This document shows positions 1 to 64,000 of a DNA stretch of 64,000 nt, piece after piece. Where the stretch lies: positions 643,501 through 707,500 of the forward strand of contig NZ_CP146516.1 in assembly GCF_037081835.1 (NCBI RefSeq), given 5' to 3'. The stretch is from Spirobacillus cienkowskii. GTDB taxonomy: Bacteria > Bdellovibrionota_B > Oligoflexia > Silvanigrellales > Silvanigrellaceae. Position 1 is the stretch's first letter. Every line of letters begins with the position of its first letter. The position numbers and the translations under genes were made by a program. Below the pieces are notes generated by a model that was not told where the DNA came from, did not search any database, and saw only the letters and a program-made list of their open reading frames with translations.

Positions 1-661
1 AGGGTTGGTTGCTGGTGGACAGCATCAAAGTCCTATTCCTTTTGCAGATTTTGTGACAACAACCACTCACAAAACACTAAGAGGCCCAAGAGGGGGTGTT
101 ATTTTTTGCAAAGAAAAATATGCTAAAGCCATTGATAAAGCTGTTTTTCCTGGTGTTCAAGGCGGTCCACTGATGCATGTTATTGGTGCAAAAGCAGTGG
201 CTTTTGGTGAGGCTTTGCAACCATCATTTAAATTGTATTCAGAACAAATTGTAGTAAATGCAAAAGCCTTGGCGCAGTCTTTAATAAAACATAATATTTC
301 ACTCGTTTCTGGTGGTACAGACAATCATCTCATTTTAATTGATCTGAAAGCTTCTCCTTTAAGTGGAAAAGATGCCGAAGAACGTTTGGCAAAAATCAAT
401 TTGACTGTGAATAAAAACAGTGTCCCTAACGATCCGCGTAAACCGCTTATTACAAGCGGCATCAGAATAGGAACTCCTGCAATTACCACACGAGGCCTTG
501 TTGCAGCAGATATGCAAGTTCTTGGTGAAGCAATATCTCTCGCATTAAAAAATGATGATTCGTTGTTAGATAAGGCTAAGGAAATGGTTGTCTCATTATG
601 TCATAAGTATCCTTTGTACGATAAAGCCTTACAACGAAACGGTTATGTTTCTATTAGCTAA
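1..661 (+). CDS. glyA: Serine hydroxymethyltransferase, C-terminal part (5' truncated by window)
   Basis: PLP enzyme that interconverts serine and glycine while charging tetrahydrofolate with a one-carbon unit in the cytoplasm. The reading frame is open to the window edge and begins in the conserved GLVAGG segment, so only about the C-terminal half is present. The Schiff-base lysine lies in [14 protein letters not shown], followed by FPGVQGGP and the late [12 protein letters not shown] segment, all hallmarks of GlyA. The C-terminus ([11 protein letters not shown]) has the usual length, so the gene is not cut by the mobile element that starts just after it. In many bacteria glyA is followed by nrdR and rib genes, and that order is seen here once the element is ignored. 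Confidence 0.95.
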
Positions 662-940
662 CGGTTATGTTTTGCTGTCAACCACACCTCCGACTAAAGC
701 CGGAGGCTTGAGGAGAGAAACCTCTAAAAGCGGTTGACCAGACCCCTCCAAGAAATTGGAGGAGACGTTCTTGTGGAATGGCTAACATAAGTTAGCAGAA
801 ATAGGCACTTTGGGATGCGTGCCAGTCCCAAACTCTGCGGTGAGTGTTCATGCAAGCGTGAGGTGTAACGCTGAAGGATGCTCACAAAAACCCACGAGTA
901 ACAAGGTCGAGGCAAACTTTAATCAGGCTCGTAAGAGCAA
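661..940 (+). ncRNA. omega RNA (HEARO RNA) of the IscB system
   Basis: The 290 bases between glyA and iscB are packed with stems, as expected for the guide RNA encoded just upstream of iscB. Seen directly: 677-683 pairs with 732-738; inside it 687-692/701-706 and 710-713/721-724. Then come a 7-bp stem 745-751/756-762 closed by a GAAA loop, 781-786/791-796, 809-815/826-832, 840-844/881-885 enclosing 855-859/868-872, and a GCTC/GAGC stem 927-938 with a GTAA loop. Bases 804-808 can also pair with 819-823, inside the 809-832 hairpin loop, forming a pseudoknot. By the known IscB architecture the guide is the roughly 16 nt before the scaffold (about 661-676), taken from flanking DNA. Exact ends are inferred. 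Confidence 0.85.
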
Positions 941-952
941 ATAGGAAATCAA

Positions 953-2257
953 ATGCCACTGGTACTTTCCAGCACAAAAAAGCCACTGATGCCATGCACT
1001 CCTAAGCGTGCTCGCTTGCTTTTGGAACGTAAAAAAGCTGCAGTTTTTAGAATATATCCTTTCACGATTATTTTAAAAGATCGCGCAGACGGAGAAACTC
1101 AACCATTAGAATTTAAGGCTGATCCAGGTAGTAAAACAACTGGAATTACTCTTGTTTTAAATGGCAAATCAGAGAAAAAAGTAGTGACTGCAATTAACCT
1201 TCAGCATCGTGGTCAAACGATCAAATCTAACCTCGAAAAAAGGCGCGGCGTTCGTCGAGGACGTAGAAATAGACATACAAGATATCGTGCACCAAGATTT
1301 GATAATAGATCTCGTTTCAAGGGTTGGCTTCCTCCTTCACTTATGTCAAGGGTTTATAACGTACAAACATGGATCAATCGTCTGTCAAAATTTTCTCCAA
1401 TTTCTTTGTGCGCTGTAGAAACAGTTCGTTTTGATATGCAAAAAATGGAGAGTCCTGAAATTTCAGGTGCAGAATATCAACAAGGAGAACTTCTAGGCTA
1501 CGAAGTGCGTGAGTATTTGCTTGAAAAATGGAATAGAAAATGCACTTATTGTGAAAAAGAAAATATTCCGTTGCAGATAGAACACATCACCCCACGCTCC
1601 AAAGGTGGCTCAAACAGGGTTTCTAATTTGTGTTTAGCATGCGAAAAATGCAATCAAAAAAAAGCAAACAAAGATATTAAAGATTTTTTAAAAACAAAGC
1701 CTGAACTTTTAAAGAAAATTAAGACTCATTTGCAAAAACCTCTTAAAGATGCCGCTGTGGTCAATGCAACCCGATATGCAATAGGGAATGTCGTTAAATC
1801 CATTGGACTTCCAACAACATTTTGGTCTGGTGGTCGCACAAAGTACAATCGCATTCAGCAAGGTTACAAAAAAGATCATTGGATTGATGCTGCGTGTGTT
1901 GGAGAAAGTGGAGAAAATGTTGTGATTCCTAAAAAACTTAAGGCAAAACTCATTACAGCAACTGGGCATGGCGATAGACAAATGTGCCTTGTAAACAAAC
2001 ATGGTTTTCCTCGATCAAAGCCCTCTGCATCTAAATATGTTTTTGGTTTTCAGACAGGAGATATTGTTACTGCAAAAGTGACTAAAGGGAAAAAAATAGG
2101 AAAATATATTGGAAAATTAGCCGTGAGATCTTCAGGGTCTTTTAATATTTCTACAAGCAAAGAAACAGTTCAAGGTATTTCGCATCTATTTTGTAAAAAG
2201 ATTCACTCAATGGATGGTTATAGTTACTCCCATGAGGAAAAAAAATGTCACAGTTAA
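953..2257 (+). CDS. iscB: RNA-guided endonuclease IscB
   Basis: A 434-aa protein with the full IscB domain order. The N-terminal PLMP motif (residues 11-14) is followed by RuvC-I with D57 in DPGSKTTG and an arginine-rich bridge helix at about 97-112 (RRGVRRGRR). RuvC-II has E156 in AVETVRFD. The HNH domain (about 195-240) has a CxxC/CxxC zinc pair (C197, C200, C230, C233) and H211 in QIEHITPRSKGG. RuvC-III has H309 and D312 in DHWIDAACV, and a C-terminal target-adjacent-motif-interacting region follows. All catalytic residues are intact, so the nuclease is probably active. IscB is the ancestor-type nuclease of Cas9 and cuts DNA guided by the omega RNA encoded upstream. ATG at 953 is preceded by AGGA at 943-946. 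Confidence 0.93.
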   Translation: MPLVLSSTKKPLMPCTPKRARLLLERKKAAVFRIYPFTIILKDRADGETQPLEFKADPGSKTTGITLVLNGKSEKKVVTAINLQHRGQTIKSNLEKRRGVRRGRRNRHTRYRAPRFDNRSRFKGWLPPSLMSRVYNVQTWINRLSKFSPISLCAVETVRFDMQKMESPEISGAEYQQGELLGYEVREYLLEKWNRKCTYCEKENIPLQIEHITPRSKGGSNRVSNLCLACEKCNQKKANKDIKDFLKTKPELLKKIKTHLQKPLKDAAVVNATRYAIGNVVKSIGLPTTFWSGGRTKYNRIQQGYKKDHWIDAACVGESGENVVIPKKLKAKLITATGHGDRQMCLVNKHGFPRSKPSASKYVFGFQTGDIVTAKVTKGKKIGKYIGKLAVRSSGSFNISTSKETVQGISHLFCKKIHSMDGYSYSHEEKKCHS

Positions 2258-2402
2258 ATCCAACTTACGACAAGCAAAAATTCCTATCGTCTTTTTGCTT
2301 GCTTTGTGCGGCTTTCAATTCAACCTTGCACCTTTCGGTGCTGCGGTCTTTTCAGCTCGCTTTCCTCCCTGACCTAAATGTCAGGGTATCGAGCTTGGAG
2401 GG
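2258..2402 (+). other. Right end of the IscB element with three hairpins; carries the nrdR ribosome-binding site
   Basis: Stems are 2271-2280/2292-2301 (10 bp, possible iscB terminator though without a strong T run), 2328-2332/2337-2341, and 2354-2359/2390-2395 enclosing 2367-2373/2380-2386. The purine run GGAGGG at 2397-2402 lies directly before the nrdR start and could pair with CCTCC at 2364-2368, so folding of the element end might mask the nrdR ribosome-binding site (inference). Confidence 0.6.
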
Positions 2403-2405
2403 ATG

Positions 2406-2894
2406 ATGAAGTGTCTGCAATGCCAAAATCCTGAAAGTAAAGTGCTTGAAAGTCGTGAAAACCGCGATGGCAGAACGGTGAGGCGAAGACGAGAGTGTGT
2501 AAATTGTGGCTACCGTTTTACAACATTTGAGCGTTCTGAGGAGCAACCTTTTTATATTATTAAGCGAGATGGAACACGTGAGTTGTTCAATCGTGAAAAG
2601 TTGTTAAAAAGTTTGAGCATTGCATGTCAGAAAAGGTCAGTCAGTTCTAAAAGCTTAGATGCAATTGCGGATTGGGTGGAAAGTGTTTGTTATTCTTGCG
2701 AAGAGCGTGAGATTTCTTCGCATAAAATTGGAGAACTTGCGCTTGAAGCTTTATTAAAGCTTGATCCTGTTGCATATGTTCGATTTGCTTCTGTATACCG
2801 CGCTTTTTCAAGTCCTGAGGATTTTGTGGTTGAATTAAAATTTTTGACTGAAAAAACTCAAAGTAAAAATAATTTTAAACTTGAGCCTAACTAA
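2406..2894 (+). CDS. nrdR: Transcriptional repressor NrdR
   Basis: Zinc-ribbon/ATP-cone repressor that binds (d)ATP and represses ribonucleotide reductase genes through NrdR boxes. Four zinc-binding cysteines are seen, C3/C6 and C31/C34, around the basic RTVRRRREC stretch. An ATP-cone follows from about residue 48 to 138 (VIKRDGTRELF-like start, SVYRAF near the end). At 162 aa it has the family's usual length. Two adjacent ATGs (2403, 2406) are possible. The second gives the normal MKC start and leaves a few bases after GGAGGG at 2397-2402. It sits upstream of ribE, as in many bacteria. Confidence 0.93.
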   Translation: MKCLQCQNPESKVLESRENRDGRTVRRRRECVNCGYRFTTFERSEEQPFYIIKRDGTRELFNREKLLKSLSIACQKRSVSSKSLDAIADWVESVCYSCEEREISSHKIGELALEALLKLDPVAYVRFASVYRAFSSPEDFVVELKFLTEKTQSKNNFKLEPN

Positions 2895-2934
2895 GTTCCC
2901 GCCAATTTTAAGCAAACAAGTAAAATGGAGCGAT

Positions 2935-3591
2935 ATGTTTACAGGAATTATTCAAGATATTGGTGTTATTTTATTTAAAGAATCTTTTCATAATTCTTTA
3001 CGACTTTCTATTAAAACAAAACTTAATAAAAGTTATCTTGGCATTGGCTCAAGTATTGCTTGCAATGGTTGTTGTTTAACAATTGTTGAGGTCTATTCCG
3101 AGCAAGATAGTCACATTTTTCTTGTTGATATTGGGATTGAAAGCATAAAGCTTACCAACTTTACTTTATTGCAAGTTGGTTCTTGTGTGAATTTAGAGCC
3201 TGCGCTAAGAATTGGAGATTCTCTTGGAGGACACCAATTAACAGGGCATATAGACTGTATGTGTGTTATTGAAGAGTTTAATAAAATAAATAACCAAGAT
3301 GGTGATTTTTGGAAGTTAATGATAAGGATTCCAAGTAAATTTACCAAATGGGTCATTCCAAAAGGCTCTATTGCTATTGCAGGGATTAGTTTAACAATTG
3401 CTCAAATTCTTCCAGGAGATCATGAAGATAAGTTCATTGAGATCATGATCATTCCGCATACTTTTCGCTATACAAATCTACAATTTTTTGCTGCTAAAAT
3501 GTGCATTGAAGTTGAGTATGATCAATCGGTCAAGGCTATTGCGTCTGTACTCGAAACTATGTTACCAAATTATATTCAGGCTCGTAAATAA
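2935..3591 (+). CDS. ribE: Riboflavin synthase alpha subunit
   Basis: Catalyses dismutation of two 6,7-dimethyl-8-ribityllumazine molecules to riboflavin. The 218-aa protein shows the internal duplication of two lumazine-binding barrels. The first starts at MFTGIIQDIG and contains ACNGCCLTI; the second contains GGHQLTGHID and IAGISLTIA. The open frame extends upstream to 2881, but the ATG at 2935 is chosen because MFTGI is the standard N-terminus and GGAG lies at 2927-2930. It follows nrdR by about 40 bases and is probably co-transcribed with it; no ribD or ribAB is adjacent. Confidence 0.93.
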   Translation: MFTGIIQDIGVILFKESFHNSLRLSIKTKLNKSYLGIGSSIACNGCCLTIVEVYSEQDSHIFLVDIGIESIKLTNFTLLQVGSCVNLEPALRIGDSLGGHQLTGHIDCMCVIEEFNKINNQDGDFWKLMIRIPSKFTKWVIPKGSIAIAGISLTIAQILPGDHEDKFIEIMIIPHTFRYTNLQFFAAKMCIEVEYDQSVKAIASVLETMLPNYIQARK

Positions 3592-3625
3592 ACGGCTTTA
3601 ACAATTCAGGATATTAATAAAAAAT

Positions 3626-5263
3626 ATGTCATTTGATCTGCAAAAACGTGATGTTGCGGCTCAATCACCGCGCCTAGCTCCAGAATTTAAAAAAACTTCT
3701 TATTCGGAGTTGGGAGTGACGCAGTTGAAGCATGTAAAGTCAACTCGTCAACTTGAAGAAGAAGCTCATTATCCAAAAGTTCTCGCAACTACACCAAAGC
3801 AGCATATTTCTTTAATTTCTGATTCAAGAATCTATGCCTTAAAAAGAAGACTGCTTGCTCCGACTTGGTGGGTAGAAGGTATTTTATTAAGTTTAGGAGC
3901 CAAAGAAGTTTGGTTTGACTCTTTAATTGCCAGTAAAGCTGGAGAATTTATTGTCGCTCCTCCACAAGTCACAGGAAAAAACATCTCGTTAATGTTTGCA
4001 GTTTGGCACGAAGTGTTATCACAGATGTTTTCTGCAACTGGTGAAACTCTTAGTTTTAGATTTCAAATTAATAAATATCTTTCTGGTACTCAAAAAGACA
4101 TTTTAGAAGAATGCAAACAACTCGAAGAAATTTGGGCTACTCCAATGGGGCTGTTTGAAGTCAAAACATCAAAAAAAACAAAATCATTGTCGCTTGCTAA
4201 AGCGGGGAGCCTTGGTTTAATTCATCATGCACATATTGAACAAGAGGTTGATGGTATCTGGCTTTCTTTAAGTTTTAGCCAATCCTTACAAACTTTTTAC
4301 AGTTCACAAAATAAAGTGTTTCGTAGTCATTCACCAAGACCTTCTTATGTAAGTATCAATCCTGTTGTGATTCAGTCTATGGGACGTAGGGCGAGCATTA
4401 AAAAAGTCATAAATTATTTATATCTCGAATACTCAAAGCAAGAGTTAAATGATGCGGTGATTAACAACTGGCATTCTGTTCCTATTGAATGCAAAAATAT
4501 AAATTCTTTTCATAAAGAAATGTTAGTCAATGTGCCTTCATTGTACGATCATGGAGTTTTAGGTTGGAATATTTCTGCACCAAATATGAAATTATCTGAA
4601 CTTAAAAATAAAATTTCTGAAAATAAACAGTTTCAATGTCAAAATGTTGGAACTGTTGTGTATTGTTGGCAGCTTTCGCATCAAGCAAAAGAAGCCATAG
4701 AACTCGAGCAGGCTATTAGTGATAAATTGACTGCTTTATCTCACAATTTCGCGATGGAATCGCAACAGCAGACAACAGCTTCGCATGCTTTTTCAAAGTA
4801 TATTGCAGCATCACAGCCTGATGAAACACTTTTTCCAGAACCTCCAGCAGATGAACTTAAAAAAGCTCGTAAAGAAAAAGCATTAAAAATAGAAAAATTT
4901 GAAAAAAAGGCAGAAAAAAAAGTTGTTGTTCCAAAATCTGAGCCATTAAATAAAAAAATTATTAAAAAAGTTCCACCATGTACGTTATTTGATTCTACAG
5001 AAAGTCCTCATCTTAATGTATCGTCCAAAGTGGTGCAGGATACGGTATCTCCTAGAAAAAGCCTTGTTAAAAAGAAAGTAATTTCTGTAAAAGATACGTT
5101 GTCTGATAATGAATTTTTGGTATTAGTTTCTGAGTTTTATGAGGCTTTAAAACCGTTGCAAAAAAAGGCTTTTGAAAGAGAGCGAGCGGGCATGACTCCC
5201 GAACAGTTTAGAGTTTATATGACGCCAATTCTTAAAAGAAAAATTAGTAAAAAAACTATTTAG
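3626..5263 (+). CDS. Uncharacterised 545-aa protein
   Basis: I do not recognise a family. The protein has no signal peptide or membrane segment. Residues 1-70 look disordered. About 70-400 is a mixed alpha/beta region with motifs such as LAPTWWVEGILL and LSLSFSQSLQTF. About 400-490 is a lysine- and proline-rich linker, and the last 60 residues form a basic helical segment (EFYEALKPLQKKAF, MTPEQFRVYMTPILKRK). Such a layout would fit a cytoplasmic scaffold or nucleic-acid-associated protein, but this is only inference. It lies 34 bases after ribE on the same strand and converges on pth. Confidence 0.75.
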   Translation: MSFDLQKRDVAAQSPRLAPEFKKTSYSELGVTQLKHVKSTRQLEEEAHYPKVLATTPKQHISLISDSRIYALKRRLLAPTWWVEGILLSLGAKEVWFDSLIASKAGEFIVAPPQVTGKNISLMFAVWHEVLSQMFSATGETLSFRFQINKYLSGTQKDILEECKQLEEIWATPMGLFEVKTSKKTKSLSLAKAGSLGLIHHAHIEQEVDGIWLSLSFSQSLQTFYSSQNKVFRSHSPRPSYVSINPVVIQSMGRRASIKKVINYLYLEYSKQELNDAVINNWHSVPIECKNINSFHKEMLVNVPSLYDHGVLGWNISAPNMKLSELKNKISENKQFQCQNVGTVVYCWQLSHQAKEAIELEQAISDKLTALSHNFAMESQQQTTASHAFSKYIAASQPDETLFPEPPADELKKARKEKALKIEKFEKKAEKKVVVPKSEPLNKKIIKKVPPCTLFDSTESPHLNVSSKVVQDTVSPRKSLVKKKVISVKDTLSDNEFLVLVSEFYEALKPLQKKAFERERAGMTPEQFRVYMTPILKRKISKKTI

Positions 5264-5398
5264 CCAGACTGAGCAGAAACCCTCTTGATTCATTAAGAGG
5301 ATGAATGCGAACTGACAAAGCCAAGTTTTCGCAAGGAAACGCAGGCGAGAATTGAGAATATGCAAGATAAGAACATCTCATAAATACGGCTAAATTTT
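5264..5398. other. Convergent intergenic region with hairpin
   Basis: A perfect 6-bp stem, 5281-5286/5295-5300, with an 8-base loop lies between the converging 545-aa gene and pth. No clear T run follows on either strand, so a bidirectional terminator is possible but weak. The rest holds no gene that I can support. Confidence 0.35.
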
Positions 5399-5938
5399 TT
5401 AATGCTTAACGTTTTTCATCGCTTCTAAAACGCGTTTTTTTGCTAATGGAAAGCTTTCTGCTTCTAAAAACTGTATCTCAGTATTGGTAAATTTACTAAG
5501 CACCCAATTTGCGGTGGCACTTTTGTGTTCGGGTTTACCGATTCCCACTTTTACGCGGCTAAACTGATTAAAGCCTGTTTTAAGGAGAATATCTCTCATC
5601 CCATTATGACCACCATGTCCTCCGCCAACTCGCATTTTTACTGCGCCAAATGGCTGATCGAGGTCGTCAAATATTGTAATAAGTTGATTTTCTTGGGCTT
5701 TAAAAAAATTTAAAGCCTGCTGTACACATGAACCAGAGAGGTTCATGTATGACATAGGCTTCATTAAAAACACATCATGCCCGTTCCAAGTTGCTCGGGC
5801 CGTGAGCGAATTAAATCGATTTTGTGAGACCGAAACACCAGCTTCTGCTGCAATTTGGTCTATAATCATAAAACCGATATTATGCCGCGTATTTTCGTAA
5901 GAGGTGCCGGGATTGCCAAGACCAACGAGAATAAACAC
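5399..5938 (-). CDS. pth: Peptidyl-tRNA hydrolase
   Basis: Releases tRNA from prematurely dropped peptidyl-tRNAs. The 179-aa protein has the catalytic set N9 (GLGNPG), H19 (NTRHNIG), D91 (IFDDLD) and N112 (GGGHGGHNG), matching N10, H20, D93 and N114 of the E. coli enzyme by motif. It is slightly shorter than the E. coli protein at the C-terminus. It follows rplY by six bases on the same strand, the common rplY-pth pairing. Confidence 0.95.
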   Translation of the reverse strand: MFILVGLGNPGTSYENTRHNIGFMIIDQIAAEAGVSVSQNRFNSLTARATWNGHDVFLMKPMSYMNLSGSCVQQALNFFKAQENQLITIFDDLDQPFGAVKMRVGGGHGGHNGMRDILLKTGFNQFSRVKVGIGKPEHKSATANWVLSKFTNTEIQFLEAESFPLAKKRVLEAMKNVKH

Positions 5939-5944
5939 TGTGCA

Positions 5945-6493
5945 TTAAACTTTAACAAGAGAAGCAAGCGCAAGATTTTTGCCCTTACCAGTGCGAACAG
6001 TCATGCCTTCAGCTAGTTTGATATCAAATAGCTGAATAGATTGGTCTACTTTAAGGCCACTCACATCAACTTCAATCGCTTCTGGAAGTTTAGACAAAGG
6101 AGCCTTAACTTCAAGGTAACGAGTACGGATACTAAATGACCCTTCTTTTTCTTGTTCGCGAGTAAGGCCTACAAAGTTCAAAGGCACGTGCACTCGAACA
6201 ATATCGTTAGGCTCAACTTCTTGAAAGTCGAAATGAAGAGGTTTGTCATTTAAAGGGTTTACTTGCACTTCGCGCATGAGAACGTTTTTCTCAACACCAT
6301 CAAGTTTAAGCTTGATAACACGAGAGCGAGTATGGCATTTAGGAAGGTCATGTGTTGCGATTTCAATTTTAGTTGAAATCCCTTTTTTATAAAGAATGCC
6401 TGGTACAAGTCCGCTATGGCGTTGCTTGCGAATGGCACCTTTGCTTGCATCTTTGCGCATAGTAGCGCAAATTACAGTATTTTCTATGGTCAT
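5945..6493 (-). CDS. rplY: Large ribosomal subunit protein bL25 (TL5/Ctc type)
   Basis: 5S rRNA-binding ribosomal protein with the long two-domain Ctc/TL5 layout. The N-terminal 5S-binding barrel contains RKQHSGLVPGILY-like residues, and the C-terminal beta domain contains IEVDVSGLKVDQSI. The frame is open up to 6523, but ATG at 6493 is preferred because it begins MTIENTVICA and a GGAG lies about seven bases upstream. The gene is transcribed ahead of pth and preceded by a long non-coding leader with pairing potential. Confidence 0.93.
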   Translation of the reverse strand: MTIENTVICATMRKDASKGAIRKQRHSGLVPGILYKKGISTKIEIATHDLPKCHTRSRVIKLKLDGVEKNVLMREVQVNPLNDKPLHFDFQEVEPNDIVRVHVPLNFVGLTREQEKEGSFSIRTRYLEVKAPLSKLPEAIEVDVSGLKVDQSIQLFDIKLAEGMTVRTGKGKNLALASLVKV

Positions 6494-6737
6494 GAGATAC
6501 TCCATTTGAGGTAAACAGCTCACACCGCTAAAGCGGCTGCGTTTTTCGTCTTTGTTCTACCTGCTTAACATCACGTAGTTCCAACGATGATCTATGGTTA
6601 GGTGACGAAACGCTAGCACAAAAGCGGAAAAACGTAAATTGATCGTTTGTTCTTGACGAGCCTTTGAAAGAACGGGTCAAAACCTTAGATTGCTTAGAAC
6701 CGACCAAAGGACGGTGTAGAGGGCTTGAATATATCAA
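6494..6737 (-). other. Candidate structured leader upstream of rplY
   Basis: About 240 bases without a credible gene, richer in G+C than its surroundings. 6539-6550 can pair with 6604-6613 (GACGAAA core), 6525-6529 pairs with 6532-6536, and a hairpin with an AAA loop is present at about 6699-6715. A possible -10 (TATATT on the minus strand, 6728-6733) with a weak TTGCTC -35 at short spacing would make this the 5' leader of rplY-pth. No known RNA family is recognised; a regulatory role is inference. A 69-aa open frame here lacks a ribosome-binding site and looks accidental. Confidence 0.3.
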
Positions 6738-6893
6738 AAAATCTTTTGGAGCAAGAGAAGGTTTTCTAATTATAAAAAAAAATCAATTCTTTTTATTTAG
6801 TGATGAGAAGTCTTGTCTGTAATCAGGGATGCAAAGCTTGTAATCATTAAAATAATTTGTCATCTTTATGACCTAATTAAAAATCGCCAGTAT

Positions 6894-6923
6894 TTGATTT
6901 TTCTTGGCTATTTCGTTTATAAC
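6894..6923 (+). promoter_or_regulatory. Probable sigma-70 promoter of pal
   Basis: TTGATT at 6894-6899 and TATAAC at 6918-6923 are separated by 18 bases and lie about 55 bases before the pal start. The rest of the 240-base gap upstream (6738-6893) is AT-rich and shows no gene. Confidence 0.5.
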
Positions 6924-6977
6924 TTCTAAACTAACTGGTTTGTCTCCGCTACCATAACGTTAACTATGGAGTTACCA

Positions 6978-7463
6978 ATGAAAATCTCTAAGATTATTGC
7001 ATGTTCATCAATTATTTCGCTTGCGGTGATTGCTTCTAGCTGCTCGAGTACCAACACAGCATCGGGCACGAAGCCAGCAACATCAGGATCTGAGTCCACC
7101 GCTAAGGTGGCAACACAAACTCCAGACTCTTCGCTTATTTTAAAGACTATTTACTTTGATTTTAATAAGTACGTTATTCGTGAAGATCAAAAAGATAGTG
7201 CAATGCAAATTGCTGAAAAGTTAAAATCAAGTTCTTCTCTAGAAATTCAGATTCAGGGTAATACAGATGATCGTGGTTCAACTGAGTATAATATCGCGCT
7301 CGGTCAAAAACGCGCTCAAGCATTAAAGAATTTTTTAATTTCAAATGGCGTGCAAAACAATATTGAAACAATTAGTTTTGGCAAAGAGCGTCCTGCTGTA
7401 AAAGGAAATAACGAAGATGCGTGGGCTAAAAATCGTCGAGATGATATTGTTAAATTAAAATAA
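6978..7463 (+). CDS. pal: Peptidoglycan-associated lipoprotein Pal (OmpA family)
   Basis: Outer-membrane lipoprotein that binds peptidoglycan and works with the Tol system in envelope constriction. The start at 6978 gives MKISKIIACSS with a hydrophobic segment and a lipobox ending ASSC, then a Ser/Thr-rich linker. The OmpA domain begins at IYFDFNKYVI and contains NTDDRGSTEYNIALGQKRA, the peptidoglycan-binding core, and ends in RRDD. The alternative ATG at 6966 would place GGAG inside the gene; that GGAG (6969-6972) fits as the ribosome-binding site for 6978. tolB and the tolQRA genes are not adjacent. Confidence 0.92.
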   Translation: MKISKIIACSSIISLAVIASSCSSTNTASGTKPATSGSESTAKVATQTPDSSLILKTIYFDFNKYVIREDQKDSAMQIAEKLKSSSSLEIQIQGNTDDRGSTEYNIALGQKRAQALKNFLISNGVQNNIETISFGKERPAVKGNNEDAWAKNRRDDIVKLK

Positions 7464-7512
7464 TTTAAACTAATAAATAAGTTTTTAAAAAAAATATCAA
7501 TACGTAGTTTGA

Positions 7513-8295
7513 TTAGATTTTAATTGTATTCATGTTTTCTTCTAACGACTCTACAATATCTTTTAATGTGAGTTTATTTCCTACAAGTAAGGTTTGTATT
7601 CCTAAAATATGAGCAGGAAGATCGTAATACGGGTCGTTGCCAATCATAATCGTTCTTTCTGGAGCTGCTCCAATTTTATTGAGAGTGTCATTAAAAAATT
7701 GCGTGTGTGGCTTAGTGCTTTTCATGACATCCCAAGAAGTGACTAAGTCAAAATCATGGAGATACAAATCGCTTGCTTTGAGTCTTAATTCTATTTCTCT
7801 TCTACCAAAAACAGGATTTGTTGCGAGCGTAATGTGGCGGTTGCTTGCATGCAATAAATCAACCAGTTTACGAGCATTGGGATCAGAATGTAAAAATAAA
7901 CAAATAAATGGGTAATCGGAGTCAAAAAATTTAGCAATAAATCTTTCAATTTTTTTTCTATTTGCATTTAATTCAGAAGACAGTGTTTCAAAAAAAGCTT
8001 CTTCATTAGATTTAAATGAATGAGATGATAATAATATTTCTTTTGTTTTTTGGGCGGCTTTTATGAGTTTAGAAAATGAGCCTAGACTCCGCATTCTAAA
8101 CAACACACCAAGAGCAAACAAATTGTGAAAAAGTGCACCCGGTTGGTTGATAAGAGTGCCATCCATATCAAGAAGAACGTGGGTTTTACCATCCCACCAG
8201 TCTCCAGAAAGAGTAATTCTATTTCGAATTCTTTTTAATTCTGATGACTTTTGTTTAACTTTTTTAAATTCAGAATTTTCTTTTCTTATCTTCAT
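7513..8295 (-). CDS. HAD-superfamily phosphatase
   Basis: A 260-aa haloacid-dehalogenase-fold hydrolase. Motif I is LLDMDGTL (nucleophile and general acid aspartates), motif II is ATNPVF, motif III lysine is in STKPHTQFF, and motif IV is MIGNDPYYD. A helical cap lies between motifs I and II. The N-terminal 35 residues are basic and variable. Start at ATG 8295 is preferred over 8346, because a GAGGGG run lies upstream. The natural substrate cannot be told; phosphoglycolate-type phosphatases share this pattern. It converges on pal. Confidence 0.85.
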   Translation of the reverse strand: MKIRKENSEFKKVKQKSSELKRIRNRITLSGDWWDGKTHVLLDMDGTLINQPGALFHNLFALGVLFRMRSLGSFSKLIKAAQKTKEILLSSHSFKSNEEAFFETLSSELNANRKKIERFIAKFFDSDYPFICLFLHSDPNARKLVDLLHASNRHITLATNPVFGRREIELRLKASDLYLHDFDLVTSWDVMKSTKPHTQFFNDTLNKIGAAPERTIMIGNDPYYDLPAHILGIQTLLVGNKLTLKDIVESLEENMNTIKI

Positions 8296-8377
8296 TATGA
8301 AAGCACCCCTCTGGGGATAAAATAACAAAGTGTTACTAAACATCAATATTCATTTTTTATGAACTAAAGTCAATTCA

Positions 8378-11056
8378 CTAACAGGCTAAACCAACAGGAT
8401 TTGTATCGCTTTTATTTCCAACCGTAATAAATATTTCTTCCACCATTTTTTGTTCAAAAGAATTTGTAGGATAAATTTTAAATAACTGAGTTAATGATTC
8501 TTTAGTGGTGTTATTGAGCTGACCAGCTCTTTCAAGTCCTTTAATTAAGAAGTAAAGACTTTGAATAGATGCATTTGTACTAATATTATTTTGCATTTTT
8601 TCAAGCCCAACAGAAAATTGCCCTTGTGCTACAAGCAGGTATCCATGAAGGACTTTTGTGTCTAAAGGAACTTTTTGAACATTATCATAAGAATCAATTG
8701 CAGCCTCTAAAAGGAGTTGTGCTTTTTTTAGATCGGTACCTCGCATTGTCATACTGAGGGCTTCAAGCTCAAAAAGTTTTTGTTTTGTAAGCTTTGCAGC
8801 AGAATCTTTATTGCTTTTTGCAATAGAAAGCCATTCGTCGACAAGCGGCCAATTTCCAGAAAGACTGTAAATTTTAGCAATGCAGGCAGACAGGGTCGCA
8901 AAGTTTAATCCCTTATTTATATTTTTATTTTTAAGTAGCAGTAAAAGCTCTTGAACTGCAATACGAGAGTTAAAACCAGCACCTGATTTTGCTATAAATT
9001 GTAATAAATTTTCGCTGATATTGTTAGTAATGAGAATAGCGCATTTAGATAATATCCAGGCATATTCAACTTGATTATTTTCAATACAATCATTTCCATA
9101 TTTAATCGTTTTTTGGGCTAATGTGTCTTTTTCTGAATCTTGAATTTCTGTATTTAAAATTACGTCTTCTAAATTTTTAATTAACTCTTCATTATCTTTT
9201 AAAAACTTATTATTTTCTATATTAAGAGAAGATCTTAATAGCAATATTAAATACGAAGGATTCCAAGGATCGCTACTGAGAGATTTTAAAATTTCATTGT
9301 ATGAGTTCTCAAAGTTACCTTCAGAAAAATATGTTGCAGCAATGCTCCAATGCATTTCATTAGCTTGTTGTTCTGATAAAGAACTAAGCAAAAGACCTTC
9401 TTGAGCAATTTTACGGGCTGTAACATAATCTCGTGTTTTAAGAAGAAAGAATATATATCTTAATATACCATCAGTATTATAATAATCTCTTACAAACATG
9501 GATGTAAAATATTCTTTCGCTTCTTTGTAATGACCGAGTTTAGAATGAATTTCTCCAAGATAGTAGTGAATTTCTGGATCTGAATTATAAATTTTGTTTA
9601 ATTCTTCGAGAATGTTTAAAATATTTTTGCTGTGAGGTTCTTTGAGAATTAAGTCTCGCACTTGATTTTTTTTGAGCATATACTCAGAAATATTGACATG
9701 AGCAATTTTTAAACCACAAATCAAAATACAAAAACGGATTTCTGGGCTTCCATGTGTGTTTTTGTAAGATACTTTTAAACACTCTAATAAACCTTCTGAA
9801 GGATTATTGCTAACACAGTGAGATGCAGTCTGAATGACAAGATCTAAATGAGATTCAGAAGAAATTAAGACGGTAAAATAACACATTCTCGCTAAGGATT
9901 TTAAACCATAATCTTCGCAAAGTTGTGCAATAAAATAAAGCTGATTCATGTCTCGCGGAGATTTTTTACAAGCTATAACGATATTTTCGACTTCTGCCCG
10001 GCTTGTTTCTGCTGCTTCAAAGTTATTTGCAAGTTTATACGCTTGCATTGAGCCAAGTAAGTTAAGAACTTCTATTTCAACAGGAACTTCTCCGTACTGC
10101 CGTTGCAACCATTCTGCTAATATTTTTAGCGATTGTATCGCATTTTTGTAGTCTCCAGCTTTGATAAATTCATTATAAAGCTGTGTATGGGTTTCGAGGT
10201 GACCATGAACTAGAAACTTATCTAAAGACTCAAATTTTTCAGAATAGTTCGCCCCAAAATCAGTCACAACGCCAAGTTGTTGTAATTCTGTTAGAGTTGC
10301 TAAGGTCGCAATCGAAGAATTATTGAGTTTATAAGACTGTGTCCATAATTCGAGAGCTTCTTGAATGCGGCCAATACCTTCTAAAGCACACCCGGCAACA
10401 TACCATGCGGCATAGTTGTCAGGATAGTTAGTTTGGAGTTCTATGGCCTTATTATAAATTTCTTCTTTTTCTGAAGAGGTTTTATTGAGTTGATCTAAAT
10501 TTTCTGGGTTTGCGAAATCTTCGGGGTAGTAATCATCAGGGATATCAAGTGCTCTATTAATTCTTACTTTCTTGTTTGACAAAACATGAATTAAAGGCAT
10601 TTTAATATTCGGTGAGTAGGTGATTTCTTTGTGATGTGGAAAAAAACTCTTTTTTAAATCAGTTTTTTTATCTTTATCGAAATCGTACTTCGAAGCAATT
10701 CGTATTTTTGTTAAAATACTAGCAAACTCAATTGCTTTAGATTCGGGGTGTTTTTGAGCAAGCTTTTGTAAATCAATCAGAAGTTCAGAAAGTCCGTCTC
10801 GTTTTGAGGCAACTTCGACTCTTCTAAAAAGTACTTCATAATCATTAAAGTATTTTTTTGAAAGTTGTTTTAATATCAATCCTGCTTTTTCAAAGTCATG
10901 AACAAATATGTATTTGTTTGCTGTTTTTAAAAGATTTTGGGATAGATTGGAGTTAGAGTTTTTAAAACGAGCCTTTTTGGATAAGTTAAGGCATGATCTA
11001 GAAATTCGCCGTAATTTCGTATTTTTTTTGGGCGAAGTTTTAGTATTTGCCTGCAT
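8378..11056 (-). CDS. Large tetratricopeptide-repeat protein
   Basis: An 892-aa helical repeat protein without signal peptide or membrane segment. The N-terminal 50 residues are strongly basic. Recognisable TPR pairs include AAWYVAGCALEGIGRIQEALELW (about 215-240) and PEIHYYLGEIHSKLGHYKEAKEYF (about 500-525), and the repeats continue to the C-terminus. GGAG precedes the ATG. It is divergent from the gspL-gspM-gspN group and may serve as a cytoplasmic assembly partner for secretion or polarity, but nothing in the sequence fixes its function. Confidence 0.8.
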   Translation of the reverse strand: MQANTKTSPKKNTKLRRISRSCLNLSKKARFKNSNSNLSQNLLKTANKYIFVHDFEKAGLILKQLSKKYFNDYEVLFRRVEVASKRDGLSELLIDLQKLAQKHPESKAIEFASILTKIRIASKYDFDKDKKTDLKKSFFPHHKEITYSPNIKMPLIHVLSNKKVRINRALDIPDDYYPEDFANPENLDQLNKTSSEKEEIYNKAIELQTNYPDNYAAWYVAGCALEGIGRIQEALELWTQSYKLNNSSIATLATLTELQQLGVVTDFGANYSEKFESLDKFLVHGHLETHTQLYNEFIKAGDYKNAIQSLKILAEWLQRQYGEVPVEIEVLNLLGSMQAYKLANNFEAAETSRAEVENIVIACKKSPRDMNQLYFIAQLCEDYGLKSLARMCYFTVLISSESHLDLVIQTASHCVSNNPSEGLLECLKVSYKNTHGSPEIRFCILICGLKIAHVNISEYMLKKNQVRDLILKEPHSKNILNILEELNKIYNSDPEIHYYLGEIHSKLGHYKEAKEYFTSMFVRDYYNTDGILRYIFFLLKTRDYVTARKIAQEGLLLSSLSEQQANEMHWSIAATYFSEGNFENSYNEILKSLSSDPWNPSYLILLLRSSLNIENNKFLKDNEELIKNLEDVILNTEIQDSEKDTLAQKTIKYGNDCIENNQVEYAWILSKCAILITNNISENLLQFIAKSGAGFNSRIAVQELLLLLKNKNINKGLNFATLSACIAKIYSLSGNWPLVDEWLSIAKSNKDSAAKLTKQKLFELEALSMTMRGTDLKKAQLLLEAAIDSYDNVQKVPLDTKVLHGYLLVAQGQFSVGLEKMQNNISTNASIQSLYFLIKGLERAGQLNNTTKESLTQLFKIYPTNSFEQKMVEEIFITVGNKSDTNPVGLAC

Positions 11057-11211
11057 AAATTCTCCAACAAATGTTTGACTCTTTTACTGGTTCGGACTTT
11101 TTTAAAGAGAATTGATGTTTAATTTAAAAAGTCATTATTTCGTGCTTTTTGTGCAAAGAGGCTTTAGTGTAATTTAATGATTATACAGATTATTGTGGAG
11201 TAGTTTAGAAA
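11057..11211. promoter_or_regulatory. Divergent promoter region between the TPR gene and gspL
   Basis: 155 AT-rich bases separate the two divergent starts. GGAG lies before both start codons. Several A/T-rich -10-like words exist (for example TAATTT near 11171), but no single promoter stands out. Confidence 0.35.
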
Positions 11212-12932
11212 ATGCAAAAGATTCTTGGTCTAGACATTGGAAGTTATTCGGTTAAGGCCACAATATTATGGAATGATTTTAAAAATTTTACAGTTAAAAA
11301 AATTGTTGAACAGAAAATTGATTATAAAGAAGGCGTTGAGCATAACGCAAGTTTAGTGACTGCAATTGATATCTTAATTCATGAGAATCAACTTGAGTAT
11401 GATGTTGTTTATGCGGCGCTTGATTCTCGATCAGTTTCAATAAGAAAAGTTGATTTTGAGAATATACGCAAGCGAGATATTTTGGGTTTTTTAGAAAACG
11501 AGCTCGAAAGCACCAGTCCATTTGACATGGAAGAAACTATTCTTGATTATCAAATCATAAAATATTCAAAAACGAGCTCTGCTGTTTTAGCTGTTCTATG
11601 CCAAAAATCTGTAATCAAAAATTTCTTGGATGTAGTTGAAAAAGAGCATTTGCGAGTTAAGGTACTAGATATTGACAATTTATCATATTTAAATATGAGT
11701 TCATTTTTAAAAATAAATGCTAATAATGATTTGGTTACAGAAAATAAAGAAGAAAAAAAGAAGAAGAAGTTAAAAAAAATTGTTTTTTAATTGCAAATAT
11801 TGGACATAGTAAAACAACTTTAACTTTTATTAATGATAATAATGTATTATATACTCGAATTATTAATATTGGTGGATTGTATTTTAATCAAGTACTAAAA
11901 AATAGATTTGATATAAGTATTGGGGAAGCAGAAAGTTTAAAATGTTTTGTTAGCTCAATATTAATAAACGATGATGAATTTAATAATAATAAAGAAAATA
12001 TGGTTGCACAAGTATTAAATGAAGCTGTTACTGAATTGGGATTAGAAATTTTAAGAACTATTCAAGCGTTTGTTGCAAAAGAAAATTTAAATATTACATC
12101 TATTTTTTTAACAGGCGGTTCTAGTAAAATAGCAGGAATTGACAGTGTTTTTCAAGAGCTATTAGGTATTTCCGTCTCTTTTTTATTAATTCAAGAAGAT
12201 AAAATATTATTTGATTTAAATGATGAAAATATTAAAAACTCAGATGAAATTGCAAAAAATTTAAAAGTTTTTTCTCAATCAATTGCAATATCAATGCGAG
12301 GTCTTCCATTAATTAAAGAGATTTCTAAAATTAATTTTAGAAAGGGAGAGTTTGCGCAAATTAGTAATTATGATAAGTTAATTAAGCAAATATTCTTATA
12401 TTCGTCAATTGTCGCTATTGTTCTTTTTTCTTTAATGTTAAGTTACTTTTTTAGATATTTTATGTATAACAAAGAGATAAATGATTTAAAAACAAATTTT
12501 AGAAGAGATATAATAAGTTTGTTTTCAGGAGAGCCAGCCTCTTTAAGAATGATTTCTGGAAAAAAAGATTGGGATTTTATTAATTATGGTAAAGAATCCC
12601 TCATTCTTTTGCAGCAAAATATGAGCGATAAAAAATTATTTTTAGAACAATTTTCTTCTTCTGAAACTCCATTGCCTCTTAAAATTATGAATCAAGTTTC
12701 TCAATCTATTCCAAGTACAATGTATTTTGAAGTTTCGGAGTTTAGAGTTCAAGATAATCAGTTTTATATTGAAGCAGAAACTAATGACCCAGAAAATATC
12801 AAAAAAATTATTAATATTTTATCTAAAATAAATTTAATTAGTAATGTAACAAAGAAATCGCAGTCTGTTAAAGTTGGGACAGACAAAAAAATTACGCATT
12901 TTTCTTTAGTAGCAAACGTTGTAGAAAGATAA
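11212..12932 (+). pseudogene. gspL: GspL/PilM-like type II secretion platform protein, split by a -1 frameshift (programmed or mutational)
   Basis: The first frame (11212-11790, 192 aa) is the N-terminal half of an actin-like PilM/GspL cytoplasmic domain (ILGLDIGSYSVKA nucleotide-binding start). It stops at 11788. The next frame continues without a break (NIGHSKTTLTF, IINIGGLYF, TGGSSKI) and carries the rest of the actin-like fold, a membrane segment (FLYSSIVAIVLFSLMLSYFF) and a periplasmic GspL/PilN-like domain up to 12932. The second frame has no credible start of its own (TTG at 11877 without a ribosome-binding site). The heptamer A AAA AAG at 11754-11760 sits in the correct frame for -1 slippage, and slippage there joins the two frames exactly. 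An A8 run at 11772-11779 could also slip. Joined length is about 573 aa. Whether it is a real recoding site, a pseudogene or a sequencing error is open. Confidence 0.8.
11754..11760 (+). promoter_or_regulatory. Slippery heptamer A AAA AAG within gspL
   Basis: In the gspL frame the codons are GAA AAA AAG, giving the classical -1 slip site A AAA AAG used, for example, in E. coli dnaX. An all-A/T stem 11770-11777/11783-11790 starts nine bases downstream and overlaps the stop codon at 11788-11790. No clear Shine-Dalgarno-like stimulator is seen upstream. Confidence 0.5.
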
Positions 12933-12935
12933 ATT

Positions 12936-13577
12936 ATGGCAAAATATGCTGAATATTTAAATCAGGCAATTCAATCAATAAGAAATGTTATTTTTGGCGA
13001 AAATAATACACGCCTAGATTATATAATAGAAAGCTTTTATAAACTTCGATATGAAGTGAGATCTCGAATTATTGTAGGTAGTATTTTCTTTGGAATTTTA
13101 TTTTTTATAAGTATGTTAATAGTTTATTTTTTTAATATGGCTTCTATGCAAAATCGACTTGATGAGTCTTATGAAAATGTAAATAAGTTAAAAAATATTA
13201 AATCTTCCTATGTTGCAATCAATCAAAATTTTGAAGAGTTAACTCAAAATATTTATAATAATAACTCTAATTTATCACTCATAACTGTACTTGAACAAAA
13301 AGCAAAAGATATGAGTATTCAAACGCAAGGCTTTCCAAACAAGCCGGTGTTGTCAAAATTTCCTGGTCATAGTCCTTTGCAGGCAAAGTTCCAGATTGCT
13401 AGTGTAGAATTCAAGCTGATAGGAGTGAGTATTAAAAAAATTATTGAGTTTTCAAATGCTGTTGAGCAATTACCAAATAAACTTAAAATTTCTAAGTTTC
13501 GCCTGCTTTCTACAACAGATGCAAAACTTTATTTTGATGTGTTGTTAACGGTGGAAGCAATTGTTCCAATAAATTAA
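12936..13577 (+). CDS. gspM: GspM/PilO-like type II secretion inner-membrane protein
   Basis: A 213-aa bitopic protein with a cytoplasmic stub of about 45 residues, one membrane segment (IIVGSIFFGILFFISMLIVYFF, about 44-66), a short coiled coil and a periplasmic ferredoxin-like region. Position directly after gspL (3-base gap) and before gspN makes GspM the natural assignment; sequence conservation in this family is low. In type II secretion it partners GspL in the inner-membrane assembly platform. Other gsp genes (C-K) are not in the window. Confidence 0.7.
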   Translation: MAKYAEYLNQAIQSIRNVIFGENNTRLDYIIESFYKLRYEVRSRIIVGSIFFGILFFISMLIVYFFNMASMQNRLDESYENVNKLKNIKSSYVAINQNFEELTQNIYNNNSNLSLITVLEQKAKDMSIQTQGFPNKPVLSKFPGHSPLQAKFQIASVEFKLIGVSIKKIIEFSNAVEQLPNKLKISKFRLLSTTDAKLYFDVLLTVEAIVPIN

Positions 13578-13603
13578 AGAAAATTTTAATTATTAAGGTT
13601 ATT

Positions 13604-14554
13604 ATGAGTTTTTTTAAAAGAAAACATATTTTAGGTTTGGTTTTTTTATTTATAGTTTTTATAATAATAATAATTTATCAAACATTTCCATATAATATTT
13701 TAAAGGAAAATATTACAAATAAAATCAATAATCAGTTACAGCTAGAAAAAATTCCATTAAAAGTTGAAATAAAAAACATAAGGCCATATTGGGTTACAGG
13801 CATACAAATTGATGATTTAGCGATTAAAAATCAATTTGAATTCAATAATTCTTTTATTCTTGATTCTATTATAGTAAGAATAAAAATTTTGCCACTTTTT
13901 TTAGGCAAAGTTTCTGTTAATTTAAAATTGTCTCAGAAAAGCGGCTTATTAAATGCAGCATTTTCTGCTCCAATTAATTCTTTAATAAACAATAATTTTT
14001 TTCCAGAAAAAGCTAGTGTTATTATAAAGAAGTTTTCTGTTGATAGACTTTCCCAGGTTTTATTGAAAGCTTCGATGTCTGGTATCAATTATAATGTAGC
14101 TCTTCTCGAACCAATAATTAATCACATTAATTTTGGAGGAGATTTAGATGGATTTATGATTTTATCAAATCCTAGCTCACTCGATGTAGATTTAAATTTA
14201 TTAAATTCTTATTTAGGAATTGATAATGAATCACTTGAATTTCCTAATCAAGATTTTTCTAAACTAAGATTAAAGCTTAAATGGGATGGAAATGACATTG
14301 AAATTTTTAAAGAGACAGAAATTATTTCCAAAAATATTGATATTGAATTTTATGGTACTGTTGAAACTCCTCCGGCGTTAAGTAGAAATCCAGCAAATAT
14401 AAATTTATTTGTAAATTTTTCTCTTAGCGGAGAAGTCGAAAAGAATTTTGGATTTTTAATTCCTCAATTATTAAATTGTCCGAGTAGCTCGATGTTAGCA
14501 GGGTATTTAAAGGTTCAGCTAACAGGAACTTTAGATGAACTAACTTGTCGTTAA
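13604..14554 (+). CDS. gspN: Type II secretion system protein GspN
   Basis: A 316-aa protein with one N-terminal membrane segment (GLVFLFIVFIIIIIY) and a long beta-rich periplasmic region. GspN-type features are VEIKNIRPYWVTGIQIDDL near the start, LSRNPANINL, and a C-terminal LAGYLKVQLTGTLDEL. GspN is an accessory type II secretion protein found in deltaproteobacteria and relatives. It ends overlapping the 3' end of the converging PLP-enzyme gene by 15 bases. Confidence 0.75.
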   Translation: MSFFKRKHILGLVFLFIVFIIIIIYQTFPYNILKENITNKINNQLQLEKIPLKVEIKNIRPYWVTGIQIDDLAIKNQFEFNNSFILDSIIVRIKILPLFLGKVSVNLKLSQKSGLLNAAFSAPINSLINNNFFPEKASVIIKKFSVDRLSQVLLKASMSGINYNVALLEPIINHINFGGDLDGFMILSNPSSLDVDLNLLNSYLGIDNESLEFPNQDFSKLRLKLKWDGNDIEIFKETEIISKNIDIEFYGTVETPPALSRNPANINLFVNFSLSGEVEKNFGFLIPQLLNCPSSSMLAGYLKVQLTGTLDELTCR

Positions 14555-15556
14555 TTTAAGAATTTTATTTTCAAAACCAAATAAGGATAATCCACCACCA
14601 GAATGAATAATTAAAATATTACCTTTTAGTTTAGATTCTGTTATTATTTTTCTAGATTCAAAAAAAAGTTTTGAACTGTAAATTGGATCTGTAATTATAC
14701 CATATTCACTAGATATTTTTTTAATTTCATGAAATGTCTTAGAATTTGTGGAGCCAAAAGATTTGGCATTTGAAGGAAAGTATAGCAAATAATTAATAAT
14801 ATTAGTACCAATTTTATTAAAATTTTTTTCAAATTCAACTTTAAGATTTTCTAAATTGCTCTTAAATGATTCTTGATTTCCAGATAATAAAAGTACATGA
14901 ATAATAGTCTTTCTCTTTAAAAACAAAAAACTTAAAATTAGTGAAATTGCAATAAATCCTGTCCCTGCATCTATAAAAATATGGTTAAATTCTAAATTAT
15001 AGTCGAGTTCGTTTTTAATGATATCCAATGCCAGAGTGCATGCTCCGGGTAAAGCCTCAGGGCAAAATGCCCCTTCAGGTATATATCCTACCTTTTTATT
15101 AACCAATTTTTTTTCATTAATATAATTTAAAATATATTTTTCGATTTCTGATAAAGAATTTTCAATCCAATAAATAGATTTTTGATTGACAAATAATCTT
15201 GTTAGAAGATAATTTCCTGAAATTTTTTCCTTTTTTTTACCAAATAAAAATAAAATAGGTGAGATTTCGTTTTCAATTAAAAGTTGAGTCGCTGTAAGAA
15301 TATTGTTTGAATGAGAACTTCCAATAATAATAACTTCATTAAAATTTTGTTTCTTTATAAATGGAATTAAAGAAAGATACTTTCTAATTTTACTACCGCT
15401 AGCTCCAAACCCAAGCTCATCATCTCTTTTTATAAAAACTGTTGTTTCTTTGTTAGTCAGTTTAAATAATTTATGAATTCTCGAATTTTGGGGATATTTT
15501 TCAAAATTAAAATTATTAAATTTTTCTTTAAATTTATTAATATTATTGTTTGTCAT
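14540..15556 (-). CDS. ACC deaminase / D-cysteine desulfhydrase family PLP enzyme
   Basis: A 338-aa fold-type II PLP enzyme. FIKRDDELGFGASGSKIRKY (about 41-60) carries the Schiff-base lysine in GSKIRKY, followed by GSSHSNN, the substrate-carboxylate loop. The phosphate-binding DAGTGF motif and a late LIIHSGGG segment complete the family pattern. Members act as 1-aminocyclopropane-1-carboxylate deaminases or D-cysteine desulfhydrases, and the sequence here does not decide between them. Codon use is very A/T-rich. It lies downstream of the FecR/TPR/barrel gene on the same strand. Confidence 0.78.
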   Translation of the reverse strand: MTNNNINKFKEKFNNFNFEKYPQNSRIHKLFKLTNKETTVFIKRDDELGFGASGSKIRKYLSLIPFIKKQNFNEVIIIGSSHSNNILTATQLLIENEISPILFLFGKKKEKISGNYLLTRLFVNQKSIYWIENSLSEIEKYILNYINEKKLVNKKVGYIPEGAFCPEALPGACTLALDIIKNELDYNLEFNHIFIDAGTGFIAISLILSFLFLKRKTIIHVLLLSGNQESFKSNLENLKVEFEKNFNKIGTNIINYLLYFPSNAKSFGSTNSKTFHEIKKISSEYGIITDPIYSSKLFFESRKIITESKLKGNILIIHSGGGLSLFGFENKILKLTTS

Positions 15557-15579
15557 AAAAGAAAACTCAAAGTTATAAG

Positions 15580-18036
15580 CTAAAAAATACCAGTCACCAT
15601 AAATTGAGCTCCTGGTTTAAAAATATTGTCGTTTTTAGGCATAACTCGAGAATAATCAAACTGTAAAGTAAAATTTCCAATTAACCATTCAAGAAAAAAG
15701 TAATTTATAGCAGCAGCGGGCGAAATTTTATAGCTACTTTGCATTTGTGTTGAAAATGTGTATAAAATGTCAAGAGCGCTCGTAATATTTAGACTTGTTT
15801 TAGAATTTAATGAATATGTTGCACTAGGTTTTGCTATAAATTCAATAGTATTGCCAACATTACTTGAAGTTTGAAACATCATTTGTTCTTGGGCTTGTAA
15901 ACTGAGATCAAACATAATGTCTTGAAATTGTCCTAAATTAAGCAAATAATATTGATTATAAATAATTCCACTCTTTTTATCACTAGTGGCTCTGTTTGAT
16001 GAATCAATTTGTAAGCCAATATTTAAATCTAAATTTTTATAACTACCGCCCATTAAAAAATAAAAGGTATCAATTTTTTGATTTACAAAAATATTACCAA
16101 AAGTTTCGTAAATTTTTACTGTACTTTTTTCTTTAATCGTTGAATTTGCTTCCCAACGTTTTGTTTCATATACGCTTCCTTCTAAAATTATTGTATCAAG
16201 TGCACTATATTGCTGTGAAAAGTTTTTTACATAGAATGCTTTTCCGCTTCCCCCAATAAACCAGCCATTATCATTATTGGAAAGTGATGTATCGTAAGTA
16301 AAAACTCCTCCAATTAAACTTCTCATTACGCTTTTTTGCGAATATTGCGAGGGCAAAGATTGATTTTGTCCTAATGAGAGAGCGTTGTTATCGTATTGTA
16401 AACTAACAGGAACAATTAATGACCAAGGTTTTTCAATTTTTAATTTTTGAAGATATTGACTTGCTGAATGTCTTAAGGCTGGATCCAGATCATTATCCCA
16501 AACAGCTGTTTGAAATGAGCTATTTGCGAGAATTGATTTGTCATTAAAATAATATGCGACCCCTACGTAATATTCGAATTCATGAGCCAGTTTGCTATCG
16601 GATTTAGAATTAATTCTTGCTAAAATAAATGCTTTTTCTGCTTCGAGATAATTTTTTTCATCTAAATATATCAAGCCTAAATTCCAGTGAGCCATAGCAA
16701 ATGAATTATTCATATTTTTTGCATATACTAAATATTTCTTTGCTTCTTGGTTTTGATACAAACCTTTCTTTGCTAAACCTAAATAATAAGATATTCTAAT
16801 ATCTTTATTTATATAAATTTGATATGGTGAAAGTAGATTAATTGTTTCAAAATAAGCTTCATTTTCTATGTAAAAACTTGCCTTTTCGAGCACTTCATTT
16901 AAATTTTCTAAGTCTAATGAATTCGATACATCACCTTTTAATTCAAATTCGGTTGTTGTTAGTGTTCTAAAATAATCAATTTCTGAGCTATTTGGTGTTT
17001 TTAAAGGATATACTTTACCATCACTTGTAATTTTAAGCTCTAGCCCAGCAGAAATTACGGCTTTATTACTTTCGTATTTTTTATAATCATTTTTATTTTG
17101 ATTAAATAAATTAATATATGCTTCGCCACCAAAGACAATAATTTTTGTATAAAAATTATTATGGGTATCCTTTTCTATTTCTCTAATAATTGCAACATCA
17201 CCCCCTCTTGGTATTGTGATTATTGCCTCTAAAGTTTCTATTTTAATTTTGTTATTGAAATTTTCTGCTATTGATGGAGCATCATTTTTAATACCTGAAG
17301 CCTTTACTTTAATTTTTCCGTAATTAAGAATCCCGTTTCTAATATCAGAGGAACTATCGTTTTCTATAATTGTAAGACTAGTAGAAGGAAGTAAATACCA
17401 AACTCCAGATTTTGAGTCTGCAATTCTTAATGTATCCAAATTATCTGTTTGAAAGACTCCATGATTCCAGTTAAATTTTTTGCCAATTGAACCAATGTAC
17501 ATAATATAATCACTTTGAATTAATGTACCTTTACCCATTACTGCGCTTACTGTTTGTGTGGTAAAACTGTTTTCTGGGAAATCGATTGGTTCTAAATATT
17601 TTGTTTCTTTATTAAATAATTTTGCGTTAAAAGTATCTTTGGGGTGCATTTCAAATTCATAGCTATATGTTGTGCCACCAAATTGATTGTAAGTAATAAT
17701 TTGTAGAATGGGAATAGTCTTTTGAAAATCAGATTCTTTAAGTACTAAAGGGCAATATAAACCTGTACATACAATTTTATTATTTATTATCCAAATTATT
17801 CTAGAATTTTGTGAAGAAAAATCATCAGATGTTGTTACTTCTAACAGTACTTCTTTTCCATAAGATGTGTGAATACTTGTTGGCGGCCCTGATTGTAGAG
17901 TGGGAATTTTGTTGTTTTTAATTTTGCTTGGAGCTGTGATTGAAAAAGAAATTTGTTGAAAACATAAAATAAAAAAAAGTAATAAAGTAATTTTATAAAT
18001 TAAAAAACATTTATTCTTATTAATTTTTTTCCTCAT
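15580..18036 (-). CDS. Secreted FecR-domain / TPR / outer-membrane beta-barrel protein
   Basis: An 818-aa exported protein: a Sec signal peptide (about 1-35), an Ig-like N-terminal region, a FecR-type domain (about 150-330, with YIGSIGKKFNW and a tail of ITIPRGGDVAII), and TPR repeats (about 385-530, SFAMAHWNLGLIYLDEKNYL). The C-terminal 270 residues alternate like a beta-barrel and end in phenylalanine, as outer-membrane barrels do. Start at ATG 18036 follows TTGGAG and overlaps the mfd stop by 17 bases, so it is translationally coupled to mfd. The layout resembles deltaproteobacterial surface proteins of unknown role. Confidence 0.75.
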   Translation of the reverse strand: MRKKINKNKCFLIYKITLLLFFILCFQQISFSITAPSKIKNNKIPTLQSGPPTSIHTSYGKEVLLEVTTSDDFSSQNSRIIWIINNKIVCTGLYCPLVLKESDFQKTIPILQIITYNQFGGTTYSYEFEMHPKDTFNAKLFNKETKYLEPIDFPENSFTTQTVSAVMGKGTLIQSDYIMYIGSIGKKFNWNHGVFQTDNLDTLRIADSKSGVWYLLPSTSLTIIENDSSSDIRNGILNYGKIKVKASGIKNDAPSIAENFNNKIKIETLEAIITIPRGGDVAIIREIEKDTHNNFYTKIIVFGGEAYINLFNQNKNDYKKYESNKAVISAGLELKITSDGKVYPLKTPNSSEIDYFRTLTTTEFELKGDVSNSLDLENLNEVLEKASFYIENEAYFETINLLSPYQIYINKDIRISYYLGLAKKGLYQNQEAKKYLVYAKNMNNSFAMAHWNLGLIYLDEKNYLEAEKAFILARINSKSDSKLAHEFEYYVGVAYYFNDKSILANSSFQTAVWDNDLDPALRHSASQYLQKLKIEKPWSLIVPVSLQYDNNALSLGQNQSLPSQYSQKSVMRSLIGGVFTYDTSLSNNDNGWFIGGSGKAFYVKNFSQQYSALDTIILEGSVYETKRWEANSTIKEKSTVKIYETFGNIFVNQKIDTFYFLMGGSYKNLDLNIGLQIDSSNRATSDKKSGIIYNQYYLLNLGQFQDIMFDLSLQAQEQMMFQTSSNVGNTIEFIAKPSATYSLNSKTSLNITSALDILYTFSTQMQSSYKISPAAAINYFFLEWLIGNFTLQFDYSRVMPKNDNIFKPGAQFMVTGIF

Positions 18037-21000
18037 ACGTTTCTCCAACAAGGAGACTCAAAACTCTTTTAAGTTCAGAAATAGATGCTGCTTGATCCTT
18101 GTTAAAGTGTTGTTTTCTAATTGCAAAAATCAGCTTACCTTCTGGTGATATTCTCATTCCTTTAACTTTACGATTACAAACATCTAAAATTCTCTTTACG
18201 AGTATTTCGCTTGCTTCATCATAAGAATCTGGTTGTAAAATACCTTTGCCTAATCGCAGTTCCGTACTGTCTTCGCTCACAATCAGCGAAGTTGCGCCAA
18301 GTGTAATTAACCACCTTCTAATTCGAACGAGTTCTGCCAGATTTTTTACTTCAACAGGAAGTGTACCAAATCGATCTTCGCATTCTGTAATGAGGTTTTG
18401 CAATAAGGTCTCGTTGCGGGCACCAAAAAAACGACGGTATGTTTTTAAACGTTCTTTAGAATTTACAATGTAATTTTCTGGTATATGTGCAATAAAAGGA
18501 ATTTGAATTTCTACATCAGTATTTGTTGTAACCTTATTTCCTCCTAAATTTTTAATTGCGTCATCGAGCATTTGTAAATATGTTTCTAGACCCACATCAG
18601 AAACTTTGCCGCTTTGCTCATCTCCTAAAATATTTCCAGAACCTCGCATTTCCATGTCGTGACTAGCAATCACAAAGCCGCTGCCCAGCTCTTGATGTTC
18701 TTTTAATATTTCTAAACGCTTTATGCCTTCTTGATCTTCTTTTGAGTTTTGTGAAGTTAAAAAGTAGGCATAGCCACGCGTTGAGCGTCTACCAACTCTG
18801 CCGCGAAGCTGATACAGTTGTGCTAAACCAAAATGATCTGCATTTTGAACAATAATTGTATTAACGTTTGGCATATCAATTCCAGATTCAATGATGGTGG
18901 TACATAGTAAAACCTGATATTTTCCATCTAAAAAATCAATAATCGTTTTTTCTAAGTCTTTTTGTGTCATTTTCCCATGGGCAATACAAATTTTAGCTTG
19001 TGGTAGAAGGTTTTGTAAATATGAAAATACGGTATTTAATTCTTCGACACGGTTGTGGACATAAAATACTTGACCACCTCGATGGAGTTCAAATTGAATG
19101 CTTTCTTTAATTGTTGTTTCTTCAAATGGGCAGACAAATGTTTTTGTTGCAAGTCGAGATTTTGGAGGTGTGGTCAGTAAACTCAATTCTCTTAAGCCAA
19201 CCATTGCCATTTGTAAGGTTCTAGGAATTGGTGTGGCAGTCATTGTTAAAACATCAACCCCATAAGACATAGACTTAATTTTTTCTTTTTGAAGCACGCC
19301 AAACCGTTGTTCTTCATCAACGATAAGTAAACCTAAATCACGAAATTCAATGTCTTTAGAAAGTATACGATGAGTGCCAATTAAAACATCGATTTCACCT
19401 TTTTTAAGTTTTTCGAGGTGCTTTGAAGACGATGTCACAGATCTATCGAGTATTGAGATATTAGCAGGAAATTCTGCAAAACGTTCTTGGAGAGAGCGAA
19501 AGTGTTGATGAGCCAAAACTGTAGTAGGCACTAACCAAGCAACTTGTTTGCCATCTAAGATGCATCGATAAGCAGCGCGCATTGCGACTTCTGTTTTTCC
19601 AAAGCCAACATCACCGCAAAGAAGGCGATCCATTGCTTTAGGTTCTCCCATATCGATCATAATTTCTTTAATCGCTTTAAGCTGATCAGGAGTTTCGTCA
19701 AAAGGAAATGCGTCTTCAAAAGCAATATATTCTTCATCAATTTTAGAAAAAGCATGACCTAAAGTCATTGCTCTTTTGGCTTGATGTTCCATCAATTCTT
19801 TGGCAAGTTTTTCGACGTCTTGTTTCGCTTTTGTTTTTCTTTTTTCCCATGAAGAGTTTTTGAGCGTATCTAACGAAGTGTTATCGGAACTGCCAATATA
19901 TTTTTGTACAAGATTGAGTTTGTGAACTGGAACATAAATTTTATCGTTTTCGGCATATTCAAGCACTAAAAAATCGCCAGTAATGTCATGAATTTTAATG
20001 GTCATTAGTCCGCGAAAACGAGCAATTCCATGTTGCACATGAACAACCAAATCACCTTCAATAAAGTCTGCGTATTGAGCACTTAAAAATGCTTCTGAGT
20101 TTTCTTTAGAAGAGTTTTTATTTTCGTTATTTTCAAACGTTTCAAAAGATTCTACGTTTGCAATTCCTCTAATCCAATTTTCTGAAACGGCAAGAGTGTT
20201 AGAAAATGGAAGGTAAAAGTACTCTTTTGCGTTTAAAATACAAAATTGAATTTTTTCGGAAATATTTGGGTATTTTGTGATTGGTGATAAAATGTCTTTA
20301 ATATTAAGTTTTGGTGGTTCTTCAAAATTTAAATTATTATTGTCAATATTAAAATATTTAGAACTAATTCCTGCAAATTCAATAAAGCTATCATTTGAGT
20401 TAGATAGAATTAAAATATTATTAATTACATTATTATTTATCAAATAATTTAATTTTTCAATTCTATTAGACATTTTTTGTTTTTCAAATGGCTTTAAAAT
20501 TGAAATAATATGATCAGGAATAAAAAATCGAGATGAGATTAAATTATTTTCATTAAAATAATCTTTGGTTTTACTGATTTTAGGAAAAACAGTCTCTATT
20601 TTACCTACGGGATAATTTTTTCCAGTAGCATTAATTAAAGAGTTTTCATAAATTTTTTCAATTTCTAGAAGCGGCTTAATAAAAGCATCTGCTTCGCAAG
20701 CAAAAGAAAATAACAACTTTTTACTTTTCTTATTTGCAAGATCAAAAATGTATTCGTTAAAAGAGGATATTTGATCAAAAGTAAACATGTAAAATATATC
20801 ATCTATGCCAGGAAATGTTACGTTAGCTCTTAAGTCTTCTAACAAATTAGCACGTCCAACTCCCATTACTTTTTGACTTAATATCGACGCATTTAATTTC
20901 TCAATTGATTTTTCTAGTTCACTGGGATACGGCCAAACAAATTCTCTTGACGGTAAAATAGTCACTTCGTTTAATGTTTGAAATGATCTCTGATCAGTTA

Positions 21001-21553
21001 TGCGAAAAGAACGAATTTTATCGACTGCATCATCAAAAATTTCTATGCGTGTTGGAGTTTTTTCTCCTGGTGTCCAAAAATCAACAATAGATCCTCTAAT
21101 TGCAAATTCACCAATGTCTTCAACTCGCTGCACTTGTAAATAAACACGTTGCAACAATTGTTCCACCAATAAGTCAGGATCTATGGAATCGCCAACTTTA
21201 ATTTGAAATTTATGATTATCAACCCATTGAGCTTGCGGAAAATTTCTTGTTAATCCGCTAATGCTACAGATAATAATTCGTGGAAAATGGGAGTGAATAC
21301 AATATGCAGCTTCAATTCTTTTTGCGATAATTTTTTTTGCAGATTCAAAGCGAAACACACCCGCCTGAAAAAAACCAGGAATATATAAAATATCTTTATG
21401 AGTTAAATAATTTGCAGTTGCTTCTCTTATAAATTTTTCATACTCTTGTGCTTCTGATTCATTTGGTGTGACAATAATTCTGTTAAGTGATGGGTTTTCA
21501 ATGAGAGAAGCAATTAATTCAATCAAACTCGACTCAACAGAAAATAATGTCAT
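18020..21553 (-). CDS. mfd: Transcription-repair coupling factor Mfd
   Basis: Displaces stalled RNA polymerase and recruits UvrA to lesions. The 1177-aa protein has the UvrB-like N-terminal region, the RNA-polymerase-interaction domain (DLVVHVQHGIARFRGL), and the translocase motor with Walker A LLCGDVGFGKTEVA, DEEQ box, TATPIPRTL and the TRG region. A C-terminal TRCF domain (PFIAHIPENYI, ERLKTYRR) follows. Length is normal for the family. It is transcribed after gpsA, with a 39-base gap and a good AAGGAA upstream. Confidence 0.96.
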   Translation of the reverse strand: MTLFSVESSLIELIASLIENPSLNRIIVTPNESEAQEYEKFIREATANYLTHKDILYIPGFFQAGVFRFESAKKIIAKRIEAAYCIHSHFPRIIICSISGLTRNFPQAQWVDNHKFQIKVGDSIDPDLLVEQLLQRVYLQVQRVEDIGEFAIRGSIVDFWTPGEKTPTRIEIFDDAVDKIRSFRITDQRSFQTLNEVTILPSREFVWPYPSELEKSIEKLNASILSQKVMGVGRANLLEDLRANVTFPGIDDIFYMFTFDQISSFNEYIFDLANKKSKKLLFSFACEADAFIKPLLEIEKIYENSLINATGKNYPVGKIETVFPKISKTKDYFNENNLISSRFFIPDHIISILKPFEKQKMSNRIEKLNYLINNNVINNILILSNSNDSFIEFAGISSKYFNIDNNNLNFEEPPKLNIKDILSPITKYPNISEKIQFCILNAKEYFYLPFSNTLAVSENWIRGIANVESFETFENNENKNSSKENSEAFLSAQYADFIEGDLVVHVQHGIARFRGLMTIKIHDITGDFLVLEYAENDKIYVPVHKLNLVQKYIGSSDNTSLDTLKNSSWEKRKTKAKQDVEKLAKELMEHQAKRAMTLGHAFSKIDEEYIAFEDAFPFDETPDQLKAIKEIMIDMGEPKAMDRLLCGDVGFGKTEVAMRAAYRCILDGKQVAWLVPTTVLAHQHFRSLQERFAEFPANISILDRSVTSSSKHLEKLKKGEIDVLIGTHRILSKDIEFRDLGLLIVDEEQRFGVLQKEKIKSMSYGVDVLTMTATPIPRTLQMAMVGLRELSLLTTPPKSRLATKTFVCPFEETTIKESIQFELHRGGQVFYVHNRVEELNTVFSYLQNLLPQAKICIAHGKMTQKDLEKTIIDFLDGKYQVLLCTTIIESGIDMPNVNTIIVQNADHFGLAQLYQLRGRVGRRSTRGYAYFLTSQNSKEDQEGIKRLEILKEHQELGSGFVIASHDMEMRGSGNILGDEQSGKVSDVGLETYLQMLDDAIKNLGGNKVTTNTDVEIQIPFIAHIPENYIVNSKERLKTYRRFFGARNETLLQNLITECEDRFGTLPVEVKNLAELVRIRRWLITLGATSLIVSEDSTELRLGKGILQPDSYDEASEILVKRILDVCNRKVKGMRISPEGKLIFAIRKQHFNKDQAASISELKRVLSLLVGETYEEKN

Positions 21554-21592
21554 AAAACTATAGTTCCTTATTTTTAAAATTTATATTTTAAG

Positions 21593-22612
21593 TTATTTAA
21601 ATTCGCTTTTTTGCTGTCTTGCAATTAAGTCTGTAACTGCATCTTGGATGGGCTTTTTTTCATACAATACACTATACGCTGTTTTGATTATTGATGCTTC
21701 AATATCATATTTTTTACATAATGAATATGCGCTATTTGCAGTTGTATAGCCTTCAATCACTTGGTTCATTGATTTCATTATGGATTCGCTATTTTCTCCT
21801 TGAGATATTCTAAAACCAAATTGACGATTTCTAGAAAGATTTCCTGTACAGGTTAAAATCAAATCGCCAACCCCACTTAATCCAAGAAATGTAATGGGAT
21901 CTGCGCCTAGTTTTGTGCCAATACGAACAATTTCTGCAAGTCCTCGAGTCATAACAGCCGCTCTTGCATTGCTTCCTAAATTAAGGCCATCGACAGCACC
22001 GGCGACCATTGCAATCACGTTTTTAAGTGCGCCAGCTATTTCAATACCAATAACATCTTTAGAATCATAAACTCTAAAATAAGGTTTGTGTAATATTTTT
22101 GAAGTAATAGAAAGCAGTTCTTGGCATTGAGAAGCGACAACAACGCACGTTGGTTTTCCTTCGAGCATTTCTGTAGCAAAACTAGGACCACTTAATGCTC
22201 CTATGCTTGCAGAATTTTGCCAAAAATTTTGTAAAATTTGCGATGGTAGCAATAGTGTATTTTGTTCAATCCCTTTTGCGGCGGAAATAATTTTTATTTT
22301 ATTTAAAAATTTTTTCTTTTTAGAAGTCTGTTTTTTTGTGTGTTCAATCATCCATTCGTTCACACTTCTGATACTTTGACATGGTATAGCAAGAATAATA
22401 AGACTATAATCACTAAAGCTTGATTTAAAATTTTCAAATGTTTCCATTTCACAATTTTTCAGCGTATTATGTTTTTGTAAGGATGCAAAGTTGTTGTTGT
22501 TTCTTGAAAGAATTGTAACAGGATTACTAGAGCTATGAATGCATGTTGCAATAGCAGTTCCAAAAGCTCCAGATCCTATAATTAAAATTTTTTCTTTTGG
22601 TGTTGAGGTCAT
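21593..22612 (-). CDS. gpsA: Glycerol-3-phosphate dehydrogenase [NAD(P)+]
   Basis: Makes sn-glycerol 3-phosphate from DHAP for phospholipid synthesis. The 339-aa protein starts with the Rossmann motif IIGSGAFGTA. SAAKGIEQ, GPSFATE and the catalytic lysine in GALKNVIAMVAGAVDGL are present, with LSGVGDLILTCTGNLSRNRQFG as the C-terminal signature. AAGGAG precedes the ATG. It is divergent from the moxR-like gene. Confidence 0.95.
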   Translation of the reverse strand: MTSTPKEKILIIGSGAFGTAIATCIHSSSNPVTILSRNNNNFASLQKHNTLKNCEMETFENFKSSFSDYSLIILAIPCQSIRSVNEWMIEHTKKQTSKKKKFLNKIKIISAAKGIEQNTLLLPSQILQNFWQNSASIGALSGPSFATEMLEGKPTCVVVASQCQELLSITSKILHKPYFRVYDSKDVIGIEIAGALKNVIAMVAGAVDGLNLGSNARAAVMTRGLAEIVRIGTKLGADPITFLGLSGVGDLILTCTGNLSRNRQFGFRISQGENSESIMKSMNQVIEGYTTANSAYSLCKKYDIEASIIKTAYSVLYEKKPIQDAVTDLIARQQKSEFK

Positions 22613-22707
22613 TGCAGATTACTCCTTTAAGCTTCCTTCCAAATATCAATTACCTTTAATCTATTAGGAAGTGAAGAAGTTTTCTTGATAAAGAGAGGTT
22701 TGTAAAA

Positions 22708-23676
22708 ATGAGTGATTTTGAAAAAGCGACTCATGCTGCAAAAATGCTTGTTGAGCATTTGGAGCAAAAAATTTTTGGTCAAGATGATGTGATTGAGTTG
22801 GCTGTAATTTCTGTAATTTGCAATGAGCATGCGTTGCTCACAGGGGCTCCAGGCGTTGCTAAAACAACTTTGGTGCGAAACCTAGCATCATCACTCGGTT
22901 GTAACTATAAGCGGATTCAGTTTACTCCAGACCTCACACCTTTTGATATTTTGGGTGGTGAAACCATACAATTTGATCAAAAAGATCCAAATTTAAAAAA
23001 ACTCGCATTTGTTCCTGGACCAATTTTTTCACCTTTTATTTTAGCAGACGAAATAAATAGAGCCTCGCCAAGAACACAATCGGCGTTATTAGAAGCGATG
23101 CAAGAACGTCAAGTGAGTTTGGGAGGAGTGACGAGGCAATTGCCATTTCCATTTTTAGTATTTGCAACACAAAACCCTATTGAAAACGAGGGCACATTTC
23201 CTTTGCCTGAAGCACAGCTTGATAGATTTTTGCTAAATATTGAGATGCCTTATCCAGACTTTGAGGCTGAAGTGAAAGTTGCAGTATTATCAAAAAATCG
23301 CACGGATCTTACTGCGCAGCCAGAGGCTCAGTGGGTGCTAAATGCTCGAGCTGTGGTCGAAAAAATTTTAATTTCAGAAGAATTATTGCATGGAATTGTG
23401 CGGATTGTTCGCAATACCCGTCCTCAAGACTCTAAACTCTCTGTTGCCAAAGAATACTTGGAGTTTGGTGCAAGTCCTAGAGCAACTCAGGCATTATTAA
23501 TTGCGAGTAAAGCATTAGCATTAATTCGTGGGCGTCATGAAGTGATATTTGAAGATGTCAGTGAGGTTGCGCCAGCAGTACTTAGGCACCGTTGTATTCA
23601 AAATTTTCGTTCTTTGTCTGAAAAAAGAACAACAACCAGTATTGTAAATCAAATTATTCAAGAAACAATTTTATAA
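22708..23676 (+). CDS. MoxR-family AAA+ ATPase
   Basis: A 322-aa AAA+ protein with Walker A GAPGVAKTTL, the MoxR signature FVPGPIFSPFILADEINRA (Walker B) and ATQNPIENEGTFPLPEAQLDRF (sensor 1 region), and a C-terminal lid with ASPRATQALL. MoxR proteins act as chaperones, often with von Willebrand factor A partners, but no such gene follows here. AGAGAGG precedes the ATG. A HAD-like gene follows 16 bases later and is probably co-transcribed. Confidence 0.92.
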   Translation: MSDFEKATHAAKMLVEHLEQKIFGQDDVIELAVISVICNEHALLTGAPGVAKTTLVRNLASSLGCNYKRIQFTPDLTPFDILGGETIQFDQKDPNLKKLAFVPGPIFSPFILADEINRASPRTQSALLEAMQERQVSLGGVTRQLPFPFLVFATQNPIENEGTFPLPEAQLDRFLLNIEMPYPDFEAEVKVAVLSKNRTDLTAQPEAQWVLNARAVVEKILISEELLHGIVRIVRNTRPQDSKLSVAKEYLEFGASPRATQALLIASKALALIRGRHEVIFEDVSEVAPAVLRHRCIQNFRSLSEKRTTTSIVNQIIQETIL

Positions 23677-23692
23677 AAAAGATAAAAAATAA

Positions 23693-24211
23693 ATGAATAT
23701 TAAAACAGAACAAGAAGAGCAAAAATATGCGTTATTTTTAGACGCCTCAGGCACTTTATTAGGTAGTTCTTCGTTTAATGCGCTTGGTGTCCAATTGCTT
23801 CCAGATACGTCTCATATTTTGAATGCAGTAAAACAGAGAAAAATCAATAATCATAATTTAAAAACAGGCGTGATTACAAGTTGGGGAAATCGAATAAACC
23901 CTATGCTTAAGGCATTAAAAATTGATACGTTTTTTGATGTTGTGGTCAGTGCAGATTCTATTATGAAAACCAAACCAAATCCTGAAGTTTTTCTTTATGC
24001 ATGCAATAAGGTAGGGGTCTTACCGCAGTATGCAATTCATGTAGGAGATTCTTTATATGACGACGCCTTAGGTGCACAGTCTGCAGGATTGAATGGAATC
24101 TGGGTAAGAAGAGGTCATGTTTCTTTTGCAGAAGCAGATCAGTTAAAACATCCTGTGTTCGAAAATTTAAATGATGTGTTAGAATATATATCGCAAAAAA
24201 TTATTCTCTAA
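23693..24211 (+). CDS. HAD-like hydrolase with atypical motif I
   Basis: A 172-aa HAD-fold protein. Motif I reads LDASGTL: the nucleophile D17 is kept, but the second aspartate of DxD is serine. Motif II is TSWGN, motif III lysine is in MKTKPNPEVF, and motif IV is HVGDSLYDD. A DxSGT/DxYGT motif I is typical of dehalogenase-like or pseudo-phosphatase members, so ordinary phosphatase activity is uncertain. No cap domain of any size is present. Confidence 0.8.
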   Translation: MNIKTEQEEQKYALFLDASGTLLGSSSFNALGVQLLPDTSHILNAVKQRKINNHNLKTGVITSWGNRINPMLKALKIDTFFDVVVSADSIMKTKPNPEVFLYACNKVGVLPQYAIHVGDSLYDDALGAQSAGLNGIWVRRGHVSFAEADQLKHPVFENLNDVLEYISQKIIL

Positions 24212-24231
24212 TTTTAGAAATTACAATTTTT

Positions 24232-24744
24232 TTAAAAATAACTTCTTCCACATCCATTAATTAAAAATGTATGAGTTTTAATTAATGTTCTATTGAAATT
24301 TTGATCTGTTAAAAAATGATTATTTTTAACTTTTAAATGGTGATGAAAAATTAGCATGAAATTTTGAAATCTATAGCATTTTAATTGTTCCTCTAATTCT
24401 GCTTGTTCTATTTCTGAGTGGTTTTTTTTATTAACTGTTTGTTGTAATAATACGGTTAATCTTTCGATTTTTTGCTTTACAGTTGAGTAAATATAATCAT
24501 CAGAATGTCCTTCGTAACTTTTATCAAAAATTATTTTTTCAGTGTAACTTTTAGCACATTTTAATAATAATTCTTCTGGAGTAATTTGAACTTCACCAAA
24601 CTCAACTATTTTTTGATAATTATTTCCATTTTTTTCTTGGCAATATCTAAATGACTCACTAATTATTGCCTTATAATTATTACCATTGGCTGCTGTTAGA
24701 TAAAACAGCAAGGAACACGCAAGGAGAACTTTTTTTATTTTCAT
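24232..24744 (-). CDS. Small secreted protein of unknown function
   Basis: 170 aa with a clear Sec signal peptide (MKIKKVLLACSLLFYLTAANG), then a mostly helical region with three or four cysteines (YCQEKNG, LLKCAKSY, KCYRF, NGCGRSYF) that could form disulphides in the periplasm. No family is recognised. The gene stands alone, converging on the HAD-like gene. Confidence 0.65.
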   Translation of the reverse strand: MKIKKVLLACSLLFYLTAANGNNYKAIISESFRYCQEKNGNNYQKIVEFGEVQITPEELLLKCAKSYTEKIIFDKSYEGHSDDYIYSTVKQKIERLTVLLQQTVNKKNHSEIEQAELEEQLKCYRFQNFMLIFHHHLKVKNNHFLTDQNFNRTLIKTHTFLINGCGRSYF

Positions 24745-25087
24745 AAGATTACCTTTCTAACTAAAACGAAACGTTTATGTGTAAAAAAAACATTATGAAA
24801 GTTGACCTAGAAAGCGAAAAAGTCAATTATCTAAAAAAACCATAACCAATTTTATAATCATTTGTGATTTAGAAAATATAATTGATAAATATGATATAAT
24901 TTAAATTATATAAATTATTTAAATATATTACAATAAAATTAGTGTTTTTTTATTTATGATGATATGTTGTTTGTTTTAGATTGCAGGTCTCTCTTAGAGT
25001 AAAACAAAAAACCGCTATTCCCTTTTTTTACTTTTAGGTGAGAAAAGGTTGATCTTTTTTTCTTCATAATGTAGTAACGCCCTCACT
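24745..25087. other. Intergenic stretch upstream of tRNA-Leu
   Basis: 343 very A/T-rich bases. No gene is seen. It must hold the promoter of the small secreted protein (left side) and of tRNA-Leu (right side). Confidence 0.5.
25049..25077 (+). promoter_or_regulatory. Possible tRNA-Leu promoter
   Basis: TTGATC at 25049-25054 and TAGTAA at 25072-25077 have a 17-base spacing, and the tRNA starts 11 bases later. The -10 word is a poor match, so this is tentative. Confidence 0.3.
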
Positions 25088-25170
25088 GCGGATGTGGTGA
25101 AATTGGTAGACACGCACGTTTGAGGGGCGTGTGCGCAAGCTTGGCGGTTCGAGTCCGCCCATCCGCACCA
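25088..25170 (+). tRNA. tRNA-Leu (anticodon GAG)
   Basis: 83 nt including an encoded CCA. The acceptor stem 25088-25094 pairs with 25160-25166. The D arm contains the GGTAGACAC segment, the anticodon loop is TTGAGGG (anticodon GAG, reads CUC/CUU), a class II variable arm is present, and the T arm contains GGTTCGAGTCC. Confidence 0.97.
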
Positions 25171-25174
25171 ATTT

Positions 25175-25211
25175 AAAAAAGGCTGTCAACTAAACTTGAC
25201 AGCCTTTTTTT
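25175..25211 (+). terminator. Rho-independent terminator of tRNA-Leu
   Basis: A 9-bp stem (25181-25189/25196-25204) with a 6-base loop is followed by a T run. It is preceded by an A run, so it may work in both directions. Confidence 0.9.
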
Positions 25212-25328
25212 GTTTTTACACTTAAGACCTATTTCACAGCATATCTATTACTGGTAAAAATCTATACGATGTTCTAAGGTCTGAAATTGTAAAATGCTTT
25301 GTATGTCCTTGAAAGGATTTACTAAGGC

Positions 25329-26939
25329 ATGTCAACAATACAAGTTTTTTGGAGTTATTTTAAAATGGGTGCTTGGGAATATGTTTTGATCATAGCTATT
25401 GGAGTGGCTGTGGCAGCTCTTGCGTTTTTAGCTGTGCATACGATGAATATGCGCGCGCTAGCTCAAGAATTAAAGATTAAACATGCAGAAGCTGAAAAAA
25501 GGCTTTCAGAAGCCAGGCAGCAAGCAGAAGAATTGGTTAAAAAGGCATTACGAGAGGCAAAGGAGGTTGCAATCAATGAAGGTCGGGACTTTGAACGCAT
25601 TCAGAGAGAAAAAAATTTAGAAATAAAAAAGATCGAAGCCCGAATTCAAAAGCGCGAAGAAACAATCGAAAAAAAAGCACAATCACTTGATGTAAAAGAA
25701 AAAGAGCTTAAACAAAAGCTTGAAAATCTTGAGCTAGAACAACACAAAGTCCAAAGTACTTTAAAAAAAGCAGAAGAAACCCTTGAAGAAAGTAAGTCTA
25801 AATTAGAAACAGTTGCAAGACTCTCGCAAGACGAAGCACGCGAGCAACTTAAAAAAGCAATTGAGGTTGAAGTGCGTAAAACAGCGAGTGCTGAAATTAG
25901 ACTTGCTGAAGATGAAGCACATAAGGTCGCCGAGGAGCGTGCACGCAATATTATTGCAACATCCATTCAACGTATCGCAAATGAGTTTGTGACTGATGCC
26001 ACTGTCTCGGTAATTAGCTTGCCTACAGATGATATGAAGGGGCGGATAATTGGTCGGGAAGGGCGCAATATTCGTACAATAGAACAAGCGACCGGAGTTG
26101 ATTTGATTATTGATGATACCCCAGAAGCAGTTATTATTTCGTGTTTCAATCCTGTTCGAAGAGAAATAGCCAAAACGGCAATAGAACGTTTGGTTGCAGA
26201 TGGTCGCATTCATCCTGCCCGTATTGAAGAAGTTGTGCAAAAAACTCGTGCAGAATTTGATCAAATGATCCGTGAAGCAGGAGAACGTTCTTCGTTTGAC
26301 TGCGGCATTACCGGATTGCATCCAGAGGTAATACAGGCATTAGGAAAGTTAAAGTACATGACAACGGGAGGGCAGTCGGTATTGCAGCATTCTATTGAGA
26401 CAGCGCAAATTGCCGGTATTCTTGCTTCTGAACTAGAGCTCAATGTGCGTATGGCTAAAAGGGCGGCTTTACTTCACGACATTGGCAAAAGTCTTGATGA
26501 AGAAACTGAAGGTCACCACGCTCATGTTGGCGCGATGTTTTTGCAAAAATATGGTGAAGCTCCAGAAGTTGTAGAGGCTGCTTTAAAACATCATCATGAA
26601 AATTTGCATGGTTCGAGCTTAATTACTGTTGTGGTTCAAACCGCCAACACATTAAGTAATTTTAGACCTGGTGCTCGTAAAGAATTTTTAGAAAAGGCAA
26701 TTGATAGACTTAAAGATATGGAAACAACCGTAGAAAAGTTTGATGGAGTCGAGCAAGCTTATGTTATTAAATCTGGTAGAGAGGTGAGAGCTATGGTATC
26801 ACCAACAGTTATGGATGACGAAGCGGTCACGCTTTTAGCAAAAACAGTTGCCAAAAAGCTTCGCGGGGATCTGCATCAATCGACTAATATTAAAGTTACT
26901 ATGGTACGAGAACAGAGAGCGACTTATCTTGCAAAATAA
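25329..26939 (+). CDS. rny: Ribonuclease Y
   Basis: Membrane-anchored endoribonuclease that starts mRNA decay. The 536-aa protein has an N-terminal membrane segment (VLIIAIGVAVAALAFLAV), a long charged coiled coil (about 45-200), a KH domain (MKGRIIGREGRNIRTIE) and an HD domain with HDIGKS and the HHHE segment. Length fits the family. The following ymdB-like gene overlaps or abuts its stop, the same partnership seen in Firmicutes. Confidence 0.96.
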   Translation: MSTIQVFWSYFKMGAWEYVLIIAIGVAVAALAFLAVHTMNMRALAQELKIKHAEAEKRLSEARQQAEELVKKALREAKEVAINEGRDFERIQREKNLEIKKIEARIQKREETIEKKAQSLDVKEKELKQKLENLELEQHKVQSTLKKAEETLEESKSKLETVARLSQDEAREQLKKAIEVEVRKTASAEIRLAEDEAHKVAEERARNIIATSIQRIANEFVTDATVSVISLPTDDMKGRIIGREGRNIRTIEQATGVDLIIDDTPEAVIISCFNPVRREIAKTAIERLVADGRIHPARIEEVVQKTRAEFDQMIREAGERSSFDCGITGLHPEVIQALGKLKYMTTGGQSVLQHSIETAQIAGILASELELNVRMAKRAALLHDIGKSLDEETEGHHAHVGAMFLQKYGEAPEVVEAALKHHHENLHGSSLITVVVQTANTLSNFRPGARKEFLEKAIDRLKDMETTVEKFDGVEQAYVIKSGREVRAMVSPTVMDDEAVTLLAKTVAKKLRGDLHQSTNIKVTMVREQRATYLAK

Positions 26940-27858
26940 AATTGCCTTTCAGTATTTTAAAGACGATCTTTTTTATTCCAACTTACAAAATCTTTTGAAG
27001 CCAAAACACCAAAGCATTAAAATTTTAATGATTGGTGATGTGTTAGGAAGAGGTGGAAGAAAAATTACCAAAACAATTTTGCCGCAACTTAAAAGAACTG
27101 CACAAATAGATTTTGTAACTATGAACGCAGAAAATTTAGCAGGTGGATTTGGAATTACATTAAAAATTTACGAAGAAATGAAGTTGGCAGGTGTTGATGT
27201 TTTTACAATGGGAAACCATTGGAAAGACAAAGCAGAAGTGCATGTTATTCGTAAAAATAATAATGATTTGGTTTTGCCGCAAAATTTAAATGGACTCAGC
27301 GATGTAGAAACTGTTCCCTCTTTTTATATTTCTGACCGTAATAAAAGTATTAGTGTTATTAATTTAATGGGCAATTTTGCTATGAAAGAAGAATACAAAG
27401 ATCCTTTTTTAATTTTGCAAAAAGAAAAAGAAAATTTTATTGATAAGGTAAAGTCGGGTTCGCATATTGTGATTGCAGATATTCATGCTGAAGCGAGTTC
27501 AGAAAAACAGGCTATTGCTTGGTATTATGATGGAATATTGGCTGCTCAAATAGGAACTCATACCCATACTCCCACATCTGATGAACGCTTAACCAATAAA
27601 GGAACGGCATTTATTACAGATGTTGGTATGACAGGAGCATACGATAGTGTTATTGGAATGAATAAGGAACGAGTCATTTCAAGATATATTAATCCTAGCT
27701 TACGTTTGCCTTACGAAGTTGCTGACAAAGAACTTTGGTTTTGTGCTTTTTTAGTAGAAGTTTGTCCATCATTAAACACGTCTATTGCATGCCATCGGTT
27801 ACAATGCCGAAACCTTGATGAGAAACACTGGATGGTGTCAAGTATTCTAAAAGTTTGA
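26929..27858 (+). CDS. YmdB-family metallophosphoesterase
   Basis: A TIGR00282-type calcineurin-like phosphoesterase (2',3'-cyclic nucleotide phosphodiesterase in Bacillus). The core begins IKILMIGDVLGRGGRK, then MNAENLAGG, FTMGNHWKDK, IADIHAEASSEKQ and GTHTHTPTSDE, which are the metal-binding motifs, and ends with DVGMTGAYDSVIG. The open frame extends upstream to 26848 inside rny, but an overlap of 90 bases is unlikely; TTG at 26929 (11-base overlap with rny) is chosen, and a still later start near the core is possible. The C-terminus carries an unusual cysteine-rich tail (SIACHRLQC). Confidence 0.88.
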   Translation: MQNKIAFQYFKDDLFYSNLQNLLKPKHQSIKILMIGDVLGRGGRKITKTILPQLKRTAQIDFVTMNAENLAGGFGITLKIYEEMKLAGVDVFTMGNHWKDKAEVHVIRKNNNDLVLPQNLNGLSDVETVPSFYISDRNKSISVINLMGNFAMKEEYKDPFLILQKEKENFIDKVKSGSHIVIADIHAEASSEKQAIAWYYDGILAAQIGTHTHTPTSDERLTNKGTAFITDVGMTGAYDSVIGMNKERVISRYINPSLRLPYEVADKELWFCAFLVEVCPSLNTSIACHRLQCRNLDEKHWMVSSILKV

Positions 27859-27903
27859 ATTTTTTTAATAAAACATGTTAATTAATTTTTAAAAAGTATA
27901 TGT

Positions 27904-27933
27904 ATCAAGAATCAGAATTTTCTATTTCTTGAT
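27904..27933 (+). other. Inverted repeat upstream of the SBP-like gene
   Basis: A perfect 8-bp inverted repeat (27904-27911/27926-27933) with a 14-base spacer, 24 bases before the start codon. It could be an operator or the end of the ymdB transcript; there is no T run. Confidence 0.35.
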
Positions 27934-27956
27934 GTGCTAGATATATTGGAGTTAAC

Positions 27957-29426
27957 ATGTTAGATAGCGAAACAATTGTATTTTATTGTGAAAGTAAAGT
28001 AGCTCCGCTTTGGAGTTATGCTGCTCCAGCTAACTGCAGAGGAAGTTTCAATCCAGCAGTTCTTGGTCTTTTATTTTACATTGATAAAAATGCAGAATTA
28101 AAACCATCAGCAATAGATAAATATAGTTGGGATTTTAAACATCAACATTATAAATTAATATTAAAAGATAACTTATATTTTCAGAACGGGAGAAAGGTAA
28201 CTGCAAAAGATTTTGAATTTAGCATTTTAAGATTTTTTTTTACTAAAGAAGCTAATATTGCTTCAACTTTTATGTCTAATCTTTTAGGAACAGAAAAAAT
28301 ACAGCGAGGCCAACCTTATCAATCGGGTGTTATTGAGGGTATACAAATATTAGACGATAAAACAATAATTTTAAAACCTGCTAAGTATAATCCAAACTTT
28401 CTTTATACTTTTGCACTGGCAGATTATGCGCTGGTTCCGCAAGAAGAATTACAAAATGATTTGTTAACATGGAAAACATGGCCAATTGGAAGCGGGCCTT
28501 ATAAAGTTAAAAGTTTTGATGCTAAAACAGGAATTTATCATTTAAAATTAGATAAAGAAAAAGAATATCCGAATGCTCCTAAAAAAATATTATTTGAAAG
28601 TAATTATATTTATGAACCAGATTTGACTTTAAAAGATAAAGAAGCCGCAGTGAGTAAAAAATATAAAAAAGAAACAATGTTTGCTTCGTTTTATATTAGG
28701 CTTTTAAATTTTAATTTTTCTTCTAGTTTAGGAAAAGATCTAGATTTTAGAAAAGCTGTTTCTTTTGCATTATCGCAATCTAAAATTTCTAAAGCAACAG
28801 TTCCTAAAACACAACCTTTATATGAAACTATTCCTATAGGTGGAATTGGGAGAATTAATGTAGGAGAACTGCATAATATAAATGAAGCTAAAAAATTATT
28901 TAAAAAAGTTTTAGGAGAAAATTATAATAATACAATATTTAAAGTTCCATATACTCCAGATATTTATTTAGGTGAGGAGTATTTAAATATAATAAAAGAT
29001 CAGTTAAGTTTGGCTGGATTTAAAGTAGAATTTGTTAAAACTACAAATTTGTGGAATCCATTTAATAATGAATTTAAAGATTCTCCAATGTATTTGTGTT
29101 CCCAAGGAGCAGATTTTATTGATCCGCTTGTTTCGTTTTCTAAGTACCGAAAAGGTGGTCCAGCTGCCGACAGATACCCCTCTGATCCTGAGTTAGGTGC
29201 TTTAATTGAAGAAACAAAAGATTCAAATAATAGAAATTTATTAAACGAAAGATTAAAGTTAATTTCAAATTATTTTCATGAATATAAAATAGTTATTCCA
29301 TTATTTAATGTGCCTACTACAGCATATTATAAAGCTAATAAAATAAAAAATGTTGGTGATCAATTTGGTGGTGCAACATTTTATTTATTTCATGTTGAAT
29401 TAAATAAAAAGCAAAAAATAAACTAG
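27957..29426 (+). CDS. Oligopeptide-binding-like protein (SBP family 5) without signal peptide
   Basis: 489 aa with the solute-binding family 5 pattern. LYFQNGRKVTAKDFEFSILRF matches the family's conserved N-terminal signature, and TWPIGSGPYKV, DFRKAVSFALSQ and a C-terminal PLFN segment are present. Family members are normally exported or lipidated, but this one starts MLDSETIVFYCE directly after a good GGAG and has no hydrophobic leader. No permease or ATPase genes are adjacent. It may be cytoplasmic, or have lost its leader. A hairpin (27904-27911/27926-27933) lies in its upstream region. Confidence 0.8.
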   Translation: MLDSETIVFYCESKVAPLWSYAAPANCRGSFNPAVLGLLFYIDKNAELKPSAIDKYSWDFKHQHYKLILKDNLYFQNGRKVTAKDFEFSILRFFFTKEANIASTFMSNLLGTEKIQRGQPYQSGVIEGIQILDDKTIILKPAKYNPNFLYTFALADYALVPQEELQNDLLTWKTWPIGSGPYKVKSFDAKTGIYHLKLDKEKEYPNAPKKILFESNYIYEPDLTLKDKEAAVSKKYKKETMFASFYIRLLNFNFSSSLGKDLDFRKAVSFALSQSKISKATVPKTQPLYETIPIGGIGRINVGELHNINEAKKLFKKVLGENYNNTIFKVPYTPDIYLGEEYLNIIKDQLSLAGFKVEFVKTTNLWNPFNNEFKDSPMYLCSQGADFIDPLVSFSKYRKGGPAADRYPSDPELGALIEETKDSNNRNLLNERLKLISNYFHEYKIVIPLFNVPTTAYYKANKIKNVGDQFGGATFYLFHVELNKKQKIN

Positions 29427-29451
29427 TAAAAATAGTATCAATTAAAATTTA

Positions 29452-30033
29452 TTATACAATTTTAGAAACAATTTTATCTGCTAGTTTTAAAAATGTTTCC
29501 ATAACACCTATTCCTTCTACTGCTACGGCCTTAATACAATCTTCTTCTGGTAAGTTAAAAGTTTCTTTAAGTGTTAAAAATGGCAGAGCATCGTATGAAT
29601 CAGAGTGATTAAATTGATAAACTGTAGAAATTTTATTTTCATCAATTTGCAGAGAATTCATTAAATTTTTTAGATTTTGAGATTGAGCATTGTATTTTTC
29701 TAAATAACGCATACGGCTATCAATAATATGTATTATTCCATCTACACCAAGCATGAGGTTAATATTAACACTTTGCCATAGCTGGTTTGAAGGCAATGTG
29801 TACAAATGCATTCGAGATTTTCTGTTTGCAATTGTTTTATAGCTTAAAGGTAAAAAATCAAAAAAATTGTTTCGAGGTAAATCTTTTAAAACTGAAAAAT
29901 TAGTTTTTTCTTTAGGCTTTTTATTTTTTTCTAAAAAGATAGATTGAAGATTTGTTGTTTTACCAGAGTTTTGGCATCCAATATACAATATTTTAAAATG
30001 AATATCACCTGTTGCTTCATTAATAAAAGCCAT
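29452..30033 (-). CDS. MglA-like small Ras-type GTPase
   Basis: A 193-aa protein with P-loop GCQNSGKTTN (residues 19-28), a KSRMHLYTLPSNQLW segment typical of MglA-type switch II regions, and DGIIHIIDS as the G3/G4 approach. The usual NKxD specificity motif appears as NHSD, a departure from the family. MglA proteins set cell polarity and drive gliding or pilus placement in predatory and gliding bacteria. No MglB (roadblock) gene is adjacent. It overlaps the manA stop by one base, at the end of a minus-strand operon. Confidence 0.75.
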   Translation of the reverse strand: MAFINEATGDIHFKILYIGCQNSGKTTNLQSIFLEKNKKPKEKTNFSVLKDLPRNNFFDFLPLSYKTIANRKSRMHLYTLPSNQLWQSVNINLMLGVDGIIHIIDSRMRYLEKYNAQSQNLKNLMNSLQIDENKISTVYQFNHSDSYDALPFLTLKETFNLPEEDCIKAVAVEGIGVMETFLKLADKIVSKIV

Positions 30034-31115
30034 TAAATAACCTCACTGTTTAATGAAAAAAAAGCGGCTTTAGGCAAATCAGAATTTTTACTTTTTAATG
30101 TTAAATGAATATTGTCTATGTTAGATACTATTAATCCGCTTTCTCCTCCTTTAAGTGTAGATGTTTTGTTATTGTGCTTCATGATAATTTCACCAGACCA
30201 TACAGTAATAATAGAAAAAGTATTTTTAAATAAAGGTTTATAACAAAAAGTGCCTATTTCATTAAAAACACTAATAGCAAAAGGATTATATGTGTCACCA
30301 TAAAATACTGTGTTTTCGGCCATATTTTTTATTAATAATTTTTCGAGATCTTTGCCTCTAGGCAAACTCCAATCAATCGAATTGATTGACTCTTTGACAT
30401 GAAGTTCTCTAGGCTTTCCAGTTTCGCTTTTTTGTCCATGTTTATTATAAAGCCTTTTCCAATCAGAAATTCTCCAGGTTTTTCCTGACTTTTGCGGTAA
30501 TACATACTGAGGTTCGGCAACAAAAACGCCTTTGCCAATTGCATGGACACAACCAGGAGGGACAGATATGTAATCAAAAACTTTGGGTTCGTATCGGTAT
30601 AAACATTTTTCTGGCTCGTCATTTAACAAAAATTCTGTAATTTCACTTTGTGTTAAATGCTCTTTAAAGCCTAAGTAAACAAAACCATCTTGTTCTATAT
30701 CTAAAACTAACCAGCTTTCGGGTTTACCGCACTCTTCTGGTTTTAAAGCTGGATTATTATTATTTGGATGAAGCTGCACAGACAAAAAATCTGAAGCATT
30801 TAACCATTTTAATAAAAGAGGACAATGTGCACCATATTTATTAAAAATAGATTCGCCGAGTATTTTTTGTGCGTTGTTATTTTTTAAAACTTCGATTAAA
30901 GTTTTATTGTTAAGTTCTTTATTATCAGAAATAATTTTTGAAGGATAATGAATATCTGTAGAAACTTCCCAGCTTTCACCAATTTTAGCTGGAATTTTAT
31001 TTAAAAAATGTGGAAAATATTTTTTTTTGATTTCTGCAATTTTGCTACCACCCCATGGAGTTTTATTTATTGGTACAAAATTAAAAGAATCTGTTTTTAA
31101 AAAAAAATAACTCAT
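30033..31115 (-). CDS. manA: Mannose-6-phosphate isomerase, class I
   Basis: Interconverts fructose 6-phosphate and mannose 6-phosphate, feeding mannose into surface sugars. The 360-aa cupin-type enzyme has LSVQLHPNN (zinc ligands), ECGKPESWLVLD, and PPGCVHAIGKGVFVAE. The C-terminal cupin half carries an IITVWSGEI strand. It overlaps the preceding J-domain gene by four bases (ATGA-type coupling). Confidence 0.9.
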   Translation of the reverse strand: MSYFFLKTDSFNFVPINKTPWGGSKIAEIKKKYFPHFLNKIPAKIGESWEVSTDIHYPSKIISDNKELNNKTLIEVLKNNNAQKILGESIFNKYGAHCPLLLKWLNASDFLSVQLHPNNNNPALKPEECGKPESWLVLDIEQDGFVYLGFKEHLTQSEITEFLLNDEPEKCLYRYEPKVFDYISVPPGCVHAIGKGVFVAEPQYVLPQKSGKTWRISDWKRLYNKHGQKSETGKPRELHVKESINSIDWSLPRGKDLEKLLIKNMAENTVFYGDTYNPFAISVFNEIGTFCYKPLFKNTFSIITVWSGEIIMKHNNKTSTLKGGESGLIVSNIDNIHLTLKSKNSDLPKAAFFSLNSEVI

Positions 31116-32038
31116 TTTGGAATAATCTCTTTTAAGTATTCGTAATGTTCTCGAGCCTCTCGAAATAGTTCTTGAGAACCACCAATATCTGGATGATGGT
31201 TTTTTGCCATTTCAAGAAAGCGTCGCCGCAATTCGTTGCCACCATCTTGTTTTATTTCCTCGAGCGAAGAAAAGCTATAGAATTTTAACATGTCTTTAAT
31301 TTTTTCAGTATCCCGTAGTTCTGGAGCGCTAAATTTAAAACTACTTTCAAAATAGTGAAAGAAATTATTGATCAATTGTTTGAGACTTTCTTCATCAAAT
31401 TGAGAAAAGTTGTTTGTGTTCGCATAAAATTGAGACATTTTTGTTTGAATAGAAGCTTCAATAGATATTGTTTCATGCCAAAACTTTTCGTGTTTATGTT
31501 GTTCACAAAAAACATCTGTGGTCACATTTTTACAATACGGTATGTGGTATGCGTCAAACGCTCTACACAATGAAACATCACGCATGGCAAAGTGACAACC
31601 AATTGCCGAAAATCCAAAAATCGGTAATTGCTTTGCTTCGCCCCAATAATTTGAGCCAAGCATGTTATGATTTAAACAATATTGCTCAAAAAACTCTTCA
31701 CCAAATACAACACAAAATTCATCTTTAGTTTGTTGAAATAAAGGACTATTTTTATGCTTGATGGAGGATAGATGAAACATACTATTTAAAAAAAGTATTT
31801 TGTGTCTTAATGCAAAAATAAACGCTAATAAATTTAAATTTCCTAATCCAAACATTTTTTTTGAAATTTCTGGAGGTAATATAAATTTTAAAATATCTGA
31901 ATCAGAAGTTTTTGCAACTTTTGCCTGGCGTAAAGCATAAGTCTCATGATAAAGATTAAAATCTTCAAATAAATTTTGATTTTTAAAAGAATCTATTAAT
32001 TTTTCAAACGATATTAACTTTAGCAAATGCTCAAGCAT
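31112..32038 (-). CDS. Protein with C-terminal J-domain
   Basis: 308 aa. The last 60 residues form a J-domain: LRRRFLEMAKNHHPDIGGSQELFREAREHYEYL contains the HPD tripeptide needed to stimulate DnaK. The N-terminal 230 residues are not recognised; they carry several Cys/His pairs (CRAFDAYHIPYC, FCEQHKHEKFWH) that might bind metal. It overlaps aroQ by eight bases and manA by four, so all three are translated together. Confidence 0.75.
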   Translation of the reverse strand: MLEHLLKLISFEKLIDSFKNQNLFEDFNLYHETYALRQAKVAKTSDSDILKFILPPEISKKMFGLGNLNLLAFIFALRHKILFLNSMFHLSSIKHKNSPLFQQTKDEFCVVFGEEFFEQYCLNHNMLGSNYWGEAKQLPIFGFSAIGCHFAMRDVSLCRAFDAYHIPYCKNVTTDVFCEQHKHEKFWHETISIEASIQTKMSQFYANTNNFSQFDEESLKQLINNFFHYFESSFKFSAPELRDTEKIKDMLKFYSFSSLEEIKQDGGNELRRRFLEMAKNHHPDIGGSQELFREAREHYEYLKEIIPK

Positions 32039-32519
32039 TTTTACCCATTTCTATGATTTTAAAAAGAGCGGCTTCATATCCATACGATCCTAATCCTGAA
32101 ATAACACCTGTTGCAATGGGGCTAATATAAGACTTATGACGGAATGTTTCGCGAGAAAAAATATTACTTAAGTGAACCTCAATGATAGGAACTTTAGTTT
32201 CATTAAATACTTCTAAGGCGTCTCGAATTGCAATGCTTGTATGTGTATATGCTGCAGGGTTTATAATAATACCAATTAAATTTCTTTTTAAGTTTTCTGA
32301 TTTTGAGTTGTCGCAATAACTTATATAAATTTCATTTAATATAGAAACAATTTCACCTTCACTATTTTTTTGTAAATGTATAATTTCTATGTCATTTTTT
32401 GTAGCAATAATTTTTAAATTATCTTCTATGTCGTTAAGAGTTTTATTTCCATAAATATTGTTTTGTCTTTTGCCAAGAATACCTATATTTGGTCCGTTAA
32501 TTATAAAAACTTTTTGCAT
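32031..32519 (-). CDS. aroQ: 3-dehydroquinate dehydratase, type II
   Basis: Third step of the shikimate pathway. The 162-aa protein has INGPNIGILGKR (loop with catalytic Tyr nearby), the SEGEIV segment (QSNxEGE motif in variant form), INPAAYTHTSIAIRDAL and EVHLSN, then a GLGSYGYEAAL tail. The family motif is slightly diverged at IGILG (usually LNLLG). It lies downstream of a 65-aa ORF in a minus-strand operon. Confidence 0.9.
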   Translation of the reverse strand: MQKVFIINGPNIGILGKRQNNIYGNKTLNDIEDNLKIIATKNDIEIIHLQKNSEGEIVSILNEIYISYCDNSKSENLKRNLIGIIINPAAYTHTSIAIRDALEVFNETKVPIIEVHLSNIFSRETFRHKSYISPIATGVISGLGSYGYEAALFKIIEMGKNA

Positions 32520-32534
32520 TAAAATTACCTGTAT

Positions 32535-32732
32535 TTAAGATATAAATTTTTTATTTTCTTTTATTTTTTGCTCAATTTTATCTAAAATTAAAGTTAATGT
32601 TTCTATTTTTTGAATTCTTGTGTTTTTATAATTACTAGAATTCTTCTCTGTACTTAAAAATTCTTTTAAAGAGTTGACTCTTTGAAAGAATTTAATTTTT
32701 TCGTAAACAGATGAGTGACTTTCTGTAGTCAT
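32535..32732 (-). CDS. Small coiled-coil-like protein, 65 aa
   Basis: A short, charged helical protein (SVYEKIKFFQRVNSLKEFL, ETLTLILDKIEQKIKENKK). AAAGGA precedes its ATG and it ends 15 bases before aroQ, so it is probably a real first gene of the operon. No function is recognised. Confidence 0.55.
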   Translation of the reverse strand: MTTESHSSVYEKIKFFQRVNSLKEFLSTEKNSSNYKNTRIQKIETLTLILDKIEQKIKENKKFIS

Positions 32733-32977
32733 AATATTTCCTTTGCGTTATTGTTACCATTTAGTAAGAATAACAAGAACTATCAAACTGTGTATACAAT
32801 GCGAAATTTGCCCGCTTTTCTTAAAGATGAAAAAAGTTAACTACAATTTAATCTGTTGACAAAATTGATTAATTAACATGGCAAATGGTTTACTTAAAAT
32901 TTAGCATTATCCTTATTATAGTTAACATTAACTATTGACAAATAATTAATCAATTTTTTTTAAATAAACTTTGTTAC
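32733..32977. other. Intergenic region between the aroQ operon and dut
   Basis: 245 A/T-rich bases, both neighbours on the minus strand. A TATAAT word on the minus strand near 32917 has TTGTCA 15 bases before it, a possible promoter for the aroQ operon but with short spacing. TTAACATTAACT-type near-repeats occur around 32920. Confidence 0.35.
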
Positions 32978-33433
32978 TTAATTTTTTCCGCTCGAACCAA
33001 AACCGCCCTCTCCGCGCTCAACATCTTTTATGCTAAGTCCTGGTAGTTGAATTGCTAAACTACAAATGCCTTGTGCAATGCGATCCCCAGCTTGAATATG
33101 AAAAGTACTTTTAGAGTGATTGATTAAGGTCACCATAATTTCGCCGCGGTAATCGGCGTCAATCGTGCTTGGAGAATTGAGTACTGTAATTCCATGCTTG
33201 AGTGCTAATCCGCTGCGTGGACGGATTTGAATTTCGGGTACAGCGTAAAATTTTTCGTTTCCAAATATAACTGTGTTTGTTGGTAAGGATTCGACAATGT
33301 ACAAACCTGTTTTAATCAATCGCCACTCTTGGGAGGGGATATCAATTGCTTCATTGGCACAGATATCAAATCCCGCTGATTGTTGCGTTGCATAAAAAAT
33401 GCTTCCTGTTCCTGTATGGCGTATTTTTAACAT
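32978..33433 (-). CDS. dut: dUTP diphosphatase
   Basis: Hydrolyses dUTP to dUMP, keeping uracil out of DNA. The 151-aa trimeric-type dUTPase has all motifs: SAGFDICA (1), IRPRSGLALKHG (2), TIDADYRGEI (3), GDRIAQ (4) and the C-terminal glycine-rich RGEGGFGSSG (5). Stands alone upstream of tRNA-Trp on the other strand. Confidence 0.96.
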   Translation of the reverse strand: MLKIRHTGTGSIFYATQQSAGFDICANEAIDIPSQEWRLIKTGLYIVESLPTNTVIFGNEKFYAVPEIQIRPRSGLALKHGITVLNSPSTIDADYRGEIMVTLINHSKSTFHIQAGDRIAQGICSLAIQLPGLSIKDVERGEGGFGSSGKN

Positions 33434-33491
33434 AATGCTGCTGCCTTTTTAGTTAGGTGGTGTAAAAATACAAATGTTTTGGATCAAAAAC

Positions 33492-33520
33492 TTGACCTTG
33501 CAGATTTCAACTGATAACGA
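33492..33520 (+). promoter_or_regulatory. Possible tRNA-Trp promoter
   Basis: TTGACC at 33492-33497 and TAACGA at 33515-33520 are 17 bases apart and end 13 bases before the tRNA. Confidence 0.4.
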
Positions 33521-33533
33521 AATTAACGTGTGT

Positions 33534-33609
33534 AGGTCAGTAGCTCCAATGGTAGAGCGGCTGATTCCAAATCAGCTTGTTGGGGGTTCGAGTCCCTCCT
33601 GGCCTGCCA
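33534..33609 (+). tRNA. tRNA-Trp (anticodon CCA)
   Basis: 76 nt with encoded CCA. The acceptor stem 33534-33540 pairs with 33599-33605 with one G-T pair. The anticodon loop is TTCCAAA (anticodon CCA), and the T arm contains GGTTCGAGTCC. Confidence 0.97.
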
Positions 33610-33671
33610 ATTCTTTCTTAATCTGTTTTTCATAAAAAGAAAATTTTATATTTTGTTCAAGCAAAGTTAAG

Positions 33672-33956
33672 TTAGAAGTTATCATCTTCGTCATCTTCAA
33701 TCGTTGTGTTATGTGGGTTTTCTAATGGTTTTCCCTTGTTTTCGAGTAGTTTCTTAATAACAGGGCCGCAACGGGTTGCATTGCACCCCCCTCGTCCGCT
33801 ACCTGTTTTTTGGTTTACCTGCTCAACGGTTTGTGCGCCATTTTCAATTGCCTCACAAATTCGACTTTGTTTAATACCTTTGCAAATACAGACAACCTTG
33901 AGTCGCGCTTTAATTTCTGCAAGAGTTAATTTTTTTTGGTTCATACAACTAATCAC
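33672..33956 (-). CDS. BFD-like [2Fe-2S]-binding protein
   Basis: 94 aa. The cysteine pattern CICKG (CxC) and then GGCNATRCGP (CxxxxC) is that of bacterioferritin-associated-ferredoxin-type domains. The C-terminus is acidic (IEDDEDDNF). The longest start is GTG 33956, whose GTGA overlaps the panB stop; ATG at 33944 is an alternative. Coupling to panB is likely, but no iron-storage gene is near, so its redox partner is unknown. Confidence 0.8.
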   Translation of the reverse strand: MISCMNQKKLTLAEIKARLKVVCICKGIKQSRICEAIENGAQTVEQVNQKTGSGRGGCNATRCGPVIKKLLENKGKPLENPHNTTIEDDEDDNF

Positions 33957-34774
33957 TCATTTTCACTTGTGTAATCAATCACTTCTTTACAGTATTCGTT
34001 TATGGCGGTTTGAATATTTTCTTCTAGGTTTAAATAATGTTTTAAAAATTTTGGCTTGAACTGTTGATTTAAGCCCAACATATCATAAAGCACAAGAATG
34101 TTGCCGTCGCAATAATTGCCACTTCCTATACCAATTGTGGGAACTGTTAAGGTTTGGCTCACCTCTTTTGCAACTTCGGCTACAGTCAATTCTAAGACTA
34201 TTGCAAAACAACCACAGTCTTCAAGGCGTTTTGCTTCTTGCAACAGTCGTTGTTTATCATGCTCGGTTTTGCCCTGAATCCGATAACCTCCTAACGTATG
34301 GACACTTTGGGGTGTAAGACCAATATGCCCCATAACGGGCACGCCATGTGCGGTTAAAAATTGAATTTGGTCGCAAATTTCTGGGGTTGCGCCTTCTATT
34401 TTGACAGCTTCGGCACCGGCTTGCATAAGCAGTCCTGCATGATGAATTGTTTCTTGGCGACTCACCCCTGCAGTCAAAAAGGGCATGTCAGCAACGAGTA
34501 ATGGAGTTTTTAACGATTGGCGAACAGCGCGAACGTGATAGGCAATTTCTTCTAATGTGACAGGAATGGTAGAGTTTTTTCCTTGTATTACGTTACCCAA
34601 ACTATCGCCTACCAGTACAAAATCAATGTCAGTTGCTTCGATGATTTTTGCAAAAGTGGCATCATAACAGGTGATTGAAGTAACTTTTTTCCCTGCACTT
34701 TTCTTTTCAAAAAAGTCTTGAATTCGAACTTTTTTGCGTTTGACATGCTGCGATTGTGAATTAGAGTAAATCAT
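33953..34774 (-). CDS. panB: 3-methyl-2-oxobutanoate hydroxymethyltransferase
   Basis: First step of pantothenate synthesis (ketopantoate from alpha-ketoisovalerate and methylene-THF). The protein has SITCYDATFAKI, VGDSLGNVIQG, VADMPFLT, AVKIEGA, MGHIGLTPQS and GIGSG, the standard PanB path. The frame extends to 34780, but ATG at 34774 is the better start. panC and panD are not adjacent. Confidence 0.95.
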   Translation of the reverse strand: MIYSNSQSQHVKRKKVRIQDFFEKKSAGKKVTSITCYDATFAKIIEATDIDFVLVGDSLGNVIQGKNSTIPVTLEEIAYHVRAVRQSLKTPLLVADMPFLTAGVSRQETIHHAGLLMQAGAEAVKIEGATPEICDQIQFLTAHGVPVMGHIGLTPQSVHTLGGYRIQGKTEHDKQRLLQEAKRLEDCGCFAIVLELTVAEVAKEVSQTLTVPTIGIGSGNYCDGNILVLYDMLGLNQQFKPKFLKHYLNLEENIQTAINEYCKEVIDYTSENE

Positions 34775-34828
34775 AAGCAAGTTGCCTTTTTATTTTAAGT
34801 TAAAAGAACAAATTAAAAACCGAAACTG

Positions 34829-34857
34829 TTTAATAACCCTATTTTATGTAGTATAAT
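34829..34857 (+). promoter_or_regulatory. Sigma-70-type promoter of htpX
   Basis: TTTAAT (34829-34834) and a perfect TATAAT (34852-34857) with 17-base spacing, 35 bases before the htpX start. Confidence 0.6.
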
Positions 34858-34891
34858 TGAACTTGTCTGTAAATGTAGAGGAGTTGTCATA

Positions 34892-35791
34892 ATGGCAAAG
34901 CGAATATTCTTGTTTTTATTAGTCAATATCTTAGTAATGGTTACTATCACTGTTGTGACGTCGTTGTTGGGTGTTAATCATTACATGACAGCGCGTGGTA
35001 TCAATTACCAAAGTCTTTTATTCTTTTGTTTGATTTGGGGTTTTGGTGGTGCATTTATTAGCTTGGCGATTTCTCGTTGGATTGCTAAGTTTACAATGGG
35101 TATCAAACCTATTAATCCGCAAAGTTGCACTGCACAAGAGCGTGAACTTTATAATCGTGTTGCAAATTTGGCTCAAAAAGCTGGTTTACCAAAAACTCCA
35201 GAAGTTGGAATTTATCAAAGTCCAGATCTCAACGCATTTGCGACAGGGCCTTCTAAAAGCCGTTCGTTGGTTGCGGTATCAAGTGGCTTGCTTGATCGTA
35301 TGGATAAACATGAGGTTGAGGGTGTGTTGGCGCATGAGATCGCCCATATTGCAAACGGCGACATGGTGACCATGACGTTAGTACAAGGTGTGGTGAATGC
35401 GTTTGTCATGTTCTTTGCACGTATTGTAGCATATGCGGCAACGCAGTTTGTAAAAGAAGACATCAGACCATTTGTTAATATGGCTGTGGTTATTGTGCTC
35501 GAAATTTTATTTAGCATTTTAGGTATGATTGCAATTGCTTGGTTTTCGCGCAAAAGAGAATTTCGTGCCGATCAAGGAGGCGCACAACTTGCTGGAAAAT
35601 CAAGTATGGTTGCTGCCCTTGCGGCATTACAGCGTGTCTATGCTACGCCAATTGCCGAGCAAGACTCTGCTCCTCAATCCATTGCTGCCTTTAAAATTTC
35701 TAATAAAGCAGGTTTCTTGAGTTTATTTTCAACTCACCCACCGCTTGAACAACGTATTCAAGCATTAAAGCAAAATACTCAAATTCTTTAA
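34892..35791 (+). CDS. htpX: Membrane zinc protease HtpX
   Basis: Inner-membrane M48 protease for damaged membrane proteins. 299 aa with two N-terminal membrane segments, the zinc motif HEIAH (in VLAHEIAHIANGDM), two more membrane segments, and the third ligand in SRKREFRADQGGA. The C-terminal STHPPLEQRI is the family ending. GAGGAG precedes the ATG. Confidence 0.95.
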   Translation: MAKRIFLFLLVNILVMVTITVVTSLLGVNHYMTARGINYQSLLFFCLIWGFGGAFISLAISRWIAKFTMGIKPINPQSCTAQERELYNRVANLAQKAGLPKTPEVGIYQSPDLNAFATGPSKSRSLVAVSSGLLDRMDKHEVEGVLAHEIAHIANGDMVTMTLVQGVVNAFVMFFARIVAYAATQFVKEDIRPFVNMAVVIVLEILFSILGMIAIAWFSRKREFRADQGGAQLAGKSSMVAALAALQRVYATPIAEQDSAPQSIAAFKISNKAGFLSLFSTHPPLEQRIQALKQNTQIL

Positions 35792-35824
35792 GCATTAAGA
35801 GCAACGTCTAAATTTTGATTGTAC

Positions 35825-35854
35825 AGGAACTTAAATTCTTTAAGTTCCTTTTTT
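35825..35854 (+). terminator. Rho-independent terminator of htpX
   Basis: A perfect 11-bp stem (35825-35835/35839-35849) with a TTC loop and a T run. Confidence 0.92.
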
Positions 35855-35907
35855 CTTTTCCGATTTTTTAAAAACATGGTGAAAATTAAAAATAGAGGAA
35901 AAAATCC

Positions 35908-37056
35908 ATGGATGGATTGCTTAAAAAAATCCTTTATGCTTATAAGAAAAAATTAAATTTAGCTTCTTTTATAATTGCTTTAATACCATCATTATTAATA
36001 GAACACTCAATATTTGCTGAAGCAATTCAAAGAGAATATCGATCGGCCAATTTTTTAGGCAAAGGGGACACAGGAATTGCTGATGCAAAAGGGTTTGATG
36101 CAATATTTTACAATCCTGCAGGAATTGCGCAAGGCAAAGGGATCTTAAATGAAATCATCGTTGCCAGTCCTCAGGCTGAAGCCAGTACAAATATTATGGA
36201 ATTAAAAAATAGTATAACAGGACAAAGTGGTTCTAGTGTTTTACAGGTTCTTTCGCAAAATCAAAACAAATCTTATAGCGCTGCAATTCAAAATTATTCT
36301 GGAGTGATATTTAGAAAAGTTGCCATTGGGGCATTTGCAAGAGGAAGTGCAAATTACTACAATTATACCGATTTGAGTATTCCATCGGGCTTTTCCCAGG
36401 TTGATACGAATGTCCGCTACGGTGCGCATTTAACGTTAGCGCAACCTTTATTAAATGATAGAATATTTATTGGATTAAATGGAAAATATCTTCAAAAAGA
36501 TCAAATTAAGTTTAAAATTGATTCTTCTTCACCCGACTATTCTGGTTCTAATAATATTTTAGACTCTTTAAAAAGTACAAACCAACGAAAAGGGGCAGGG
36601 ATTGGCGCAGATATTGGGATGATGTTTTTACTTGAAAAAAACACGGGAACGCAATTAGGGATTGCGTATCGAAACATAGGAATGACCTACAGATGGGTTG
36701 CAGATTCTAATAAAGGGGCGCCTGCTGCTGAACCTACAACTTTAGATGTTGGTTTTGTGTCGTCTATTGGAACAACTCGAAACAAAATTTCTTTATCTGT
36801 CGATGTTGTTGATGTTCTCAATACTCAAAAACAAATATTCTTAAAACGCTCTCACATTGGCTTAGAGTATTCGTTATTGGATATGTTTGGTGTGCAAACT
36901 GGGATAAATCAAGGATATTGGGTTTATGGAGGATACTTGGGAACAAAAGTGATTCGAGTTGAGGGAGGGGTCTTTACAGAAGAAATGGGAAATAAATATA
37001 AAGAGAACCCAAATCAAAGTGCTTTTGTAAGGTTGGTTGTTGGATGGTTAAATTGA
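35908..37056 (+). CDS. Outer-membrane beta-barrel protein (PorV/FadL-like)
   Basis: 382 aa with a signal peptide (about 1-38, LASFIIALIPSLLIEHSIFAEA). The mature start YRSANFLGKGDTGIADAKG followed by AIFYNPAGIAQG is the signature of PorV/UPF0164 and FadL-type barrels. Amphipathic strands follow to the C-terminus (FVRLVVGWLN). GAGGA precedes the ATG. Possible roles are transport of hydrophobic compounds or a partner in secretion. It stands alone after the htpX terminator. Confidence 0.75.
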   Translation: MDGLLKKILYAYKKKLNLASFIIALIPSLLIEHSIFAEAIQREYRSANFLGKGDTGIADAKGFDAIFYNPAGIAQGKGILNEIIVASPQAEASTNIMELKNSITGQSGSSVLQVLSQNQNKSYSAAIQNYSGVIFRKVAIGAFARGSANYYNYTDLSIPSGFSQVDTNVRYGAHLTLAQPLLNDRIFIGLNGKYLQKDQIKFKIDSSSPDYSGSNNILDSLKSTNQRKGAGIGADIGMMFLLEKNTGTQLGIAYRNIGMTYRWVADSNKGAPAAEPTTLDVGFVSSIGTTRNKISLSVDVVDVLNTQKQIFLKRSHIGLEYSLLDMFGVQTGINQGYWVYGGYLGTKVIRVEGGVFTEEMGNKYKENPNQSAFVRLVVGWLN

Positions 37057-37159
37057 TTGGCTTAATTTTTTTATATCAAGAAATTTTAAATTTAATTTTT
37101 TATAGAATTTTTTAAAATAAGATATTATGAGTTATTAACAGTTCTAACCGGAGGTTAAT

Positions 37160-37996
37160 ATGCTCATATCCTGTATTCAAGTTAATCCCCAAGAAAATGT
37201 CAGAGAAAATTTAAAGGTAATTATAAATTATATATTTGAAGCTGCAAAATTGGGATCAGAAATTGTCGTGCTTCCAGAAATGTTTACATTTATGGGAAAC
37301 GAACTTGATAGAAAAAAAACTAAAGATCAAATTAACGAAGGCGTTTTTGCAGAAGTTCAAGCAGTTGCAAAACAATTAAATATTTATTTAATTGCCGGAA
37401 GTCATTCTGAAAAAATACAAAATAATGAAAATAAGGTTTACAATACTTCAGTCACCTATAATCCTGAAGGGGAAATTATTAATGTTTATAGAAAACAGCA
37501 TTTATTTAATTTAAAAGATAAAGAGGGTAAGTCTTTATATTGTGAAAGTGATACGTTTGAGTTTGGGAGTTCTCCAATACCTTATTTCATGAAAACTAAA
37601 AATAATCAAGAATGGAATGCGTTAAACATTATTTGTTACGATTTGAGATTTCCAGAAATTGTTCGATCTCAGGCGGAAAAATTTACGAATAATTTTGATA
37701 TTATTTTTGTGCCAGCAGCTTTTACTTGGCAAACAGGAAAAGAGCATTGGGAAATTTTATTAAGAGCACGAGCAATTGAAAATCAATGCTATGTGGTTGC
37801 CTGCAATCAAACAGGATATTTTTACAACCAGCAAAAACGTAACTACGGACATAGTATGGTCGTTGATCCTTGGGGAAATATTGTGGCTCGTTTAGAAGAA
37901 GAGTGCGGAATTTTAAGCTGCGAAATTACAAAAGAGACTATAGAATTATCAAGGACACGCCTCCCTGCTTTGCAAGATAGAAAAATATTTGGATAA
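37160..37996 (+). CDS. Carbon-nitrogen hydrolase (nitrilase/omega-amidase family)
   Basis: 278 aa with the full catalytic triad of the family: E40 (VLPEMF), K112 (NVYRKQHLF) and C159 (IICYDLRFPE). Members close to this pattern are omega-amidases (Nit2) or deaminated-glutathione amidases (Nit1), both repair-type enzymes; the sequence does not settle which. A strong GGAGG precedes the ATG. Confidence 0.88.
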   Translation: MLISCIQVNPQENVRENLKVIINYIFEAAKLGSEIVVLPEMFTFMGNELDRKKTKDQINEGVFAEVQAVAKQLNIYLIAGSHSEKIQNNENKVYNTSVTYNPEGEIINVYRKQHLFNLKDKEGKSLYCESDTFEFGSSPIPYFMKTKNNQEWNALNIICYDLRFPEIVRSQAEKFTNNFDIIFVPAAFTWQTGKEHWEILLRARAIENQCYVVACNQTGYFYNQQKRNYGHSMVVDPWGNIVARLEEECGILSCEITKETIELSRTRLPALQDRKIFG

Positions 37997-38111
37997 AACC
38001 AATTTTTAGAATTAAAAATTTATTCTTTAATATCATAAATATGGCAGTGCAAATTTTTCCTAGAAATTTTTATTGTAAAATAAAAATTGTTATTTGCTAT
38101 TAGGAGGATTT

Positions 38112-39656
38112 GTGACAAACAAAAATTCTGAAAAAAAAGTAATTATTGCTGCATCATTAGGGACTGTTTTTGAATGGTATGACTTTTATCTGTATGGTAC
38201 TTTAGCTGTTTTTTTTGGAACTTTGTTTTTTCCGACAGGAAATGAAACAGCCTCCTTTTTAGCAAGCTTAGCGACCTTTGGTGCAGGGTTTGCTGTCAGA
38301 CCTTTTGGTGCCATTGTGTTTGGTAGAATTGGTGATATTGTAGGGCGAAAATATACTTTTTTAATAACAATAATTGTAATGGGTTTATCGACTGCTCTTG
38401 TGGGATTGTTACCAACTTACGAGCAAATAGGTATTTTTGCGCCTATCCTTCTCACTTTATTGCGACTAACGCAAGGCTTAGCATTAGGCGGAGAATACGG
38501 AGGCGCTGCAGTTTATGTTGCCGAGCACTCGCCTAATGAAAGGCGTGGTTTGAACACCAGTTGGATTCAAACAACAGCGACAGGGGGATTTTTACTGTCT
38601 CTTGTTGTCATTTTATGCTGCAGAGTGATGCTTACAGAAGAAGATTTTAAATTTTGGGGTTGGAGAATTCCTTTTTTAATTTCTATCATTTTATTAATTA
38701 TTTCTGTTTATATTCGCCTGAAATTAAGTGAATCTCCAATTTTCTTAAAAATGAAAAAAATGGGTAAAACTTCAAAATCTCCTTTAAAAGAAAGTTTTAC
38801 AAAACCTAAAAATTTAAAATTAATTTTATTGGCATTGTTTGGGGCAACCGCTGGACAAGGAGTTATTTGGTATACAGGACAATTTTATGCTTTGTATTTT
38901 TTACAAAACACGTTAAAAATTGATTTTCAAAATTCTTATATCATGATTGCCATCGCTCTTGTGATTGCAACTCCATTTTTTATATTATTTGGTAAACTAT
39001 CCGATCGCATTGGCAGAAAAAAAGTTATCTTAACAGGATTTTTGTTATCGGCTTTGCTTTATATTCCAATTTTTAAAGGTATAGCTTATTATGGAAATCC
39101 AGCTTTAATTAGAGCGCAAAACGAAGCTCCAATAGTTATTACAACCAATCAATGCAAGAGTTTATGCAAAGAAATTAAAGAATATTTTTCTAAAAAAGGA
39201 TACAATTATCAATTAAATGTTGAGCCAGAAAAAAAAGATTTCTTAACTGTTTTTATTGGTGATTATCAAGTGAATTCTTTAGACTCTAGAACGTTAGACA
39301 AAGAAGTTGCCATAGCAGGATATCCACTGGTAGCAGATAATGATGCAATTAATTACGTTATGGTCATAATTTTATTAACTGTATTGGTACTTTTTGTAAC
39401 CATGGTTTATGGCCCAATTGCGGCATTTTTGGTTGAATTATTTCCAACTCGTATTCGCTATACATCTATGTCGTTTCCGTATCATATTGGAAATGGATGG
39501 TTTGGTGGATTTTTACCATTAATTGCAACTGCATTGGTACTTTATACAGGTAATATTTATGCAGGACTTTACTATCCAATTGCCATAGCAATTATGAGTT
39601 TAATTATTGGTGTAATATTTATTAAAGAAACGAAGGATAATAAGATAGATAGTTGA
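38112..39656 (+). CDS. MFS permease of the metabolite:H+ symporter type
   Basis: 514 aa. The N-terminal GTVFEWYDFYLYGTLAVFF, RPFGAIVFGRIGDIVGRKY and GLALGGEYGGAAVYVAEH are signatures of the MHS family (ProP, shikimate and citrate transporters). Twelve membrane segments are expected. A hydrophilic stretch of about 90 residues with several cysteines and lysines (about 340-420) lies between late helices, a loop seen in some relatives. The start is GTG 38112, which has AGGAGG at 38103-38107; the frame itself is open from 38094. Substrate unknown. Confidence 0.88.
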   Translation: MTNKNSEKKVIIAASLGTVFEWYDFYLYGTLAVFFGTLFFPTGNETASFLASLATFGAGFAVRPFGAIVFGRIGDIVGRKYTFLITIIVMGLSTALVGLLPTYEQIGIFAPILLTLLRLTQGLALGGEYGGAAVYVAEHSPNERRGLNTSWIQTTATGGFLLSLVVILCCRVMLTEEDFKFWGWRIPFLISIILLIISVYIRLKLSESPIFLKMKKMGKTSKSPLKESFTKPKNLKLILLALFGATAGQGVIWYTGQFYALYFLQNTLKIDFQNSYIMIAIALVIATPFFILFGKLSDRIGRKKVILTGFLLSALLYIPIFKGIAYYGNPALIRAQNEAPIVITTNQCKSLCKEIKEYFSKKGYNYQLNVEPEKKDFLTVFIGDYQVNSLDSRTLDKEVAIAGYPLVADNDAINYVMVIILLTVLVLFVTMVYGPIAAFLVELFPTRIRYTSMSFPYHIGNGWFGGFLPLIATALVLYTGNIYAGLYYPIAIAIMSLIIGVIFIKETKDNKIDS

Positions 39657-39660
39657 GCAT

Positions 39661-40584
39661 TTATTTTTTATTTACCAAAAAATTAAGTCCGGTGCTTGGA
39701 TTGTATTGTAAGGAGAATGGTTTTTTAAAATTTTTAATTTCTATATCTACATCAAATTCAATGTCGTTGTCACTTGTTGCTACTAAAACGCAGAAGGTGG
39801 TTTTTTTATTATTATTATTACCTTTAAATGATATTTGTTTAGTATGAATTGTATTATTTTTATTATAACATTGTTCTAGTTTTTCTTCTAGATCAGTAAA
39901 AAATTCTGATACAGAAGGGTTTAATGGTGGTAAAAAATCAAGATTTGAAGTTATTGGTTTGGAAAATATTAACTCCTGATCGGTACTGTTATTTATTAAT
40001 TTTATGATATAAAAATATTTATCATCCTTATGTTTCTTAGAAAAATCTATATTTAGATATTTAATTTTGTCAAATTTAGCTTCTGATTTTCGACTAATAT
40101 TAAAATTAACATCAAATTTATGATTGGATGTGTTATATATAATGCTTCCTGTAAAGTGTACTGACTTTGTTTTATCTTTTGTTTCATAAACGTGAGTGTT
40201 TGTTTTACCCTGAGTGCTGTTGATAGGAATAGATTTTTTATCTTTATTTTGGGGTGGGGTATATTTTTTATTGTTATAAATAAATGAGTCAATTTCTAGT
40301 TTGCAATTCATATTTTCATAATTATTTGGTATCCAAATTTGTTTGTTTTCATTTGTTAATTGAAATGGAATAGGTAAAAATAAATATTTATTTGTTTTTT
40401 TATCTTTACATATTAATTTTGCATCAACAACTTCAAGTTCATTACCACTTGAGGTGGATAAAAAATTCACCTCGCCAATAATTTTATTTTCAAAAAAAGG
40501 ATCTGGTTTACAAGAGGTTAATAAACCTAAGCTAGCCAAAATAAAAAATTGAAAAAAATTGTCACATTTAAATTTTAAAAGCAT
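39661..40584 (-). CDS. Tandem lipoprotein, type B (pair 3)
   Basis: 307 aa. The leader ends at the lipobox LTSC (C25) followed by KPDPFFENK. Lysine at +2 predicts sorting to the outer membrane. Mid-protein it has QIWIPNNYENMNCKLEIDSF, a second cysteine motif TTFCVLVA and the ending LQYNPSTGLNF, which it shares closely with the type B protein at 42095 (LKYQPSTGLTF). Type B and type A partners share the W/V-x-x-x-C-x-L-x-I-x-S module. It lies last in the array, converging on the MFS gene by four bases. Confidence 0.75.
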   Translation of the reverse strand: MLLKFKCDNFFQFFILASLGLLTSCKPDPFFENKIIGEVNFLSTSSGNELEVVDAKLICKDKKTNKYLFLPIPFQLTNENKQIWIPNNYENMNCKLEIDSFIYNNKKYTPPQNKDKKSIPINSTQGKTNTHVYETKDKTKSVHFTGSIIYNTSNHKFDVNFNISRKSEAKFDKIKYLNIDFSKKHKDDKYFYIIKLINNSTDQELIFSKPITSNLDFLPPLNPSVSEFFTDLEEKLEQCYNKNNTIHTKQISFKGNNNNKKTTFCVLVATSDNDIEFDVDIEIKNFKKPFSLQYNPSTGLNFLVNKK

Positions 40585-40664
40585 AACCTGAAATCTTTCT
40601 TGTAATAAAAAACAATGGAAACAAAAACTGCTTCCATTGTGTTAAAATATAAAATATGAAATTA

Positions 40665-41546
40665 TTAGTTTATTTTGTAAGTTGTAAACGAGTCATCTGT
40701 ATTATCAGGAGCTTTTGAGCCTAAGATTATATATGTTGGAAATTGCGCTCCTGTTAGGGTTGTTACTATATCTAAGTCAGGGCAAGCGATAGCGTCGCCG
40801 CTGTTATATGCGTTTAGTACTTCTTGTCTGGTGTCAAGAGTTGCATTAGTAACCATTTTACAGCTATTTTTATGGTATTTTTCTGGATTTTTTGCACTAA
40901 GTTTATAAGTAAATCTTGTAGTAGGTTCAGTGTCCTGTGTTATTGTAGTTTTATCAATTGAGAATATAGGATTTTTTGGAAGTGGGATTGAATTATAATT
41001 AAAGTTATTAGTCTCTTTCGCTTTTATTGTTTTACTTGTAGAGGTAATATCAGTGCCTTGGTTATAATCGGTCATTACTATGGTAAATATATTTTCTTTT
41101 AATGTAAGATTAAAGAATTTATGTGCCTTACTATTACTATTAATATATTTAACTGCTTCAGACTTAGTGTGGGAAGATGTTTGTAATTGATTAGACACAC
41201 TTGAAAATTGATATTGAACTCCACCCACTGATGTTTCTGGTGTATAATCTTCAGTATTAATTCTAATGCTATTAATTTTAAGAGTACAAGTATTAGAGTT
41301 TTCGACATATTTTGCTTTGGAGTCAGTATTAGTAATAGTGAAGGGTTCGGTATGGTTTGCTCCAGAGGAGTCTATGGTACATTTAACATCACCAACAAAT
41401 TCATAATCATTTGGAATGGGCTCCCCGCTGAAACTAAAAGTTACTGTTTTTAAATTAAGCAATTTATCGTCACTAGAATTTTTGCATGAAACAGCAAACA
41501 AAGCCGAAGCGCCTGCTGCGAATAAAAATAAACTTAAAGATTTCAT
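40665..41546 (-). CDS. Tandem lipoprotein, type A (pair 3)
   Basis: 293 aa. Lipobox FAVSC (C21) then KNSSDDKLLNLK. It has the motif YVENSNTCTLKINSI, also found in the type A protein at 43113 (ENSNCAVTINSI), a later NSCKMVTNATL segment (compare SICKVVSATEW), and the C-terminal TTYKIN. Family not recognised. Sits 80 bases before its type B partner on the minus strand. Confidence 0.75.
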   Translation of the reverse strand: MKSLSLFLFAAGASALFAVSCKNSSDDKLLNLKTVTFSFSGEPIPNDYEFVGDVKCTIDSSGANHTEPFTITNTDSKAKYVENSNTCTLKINSIRINTEDYTPETSVGGVQYQFSSVSNQLQTSSHTKSEAVKYINSNSKAHKFFNLTLKENIFTIVMTDYNQGTDITSTSKTIKAKETNNFNYNSIPLPKNPIFSIDKTTITQDTEPTTRFTYKLSAKNPEKYHKNSCKMVTNATLDTRQEVLNAYNSGDAIACPDLDIVTTLTGAQFPTYIILGSKAPDNTDDSFTTYKIN

Positions 41547-42094
41547 TGTAACCTCATAACTTTAAAAATTACTTTGACTTATTGTCAGTTGAGTAAAATA
41601 ACAAGAGTTATTTATTACCTATAAAAATTTTTGTCAAATTTTTATAGGAGTGTGCTCAAGTATTGAATAAGATTTTATTTTTTGTATGTTTCCCGTAAAA
41701 GTTTGGTTACTAGATCTCACAAAAGAGTGACATATGCTGAGAAAGTTCATAACAAATCGATTATTGTTAATGCTAGCGCCAAAGTTAAAAGGATTTATAA
41801 TTCACTTTTTAAGTAGATTAAAGGTATTTATGGATGAGCCGTATTTTGGAAGTTAGGAATAGAAGCTCAATGGAATGTTTTTCCAACAAAATTTGTCTCC
41901 CATTCAGCTGTATTTAGTAAATTTAAGCGTTGGTCAAAGTAGGCTATTTGGCAAAAATTATTCTTAAAAATTGCGGGATAATTAGGGAGTGTACTCAGTT
42001 TTTCCCAAATGATTGAATATCCGATGTAAATGAAAGAAGCATGGTTATTTTGGTGGGGGATTTGATTACACTCCCCCTTAATGTTTTTTTAAAT
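41547..42094. other. Gap between lipoprotein pairs 2 and 3, filled by an IS remnant
   Basis: 548 bases without an intact gene. The first 100 bases hold the ribosome-binding site and promoter of the type A gene; the rest is the decayed insertion sequence described next. Confidence 0.6.
41646..42080 (+). mobile_element. Decayed IS5-family insertion sequence remnant
   Basis: Reading the plus strand in one frame from about 41870 gives WNVFPTKFVSHSAVFSKFKRWSK, stop, AIWQKLF, with further stops. This is the N-terminal helix-turn-helix region of IS5/IS427-type transposases, where the pattern is WNTVYxRFxRWxKxGVWxKIF. The word GGAGTGTxCTC occurs at 41647-41657 and again at 41986-41996, and its inverse form ACACTCC at 42068-42074, as expected for terminal inverted repeats of nested or rearranged copies. 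No functional transposase remains. Confidence 0.65.
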
Positions 42095-43051
42095 TTAATC
42101 TTCAAAAGTAAGACCTGTGCTTGGTTGATATTTTAAAGAAAACTTTTGATTATTTAACTCAAATTTTTGGATAAATTCTAAAGGAATTTTTCTTTTATAA
42201 ACTAAGGCACAAGCATGATTTGGCGCAAGTGTTTTGGTATAGTAAATGCCATTAGGATTATGATTGTTGATTTTTTCGTTATCGTGTTCGCATTTGGGTA
42301 AATTATGAAAAAAATGTTTGTCGCTTTCTAACGTAGGATTCCCATTGGATATTCCCATTTTACTTTTATCGTATTGTAGCTCTGGGTTAGTAAATGTTAA
42401 TATTACATCTTTATTTTCATTGTTTTTTAATTCTTTAGAATTATTATTTTTAATTTCAATTCTAATAATATTTTCAGAGATGGTTGAAAATTCAAAATAA
42501 TTAAACTCAATATTTAAGTTATTTAAATCATTACTATGTTTTCTTTCAAGAAAATATAAACTAATAAATGCTTTGTTTGTTGATTTATTAAAAGTCGCTT
42601 TGCCTGTGACTTGTTTTGATAAATGCTTAGATTTATAAACTCTAGAACTTTCTAAGCTTTTTTTATCATTAAAAGTAATAATTTTTTTATTGCTTTTTTC
42701 TTCATTATAAATATTAAGTTCTTGGTTGTCAATATAAAATTTTTCAATCTCTAATTGACATATACCTTTATTGTAATCACTAGGTATCCATAAAATATTA
42801 TTATCTATTACTTGTCTATATTCAAAAACAATTTTTTTATTTTTAGAGTTATTGTCAAAGCATTTTAAAGTCACTTCAATATCATGCACATTGATTTTTT
42901 CTAATGGATCAGAATGGGTTGTTTGCGAAAAGCTTTGAATTTGAAATTCAATTTGTAATTTATTATTATAAAATGGATCTTTTTTGCAAGAAATAATTGT
43001 TATAAAAGTAATAAAATAAAATATTAAAAAATTTATAAATTTAATTATCAT
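42095..43051 (-). CDS. Tandem lipoprotein, type B (pair 2)
   Basis: 318 aa. A hydrophobic leader with lipobox IISC (C22) then KKDPFYNNK, nearly the same as KPDPFFENK in pair 3. Mid-protein has ILWIPSDYNKGICQLEIEKF, then HNLPKCEHDN, NHACALVYKRK, and the ending FSLKYQPSTGLTF. Low-complexity Asn/Lys stretches are frequent. It lies 61 bases after its type A partner. Confidence 0.75.
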   Translation of the reverse strand: MIIKFINFLIFYFITFITIISCKKDPFYNNKLQIEFQIQSFSQTTHSDPLEKINVHDIEVTLKCFDNNSKNKKIVFEYRQVIDNNILWIPSDYNKGICQLEIEKFYIDNQELNIYNEEKSNKKIITFNDKKSLESSRVYKSKHLSKQVTGKATFNKSTNKAFISLYFLERKHSNDLNNLNIEFNYFEFSTISENIIRIEIKNNNSKELKNNENKDVILTFTNPELQYDKSKMGISNGNPTLESDKHFFHNLPKCEHDNEKINNHNPNGIYYTKTLAPNHACALVYKRKIPLEFIQKFELNNQKFSLKYQPSTGLTFED

Positions 43052-43112
43052 TACAAAATCTCAATTATTAATACCGAGAATATAAAAAATACTCTCAGTA
43101 TTAAATTAAATG

Positions 43113-44009
43113 TTAATTAACTTTGTTAATTTTATAAACTCTATAAGAATTTACTTCAAAGTTGTTTATGGTGTTACTCATAATTAAATATTGATCGTCA
43201 ACTTTAAAATCACTCCAGTTATTAGATACATTTGGTACAGGGCAACTTTTTTTTGATGAGTTAAATAAAGCATTGGTCTCAGCCCAATTATGCACTTTGC
43301 CTTCCCATTCTGTAGCAGAGACAACTTTACAAATACTAGCTAAGTTAAGGTTTTCGGGACCTTTAAGAGTTACTGTTTGAGCGGCAATTGTGTTGTCATT
43401 TCTTTTTAAGATTTTTCTTTCAAGAGTAAAGTTCACCAAATCAGGTGCAGGAATATTAAACAAATTCATTTCTGGTGAGGGAATTATATTTTGTGTAATT
43501 GTGTTAGAGGATATTTCATTGGTTTCTTTTAAAGAATCTGTAAGTATTAACTGAATAGAACTCGATGAATTCTTAATCATGGCATAATTAGTATTACTGG
43601 TACTGTTAATAAAATTAACCGCATGAGAAGTAACAATTTCTGTTGAAGAATTGTTCGTGTTGTAATGAAAAGTTAAGCTAGTGCTGGTATCTTTTGGTAT
43701 TAAGTTAATAATATTAGGGGCTAATCCGTATTCAATGGAATTAATTGTAACAGCACAGTTTGAATTTTCAGCAATTTTAAAAGTTTTGTTTGCTTGGCTA
43801 ATCTGTTGAGTTTCTTGAAACACAGGATCTGATTGACAGGTAACGTCTAGGTTAACTGTATAGTTATCACTATTTGGGATGCTTGATTTTAAGTCGAAAT
43901 TAATTTCACGAAACTTTAATAAGTTATTGTTATTATTTGTATTTTTACAAGAAATAATTGTTAAAGCTGTAGAACATATAAAAAGTAACGATTTTTCTAA
44001 AGTCTTCAT
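43113..44009 (-). CDS. Tandem lipoprotein, type A (pair 2)
   Basis: 298 aa. Lipobox IISC (C21), then KNTNNNNNLLKF. It contains FKIAENSNCAVTINSIEYG, SICKVVSATEW, and the C-terminal NSYRVYKINKVN, shared with the type A protein at 45284 (NSYRVIKVNE). The C-terminal third keeps a pattern (CPVPNVSN, DQYLIMS) also seen as CPEFYQR, KHFIIIS in pair 1 and CPDLDIV, TYIILG in pair 3. Confidence 0.75.
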   Translation of the reverse strand: MKTLEKSLLFICSTALTIISCKNTNNNNNLLKFREINFDLKSSIPNSDNYTVNLDVTCQSDPVFQETQQISQANKTFKIAENSNCAVTINSIEYGLAPNIINLIPKDTSTSLTFHYNTNNSSTEIVTSHAVNFINSTSNTNYAMIKNSSSSIQLILTDSLKETNEISSNTITQNIIPSPEMNLFNIPAPDLVNFTLERKILKRNDNTIAAQTVTLKGPENLNLASICKVVSATEWEGKVHNWAETNALFNSSKKSCPVPNVSNNWSDFKVDDQYLIMSNTINNFEVNSYRVYKINKVN

Positions 44010-44350
44010 TTACAAACCCTTAATATTATTGTTTTATTTGTATTATTATTTTATACGAAATAAAATAACATAAAGTTGCTATAGTAAAGTGCAATTGAAG
44101 TCAATTTGTAAAATTAATTATTTTTAATAAATTTAACAAATTCAATTAAGTAATTTGAAATTTATTAATAATATTAATTATTTATAAACATGTCTGTGTT
44201 TGAGAAGATTGCTAAAATTAGAAATAAGTAGCGAGTATTTAATAGTAGCAGATGGTTTCTTGTATTATTGGATTATAAGAGAAGTTCAGCAATCATAAGT
44301 AAATGACGGCCTAGTCGTAAGCAAGTTAATGGTTTAAAATTGTTTTTATG
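44010..44350. other. Gap between lipoprotein pairs 1 and 2
   Basis: 341 very A/T-rich bases. No gene is found. The left part must contain the promoter of the pair-2 type A gene. The right part (about 44200-44330) has a less biased composition and short broken frames, possibly another decayed mobile fragment, but I cannot identify it. Confidence 0.35.
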
Positions 44351-45256
44351 TTAAAATAATGAAAATAAATATTTTTCTGTATTGCTTTCGCTATGTGTTA
44401 AAATTATTTCAACCACAACATTATCTTCAAGTTCGGTATGTTTGAGCAAGACAGCGCAAAATTCATGATTTGAAAGTGAATCTTTATGAAAACGTTTGAT
44501 ACTAGGATGAATTTTTTCGTCAATATATAAAATATTTTGATTTAAATTTGAATTTTTAAATTCGCATTTTGGTAACTTATTACCAAATAAAATTATTTCA
44601 TTCCCCATCGTTGCTATATTGATTAGTTGTGAGTCAAGTTTTTTTGTACCATCTTTTGAAAAAAAATTTATTGTATTTAATGCAACATATAGATGTCCTG
44701 TAATAATAATTCTGGTGTGCTGTTTATCTACCTTTTCTACTTCAATTGATGATCTAGGAGCAAAAACTTTTTCTTCTACACGCTCTACAAAATTAAAACT
44801 TAATTTGAGAATATTGTCTTTTTTTTCGATATCACTATTAACACGTATTCCAGAAGGACTTTTACTGTTTTCATATAATTTTGTAGAGTTGTTCTTTTTT
44901 TTACTATGCTCTAGCTCAATTTTAAGATTATTTTTTGAAGTATATTCTAAGTCGTTTTTTTTAAAACTTTTTAATTCTAATGTGCATTTGGGATCAATAG
45001 GAAGAAAAATATTTTTTTCTGAATTAATTTCTATAGTTAAATTTGTAATAGTAAACATTTCACACGTGACTTTTATATGTACACTTTGAATTGCAGAATC
45101 TTTGTTTAATAAAGATTTTTCTGTGTTTAAGCTTAATATAATTGGAGAAAAATTATTTTCTAACTTATATTCATGGGGTATTTTTTTGCAGCCAAATATA
45201 ATAAAAAATATAATCAATAAATTTAAATTAATTTTATATTTTAAAAGAAATTTCAT
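44351..45256 (-). CDS. Tandem lipoprotein, type B (pair 1)
   Basis: 301 aa. Leader with a hydrophobic run and lipobox IFGC (C23), then KKIPHEYKLEN. It has KNIFLPIDPKCTLELKSFKKNDLEY (the shared module), KLPKCEFKN (compare NLPKCEHDN in pair 2), and HEFCAVLLKHTEL. It is the most divergent type B copy and lacks the PSTGL ending. 27 bases after its type A partner. Confidence 0.72.
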   Translation of the reverse strand: MKFLLKYKINLNLLIIFFIIFGCKKIPHEYKLENNFSPIILSLNTEKSLLNKDSAIQSVHIKVTCEMFTITNLTIEINSEKNIFLPIDPKCTLELKSFKKNDLEYTSKNNLKIELEHSKKKNNSTKLYENSKSPSGIRVNSDIEKKDNILKLSFNFVERVEEKVFAPRSSIEVEKVDKQHTRIIITGHLYVALNTINFFSKDGTKKLDSQLINIATMGNEIILFGNKLPKCEFKNSNLNQNILYIDEKIHPSIKRFHKDSLSNHEFCAVLLKHTELEDNVVVEIILTHSESNTEKYLFSLF

Positions 45257-45283
45257 TTAAAACCAATATTATATGATTAAAAT

Positions 45284-46216
45284 TTAATTATTTAATTCAT
45301 TAACTTTTATAACTCTATAAGAATTGTATTCATTATTTATAGGATCTGTAGAGATAATAATAAAATGCTTGCTGTTTGCAAAACTATTCCAGTTTCCTGG
45401 TGAAGAAAAATCCATTGTTCTTTGATAAAATTCTGGGCAATCACTTTTTATTAATGATTCTGATTTAAAATAAGAACGAATATCTTGCCATGAAAGTGTT
45501 ATCCAGTCGTCTGTTTTTTGTTTATTTATTTTTAGTTTTGTAAAATAATTTTCAAGATCGGTTTGTGACACCACAGCACAATGCTTCGCGTTAGGTAACT
45601 GAGATTGGTCATTAGTTTTTAACCAATAGTTAGACTTTAGTGGAACAGTTTGTTTTAAGATTGTTGCATACAAATCAATATTTTTAGGTGCTTCAATTGC
45701 ATTAAAATAAATATTGCTAATTGGTTCTAGAGTGTATGCAGATAGTGGTTGGAAAACATTAAAAAAATAAAAAAGTATATCTATTTTTTTATTAGGAGTA
45801 TCTATCTCGGTATGAACAGAAAATTCATCACTTTTATTATTAAAAAAAATATTTTCCTGACGTTGAATATCTTGTGAGTTATATTGTATTAAAATTGGTT
45901 TATTTGTATCTTTAGGAGATAAATTATAATTTTTACTATTTTTTGTAAACTCTATATTTGTAATTGTAATTGCACAAAGGTGATCCTTTGCCACATATAT
46001 TTGGGTTGAGCTTCCATTTAGTTCAAATTCATTTTCATATTTACCGCATTTTACAGACCCTTTTACAAGTGTCATATTTACGGGATCTTTAGGGCTTGTG
46101 AAAGCAATTTGATACTCTTCGAGATTTAGTTGGTTATTATGAGTACCATCGTTTTTGCATGAAATTGCACTAAATGAAGCAGACGCAATTGCTAAAAAGA
46201 CTTTATTATAATGCAT
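45284..46216 (-). CDS. Tandem lipoprotein, type A (pair 1)
   Basis: 310 aa. Lipobox SAISC (C20), then KNDGTHNNQLNLEEY. It has IYVAKDHLCAITITNIEF, KHCAVVSQTDL and the ending NSYRVIKVNELNN, aligning it with the other type A proteins. First gene of the six-gene array in transcription order, 133 bases after the NlpC/P60-like gene. Confidence 0.75.
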   Translation of the reverse strand: MHYNKVFLAIASASFSAISCKNDGTHNNQLNLEEYQIAFTSPKDPVNMTLVKGSVKCGKYENEFELNGSSTQIYVAKDHLCAITITNIEFTKNSKNYNLSPKDTNKPILIQYNSQDIQRQENIFFNNKSDEFSVHTEIDTPNKKIDILFYFFNVFQPLSAYTLEPISNIYFNAIEAPKNIDLYATILKQTVPLKSNYWLKTNDQSQLPNAKHCAVVSQTDLENYFTKLKINKQKTDDWITLSWQDIRSYFKSESLIKSDCPEFYQRTMDFSSPGNWNSFANSKHFIIISTDPINNEYNSYRVIKVNELNN

Positions 46217-46349
46217 TTGAAAATAACCTTAAAATTTTAGAATATTATTTATAAAAATGAGTTATTTAAAATCTCATTTTATTGGAATAATTTAATATTA
46301 TAGTATTTTTTTTGTGTCAATTCAGAAATTGAAAAAATAAAATGTAATT

Positions 46350-47420
46350 TTATAATTTTCTGTTTTTAGTAAGAAATTGTTGCTCAATATTTATAATTTT
46401 CTGCGAACTCACTGTATGTTTGCTATCGGGTTTTAAATGATTGCCCCAATAAATTTTTAACTTTCCGCTTTTTGCTGTGCTAGGAACTTTAACTGTAACA
46501 ATATCTATGAGATCGCCATGCTCGTTGTGTTTGTGCTCGTGTGCATAGGAGGTTAAAACAGGTGTATGACTTCCAGAAAAATAAATATATCTTCTTGAAA
46601 TATTGTATCCTGTCAGCGTTATTGTTTCATGCGGTTTGGCTTTTTGAGGCATTGATTCTATCCAAGTGTTAAATGATTTGTGTCGCCAAGCAGCAGTAAA
46701 TTTATTTTTTGCCGCATCGAGTTGTTTCCAAGTTCCGTTTTCACAATCATTTTTATTCATCAATTTATATAGAGTGACTCCTGCATGTTTGCCGCTTGCA
46801 GATTGGTAGCAGTTATTTAATGCAAATTTTTTGCACAACCATGAAGCAGATTGCATCGCAATACAATTTTTTGCATCAATCACAACAAGTGCATGACCCG
46901 GAAACGCTAAGATATCTCCTGATTTAGGTTTAAAGCCATTGCGAAGTTTTTTAATTGGAATAAAGTTTTTCAGTTCGCTGCTAGATCTATTTTGGCTAAA
47001 ACTATGACTCAATATTGGGTAATTTTTTTCTTTTGAATTGTATGGTAATTTCATTTCTTCTAAAAAAATATGGCGAAGAAAACGGGTACAATCCACACCA
47101 TTTTTACGCATAAAAGTATACTTATCTTTTGACTTAAAATAATGATAATCCCAGTTTTCTGATATCCCTTTCCATGAATATGGAATTTGATATTCTCTTA
47201 TTTTTGATTGAGTTGCTTTAGAAAGTTCTAAAAATGTTTTTACATTTGGTGAGTCATTTTGAGCATGTAGCTTACTCCAATCAACCGAAGGATGTGAAGG
47301 GTTCACGTAAGCAGAATTGGGAAGAAAATGATTTCTTTTGGTTTGATTTTTTGTTGCACAACTGACTACAATAGAAAAATAAAAATAACTCATAACAATT
47401 ATTAAGGTATTTTTCTTCAT
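46350..47420 (-). CDS. NlpC/P60-like lipoprotein with C-terminal Ig-like domain
   Basis: 356 aa from ATG 47420 (AAGGA upstream; the frame is open to 47450). Lipobox VVSC then ATKNQTKR. A papain-like NlpC/P60-type core has the catalytic cysteine in NGVDCTRFLRHIF and the histidine in GDILAFPGHALVVID. The C-terminal about 110 residues (PHETITLTGYNIS to LKIYWGNH) look like a beta-sandwich Ig/IPT domain. Such enzymes cut cell-wall peptides or amide bonds in the periplasm or at the surface. It directly precedes the lipoprotein array on the same strand and could act with it (inference). Confidence 0.75.
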   Translation of the reverse strand: MKKNTLIIVMSYFYFSIVVSCATKNQTKRNHFLPNSAYVNPSHPSVDWSKLHAQNDSPNVKTFLELSKATQSKIREYQIPYSWKGISENWDYHYFKSKDKYTFMRKNGVDCTRFLRHIFLEEMKLPYNSKEKNYPILSHSFSQNRSSSELKNFIPIKKLRNGFKPKSGDILAFPGHALVVIDAKNCIAMQSASWLCKKFALNNCYQSASGKHAGVTLYKLMNKNDCENGTWKQLDAAKNKFTAAWRHKSFNTWIESMPQKAKPHETITLTGYNISRRYIYFSGSHTPVLTSYAHEHKHNEHGDLIDIVTVKVPSTAKSGKLKIYWGNHLKPDSKHTVSSQKIINIEQQFLTKNRKL

Positions 47421-47542
47421 TCGCGCCTTCCTTGTTGTCAAAACAAACATAGATATTATACGTTACCCAGGGGTTTTAAATATAAAATACGAGACGAAAC
47501 TGACACAATGAAAAAAAGATAAAAAATTGGAGAATTGCATTT

Positions 47543-48154
47543 ATGCTCAAAAAAGATTCATTTGAAAAACCCGAATGCTTTGGGCAGTATATTGCTGTGC
47601 ATATGAAGGCGTTTCGGCGCGAGTATGGACTTAGCCAAGAACAACTCTCAGAACGTTCGGGTGTTCCGCGGAGCACAATTGCAAGTTTGGAGCGCGGTGA
47701 AGGAAACCCAACGTTGCAAGTATTGGTTGGCATCGCACAAGGTCTAGGAGTTGAAATGGCCTCATTGTTACGCAAACCAACTCCCACCGCAATATTATAT
47801 AAAAAAGAAAATGCCACACTCATTCCTAAGCCACTTTTACAAGGAATCCATAAATTAAATAAATTTATTGATATTTATCAATTAACACCCGAAAACTCTC
47901 GTTATCTTATTTTACAAGAGTATCAACTTCTTGCTGGAGAGCGATTTCCTGGTTCGCCGCACACCCCGGGAACCGAAGAATACTTTTATTGTTTTCAAGG
48001 ATGTTTTAACGTTATGGTAGAGAGCGAATTATTTATTGTTTATGAGGGAGATTTGCTTTGTTTTGATGGTCATCAACGCCATGCCTATGCGTGCCAAGAT
48101 GGATGTGAAGTTGCAAAAGGATTGAGCATTGTTGTACAGGTTCCTAAATTTTAA
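47543..48154 (+). CDS. XRE-family regulator with cupin domain
   Basis: 203 aa. An N-terminal helix-turn-helix (about 15-75: RREYGLSQEQLSERSGVPRSTIASLERGEGNPTL) is followed by a C-terminal cupin (about 120-200: LAGERFPGSPHTPGTEEYFYCFQG, YEGDLLCFDGHQRHAY). Such regulators sense small ligands through the cupin and usually act on neighbouring metabolic genes. It is divergent from the NlpC/P60-like gene with a 122-base gap, so that lipoprotein gene is a possible target. Confidence 0.88.
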   Translation: MLKKDSFEKPECFGQYIAVHMKAFRREYGLSQEQLSERSGVPRSTIASLERGEGNPTLQVLVGIAQGLGVEMASLLRKPTPTAILYKKENATLIPKPLLQGIHKLNKFIDIYQLTPENSRYLILQEYQLLAGERFPGSPHTPGTEEYFYCFQGCFNVMVESELFIVYEGDLLCFDGHQRHAYACQDGCEVAKGLSIVVQVPKF

Positions 48155-48167
48155 TTTTAAAAACTAT

Positions 48168-48335
48168 TCAAACAGCAAAATCAATTTTTGGCATTTGTTT
48201 AAATAATATATGTTCAAGCTCTGCATACCGAAGGTCTTCTTCTGAGACAGGATCATTCACTTCAATATCAAAGTATTGAATAGGAGTCGCATTAAAATCC
48301 AAATCGTCTAAATTGAGTTCATATTCGTCGTGCAC
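48168..48335 (-). CDS. Acidic 55-aa protein
   Basis: A short frame starting GTG 48335, preceded by GGGAGAG, and running to a stop at 48168. It begins VHDEYELNLDDLDFNATP and ends LFKQMPKIDFAV. It is strongly acidic and has no cysteines. It fills most of the gap between the XRE-cupin gene and the SpoIIE-type phosphatase gene and lies downstream of the latter on the same strand. Codon choice looks like the neighbours. Function unknown; small acidic partners of phosphatases or regulators exist, but no family is recognised. Confidence 0.5.
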   Translation of the reverse strand: MHDEYELNLDDLDFNATPIQYFDIEVNDPVSEEDLRYAELEHILFKQMPKIDFAV

Positions 48336-48468
48336 AATAATCTCTCCCTATGTAGCAAGTTGTTGAGTTGTGCTTTTGTGTACTTTTATAATTATGGGCA
48401 AATTTGTGTTAGCTTACTGGGCAAAATGGTTCCTACGACACTAAAATGCCAATTTACTAAGCAATTTT

Positions 48469-50136
48469 TTAGCCAGCACGAGAATTGAAATATGTAACCA
48501 GTTCGTTGGTATATTGATTTTCTTCAGTTTTGCAAAAACGGCAGGCGACAAACGTCACATCGTCTTCAAACTGATTGCCTTCAACAAATTTTTCTAAATC
48601 TTCTTGAATAGTGATAATTATTTGATTTGTATCAAGGGTTTTTATGCTTTTTAGTTTTTTAAGTAAACGGCGTTCTGAGTATTCTCTTTGGTTAGTTAAG
48701 TTTTTTGCTTCTATTAATCCATCAGAATAAACAAAAAGTATATTATTGGGTTTAAAATCACATGTATAGTTTTTGTATTTAACATAATGCTCATCATTTT
48801 GACTATTTCTGAAGCCCAGTCGTTTACCAAGACCGAGCAGTGTTGTGTGGGATTCTGTGTTTGATTCTTGGTTAATAATTAAAGGAAAATTTTGTGCTGC
48901 ATTGGAATACGTCATTTTTTGGTTGATGGGATCGATAACCGTCACAAACATGGTCATGACCAAGTCTTCACCGCCACAGCTTCTTACAATAAGGTCAAGT
49001 TCTTCAAGAATAATGGAGGGATCACTTATTTTTCTGCCGTAGATTGAATCGCAATAGCCTTTTACCGCGGCTGTGAGCATTGCACTAGGTGTTCCGTGTC
49101 CTGTGACATCGCCAAGAAAAAGCATTAGTTTTTTATCGGGAAGAGGATAAAAATGCCACCAGTCGCCTCCGCATTCTGAAGCAGATTGAAACTGACCAGA
49201 AATTTCAAAATATCCTACTTGTAAATTTGTTGCTTTCGGAATAAATGACTTTTGAATAACTCTTGCAGTTTCGAGTTCGTTTGCCATTCTTTGCTGCTTT
49301 TTTTCTTCTTCAATAAATTTTAAAATTTGCGTTACCATGTGATTAAAATTATTTGTTAAACTATCAATTTCGTCATGGCCGACAATACTTTTTTGAATAT
49401 TTGTTTGAACAAAATTACTATTTGCAATTTTAATGCTGGCTTCTTCTAATGCTTTTATTGGATTAATAACCAAATTAATAATAAATATAAAACTAGAAAT
49501 AATTAATACAATGCAAAGTAAACTTGATAATAAAATTGCTTTTATAATAATTGATCTATTGGCTTCACTTATTTTTTTAGTTGAATAGATCATAAATAAG
49601 TAACCAATTTTATTAACTTCTAAAACGTCTTTAATCATGGTTTTAGAAAAAAGTGGGTATGCTAGTAAAGACGTTTCTTCGTTAGAGTTGTTAAATTCTA
49701 CAACATTATTATAATTTTTATCGTATTTAATAGAAACAAGTTGTTTTTTATTTTCTGGGGTTAAGAAATCATCAAATTTAAAATCAGCATCTTTGCCCAA
49801 TGTGTCTAAATTATTACGCTCTAAATACGAAAAAACTTTTTCTCTTTCTGTAAATATAACAACTCTAACTATATTTTCATTTTTCATAATTTGTAATAAG
49901 GTAGAGTTTAAACCTTTAAAATCGACATCCCACAATGCATTTTCGACAACAGGCAGTGCTGCAGAAAAAATAGACAATTGATTTTTTCTCTCAAATGCCT
50001 CCATCTCTGATCGGTTTTGGCCAATATAAAAATAGGTTGTGATTCCCATGATGACAAAAATAATAGCAATAAGTGCTAAGGCTGTTTTAATTGCAAGTGG
50101 AAACCTCATGTTTTTGAAATGAGTACGAATGTTCAT
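48469..50136 (-). CDS. Membrane-bound SpoIIE/RsbU-type serine phosphatase with HAMP
   Basis: 555 aa. Two membrane segments (about 15-38 and 197-222) flank a periplasmic sensor region of about 160 residues, followed by HAMP (about 222-275) and a short coiled coil. The PP2C-type catalytic domain has SECGGDWWHF, LFLGDVTGHGTPSAMLTAAVKG and FVYSDGLIEAKN with the metal-binding aspartates. It would dephosphorylate an anti-sigma-factor antagonist in a partner-switching pathway. No STAS or anti-sigma kinase gene is adjacent. Confidence 0.9.
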   Translation of the reverse strand: MNIRTHFKNMRFPLAIKTALALIAIIFVIMGITTYFYIGQNRSEMEAFERKNQLSIFSAALPVVENALWDVDFKGLNSTLLQIMKNENIVRVVIFTEREKVFSYLERNNLDTLGKDADFKFDDFLTPENKKQLVSIKYDKNYNNVVEFNNSNEETSLLAYPLFSKTMIKDVLEVNKIGYLFMIYSTKKISEANRSIIIKAILLSSLLCIVLIISSFIFIINLVINPIKALEEASIKIANSNFVQTNIQKSIVGHDEIDSLTNNFNHMVTQILKFIEEEKKQQRMANELETARVIQKSFIPKATNLQVGYFEISGQFQSASECGGDWWHFYPLPDKKLMLFLGDVTGHGTPSAMLTAAVKGYCDSIYGRKISDPSIILEELDLIVRSCGGEDLVMTMFVTVIDPINQKMTYSNAAQNFPLIINQESNTESHTTLLGLGKRLGFRNSQNDEHYVKYKNYTCDFKPNNILFVYSDGLIEAKNLTNQREYSERRLLKKLKSIKTLDTNQIIITIQEDLEKFVEGNQFEDDVTFVACRFCKTEENQYTNELVTYFNSRAG

Positions 50137-50210
50137 AAAAGCCTTAACATTTAAAATTACAAACTATTTATTAATGATTGAAGCTATATAAACATCGGTT
50201 TTTACAGATT

Positions 50211-50909
50211 TTACTTTAATGGGGGAGTGGTTATGTTGGCTATCAGGTGAAGCAAAGCCTCTAGCCGCAATTCTGCTTGATAAACAGAATGACCAAAACA
50301 GTAAATGCCATGCCGTTCTAAAAGAAAGCCGCAATTGGCTGGATGCTTCGAGTCATGAAAAAAATGATTTTCTATAAAGTGGGCCATTTTTTCCATGTCT
50401 TGATGGTTTTGCACGACTGGAAGATAAAAGTCTTCTTGATGATTTTTTTTGCCTAATGCTTTTAAAAGCTCGTGACCTTTTAGCTTAAAGTAACCAAATT
50501 CCAAACCTTGAGAAGACACCTGCTTATGTTCAAGCTTTTTAAGCAAAATAGATTCAAACTCAGGAGCATGACAATGCAAAATAGCGTGTGCAGAAGAAAC
50601 ATTTTGATAAATGACTGCATGAATTAGAGTTTCATCACTTGGTTTTGCAGATAAAGGGTTTAATGGTGTGCCTTGCAGTGACACTCTGATAAAGCGGCCA
50701 GGGTTTAAGTTACGTTTGTGTAAGCCCGATTTTGTTATAAGAAAATCATTGTTTTTTGTCCGAATACTAAAATTACTACTTGTTGCAGGTATTGCAAGAC
50801 GTGTGTCGAGTCTTTTTGCGGTATCACATATTTTATTTAACTCAATTGTTTCAAATAAAGACAGCGGAAAGTGCGAAGCGTCTTTTATGATTTTTCTAAA
50901 GTTTCTCAT
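50211..50909 (-). CDS. mtnB: Methylthioribulose-1-phosphate dehydratase
   Basis: Class II aldolase-fold zinc enzyme of methionine salvage, dehydrating MTRu-1-P to 2,3-diketo-5-methylthiopentyl-1-phosphate. 232 aa with AILHCHAPE (zinc His pair), SSQGLEFGYFKLKG and LLERHGIYCFG (third His). Its ATG overlaps the stop of the RuBisCO-like gene (ATGA), so the two are coupled. Last gene of the mtn operon. Confidence 0.9.
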   Translation of the reverse strand: MRNFRKIIKDASHFPLSLFETIELNKICDTAKRLDTRLAIPATSSNFSIRTKNNDFLITKSGLHKRNLNPGRFIRVSLQGTPLNPLSAKPSDETLIHAVIYQNVSSAHAILHCHAPEFESILLKKLEHKQVSSQGLEFGYFKLKGHELLKALGKKNHQEDFYLPVVQNHQDMEKMAHFIENHFFHDSKHPANCGFLLERHGIYCFGHSVYQAELRLEALLHLIANITTPPLK

Positions 50910-52063
50910 AATACATCAAGTTCTTTTCTAAAGTTTTGAATGCTGTTTTGAATACCTTGGCTGTCGGTAAATATTCCTGTGCCAGCATTTAAAACAAAAT
51001 CGGTTCCAAAATCTGCTTTTGCAAGAGCTGTGTGTTCTTGTTTAATGCCGGCGCTGAGTACAGGCATTGTACTGCAAATTGGCCAATTTTGGTTTGTTTG
51101 TAAACAATGTTGTGCAATATCGAGTGCAATGTGTTTTTGCAAACCAAGTTTACCGTATGGGCTTGGAAATAAGCTTAAGTCTGCTCCTGCCGCACGAATC
51201 AATTGCGCTAAAGTAACGCGTGGGTGTATTGTGGCATTGTGTTCTTGACTTCCGAATGCTCCAACAAGTGCTGGGTGCGATAAAATAGGCACATCAACGG
51301 CTTTGCGAATTTCTTGTAATGCTTCAATTCCCGCTGTCCACACATTCACAAGCAATGCATTAGCCCCGGCTTCAACAAATGCTTTTGCATGTTGTATGTA
51401 GTTTGCCGAATCAATTTGTAAGTGCACAGCGTACAAAGTTTTTAAATTTCTTTTTTGTGCTTCTTGAGCAACGGCTTCTATGCGTTGCAGGGAATCCAGC
51501 GGTGACGCATCGTGTCGTATTTCATCATCTTTTAATATATGAACCCCTGCTTCTGCTGCCTCAAGATATAAAGAAACAATTTTTTTAGCATTCATTCCCA
51601 CATTTGGTTTTAAAATACCCATCAACAGAGGGTGTTTTTGCTGCACACCAAGCAATTGACGCAGCGACTCAGGCGAAAATTTAGGGCCAATTAAATTTTT
51701 ATTGTCAAAACAATCTGCAGAAAACCAAACAGAGTTTAGTTGCACGCCTTCGTAAAAACTCATTTTGCCGTACAAAATAGCCAATAACCATGACAATTTG
51801 CGATGCCAAATGTTAAGCGGAAAAGCGACAACTGCTTCATGAAAATCAGAAAAGCTTTCTAGCGATACAATCTTAGCAACTTTGCTTTGCAAAATAGCGT
51901 GACTGACATGGGTTTCGTCCCAAGCGCCTAAAGATTGACCAATTGCAATCTCTTCAATTAAATTTATAGAGTACTTTTTGCTATCGATTCTAAATTTTGC
52001 AAATGCATGTGGCTCGTTGCCAAGGGGGGCAAGTAAATTTTGATTTTTGATTGCAGATTTCAT
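50906..52063 (-). CDS. mtnW: RuBisCO-like protein, 2,3-diketo-5-methylthiopentyl-1-phosphate enolase
   Basis: 385 aa, a type IV RuBisCO. K152 in GILKPNVG is the site of the active-site lysine, and GVHILKDDE (K178, D179, D180, E181) holds the carbamylated lysine and metal ligands as KDDE, the form found in MtnW enolases. Later, HPALVGAFG and FPSPYGK supply phosphate contacts. It does not fix CO2; it enolises the methionine-salvage intermediate. Neighbouring mtnA, mtnP and mtnB support the call. Four-base gap after mtnA. Confidence 0.9.
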   Translation of the reverse strand: MKSAIKNQNLLAPLGNEPHAFAKFRIDSKKYSINLIEEIAIGQSLGAWDETHVSHAILQSKVAKIVSLESFSDFHEAVVAFPLNIWHRKLSWLLAILYGKMSFYEGVQLNSVWFSADCFDNKNLIGPKFSPESLRQLLGVQQKHPLLMGILKPNVGMNAKKIVSLYLEAAEAGVHILKDDEIRHDASPLDSLQRIEAVAQEAQKRNLKTLYAVHLQIDSANYIQHAKAFVEAGANALLVNVWTAGIEALQEIRKAVDVPILSHPALVGAFGSQEHNATIHPRVTLAQLIRAAGADLSLFPSPYGKLGLQKHIALDIAQHCLQTNQNWPICSTMPVLSAGIKQEHTALAKADFGTDFVLNAGTGIFTDSQGIQNSIQNFRKELDVL

Positions 52064-52067
52064 AAAT

Positions 52068-53165
52068 TTACCCCTTAGATTTGAGATTTGTTGCTAAGAA
52101 TTGCGCCACTTGAAACTCGCCATTGTTATTTTTTGTCATCACTCCAAACTCTGTAATTATTCCTGTGATGAGCGCATTGGGGGTGATGTCAAAAGATGGG
52201 TTCCACACTTGAATATCTTTGGCCGCAATAGGAATGCCTTGAATGTGGGTCAATTCTTGGGCTGGGCGTTCTTCAATATGAATTTCTTTGCCAGTTTGTT
52301 TTGTGCAATCAATAGAACTCGAAGGCGCCGCAACATAAAAAGGCACGTTATAGTGCGCAGCAACAATAGCAAGTTGTAATGTTCCTATTTTGTTTGCGGT
52401 GTCTCCGTTTGCAACAACTCTATCCGCTCCAACAACAACTCCATCAATCTTTTTTTCTTGCATTAAAAATGCGGCCATGGAGTCGGTAATAAGAGTTGCT
52501 GGAATTTTTTCGTAAACAAGCTCAAATGCCGTAAGGCGTGCGCCCTGATTGTAAGGGCGTGTTTCTGTTGCAAAAGCGTGTTCGAGTTTGCCAGCTTGAT
52601 GAAGCGAACGGATGACTCCTAACGCTGTGCCAAAACCAGCTGTAGCCAGCGATCCTGTGTTGCAATGAGTCAAAATTTTCAAGTTTTTATTGTGGCCAAA
52701 GCATTCGACCCCAAATTTGCCAATTGCCTTATTATCAGCAATATCATTAGCAAGCATGTCTTCTGCTTTTTTGATAAAAAATTCTTTTAAAATTTGTGGG
52801 TTCTGAAAATAAGTTTGGTTTGCTTTAAGCTCTACTTCAATGATGTGTTTCATGGAATGAGCCATTTTAAATAAGTTGACTGCTGTGGGTCTGCTTGTAC
52901 ACAAATAATCAAGTTTAGCAAAGATATACTCTTTGAGTTCATCAACAGTAAATTGATGTTCTAAATGATGAAGCTCACTGGCAAGAGAAAGAGCTGCAGT
53001 GATTGCAATAGCAGGTGCTCCACGCACTTTCATACTATGAATTGCCTGCCAACCATCTTTAGAATCAGAACACTCTTCGTACACAAAAGAATCGGGAAGT
53101 AACAACTGGTTTAATAATTCTAACTTATTATTTTTAAATCGAATTGCTTCGAGGTTATGTAACAT
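52068..53165 (-). CDS. mtnA: Methylthioribose-1-phosphate isomerase
   Basis: Converts MTR-1-P to MTRu-1-P. 365 aa with MKVRGAPAIAITAALSLA, the catalytic cysteine in LTHCNTGSLATAGFGTALG, the aspartate in VVGADRVVANGDTANKIGT, and a C-terminal FDITPNALITGIITE. Follows mtnP by 32 bases. Confidence 0.95.
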   Translation of the reverse strand: MLHNLEAIRFKNNKLELLNQLLLPDSFVYEECSDSKDGWQAIHSMKVRGAPAIAITAALSLASELHHLEHQFTVDELKEYIFAKLDYLCTSRPTAVNLFKMAHSMKHIIEVELKANQTYFQNPQILKEFFIKKAEDMLANDIADNKAIGKFGVECFGHNKNLKILTHCNTGSLATAGFGTALGVIRSLHQAGKLEHAFATETRPYNQGARLTAFELVYEKIPATLITDSMAAFLMQEKKIDGVVVGADRVVANGDTANKIGTLQLAIVAAHYNVPFYVAAPSSSIDCTKQTGKEIHIEERPAQELTHIQGIPIAAKDIQVWNPSFDITPNALITGIITEFGVMTKNNNGEFQVAQFLATNLKSKG

Positions 53166-53197
53166 AAATTTGCACCTATTCTTAAAAAATTATAAAA

Positions 53198-54073
53198 TTA
53201 GTTCCAGTATTTTCCATAGAGTAAATTCAAATTGCGTTTTGTTTCTGGAGGAATAAGACTTGGCGTTGTCATAATTGCATGCTTTGCGGCATGAAAAATA
53301 GGATTATCAGATTCTAGTGGCAGCAACTTATGAATTGCTTTGGCAATGCGTTTTGACGCTTCGACATTGTTATTTAATACCGCTAACACAGCATCAACCG
53401 TAACAGGCTCTGTTTCCTCTTTCCAGCAATCATAATCAGTCACAAAGGCTAAAGTTGCATACGCAATTTCTGCTTCGCGGGCTAAAATGGCTTCTGGCAT
53501 TGCAGTCATGCCAATAATAGTCGCTTCACTTGCTCTAAAATAATGGCTTTCTGCTCGACTACTAAAACGAGGTCCTTCAATACACACTAACGTGCCACCA
53601 AAATGGGTTGAGATTTTTTCTTGTTCACAAGCATTGGCAATATATTTTTGTAGTTCTGTGCAGTAGGGGTCTGCAAAGCTGACATGTCCTACAACACCGT
53701 TGCCAAAAAAGCTTCGTGCGCGAAGACCTGTGGTTTTATCTAAAATTTGGGTAGGAATCACTGCAGTTCCAGGTGCTGTTTTTTCTTGCAAGCCACCAAC
53801 AGCGCTAATGCTAACAATATGTGAAACTCCTAAAGATTTTAAAGCATAAATATTGGCTCGGTAATTCACTTCTGAAGGGAGAAACCGGTGACCACGACCA
53901 TGGCGAGGTAAAAATGCAATGGGTCTGCCATCAATTTTTCCAACAATAATTTTATCAGAAGGAACACCAAAAGGGGTTGATATTTCATGTTCAACTAAAT
54001 TTTCTATTCCTGGAAGATCATAAAGTCCGCTACCACCAATAAATGCTAAAAAAGTTTTTTTATTTTGCTTCAT
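53198..54073 (-). CDS. mtnP: S-methyl-5'-thioadenosine phosphorylase
   Basis: Phosphorolyses methylthioadenosine to adenine and MTR-1-P, the entry of the salvage route. 291 aa with FIGGSGLYDLPG, phosphate-binding PRHGRGHRFLPSEVNYRANIYAL, CIEGPRFSSRAES, IIGMTAMPEAILAREAEI and TDYDCW. Conserved with the MTAP rather than the inosine-specific branch by motif, though this is not tested. Confidence 0.92.
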   Translation of the reverse strand: MKQNKKTFLAFIGGSGLYDLPGIENLVEHEISTPFGVPSDKIIVGKIDGRPIAFLPRHGRGHRFLPSEVNYRANIYALKSLGVSHIVSISAVGGLQEKTAPGTAVIPTQILDKTTGLRARSFFGNGVVGHVSFADPYCTELQKYIANACEQEKISTHFGGTLVCIEGPRFSSRAESHYFRASEATIIGMTAMPEAILAREAEIAYATLAFVTDYDCWKEETEPVTVDAVLAVLNNNVEASKRIAKAIHKLLPLESDNPIFHAAKHAIMTTPSLIPPETKRNLNLLYGKYWN

Positions 54074-54089
54074 GATGTGATGTGTTCCT

Positions 54090-55109
54090 TTAAGTTAAAA
54101 AAATAATTGCCAAAGCCTCCGCAAACGCAAAGTCCATTGCAGAAACTCCCCATTGGGGTTCATGCGTGCATACTTCTACTTGAATGCATGTAAAGTTTTC
54201 AAGGATAAAATGACAATGGTGATTTGTGGTTTCTTGGAGATCGTTGATTTTATGTAAAACTTTTAGAGATTCACTTGGATTTTGCAAAAGTATTTTAGTA
54301 AAAAGTAAGGGTCCTTTACTATTTAACTGCACTTCCCATAATATTTTAGACCCAAGCTTTTGTATTGTTTGATTGAGCTTTGCGGTCTCTTGCTGAATGT
54401 TGTCTATAAGCGTGCGAGAGGAGTTTTTAATTTTTAGCATGTATTCGGGAGGGGTACTAAAATTTAAAATAACGTCTTGCATTTCTTGTGTTTGATGCAT
54501 GGTTTCTTTAACAACAGCGTGTTCTTCTAAATTTTTAAAATATTGGGTAACTTTTTGAAATTCGTTTGGCACTGGAAGTAAATTGGTATGTTTTTGCACC
54601 ATATTATAATAAACAACAAAAGGAGCTAAGCAAACATCCTGCGCATTAACGGTTGTGCCGCCAAAAAATGGTGCACCATTCTGTTGTTGCAGTAAGTGAT
54701 TTAAAAGTTCAAAAGCTTTTGGTAGTGCGGTGTTAATTTTAGAGTATGCAATTGCGCTACCTTTACTCATAATTGCATAATTCAGCTGCTGTGTAATGTG
54801 TTCGTTTATGTACTGCATTGTAAACTTTAGTTTCGCTTTATGTTCTGGCGTTTTGCCAAACAGCATCACCTTGTTTGTGCCCAAAGTATCTAAATACTCC
54901 ATAATTGTAACACTTTCTCCAAACCCTGAGTCATTGTTTAACTGCAAAGTAGGGACTGTTAAATTTGGATTTATTTTTTTTAATGCTTCTGGTGGGTTTT
55001 TTAAGTCAATTTCTTTGATTTCTACCATAGAAGGTGAAATCTCTTTTATTTTTAACGTTATCTTGACTCTAAAACAGTAAGGACAAAATGGAATCGAATA
55101 GAGCTTCAT
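54090..55109 (-). CDS. Glutathione-S-transferase-like protein fused to a pterin-dehydratase-like domain
   Basis: 339 aa from ATG 55109 (GAGG seven bases upstream; the frame is open to 55148). Residues 1-80 are a thioredoxin-like GST domain: MKLYSIPFCPYCFRVKI with a CPYC motif, NPNLTVPTLQ and SVTIMEYL. About 80-215 is a helical GST C-terminal domain. The C-terminal about 90 residues resemble pterin-4a-carbinolamine dehydratase: TNHHCHFILENF, VEVCTHEPQWGVSAMDFAFAEALA aligns with the NHHP..., TTH...GLTxxDxxLA pattern. It heads the mtn operon, 17 bases before mtnP. Its role there is unknown. Confidence 0.72.
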   Translation of the reverse strand: MKLYSIPFCPYCFRVKITLKIKEISPSMVEIKEIDLKNPPEALKKINPNLTVPTLQLNNDSGFGESVTIMEYLDTLGTNKVMLFGKTPEHKAKLKFTMQYINEHITQQLNYAIMSKGSAIAYSKINTALPKAFELLNHLLQQQNGAPFFGGTTVNAQDVCLAPFVVYYNMVQKHTNLLPVPNEFQKVTQYFKNLEEHAVVKETMHQTQEMQDVILNFSTPPEYMLKIKNSSRTLIDNIQQETAKLNQTIQKLGSKILWEVQLNSKGPLLFTKILLQNPSESLKVLHKINDLQETTNHHCHFILENFTCIQVEVCTHEPQWGVSAMDFAFAEALAIIFLT

Positions 55110-55271
55110 GAGGGAGCCTCGTTGTAAGAGAGAATGAAAATTTCTCAAAAAACAAAGATCTTTTGCATAGCGTGGTTATAACTCGGAAATTCTTTTCCTC
55201 CAATCCTTTAAAAATAGTTTCCGAAAAAGGAGTGGTGTGATTTTTTGTTTTTCTGTTTATGAGGAAAAAAA
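55110..55271. promoter_or_regulatory. Divergent promoter region of the mtn operon
   Basis: 162 bases between the mtn operon and the small membrane protein. A palindrome-like GAGTTATAACCAC core is present (minus strand near 55190). I looked for a SAM-I riboswitch or an S-box-like leader and found none. Confidence 0.35.
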
Positions 55272-55784
55272 ATGCTCATAAAGGTATTAGAGCTTTTGCT
55301 TACTTATGGTGGAGTGGTCATTGCAGCAATTGTGCAAACTCTTTTTTTGCTATTGCCCGTTAATTTTAAAAACTGGGATGATGATCTGCTTTATGTCATG
55401 ACCTACATCGGCTTTCAAGGGGTGACGTGTTGTTTGTTGTTTATTGCTCTTCCTTGGGCGCTTGAAATTCGTATGTTACAATATAATGCTTTAATGATAT
55501 TGATTTTTTCTATTATTATTATTGCTGCGCTGCGAGCAGTTAAACTGATTCCTTTGGAATTTACCTTTCCAATAAAGCAACCAGTTATTGCTTCTAAACG
55601 TATACTCTTTACAGAGTTTTATGATGCAAAGCGGTATGTGATGTTTCTTGATATCCCCTTTGACATGCCAGATGGTGAGCTACGCTATAATGCAATTAGA
55701 GAGCGTTTGATGCGAACTCGTGCTGAAGATAATCTAACCATTTTAGAAGAACTTATTAATAATGAAAACGATACGTTAGACTGA
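55272..55784 (+). CDS. Small integral membrane protein
   Basis: 170 aa with three hydrophobic segments (about 5-30, 40-68, 72-92) and a cytoplasmic C-terminal tail of about 75 residues (SKRILFTEFYDAKRYVMFL, GELRYNAIRERLMRTRAEDN). No family is recognised. It starts after a GAGGAAAAAAA run. It is upstream of tuf, but a 240-base gap separates them. Confidence 0.65.
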   Translation: MLIKVLELLLTYGGVVIAAIVQTLFLLLPVNFKNWDDDLLYVMTYIGFQGVTCCLLFIALPWALEIRMLQYNALMILIFSIIIIAALRAVKLIPLEFTFPIKQPVIASKRILFTEFYDAKRYVMFLDIPFDMPDGELRYNAIRERLMRTRAEDNLTILEELINNENDTLD

Positions 55785-56024
55785 TAGAAGTCGAATATAA
55801 TTTCCTTATACCGTATTTTCTTAATTTTTTAAAATGCAATGCGTTCTGCTCAAAAAAATGTAAATTCAGCTTAAAAGATGATTGCATTTTGTTTGGAATG
55901 TTTGTATCAATGCCCTTCACAGGAGCAAGAACCACTTTACAAGTTGTTCTAACTATGCTTATCCTACTCATGATTTTTTTTAGTTTGTTTTTTATTTGTG
56001 TTGCCAAAACTGGAGGATTATACC
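55785..56024 (+). promoter_or_regulatory. Leader and promoter region of tuf
   Basis: 240 bases. A possible promoter is TTTACA, 18 bases, TATCCT, located in about 55936-55965, which would give a leader of some 55 bases. GGAGG at 56012-56016 serves tuf. Confidence 0.4.
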
Positions 56025-57212
56025 GTGGCAAAGGAAAAATTTGAGCGTTCCAAGCCTCATATGAATATCGGTACCATTGGTCACGTTGACCACGGTAAGA
56101 CCACTCTTACAGCTGCTATTTCTGCTGTTCTTTCTACCCGTCAAGGTAAAGTTGCTACTAAATTCGATGAAATCGACAAAGCGCCAGAAGAAAAAGCTCG
56201 TGGTATTACCATTAACGCTTCCCACATTGAATATGAAACTGCAAATCGTCACTATGCACACGTTGACTGTCCTGGTCACGCGGACTACGTAAAAAATATG
56301 ATTACGGGTGCTGCGCAAATGGACGGTGCAATTCTTGTTTGTGCTGCGACTGACGGTCCTATGCCGCAAACTCGTGAGCACATTTTGCTTGCACGTCAGG
56401 TGAACGTTCCTCACATTGTGGTATTTTTAAATAAATGCGATATTGCTGACCCTGAGTTGACTGATCTTGTTGAAATGGAAATCCGTGAGCTTCTCACTAA
56501 ATACAATTTCCCAGGTGATGACACTCCTGTTATTCGTGGTTCTGCACTTGCTGCTCTTCAAAATCCTGCTGATGAGAAAAGTTCAAAATGCATTGTTGAG
56601 CTTATGGATGCAGTGGACACCTTTATTAAAGAACCTCCACGTCCAATTGACAAACCATTCCTTATGCCAATTGAAGATGTGTTCTCAATTTCTGGTCGCG
56701 GTACAGTTTGTACTGGTCGTATTGAGCAAGGTATTTGTAAAGTTGGTGAAGAACTTGAAATCGTGGGCATCAACCCAACTGCTAAGACTATTTGTACTGG
56801 CGTGGAAATGTTCCGTAAAGTTCTTGATCAAGGTCAAGCTGGTGACAACGTTGGTGTTCTTCTTCGTGGTACAAAACGTGAAGACGTTGTACGCGGTCAA
56901 GTTCTTTCTAAACCAGGCTCTATCAAACCATTCAAAAAGTTTACAGCACAAATTTACGTGTTGAACAAAGATGAAGGTGGACGCCATAAACCTTTCTTTA
57001 AAGGTTACCGCCCACAATTCTACTTCCGTACAACAGACGTAACTGGTGTTGTTGATCTTCCAGCTAACGTGGAAATGGTTGTACCTGGTGACAACATCGA
57101 AATCACTGTTGAGCTCATCACTCCTGTTGCAATGGAGCCAGGTCTCCGTTTTGCAATCCGTGAAGGTGGTCGTACAGTTGGTTCTGGTGCAGTTGGTAAA
57201 TGCATTGAGTAA
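56025..57212 (+). CDS. tuf: Elongation factor Tu
   Basis: Delivers aminoacyl-tRNA to the ribosome. 395 aa from GTG 56025, giving the usual [14 protein letters not shown] start after GGAGG; the ATG at 55998 is not used. P-loop [13 protein letters not shown] (switch I), [12 protein letters not shown] and SAL motifs are intact, followed by domains 2 and 3 to the C-terminus. Codon choice is clearly more biased than in neighbours, as usual for a highly expressed gene. It stands alone, away from any str operon. Confidence 0.97.
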
Positions 57213-57242
57213 TTAAACTCTTGCTTTGCTGTATTGTGCAGC

Positions 57243-57287
57243 AAAAACAACCCCAAAAGGTTTTTCCTTTTGGGGTTGTTTTGTTTT
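57243..57287 (+). terminator. Strong Rho-independent terminator of tuf
   Basis: A perfect 14-bp stem 57247-57260/57266-57279 with a 5-base T loop and a following T-rich tract. Confidence 0.95.
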
Positions 57288-57378
57288 GGTGGGGATTCAA
57301 GTGGAGTGTGGAAAAATTGAGTTTAAATTTTAAATAACTTGGACTTTTGCTTCTCATAGTTGTTTTTTTAAGATTTCA

Positions 57379-58476
57379 CTATCTCACTTTTTCAGCCAAA
57401 TCAAAGTTCTTTATTTTTTCAATTCTATTGCTACGAAATCCTCGTTTTAAAAGTCCTGTTACTGTAATGGTTTTTCCTGTCATATGTGCTTTATCTGCTA
57501 TCTCATATTGATCAGAATTTAATGAAATTTTAGCATTTAAAATTTCATCATCATGCAAGAACCGAATAGTAACATCACCTGATCTTCTATTGTCATCTCC
57601 CATTTGGCCGTCTAAGGTTTCTATTGTTCCAAAAATCATTTGATTTTGTGTTAGTAGTGTGGGGCGAAGTTTTTCTTCAATGCATTCTATTTTTTGTATT
57701 AAATCGGTTGTTAAGGAAACGCTAGTTGGAATACCTAAATCATGTTGAGGTAATTTAAGAGCCCAAGATGCGGAAAATTCAACGTCATCTTCTAAAATGC
57801 TGCGTAATGCGCTACAAAAATTTGAACTTAATAAAGGCGGTATAATGATATTCTCCTCGCCATTTCTTGCAAGTTCTTTAATCTCTTTTAAAGACTTCAT
57901 GAAACTTATCATTGTCATGCGAACAAAAGGAATACCTTTAGTCGATGCGGATGATGCAATATCGTAATTTACAGCATAAATCGGGCAAGATATTTTAATG
58001 ATGAAGCTTCCTTTTTCTGTTTGTTCCATCTTACAAGCGTCCATAAGTTCATTTGCTTCAGACCTGCGAAGTTTTGCATGATGTTTTTGTGGAGAAAGAA
58101 TGCTGCATGCTGTAGCAATAAGTGCTTTTTTTATTGCTTCCATTGTTTGAACGGCTCTCGTAAATGGGATTTGATATTCAGTTTTTGTTTGTAATCGCAT
58201 ACGAATTGTGTCTGAACTAGTTGAACGCCAATCGCTAATAATCTGTTCTGGTGTTCTTTCTTCGATTATAGATAATTTTTCAGCAAGTCTTGTTATGAGT
58301 TCAGGATAGTCATCCAATTCTGATTTTATAGGTATTTGTAACTGCCTGTTTAAATATTTTTCATTTTTATATAACTCAATACTTGGAGGAAGATCATCAA
58401 CATACTTCCAACCATGTTGTGTGACATAGGCAAGAATATCTTTTGGATTGATATCATTCAATAGTTTATAATTCAT
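57379..58476 (-). CDS. Uncharacterised partner of DUF4365 protein
   Basis: 365 aa without signal peptide or membrane segments. It shows a helical N-terminal region (ELITRLAEKLSIIEERTPEQIISDW), a TGKTITVTGLLKRGFRSNRIEKI-type beta-rich C-terminus and a central GSFIIKISCP strand. I do not recognise the family by name, but similar two-gene pairs with DUF4365 proteins occur in many bacteria (from memory, not searched). Its start overlaps the DUF4365 stop by 11 bases, so the two are translated together. Confidence 0.75.
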   Translation of the reverse strand: MNYKLLNDINPKDILAYVTQHGWKYVDDLPPSIELYKNEKYLNRQLQIPIKSELDDYPELITRLAEKLSIIEERTPEQIISDWRSTSSDTIRMRLQTKTEYQIPFTRAVQTMEAIKKALIATACSILSPQKHHAKLRRSEANELMDACKMEQTEKGSFIIKISCPIYAVNYDIASSASTKGIPFVRMTMISFMKSLKEIKELARNGEENIIIPPLLSSNFCSALRSILEDDVEFSASWALKLPQHDLGIPTSVSLTTDLIQKIECIEEKLRPTLLTQNQMIFGTIETLDGQMGDDNRRSGDVTIRFLHDDEILNAKISLNSDQYEIADKAHMTGKTITVTGLLKRGFRSNRIEKIKNFDLAEKVR

Positions 58477-59005
58477 ATTTAATATCTTCCTTTTTTGAGA
58501 TTCTTATCATTAAATCTTTTAAGCTTTGGACTGTAAGTACATTTTCAGTTGGAATATATATAGTTTGTATTGTATCATTTTTGCTTGGCGGAGCTCCACG
58601 TAAACTGACCCAATACGCAACCCCTTTTAAAAGAAGTTGTTCTTCAGAAATATAAAGCCAATCTTCATGATTTTTAGGTAATTGTAATAAGATAAGAAAT
58701 TTTCTTCCTCCTGTATTTTCAGATCTTAATTTATTATACTGTTTTATTCCTTTAAAAGGATATGATATTTTTTTTGTATTAGTAATAAGTTCTTGTGATG
58801 TTGCTTTTAGTTGAATTTCGATTTCAAAATCTTCTAAAACAGATAATGGATCTGGCTTAATTCCTGCGCCAACTCTTGCATCTACAATACGATAAGAGTC
58901 TTCAAGCCTGTTACTATAGGAACAAGTAAAACCCGCTTGTGAAGCAACAGCATGTAAATATGCGTAACTTAATTCTGCTTCAGTCTCATTCAGCGAAATT
59001 GTCAT
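58466..59005 (-). CDS. DUF4365 nuclease-like protein
   Basis: 179 aa matching the DUF4365 pattern: LSYAYLHAVASQAGF, FEIEIQLKATS, IKQYNKLRSENTGGRKFLILL and SLRGAPPSKN. The D42...Q65-x-K67 arrangement (VDARVG, EIQLKAT) fits a PD-(D/E)xK-type nuclease core. DUF4365 proteins are found in mobile and defence contexts. First gene of a two-gene module on the minus strand with a 291-base gap upstream. Confidence 0.78.
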   Translation of the reverse strand: MTISLNETEAELSYAYLHAVASQAGFTCSYSNRLEDSYRIVDARVGAGIKPDPLSVLEDFEIEIQLKATSQELITNTKKISYPFKGIKQYNKLRSENTGGRKFLILLQLPKNHEDWLYISEEQLLLKGVAYWVSLRGAPPSKNDTIQTIYIPTENVLTVQSLKDLMIRISKKEDIKYEL

Positions 59006-59296
59006 TTTTGTAAACTTTCATCTATAAACGTGTGAGCGCCATTACTGAAACAAATTTCTACAGAAATTTAAGCAATGAGTGATACTTAAGTAATCATTTA
59101 AGTTTTTTAAGACACATATCTTTTTGTCTTAAAAGACTTTCATCGTATAAAAAACCTTTAAAAAATCAAGAAAAGCTCACCACATCTTTTCTGAACGTAG
59201 CCACTTCTTAAGTTTTTTTGTGATTAAAACAGAGGAATTTCGTTGCACTCGATTTATAGGGTAAAATTAAATGAGAGCTTTTTTCTCAAGATTTTT
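59006..59296. other. Gap upstream of the DUF4365 module
   Basis: 291 A/T-rich bases between two minus-strand gene groups. CTTAAG words recur (near 59088, 59132 and 59205). No gene or clear terminator is seen. It probably holds the promoter of the DUF4365 pair. Confidence 0.35.
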
Positions 59297-59845
59297 TCAC
59301 AATCCAAAGAGTTTGCGTATTCTTGCTGAATCTGTGATGCCATCTAGTGAGATTGAAAAAAAGTAAGGGACTTGCCACTGCTGAGTTTTTATTGCGTCGT
59401 TTGCGACAGGTTTTGCCCAAGAGGGATAAACGCGAATGGCACGTTTTCCTCCCTTGCCATGGGATGACATAATTCCCTTTGAGACAAGTAAGCTTTTATT
59501 AAAAATAAATTGGCCATTATTAGTATTGTTAGAGACGTTTATCACAATAAAATCGACACCATCTTGAGTATCAATGGGTGCAATTTTATTTAGCGGCGCC
59601 GATCGTTTCCATAAAGTAACAAATTGACCAATTTTGGTTGGTGTTGTTTTTGCAATTCGGAAAACAACATGACACCCACTTATTACAAATCGGCAAGCAC
59701 CATAATCAGAACTTTCTGCTTCACGTATGATATTTGAAACGTTTAGATGTGCTGGGCTATAAACAGTTTTGATGGCAGTAATTAAATCTGTTGGAATATC
59801 TGTAAATTTATTTTTTGGAAAATCTTTTTTGTCAATATTAAGCAT
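59297..59845 (-). CDS. MepB-like protein
   Basis: 182 aa. The GACRFVISGCHVVFRIAKTTPTKIGQFVTLW segment and the C-terminal GKGGKRAIRVYPSW match the MepB family, named after a gene beside the MepA efflux pump in Staphylococcus. Function is unproved; the fold may be related to nucleic-acid-binding proteins. Its ATG lies within the end of the dienelactone hydrolase gene (8-base overlap), so it is the downstream member of a coupled pair. Confidence 0.8.
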   Translation of the reverse strand: MLNIDKKDFPKNKFTDIPTDLITAIKTVYSPAHLNVSNIIREAESSDYGACRFVISGCHVVFRIAKTTPTKIGQFVTLWKRSAPLNKIAPIDTQDGVDFIVINVSNNTNNGQFIFNKSLLVSKGIMSSHGKGGKRAIRVYPSWAKPVANDAIKTQQWQVPYFFSISLDGITDSARIRKLFGL

Positions 59846-60554
59846 TCACAAAATCTTCTTTAATAAATTGTTCGATTAAATAATTAGAACGCATGTCTGC
59901 TAAAAAATTATAAGCCGTTGTTTCGTTGCCAGCGGCATCGGTGTTGGTAAAGGCGTGAGTACTCAATCCAAAGGAAATAAAAGTGTAGTCGGCTTGGCAT
60001 GCTTTCATTTCGTGATGAAAATTTTTAATGTCTTCGTCTGAAACCATGGGATCGCGAGCGCCATGCAGCACCAGCATTTTAGACATTTTTTGTTGCGGGG
60101 TTGCGCGTAACTGTGAATTTAATAAACCATGCACCGAAATGGCTCCATGCAGATCGCTTGTCATGCGTGCTAAAAGTAACGACGAAGCTCCACCAAAACA
60201 ATATCCAATTGAAAATATTTTATTGTGCTTCACAATAGGATTGCGTTTTAATAGCTCATATGGAGCCATAATACGCTTTTTATAAGTTTCAAAATTTTGG
60301 GTGATAGAGCTCATAAGTTTTGCAGATTCGTCAAAAGTAGATCCACATTGTTGGTTGCCATACATGTCTGCAACCAAAACACAGCAGCCCATGGTAGCCA
60401 GTTTTTCTGCTACGCGTTTTTGCTTTTTGTTCACGCCCCAAAAGTTAGTGTACATCACTATACCTGGCACTTTATAACCTTGGGTTTGCGGTTCTACCAA
60501 ATAGCCTGTGCAGGTGGTGTCTTCGACGCGGTAATCAATGTTGGTTGTTTTCAT
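59838..60554 (-). CDS. Dienelactone hydrolase family protein
   Basis: 238-aa alpha/beta hydrolase with the cysteine nucleophile C119 in SIGYCFGGASS, the aspartate in LHGARDPMVSDED, and the histidine in LSTHAFTN. VYTNFWGVN-type N-terminal residues (MYTNFWG) are common in this group. Real substrates in such neighbourhoods are unknown. GGAG precedes the ATG; it lies 18 bases after greB. Confidence 0.9.
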   Translation of the reverse strand: MKTTNIDYRVEDTTCTGYLVEPQTQGYKVPGIVMYTNFWGVNKKQKRVAEKLATMGCCVLVADMYGNQQCGSTFDESAKLMSSITQNFETYKKRIMAPYELLKRNPIVKHNKIFSIGYCFGGASSLLLARMTSDLHGAISVHGLLNSQLRATPQQKMSKMLVLHGARDPMVSDEDIKNFHHEMKACQADYTFISFGLSTHAFTNTDAAGNETTAYNFLADMRSNYLIEQFIKEDFVNA

Positions 60555-60571
60555 TTGTATGTTCTCCTTAA

Positions 60572-61102
60572 CTAAACAAATTTAAAATCTATAATTTCGT
60601 ATTCACGAGTTCCTGCTGGTGCTTCAACAACAACAATTTCGCCTTTGCTTTTATTGAGAAGCTCATGACCAAGCGGAGATTTCCAACTAATTTTTTTTAA
60701 ATTTAAATTGGTTTCGTCTTCGCCAACAATTTGGTATTCAAATTTTTTACCTTGTTCGTTTTCTAAGGTAACGGTTGCGCCAAATAAAATTTTGTGTCCA
60801 ATTTGTTCTTTTGGGTTCACGATTCTGGCTGCAGAAATTCGTTTATCTAAAAACCGCAAGCGTCTGTCGATTTCGCGCAGTCTTTTTTTGCCATATTGGT
60901 ATTCGGCGTTTTCGGAGCGATCGCCTAATTTGGCGGCCGCAGAGACCTCTTGTACCACAGTGGGGCGTTCTTTTTTAGAAAGCTCGTTAAATTCATCAAG
61001 CAATTTTTTATAGCCATCAGGAGTAATTAAATTGGGTGCTGTGGCATTGTTGTGATTATGTGTTTTTTGTGAAGTTACTTGTGCTCGTGTCGCATTCATC
61101 AA
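60572..61102 (-). CDS. greB: Transcription elongation factor GreB
   Basis: 176 aa. An N-terminal coiled coil carries GDRSENAEYQYGKKRLREIDRRLRFLDKRI, the GreB form with the acidic tip residues needed to activate transcript cleavage, then the FKBP-like C-terminal domain (IVGEDETNL, SPLGHELLNKSKGE). A 20-residue extra N-terminal tail rich in Thr, Asn and His precedes the usual start. It may share a transcript with the downstream hydrolase. Confidence 0.92.
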   Translation of the reverse strand: MMNATRAQVTSQKTHNHNNATAPNLITPDGYKKLLDEFNELSKKERPTVVQEVSAAAKLGDRSENAEYQYGKKRLREIDRRLRFLDKRISAARIVNPKEQIGHKILFGATVTLENEQGKKFEYQIVGEDETNLNLKKISWKSPLGHELLNKSKGEIVVVEAPAGTREYEIIDFKFV

Positions 61103-61140
61103 TTATCCTTTAACGTGTCGCCAATTTTAAATTAAGAATA

Positions 61141-64000
61141 TTATGCTTTTTTGTCAGTAATAATTTGCTCAAAGATTCCTGCAACATGAAAGTTAGCAAC
61201 TTTGTCTTTTTTGCCTTGCAAAATGTCTCGTTGCATTATGACGCCATCGCGACAACTTGGGCAACCGCTAACAACCGCTTCTGCTGGTTCTTCACGAATT
61301 TGTTCAAACAATTTTTCAGAAATTTTGGTACCAATTTTAGGGTGTTTGAGTCGCCCCGTGCCTGATAAACCACAGCATTTATCATAAGCGGCTACACTTT
61401 TGTAGTACATCTTGAGCAGTTGTATTTGTGCTTCTGTGGCAGCTTTGGTGTTATGACAAGGTACTTTTAACCCAACTGTTTTTAAAATTTTATTCTGAGG
61501 TTTAGTAAATGGAATAGCCACTGCAGCATCCATTTTATTTATTAAGTTTACAGCAATCTCTGCGGTGTCTTGAACGTCAAAGGTTATTTGTTTGATGTCA
61601 AAATCTTCAGGAATACGACTACGAATCCTGACTGTTTCTAAAATATTTTCATTTTTAAGCAATGCACGCATTTCTCGAATTGCTTCGCAACATGTTGGGC
61701 AGTTTGAAAAAACCACAAAGTGGGGAATTGCAATCATTGATGCGCGGTGCTCTTCTACGAGTTTAAAAATGCATTTTGCAATTTCAATCAAACTTATAAT
61801 TTGACTTTGTTTTGCGCGTTCGTGCAATCCATCTGCTTCAAATGGAAATCCACAGCACATCTTTTTTTCTAAATCAACAAAACGAGCATGCAATGTGTCT
61901 TTAAAAAATGTGTCTACACTTGTTGAAGCTTGTGGATTGCCAAATGTGTCCATGCAGCCACGGTAGCGAATGTAAACTGTTTGTGTATCCAATTGATCGT
62001 GCGCCACATATTTGTTGTGCGTATTGTTTGCGGCAATCACAACAAAGTTGTCATTTTGGTCATGACGAATGCCGTGCTCAGAGGGTTCGTAATGGGTGAG
62101 TGAAAGTGTGGGCGGTACAGTATACGTTTTTAGCCAATCAGGGATAAATTTAATTTTTCTAATAAATTTAAGAATAGGCGCGCTCAACATCATAATAAAG
62201 GCAAGAATTTTATAGGTCATAGATTTAAATACATCTTCGCCCATAAGGCGTTCGTATACAAAGCCCCATAATTTTGAACCCATAGAGGGTAGCATGCCCA
62301 TTTGATGGTAGGCGCGCATTAAGGGATGCATTTCAATATCAACAGGACATGCTTTGTCGCATCTGCGGCAGTAAAAACATTTGGATAAAAGTGCAGCACT
62401 TTCTTTCATCATGGTTGATGTTGTGGCAATAACTTTTAATAATGCAGACGAATTTTGAGTTTGTTCGGCAGTTTTACGAGCATGCGCAATGTATTCCATA
62501 AACATTAAAATATTGCGTTTACTTGGAAGTACAGAAAATTTGCTCTTGCGTTTGCGTTCGCGCTCTAACTCGTGTTCGGCATCAATCACTGGGCATACCT
62601 TACAACTGTTGCAGCGCGTACACTTTTGTCCTTCGGCAATTGCAAAATGTTCGCCGGTTAATCGTTGAATTTGAGGATCAAGGTGTTCTAAATTGAGATC
62701 GTTGTTTAAGGTTACAGAAATATTTTGTGCCGCATTTTTGATAAATTCTGCGCTTGTGTTGAGAAGCCTTGCGCGCAATGCGCGAGAATGACTTGTTCTT
62801 AAAAACAACGTTTCTGGATTAAAAAGGTTATTGGGATCGAGAGTGTCTTTAATTGAACACATTCTCGTAAAGTCTTCTGTGGGAATATAATTTAACCATA
62901 AAAAAGGCGCTTTGCCTGCTACGCCATGTTCTCCGGTAAAACGGGCACTGCCGTGCCGGTCTGTAGTGGGTGCAAGACTTTGTGCTTTGCCAATCACATT
63001 TTCTAAATAATCCCACGCAATATCGGCTTGTTCTTCGTCATAAAGGTCAAACCCTCCTATATTCCAATGAATAATTGCTGTGTGATTAGGAGTTAAATGA
63101 CCAAACAGCACATCTTGTTTTTGAATAGAAGTGCTTCGAGGTTGGGCGTGTTCAACAATTTTTAATACTTCGCCAAGATATTCGGTGCGAATTTCCATGT
63201 CTGTTTTGCATTTTGTGCGCAATTTTTTTGGCAATTCTTCACGTGGTTTACGGAGTATTTCAAACTCTTCAATTCCTTCGCTTTGTAAAAGAGGAGATGT
63301 TTTTGTAACTTTAAGAATAGCCTCTTCTTGTTTTAAGCCCATTTTGCTAAGAGAATGATTCAAAATTGTTTCGTTGAGGTTGTGGCGTTTTTCGCAGAGC
63401 TCTTTAGAGTCTCCTTCTACTGCAAAAATAATAACGGCTTCATCTTTTTCTGAAAACACGTTTGGAAAATCTTGCAAAAGGTAACGGCGGATACTTTGTC
63501 CTGAAATAAATTCAAAATACTCGGGTTGTTCAGTTTTGGGTAATGTTTTAATGGCTCGTGTAGCTGCCATCGCCGCTTCAACGCTTGCAAAATGCCATCG
63601 CGATCCTTGTAACCAAGGTAACGGTTTTTCTATTTCAAATGTCACTTCATAAATAAATCCTGTGCATCCTTCTGCGCCCACAAAAGCAGAAATTGGTAAC
63701 GTAGGGCTATTGGCCATTGTATCTTTGCTATTATTGTTGGAATTTTTGTGCAGCGCCTGTTGTGCTTTCATGTTGGCTGCGGCTTTCATGCCTTGCAGAG
63801 GAACAACAATACCTTTTGAGTTGGGAGTGCGGCAGACCTTTAGTTTTGCCATTTCAATGGAATGCCATGTTTTTTGAAAACGACTAATATTCGTAATGCT
63901 AAAAAATTTACGGGCTAATAAAAATGGTTCGTTATTGATGCATTCGGTTTCTTCTGCGTCTGCGGCAAAGCAAACCGCAGCTCCTTGAGCCGCAATTGCG
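61141..64000 (-). CDS. FAD- and Fe-S-containing dehydrogenase (Dld/GlpC fusion type), N-terminus beyond window
   Basis: The frame is open past ATG 63852 to the window edge (for example NEPFLLARKFFSITNIS upstream of it), so the gene is longer than the 903-aa frame that begins there. It contains the end of an FAD-binding (PCMH) domain with AFVGAEGCTGFIYEVTF, a cap domain with TDRHGSARFTGEHG and PNNLFNPETLF, then two 4Fe-4S motifs (CTRCNSCKVCPV, CFYCRRCDKACPV). Two CCG/heterodisulfide-reductase-type domains follow (CMDTFGN...CCGFPFE...SNCPTCCE, PCHNTK...CCGLSGTGRLK...SGCPSC). Such fusions oxidise D-lactate or a related 2-hydroxy acid and pass electrons to the membrane. Greb lies 38 bases downstream. 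Confidence 0.88.
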   Translation of the reverse strand, partial: AIAAQGAAVCFAADAEETECINNEPFLLARKFFSITNISRFQKTWHSIEMAKLKVCRTPNSKGIVVPLQGMKAAANMKAQQALHKNSNNNSKDTMANSPTLPISAFVGAEGCTGFIYEVTFEIEKPLPWLQGSRWHFASVEAAMAATRAIKTLPKTEQPEYFEFISGQSIRRYLLQDFPNVFSEKDEAVIIFAVEGDSKELCEKRHNLNETILNHSLSKMGLKQEEAILKVTKTSPLLQSEGIEEFEILRKPREELPKKLRTKCKTDMEIRTEYLGEVLKIVEHAQPRSTSIQKQDVLFGHLTPNHTAIIHWNIGGFDLYDEEQADIAWDYLENVIGKAQSLAPTTDRHGSARFTGEHGVAGKAPFLWLNYIPTEDFTRMCSIKDTLDPNNLFNPETLFLRTSHSRALRARLLNTSAEFIKNAAQNISVTLNNDLNLEHLDPQIQRLTGEHFAIAEGQKCTRCNSCKVCPVIDAEHELERERKRKSKFSVLPSKRNILMFMEYIAHARKTAEQTQNSSALLKVIATTSTMMKESAALLSKCFYCRRCDKACPVDIEMHPLMRAYHQMGMLPSMGSKLWGFVYERLMGEDVFKSMTYKILAFIMMLSAPILKFIRKIKFIPDWLKTYTVPPTLSLTHYEPSEHGIRHDQNDNFVVIAANNTHNKYVAHDQLDTQTVYIRYRGCMDTFGNPQASTSVDTFFKDTLHARFVDLEKKMCCGFPFEADGLHERAKQSQIISLIEIAKCIFKLVEEHRASMIAIPHFVVFSNCPTCCEAIREMRALLKNENILETVRIRSRIPEDFDIKQITFDVQDTAEIAVNLINKMDAAVAIPFTKPQNKILKTVGLKVPCHNTKAATEAQIQLLKMYYKSVAAYDKCCGLSGTGRLKHPKIGTKISEKLFEQIREEPAEAVVSGCPSCRDGVIMQRDILQGKKDKVANFHVAGIFEQIITDKKA

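Follow-up and report, generated by a model that had tools for sequence, protein, structure and literature searches.

A mobile PDC-M02 gene pair of Spirobacillus cienkowskii encodes a predicted DREN-type nuclease and a partner with an OB-like domain, and is a probable anti-phage module

What role could be played by a pair of overlapping minus-strand genes lying between tuf and a MepB gene in Spirobacillus cienkowskii? In the 64,000-nt stretch of DNA analysed here (referred to hereafter as the window), the first gene, A (58466–59005, 179 aa), encodes a predicted DUF4365/DREN-type PD-(D/E)xK nuclease, and the second, B (57379–58476, 365 aa), encodes its partner, PDC-M02B; both open with ATG. By their ORF coordinates the two genes share 11 bp (58466–58476, minus strand), and an AGGAAG motif inside A precedes the ATG of B. 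A strong terminator-like hairpin (57244–57282, plus strand) stands 3′ of tuf in the flank, outside the module, while a Pfam search identifies MepB (PF08877), a dienelactone hydrolase and GreA on the side of the pair opposite tuf. An earlier note, made from the DNA letters, had described a translationally coupled pair between the tuf terminator and MepB/hydrolase genes; the overlap and the motif agree with that coupling, the setting is as described, and its coordinates, gene lengths and numbering of three residues of A (D42, Q65 and K67) are correct. A promoter scan was uninformative (7 found vs 8.9 expected).

The same note had placed A in DUF4365 and had made its interpretation depend on a nuclease core, and both points are borne out: A matches PF14280 with E 2.2e-15 (57.4 bits, gathering score 24.3), and its AF2 model, built from nine sequences (pLDDT 83), has a PD-(D/E)xK core (helix 5–23, strands 27–30, 43–46, 61–69 and 79–85, helix 87–94, strand 101–108). 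No relative of A or of B turned up in profile searches of PDB sequences; at the level of structure, the best PDB match of the A model in Foldseek is the DREN domain of SPARDA (9qcc, E 4.4e-7), followed by archaeal Hjc resolvases and EcoRV. In the model, D42 (a predicted metal ligand; codon GAT, 58880–58882, minus strand) lies just ahead of strand 43–46, and Q65 and K67 of the QxK motif (Q65-L66-K67, 58805–58813, minus strand) lie inside strand 61–69; all three are identical in 32/32 homologues that cover these positions. The D-QxK residues occupy the same fold positions as the catalytic site of NbaSPARDA, formed by D41 on β2 and Q60 and K62 on β3, where D41 and Q60 coordinate magnesium, D41A abolishes both nuclease activity and defence in vivo, Q60A loses nuclease activity and K62A impairs it (PMC12205087); Q65 and K67 also correspond to active-site residues Q62/K64 of TmuRE (PMC10810196). 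Because the fold match and the invariant D42/Q65/K67 triad coincide with the catalytic residues of NbaSPARDA, the identification of A as a PD-(D/E)xK nuclease of the DUF4365/DREN type is well supported by sequence and model.

The partner is a different kind of protein. Neither Pfam nor NCBIfam assigns B to a family above threshold (in keeping with the lack of a recognised function reported earlier), and its length is mostly 365–390 aa across relatives. An AF2 model from 11 sequences (pLDDT 82) divides into an alpha/beta N-terminal region, for which structure searches return no recognisable relatives, and a C-terminal domain (residues ~273–360, 57397–57660, minus strand) with the order β1-β2-β3-helix-β4-β5. 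Matches of the B model in the PDB are mainly the OB folds of SSB, RPA, PriB and RecG (E from ~5e-3, probability 1.0), and the model thus presents an OB-like fold at the C-terminus of B, with nucleic-acid binding as a possible activity. The surface of this domain carries no conserved basic patch and only weakly conserved basic/aromatic character (mean net charge −2.3, with just two mostly basic columns); since that conserved charge is missing, it is the fold by itself that points to single-strand binding. Among viral structure models, B has one full-length match, gp37 of Leptospira temperate phage LE1 (Q6NE06, E 2.9e-21, TM 0.6), other matches, including a DUF6575 protein, being weaker.

Both proteins correspond to entries of PADLOC, A to PDC-M02A (PDLC04287, E 5e-58, residues 3–178) and B to PDC-M02B (PDLC04329, E 1.3e-105, residues 7–362). 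The window pair is therefore a member of an already catalogued, apparently unvalidated phage-defence candidate, PDC-M02. PDCs are candidates lying within known defence systems, described by Payne et al. in a 2024 preprint; validation of most is pending (PMC12988326). The catalogue entry for PDC-M02 gives no mechanism, and the literature searched did not contain PDC-M02 by name.

Are A and B an obligate unit? A search started from B recovered 11 loci in 10 of 398 Pseudomonadota genomes, and one started from A, over an equal number of genomes drawn in the same way, recovered nine loci in eight. Every A locus (9/9) adjoins a B of the first list and nine of the 11 B loci adjoin an A; the B loci that lack an intact A are degenerate (a 29-residue remnant of A in L082, a broken B in L084). 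Spacing between the genes in relatives ranges from −22 to +13 bp (commonest −4), overlaps of 1–22 bp being usual, and the order A-B is conserved across phyla. Over 30 loci, pairwise distances of A and B correlate with r=0.886 (Mantel; 0/5000 permutations reach this value, the best giving 0.32), and this correlation, together with the conserved order, takes the association beyond chance: the pair is an obligate, co-inherited unit. On a plasmid of Pigmentibacter ruber (L034, 5642–7098) a truncated IS-type transposase frame takes the place of A ahead of an intact B; B without A, as here and in L082, may reflect other uses of B or mere decay.

Such tight coupling raises the question of whether A is a nuclease toxin and B its antitoxin, in a toxin–antitoxin addiction module that is maintained because it stabilises mobile elements and not because it acts against phages. 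Overlapping genes in a two-gene operon are familiar from this reading, as are copies on plasmids and prophages, and every A observed has its B, whereas some B lack an A, which is what would be expected were A harmful by itself. B is, however, large for a type II antitoxin, longer than A and equipped with an OB-like domain, Pfam detects no DNA-binding antitoxin domain in it, the putative toxin gene comes first in the operon, and chromosomal copies sit inside restriction–modification (RM) operons with AbiJ. We therefore judge an addiction module to be unlikely, although it ranks first among the alternatives, ahead of a restriction-like system and, last, a recombination helper. Toxin–antitoxin behaviour and abortive infection can coexist and are not mutually exclusive.

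The pair is rare, accessory and mobile. It occurs in one of six other genomes sampled from the genus, 4/58 of its own phylum, 10/398 Pseudomonadota (2.5%) and 3/398 Bacillota (0.8%). In the conspecific genome G038, DNA identity is 100% on the tuf side as far as window position 57377, the end of that contig, and 98.96% on the MepB side as far as 59291, beyond which the sequence differs; a search of G038 with B matched only another, diverged pair and nothing at the window site. From the extent of conserved DNA on both sides we place the accessory cassette at about 57378–59290 (no strand). The status of the pair as accessory, proposed in the earlier note, thus withstands comparison, and core-gene status is rejected, the pair being patchy in the genus and missing from the same site in the conspecific. 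G+C content does not signal recent foreign origin (30.6% in A, 33.4% in B, 33.2% in the window), so the case for mobility is purely comparative.

Several observations were made at and around the cassette. At each border (57370–57379 and 59288–59300) the minus strand reads GTGAAA(AAA)TCTT; this imperfect, short direct repeat may mark the point of recombination, or may be a product of chance. In G038, a DUF1828 gene and an IS200-like transposase (L022, 6156–6926, on G038:C85) replace the pair next to MepB, and accessory genes may turn over at this site; DUF1829, a domain related to DUF1828, has newly been tied to defence (PMC13092281). Contig C1 of the window's own genome holds a second and a third pair, both strongly diverged (L028 9741–11392, at ~99.7–101.4 kb, and L029 8218–9826, at ~1637.2–1638.8 kb), which gives three independent-looking PDC-M02 copies on its 2.8-Mb chromosome; the L028 pair is also present in G038.

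Elsewhere the pair travels on plasmids and phages. A contig of 44 kb in G006 encodes a TrwC relaxase together with a plasmid copy of the pair (58% identity for A, 66% for B), whose DNA aligns to the window over the pair only (57380–59028); plasmid-borne relatives extend over 5–6 phyla, including Pseudomonadota, Bdellovibrionota, Actinomycetota, Bacillota and Spirochaetota. Phage-borne pairs occur in LE1, in two M. abscessus prophages (as genes 1–2) and in a Lacrimispora prophage region that is also in IMG/VR. A scan of IMG/VR with sequences of the window lineage returned no relative, and neither did tblastn of B against phage records; the initial negative result reflects a limit of sensitivity, since a search with A and the structural library later recovered phage-borne pairs. 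A degenerate-pattern scan used an alignment of four sequences, one of five being too diverse.

Carriage by phages and plasmids, read alongside the similarity of A to Hjc and the SSB/RecG-like OB fold of B, could also describe a module that assists mobile elements in DNA repair or recombination, in which a junction nuclease works with an OB-type protein. The sparse occurrence of the pair (see the Pseudomonadota and Bacillota frequencies above) and an OB surface without conserved basic character speak against such a helper, and recombination or replication genes do not regularly accompany the pair in the loci read; we consider a helper role highly improbable.

If the pair serves in defence, what company does it keep? 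No defence genes were seen beside the window copy in the 10 kb checked. In other genomes such neighbours do exist, as the earlier note had suggested looking for. At L079, genes in one direction read hsdM, hsdS, a 272-aa gene, AbiJ (AbiJ_NTD3 + Abi_C), A, B and hsdR, which places the pair inside a type I RM operon; at L078 the order is hsdS-A-B. A SIR2-like gene starts 14 bp past B at L083, TIR/SEFIR, caspase and ThsB-like TIR genes lie 3′ of B at L087, CRISPR I-E genes are close to the pair at L035, and three DUF262 (GmrSD_N) genes and one Abi_2 gene are near it at L038. Clear defence neighbours accompany at least six of ~31 loci, most having none that is clear, in what is a survey rather than a formal enrichment test. 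In a PADLOC scan of random control regions, the matches listed comprised broad cross-hits only (regulators, helicases, IscS-like proteins) and included neither RM genes nor complete defence genes of other kinds. The candidate defence-system reading of the earlier note is supported by these neighbours in relatives, by the nuclease fold and by accessory status.

The RM context bears on a further alternative, a restriction-like system in which A would cut incoming DNA (perhaps modified or unmodified) at targets recognised by B, with no cell suicide. The hsdS-A-B and hsdM-hsdS-AbiJ-A-B-hsdR arrangements suit such a system, and so does the resemblance of the A fold to EcoRV and Hjc. Among the loci seen, however, just two relatives (L078 and L079) have RM genes next to the pair, and most copies have none around them; a methyltransferase gene is not part of the pair, the neighbours in the window being tuf, MepB, the hydrolase and GreA; and the closest structural relatives of A are collateral, partner-activated nucleases (PMC12205087). 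A restriction-like role is accordingly improbable, more so than addiction.

Other genes near the pairs of the window's own genome were also recorded. A family of ~190-aa proteins without a Pfam match (L027 11702–12286, L029 9828–10391, L028 1833–2375, L029 2917–3510) has members immediately ahead of A in two of the pairs (26 bp and 2 bp away) and others elsewhere in the genome; by eye it is ParB/KorB-type HTH-like, and a possible regulator. Beside the L028 pair is a 480-aa protein with a C-terminal barnase-type ribonuclease domain (L028 7263–8705; PF00545, E 1.3e-10). L028 12523–16768 holds four tandem paralogues of ~330 aa, predicted to be exported and beginning with 'SWWGY...', and after them a membrane-anchored protein of 768 aa.

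How, then, might the module work? The reading that we prefer, with a probability of roughly 0.6, is that of a mobile PDC-M02 copy in which B gates nuclease A, which acts upon phage infection; the pair most likely protects its carrier against viruses. A would be a small Mg-dependent PD-(D/E)xK nuclease with a D-QxK active site, and the overlapping operon would allow A and B to be made in matched amounts. We infer that the two form a complex in which B restrains A for as long as the cell is healthy. Upon phage infection, B would sense a cue via its OB-like C-terminal domain, its N-terminal domain or both, and would then release or assemble A; by analogy to SPARDA, whose nucleases act only once their partner assembles them, activation may proceed by oligomerisation. 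Active A would degrade nucleic acid, whether phage DNA or the DNA/RNA of the cell, and the outcome could be either direct clearance or abortive infection. The abundance of copies on temperate phages and plasmids fits inter-element warfare and addiction alike.

Placed against known systems, the window pair matches both PDC-M02 models end to end in the same two-gene arrangement, with no structural difference, and is a fresh instance from a lineage far from well-studied hosts. Because PDC-M02 is already listed in PADLOC, the pair is a good new example and not a new kind of system; new here are the SPARDA-like active site, the OB domain of B, the phage-borne copies and the cassette borders. PDC-M02 pairs are small and readily testable, and the active-site residues, the domain layout of B, the cassette borders and conspecific genomes with and without the pair make their function directly testable. 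Gp38–gp37 of LE1 is a homologous pair (gp38 is 27% identical to A, and gp37 matches the B profile and model lengthwise), differing in that it is phage-borne, very distant and annotated as hypothetical proteins. B shares the OB topology of SSB, RPA and PriB over residues ~273–360 in a weak match (E ~5e-3), and differs from them in the lack of a conserved basic surface and in 270 extra N-terminal residues without a recognisable fold.

The main known role of DUF4365/DREN nucleases is that of collateral effector in SPARDA (short pAgo + DREN/DUF4365-APAZ), with which A has in common its nuclease domain family and D-QxK active site. SPARDA is also a partner-gated nuclease in a two-gene operon, as proposed for this pair. 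Membership is nevertheless rejected: in SPARDA the nuclease is fused to APAZ and the partner is a short Argonaute (MID-PIWI), whereas A has 179 aa with DUF4365 only, and B resembles neither pAgo nor APAZ by sequence or fold (no pAgo model among the PADLOC matches listed, and no such solved structure). More tentatively, and as a proposal that we hold to be possible but doubtful, PDC-M02 could be an Argonaute-free counterpart of SPARDA, in which an OB protein, responsive to single-stranded phage nucleic acid or to the proteins that bind it, gates a bare DREN nuclease, and which bacteria and temperate phages deploy against competing phages. If this were true, a widespread unit free of guide and Argonaute would use the same active site as SPARDA, and the DREN effector would be of general use, coupled to one sensor or another.
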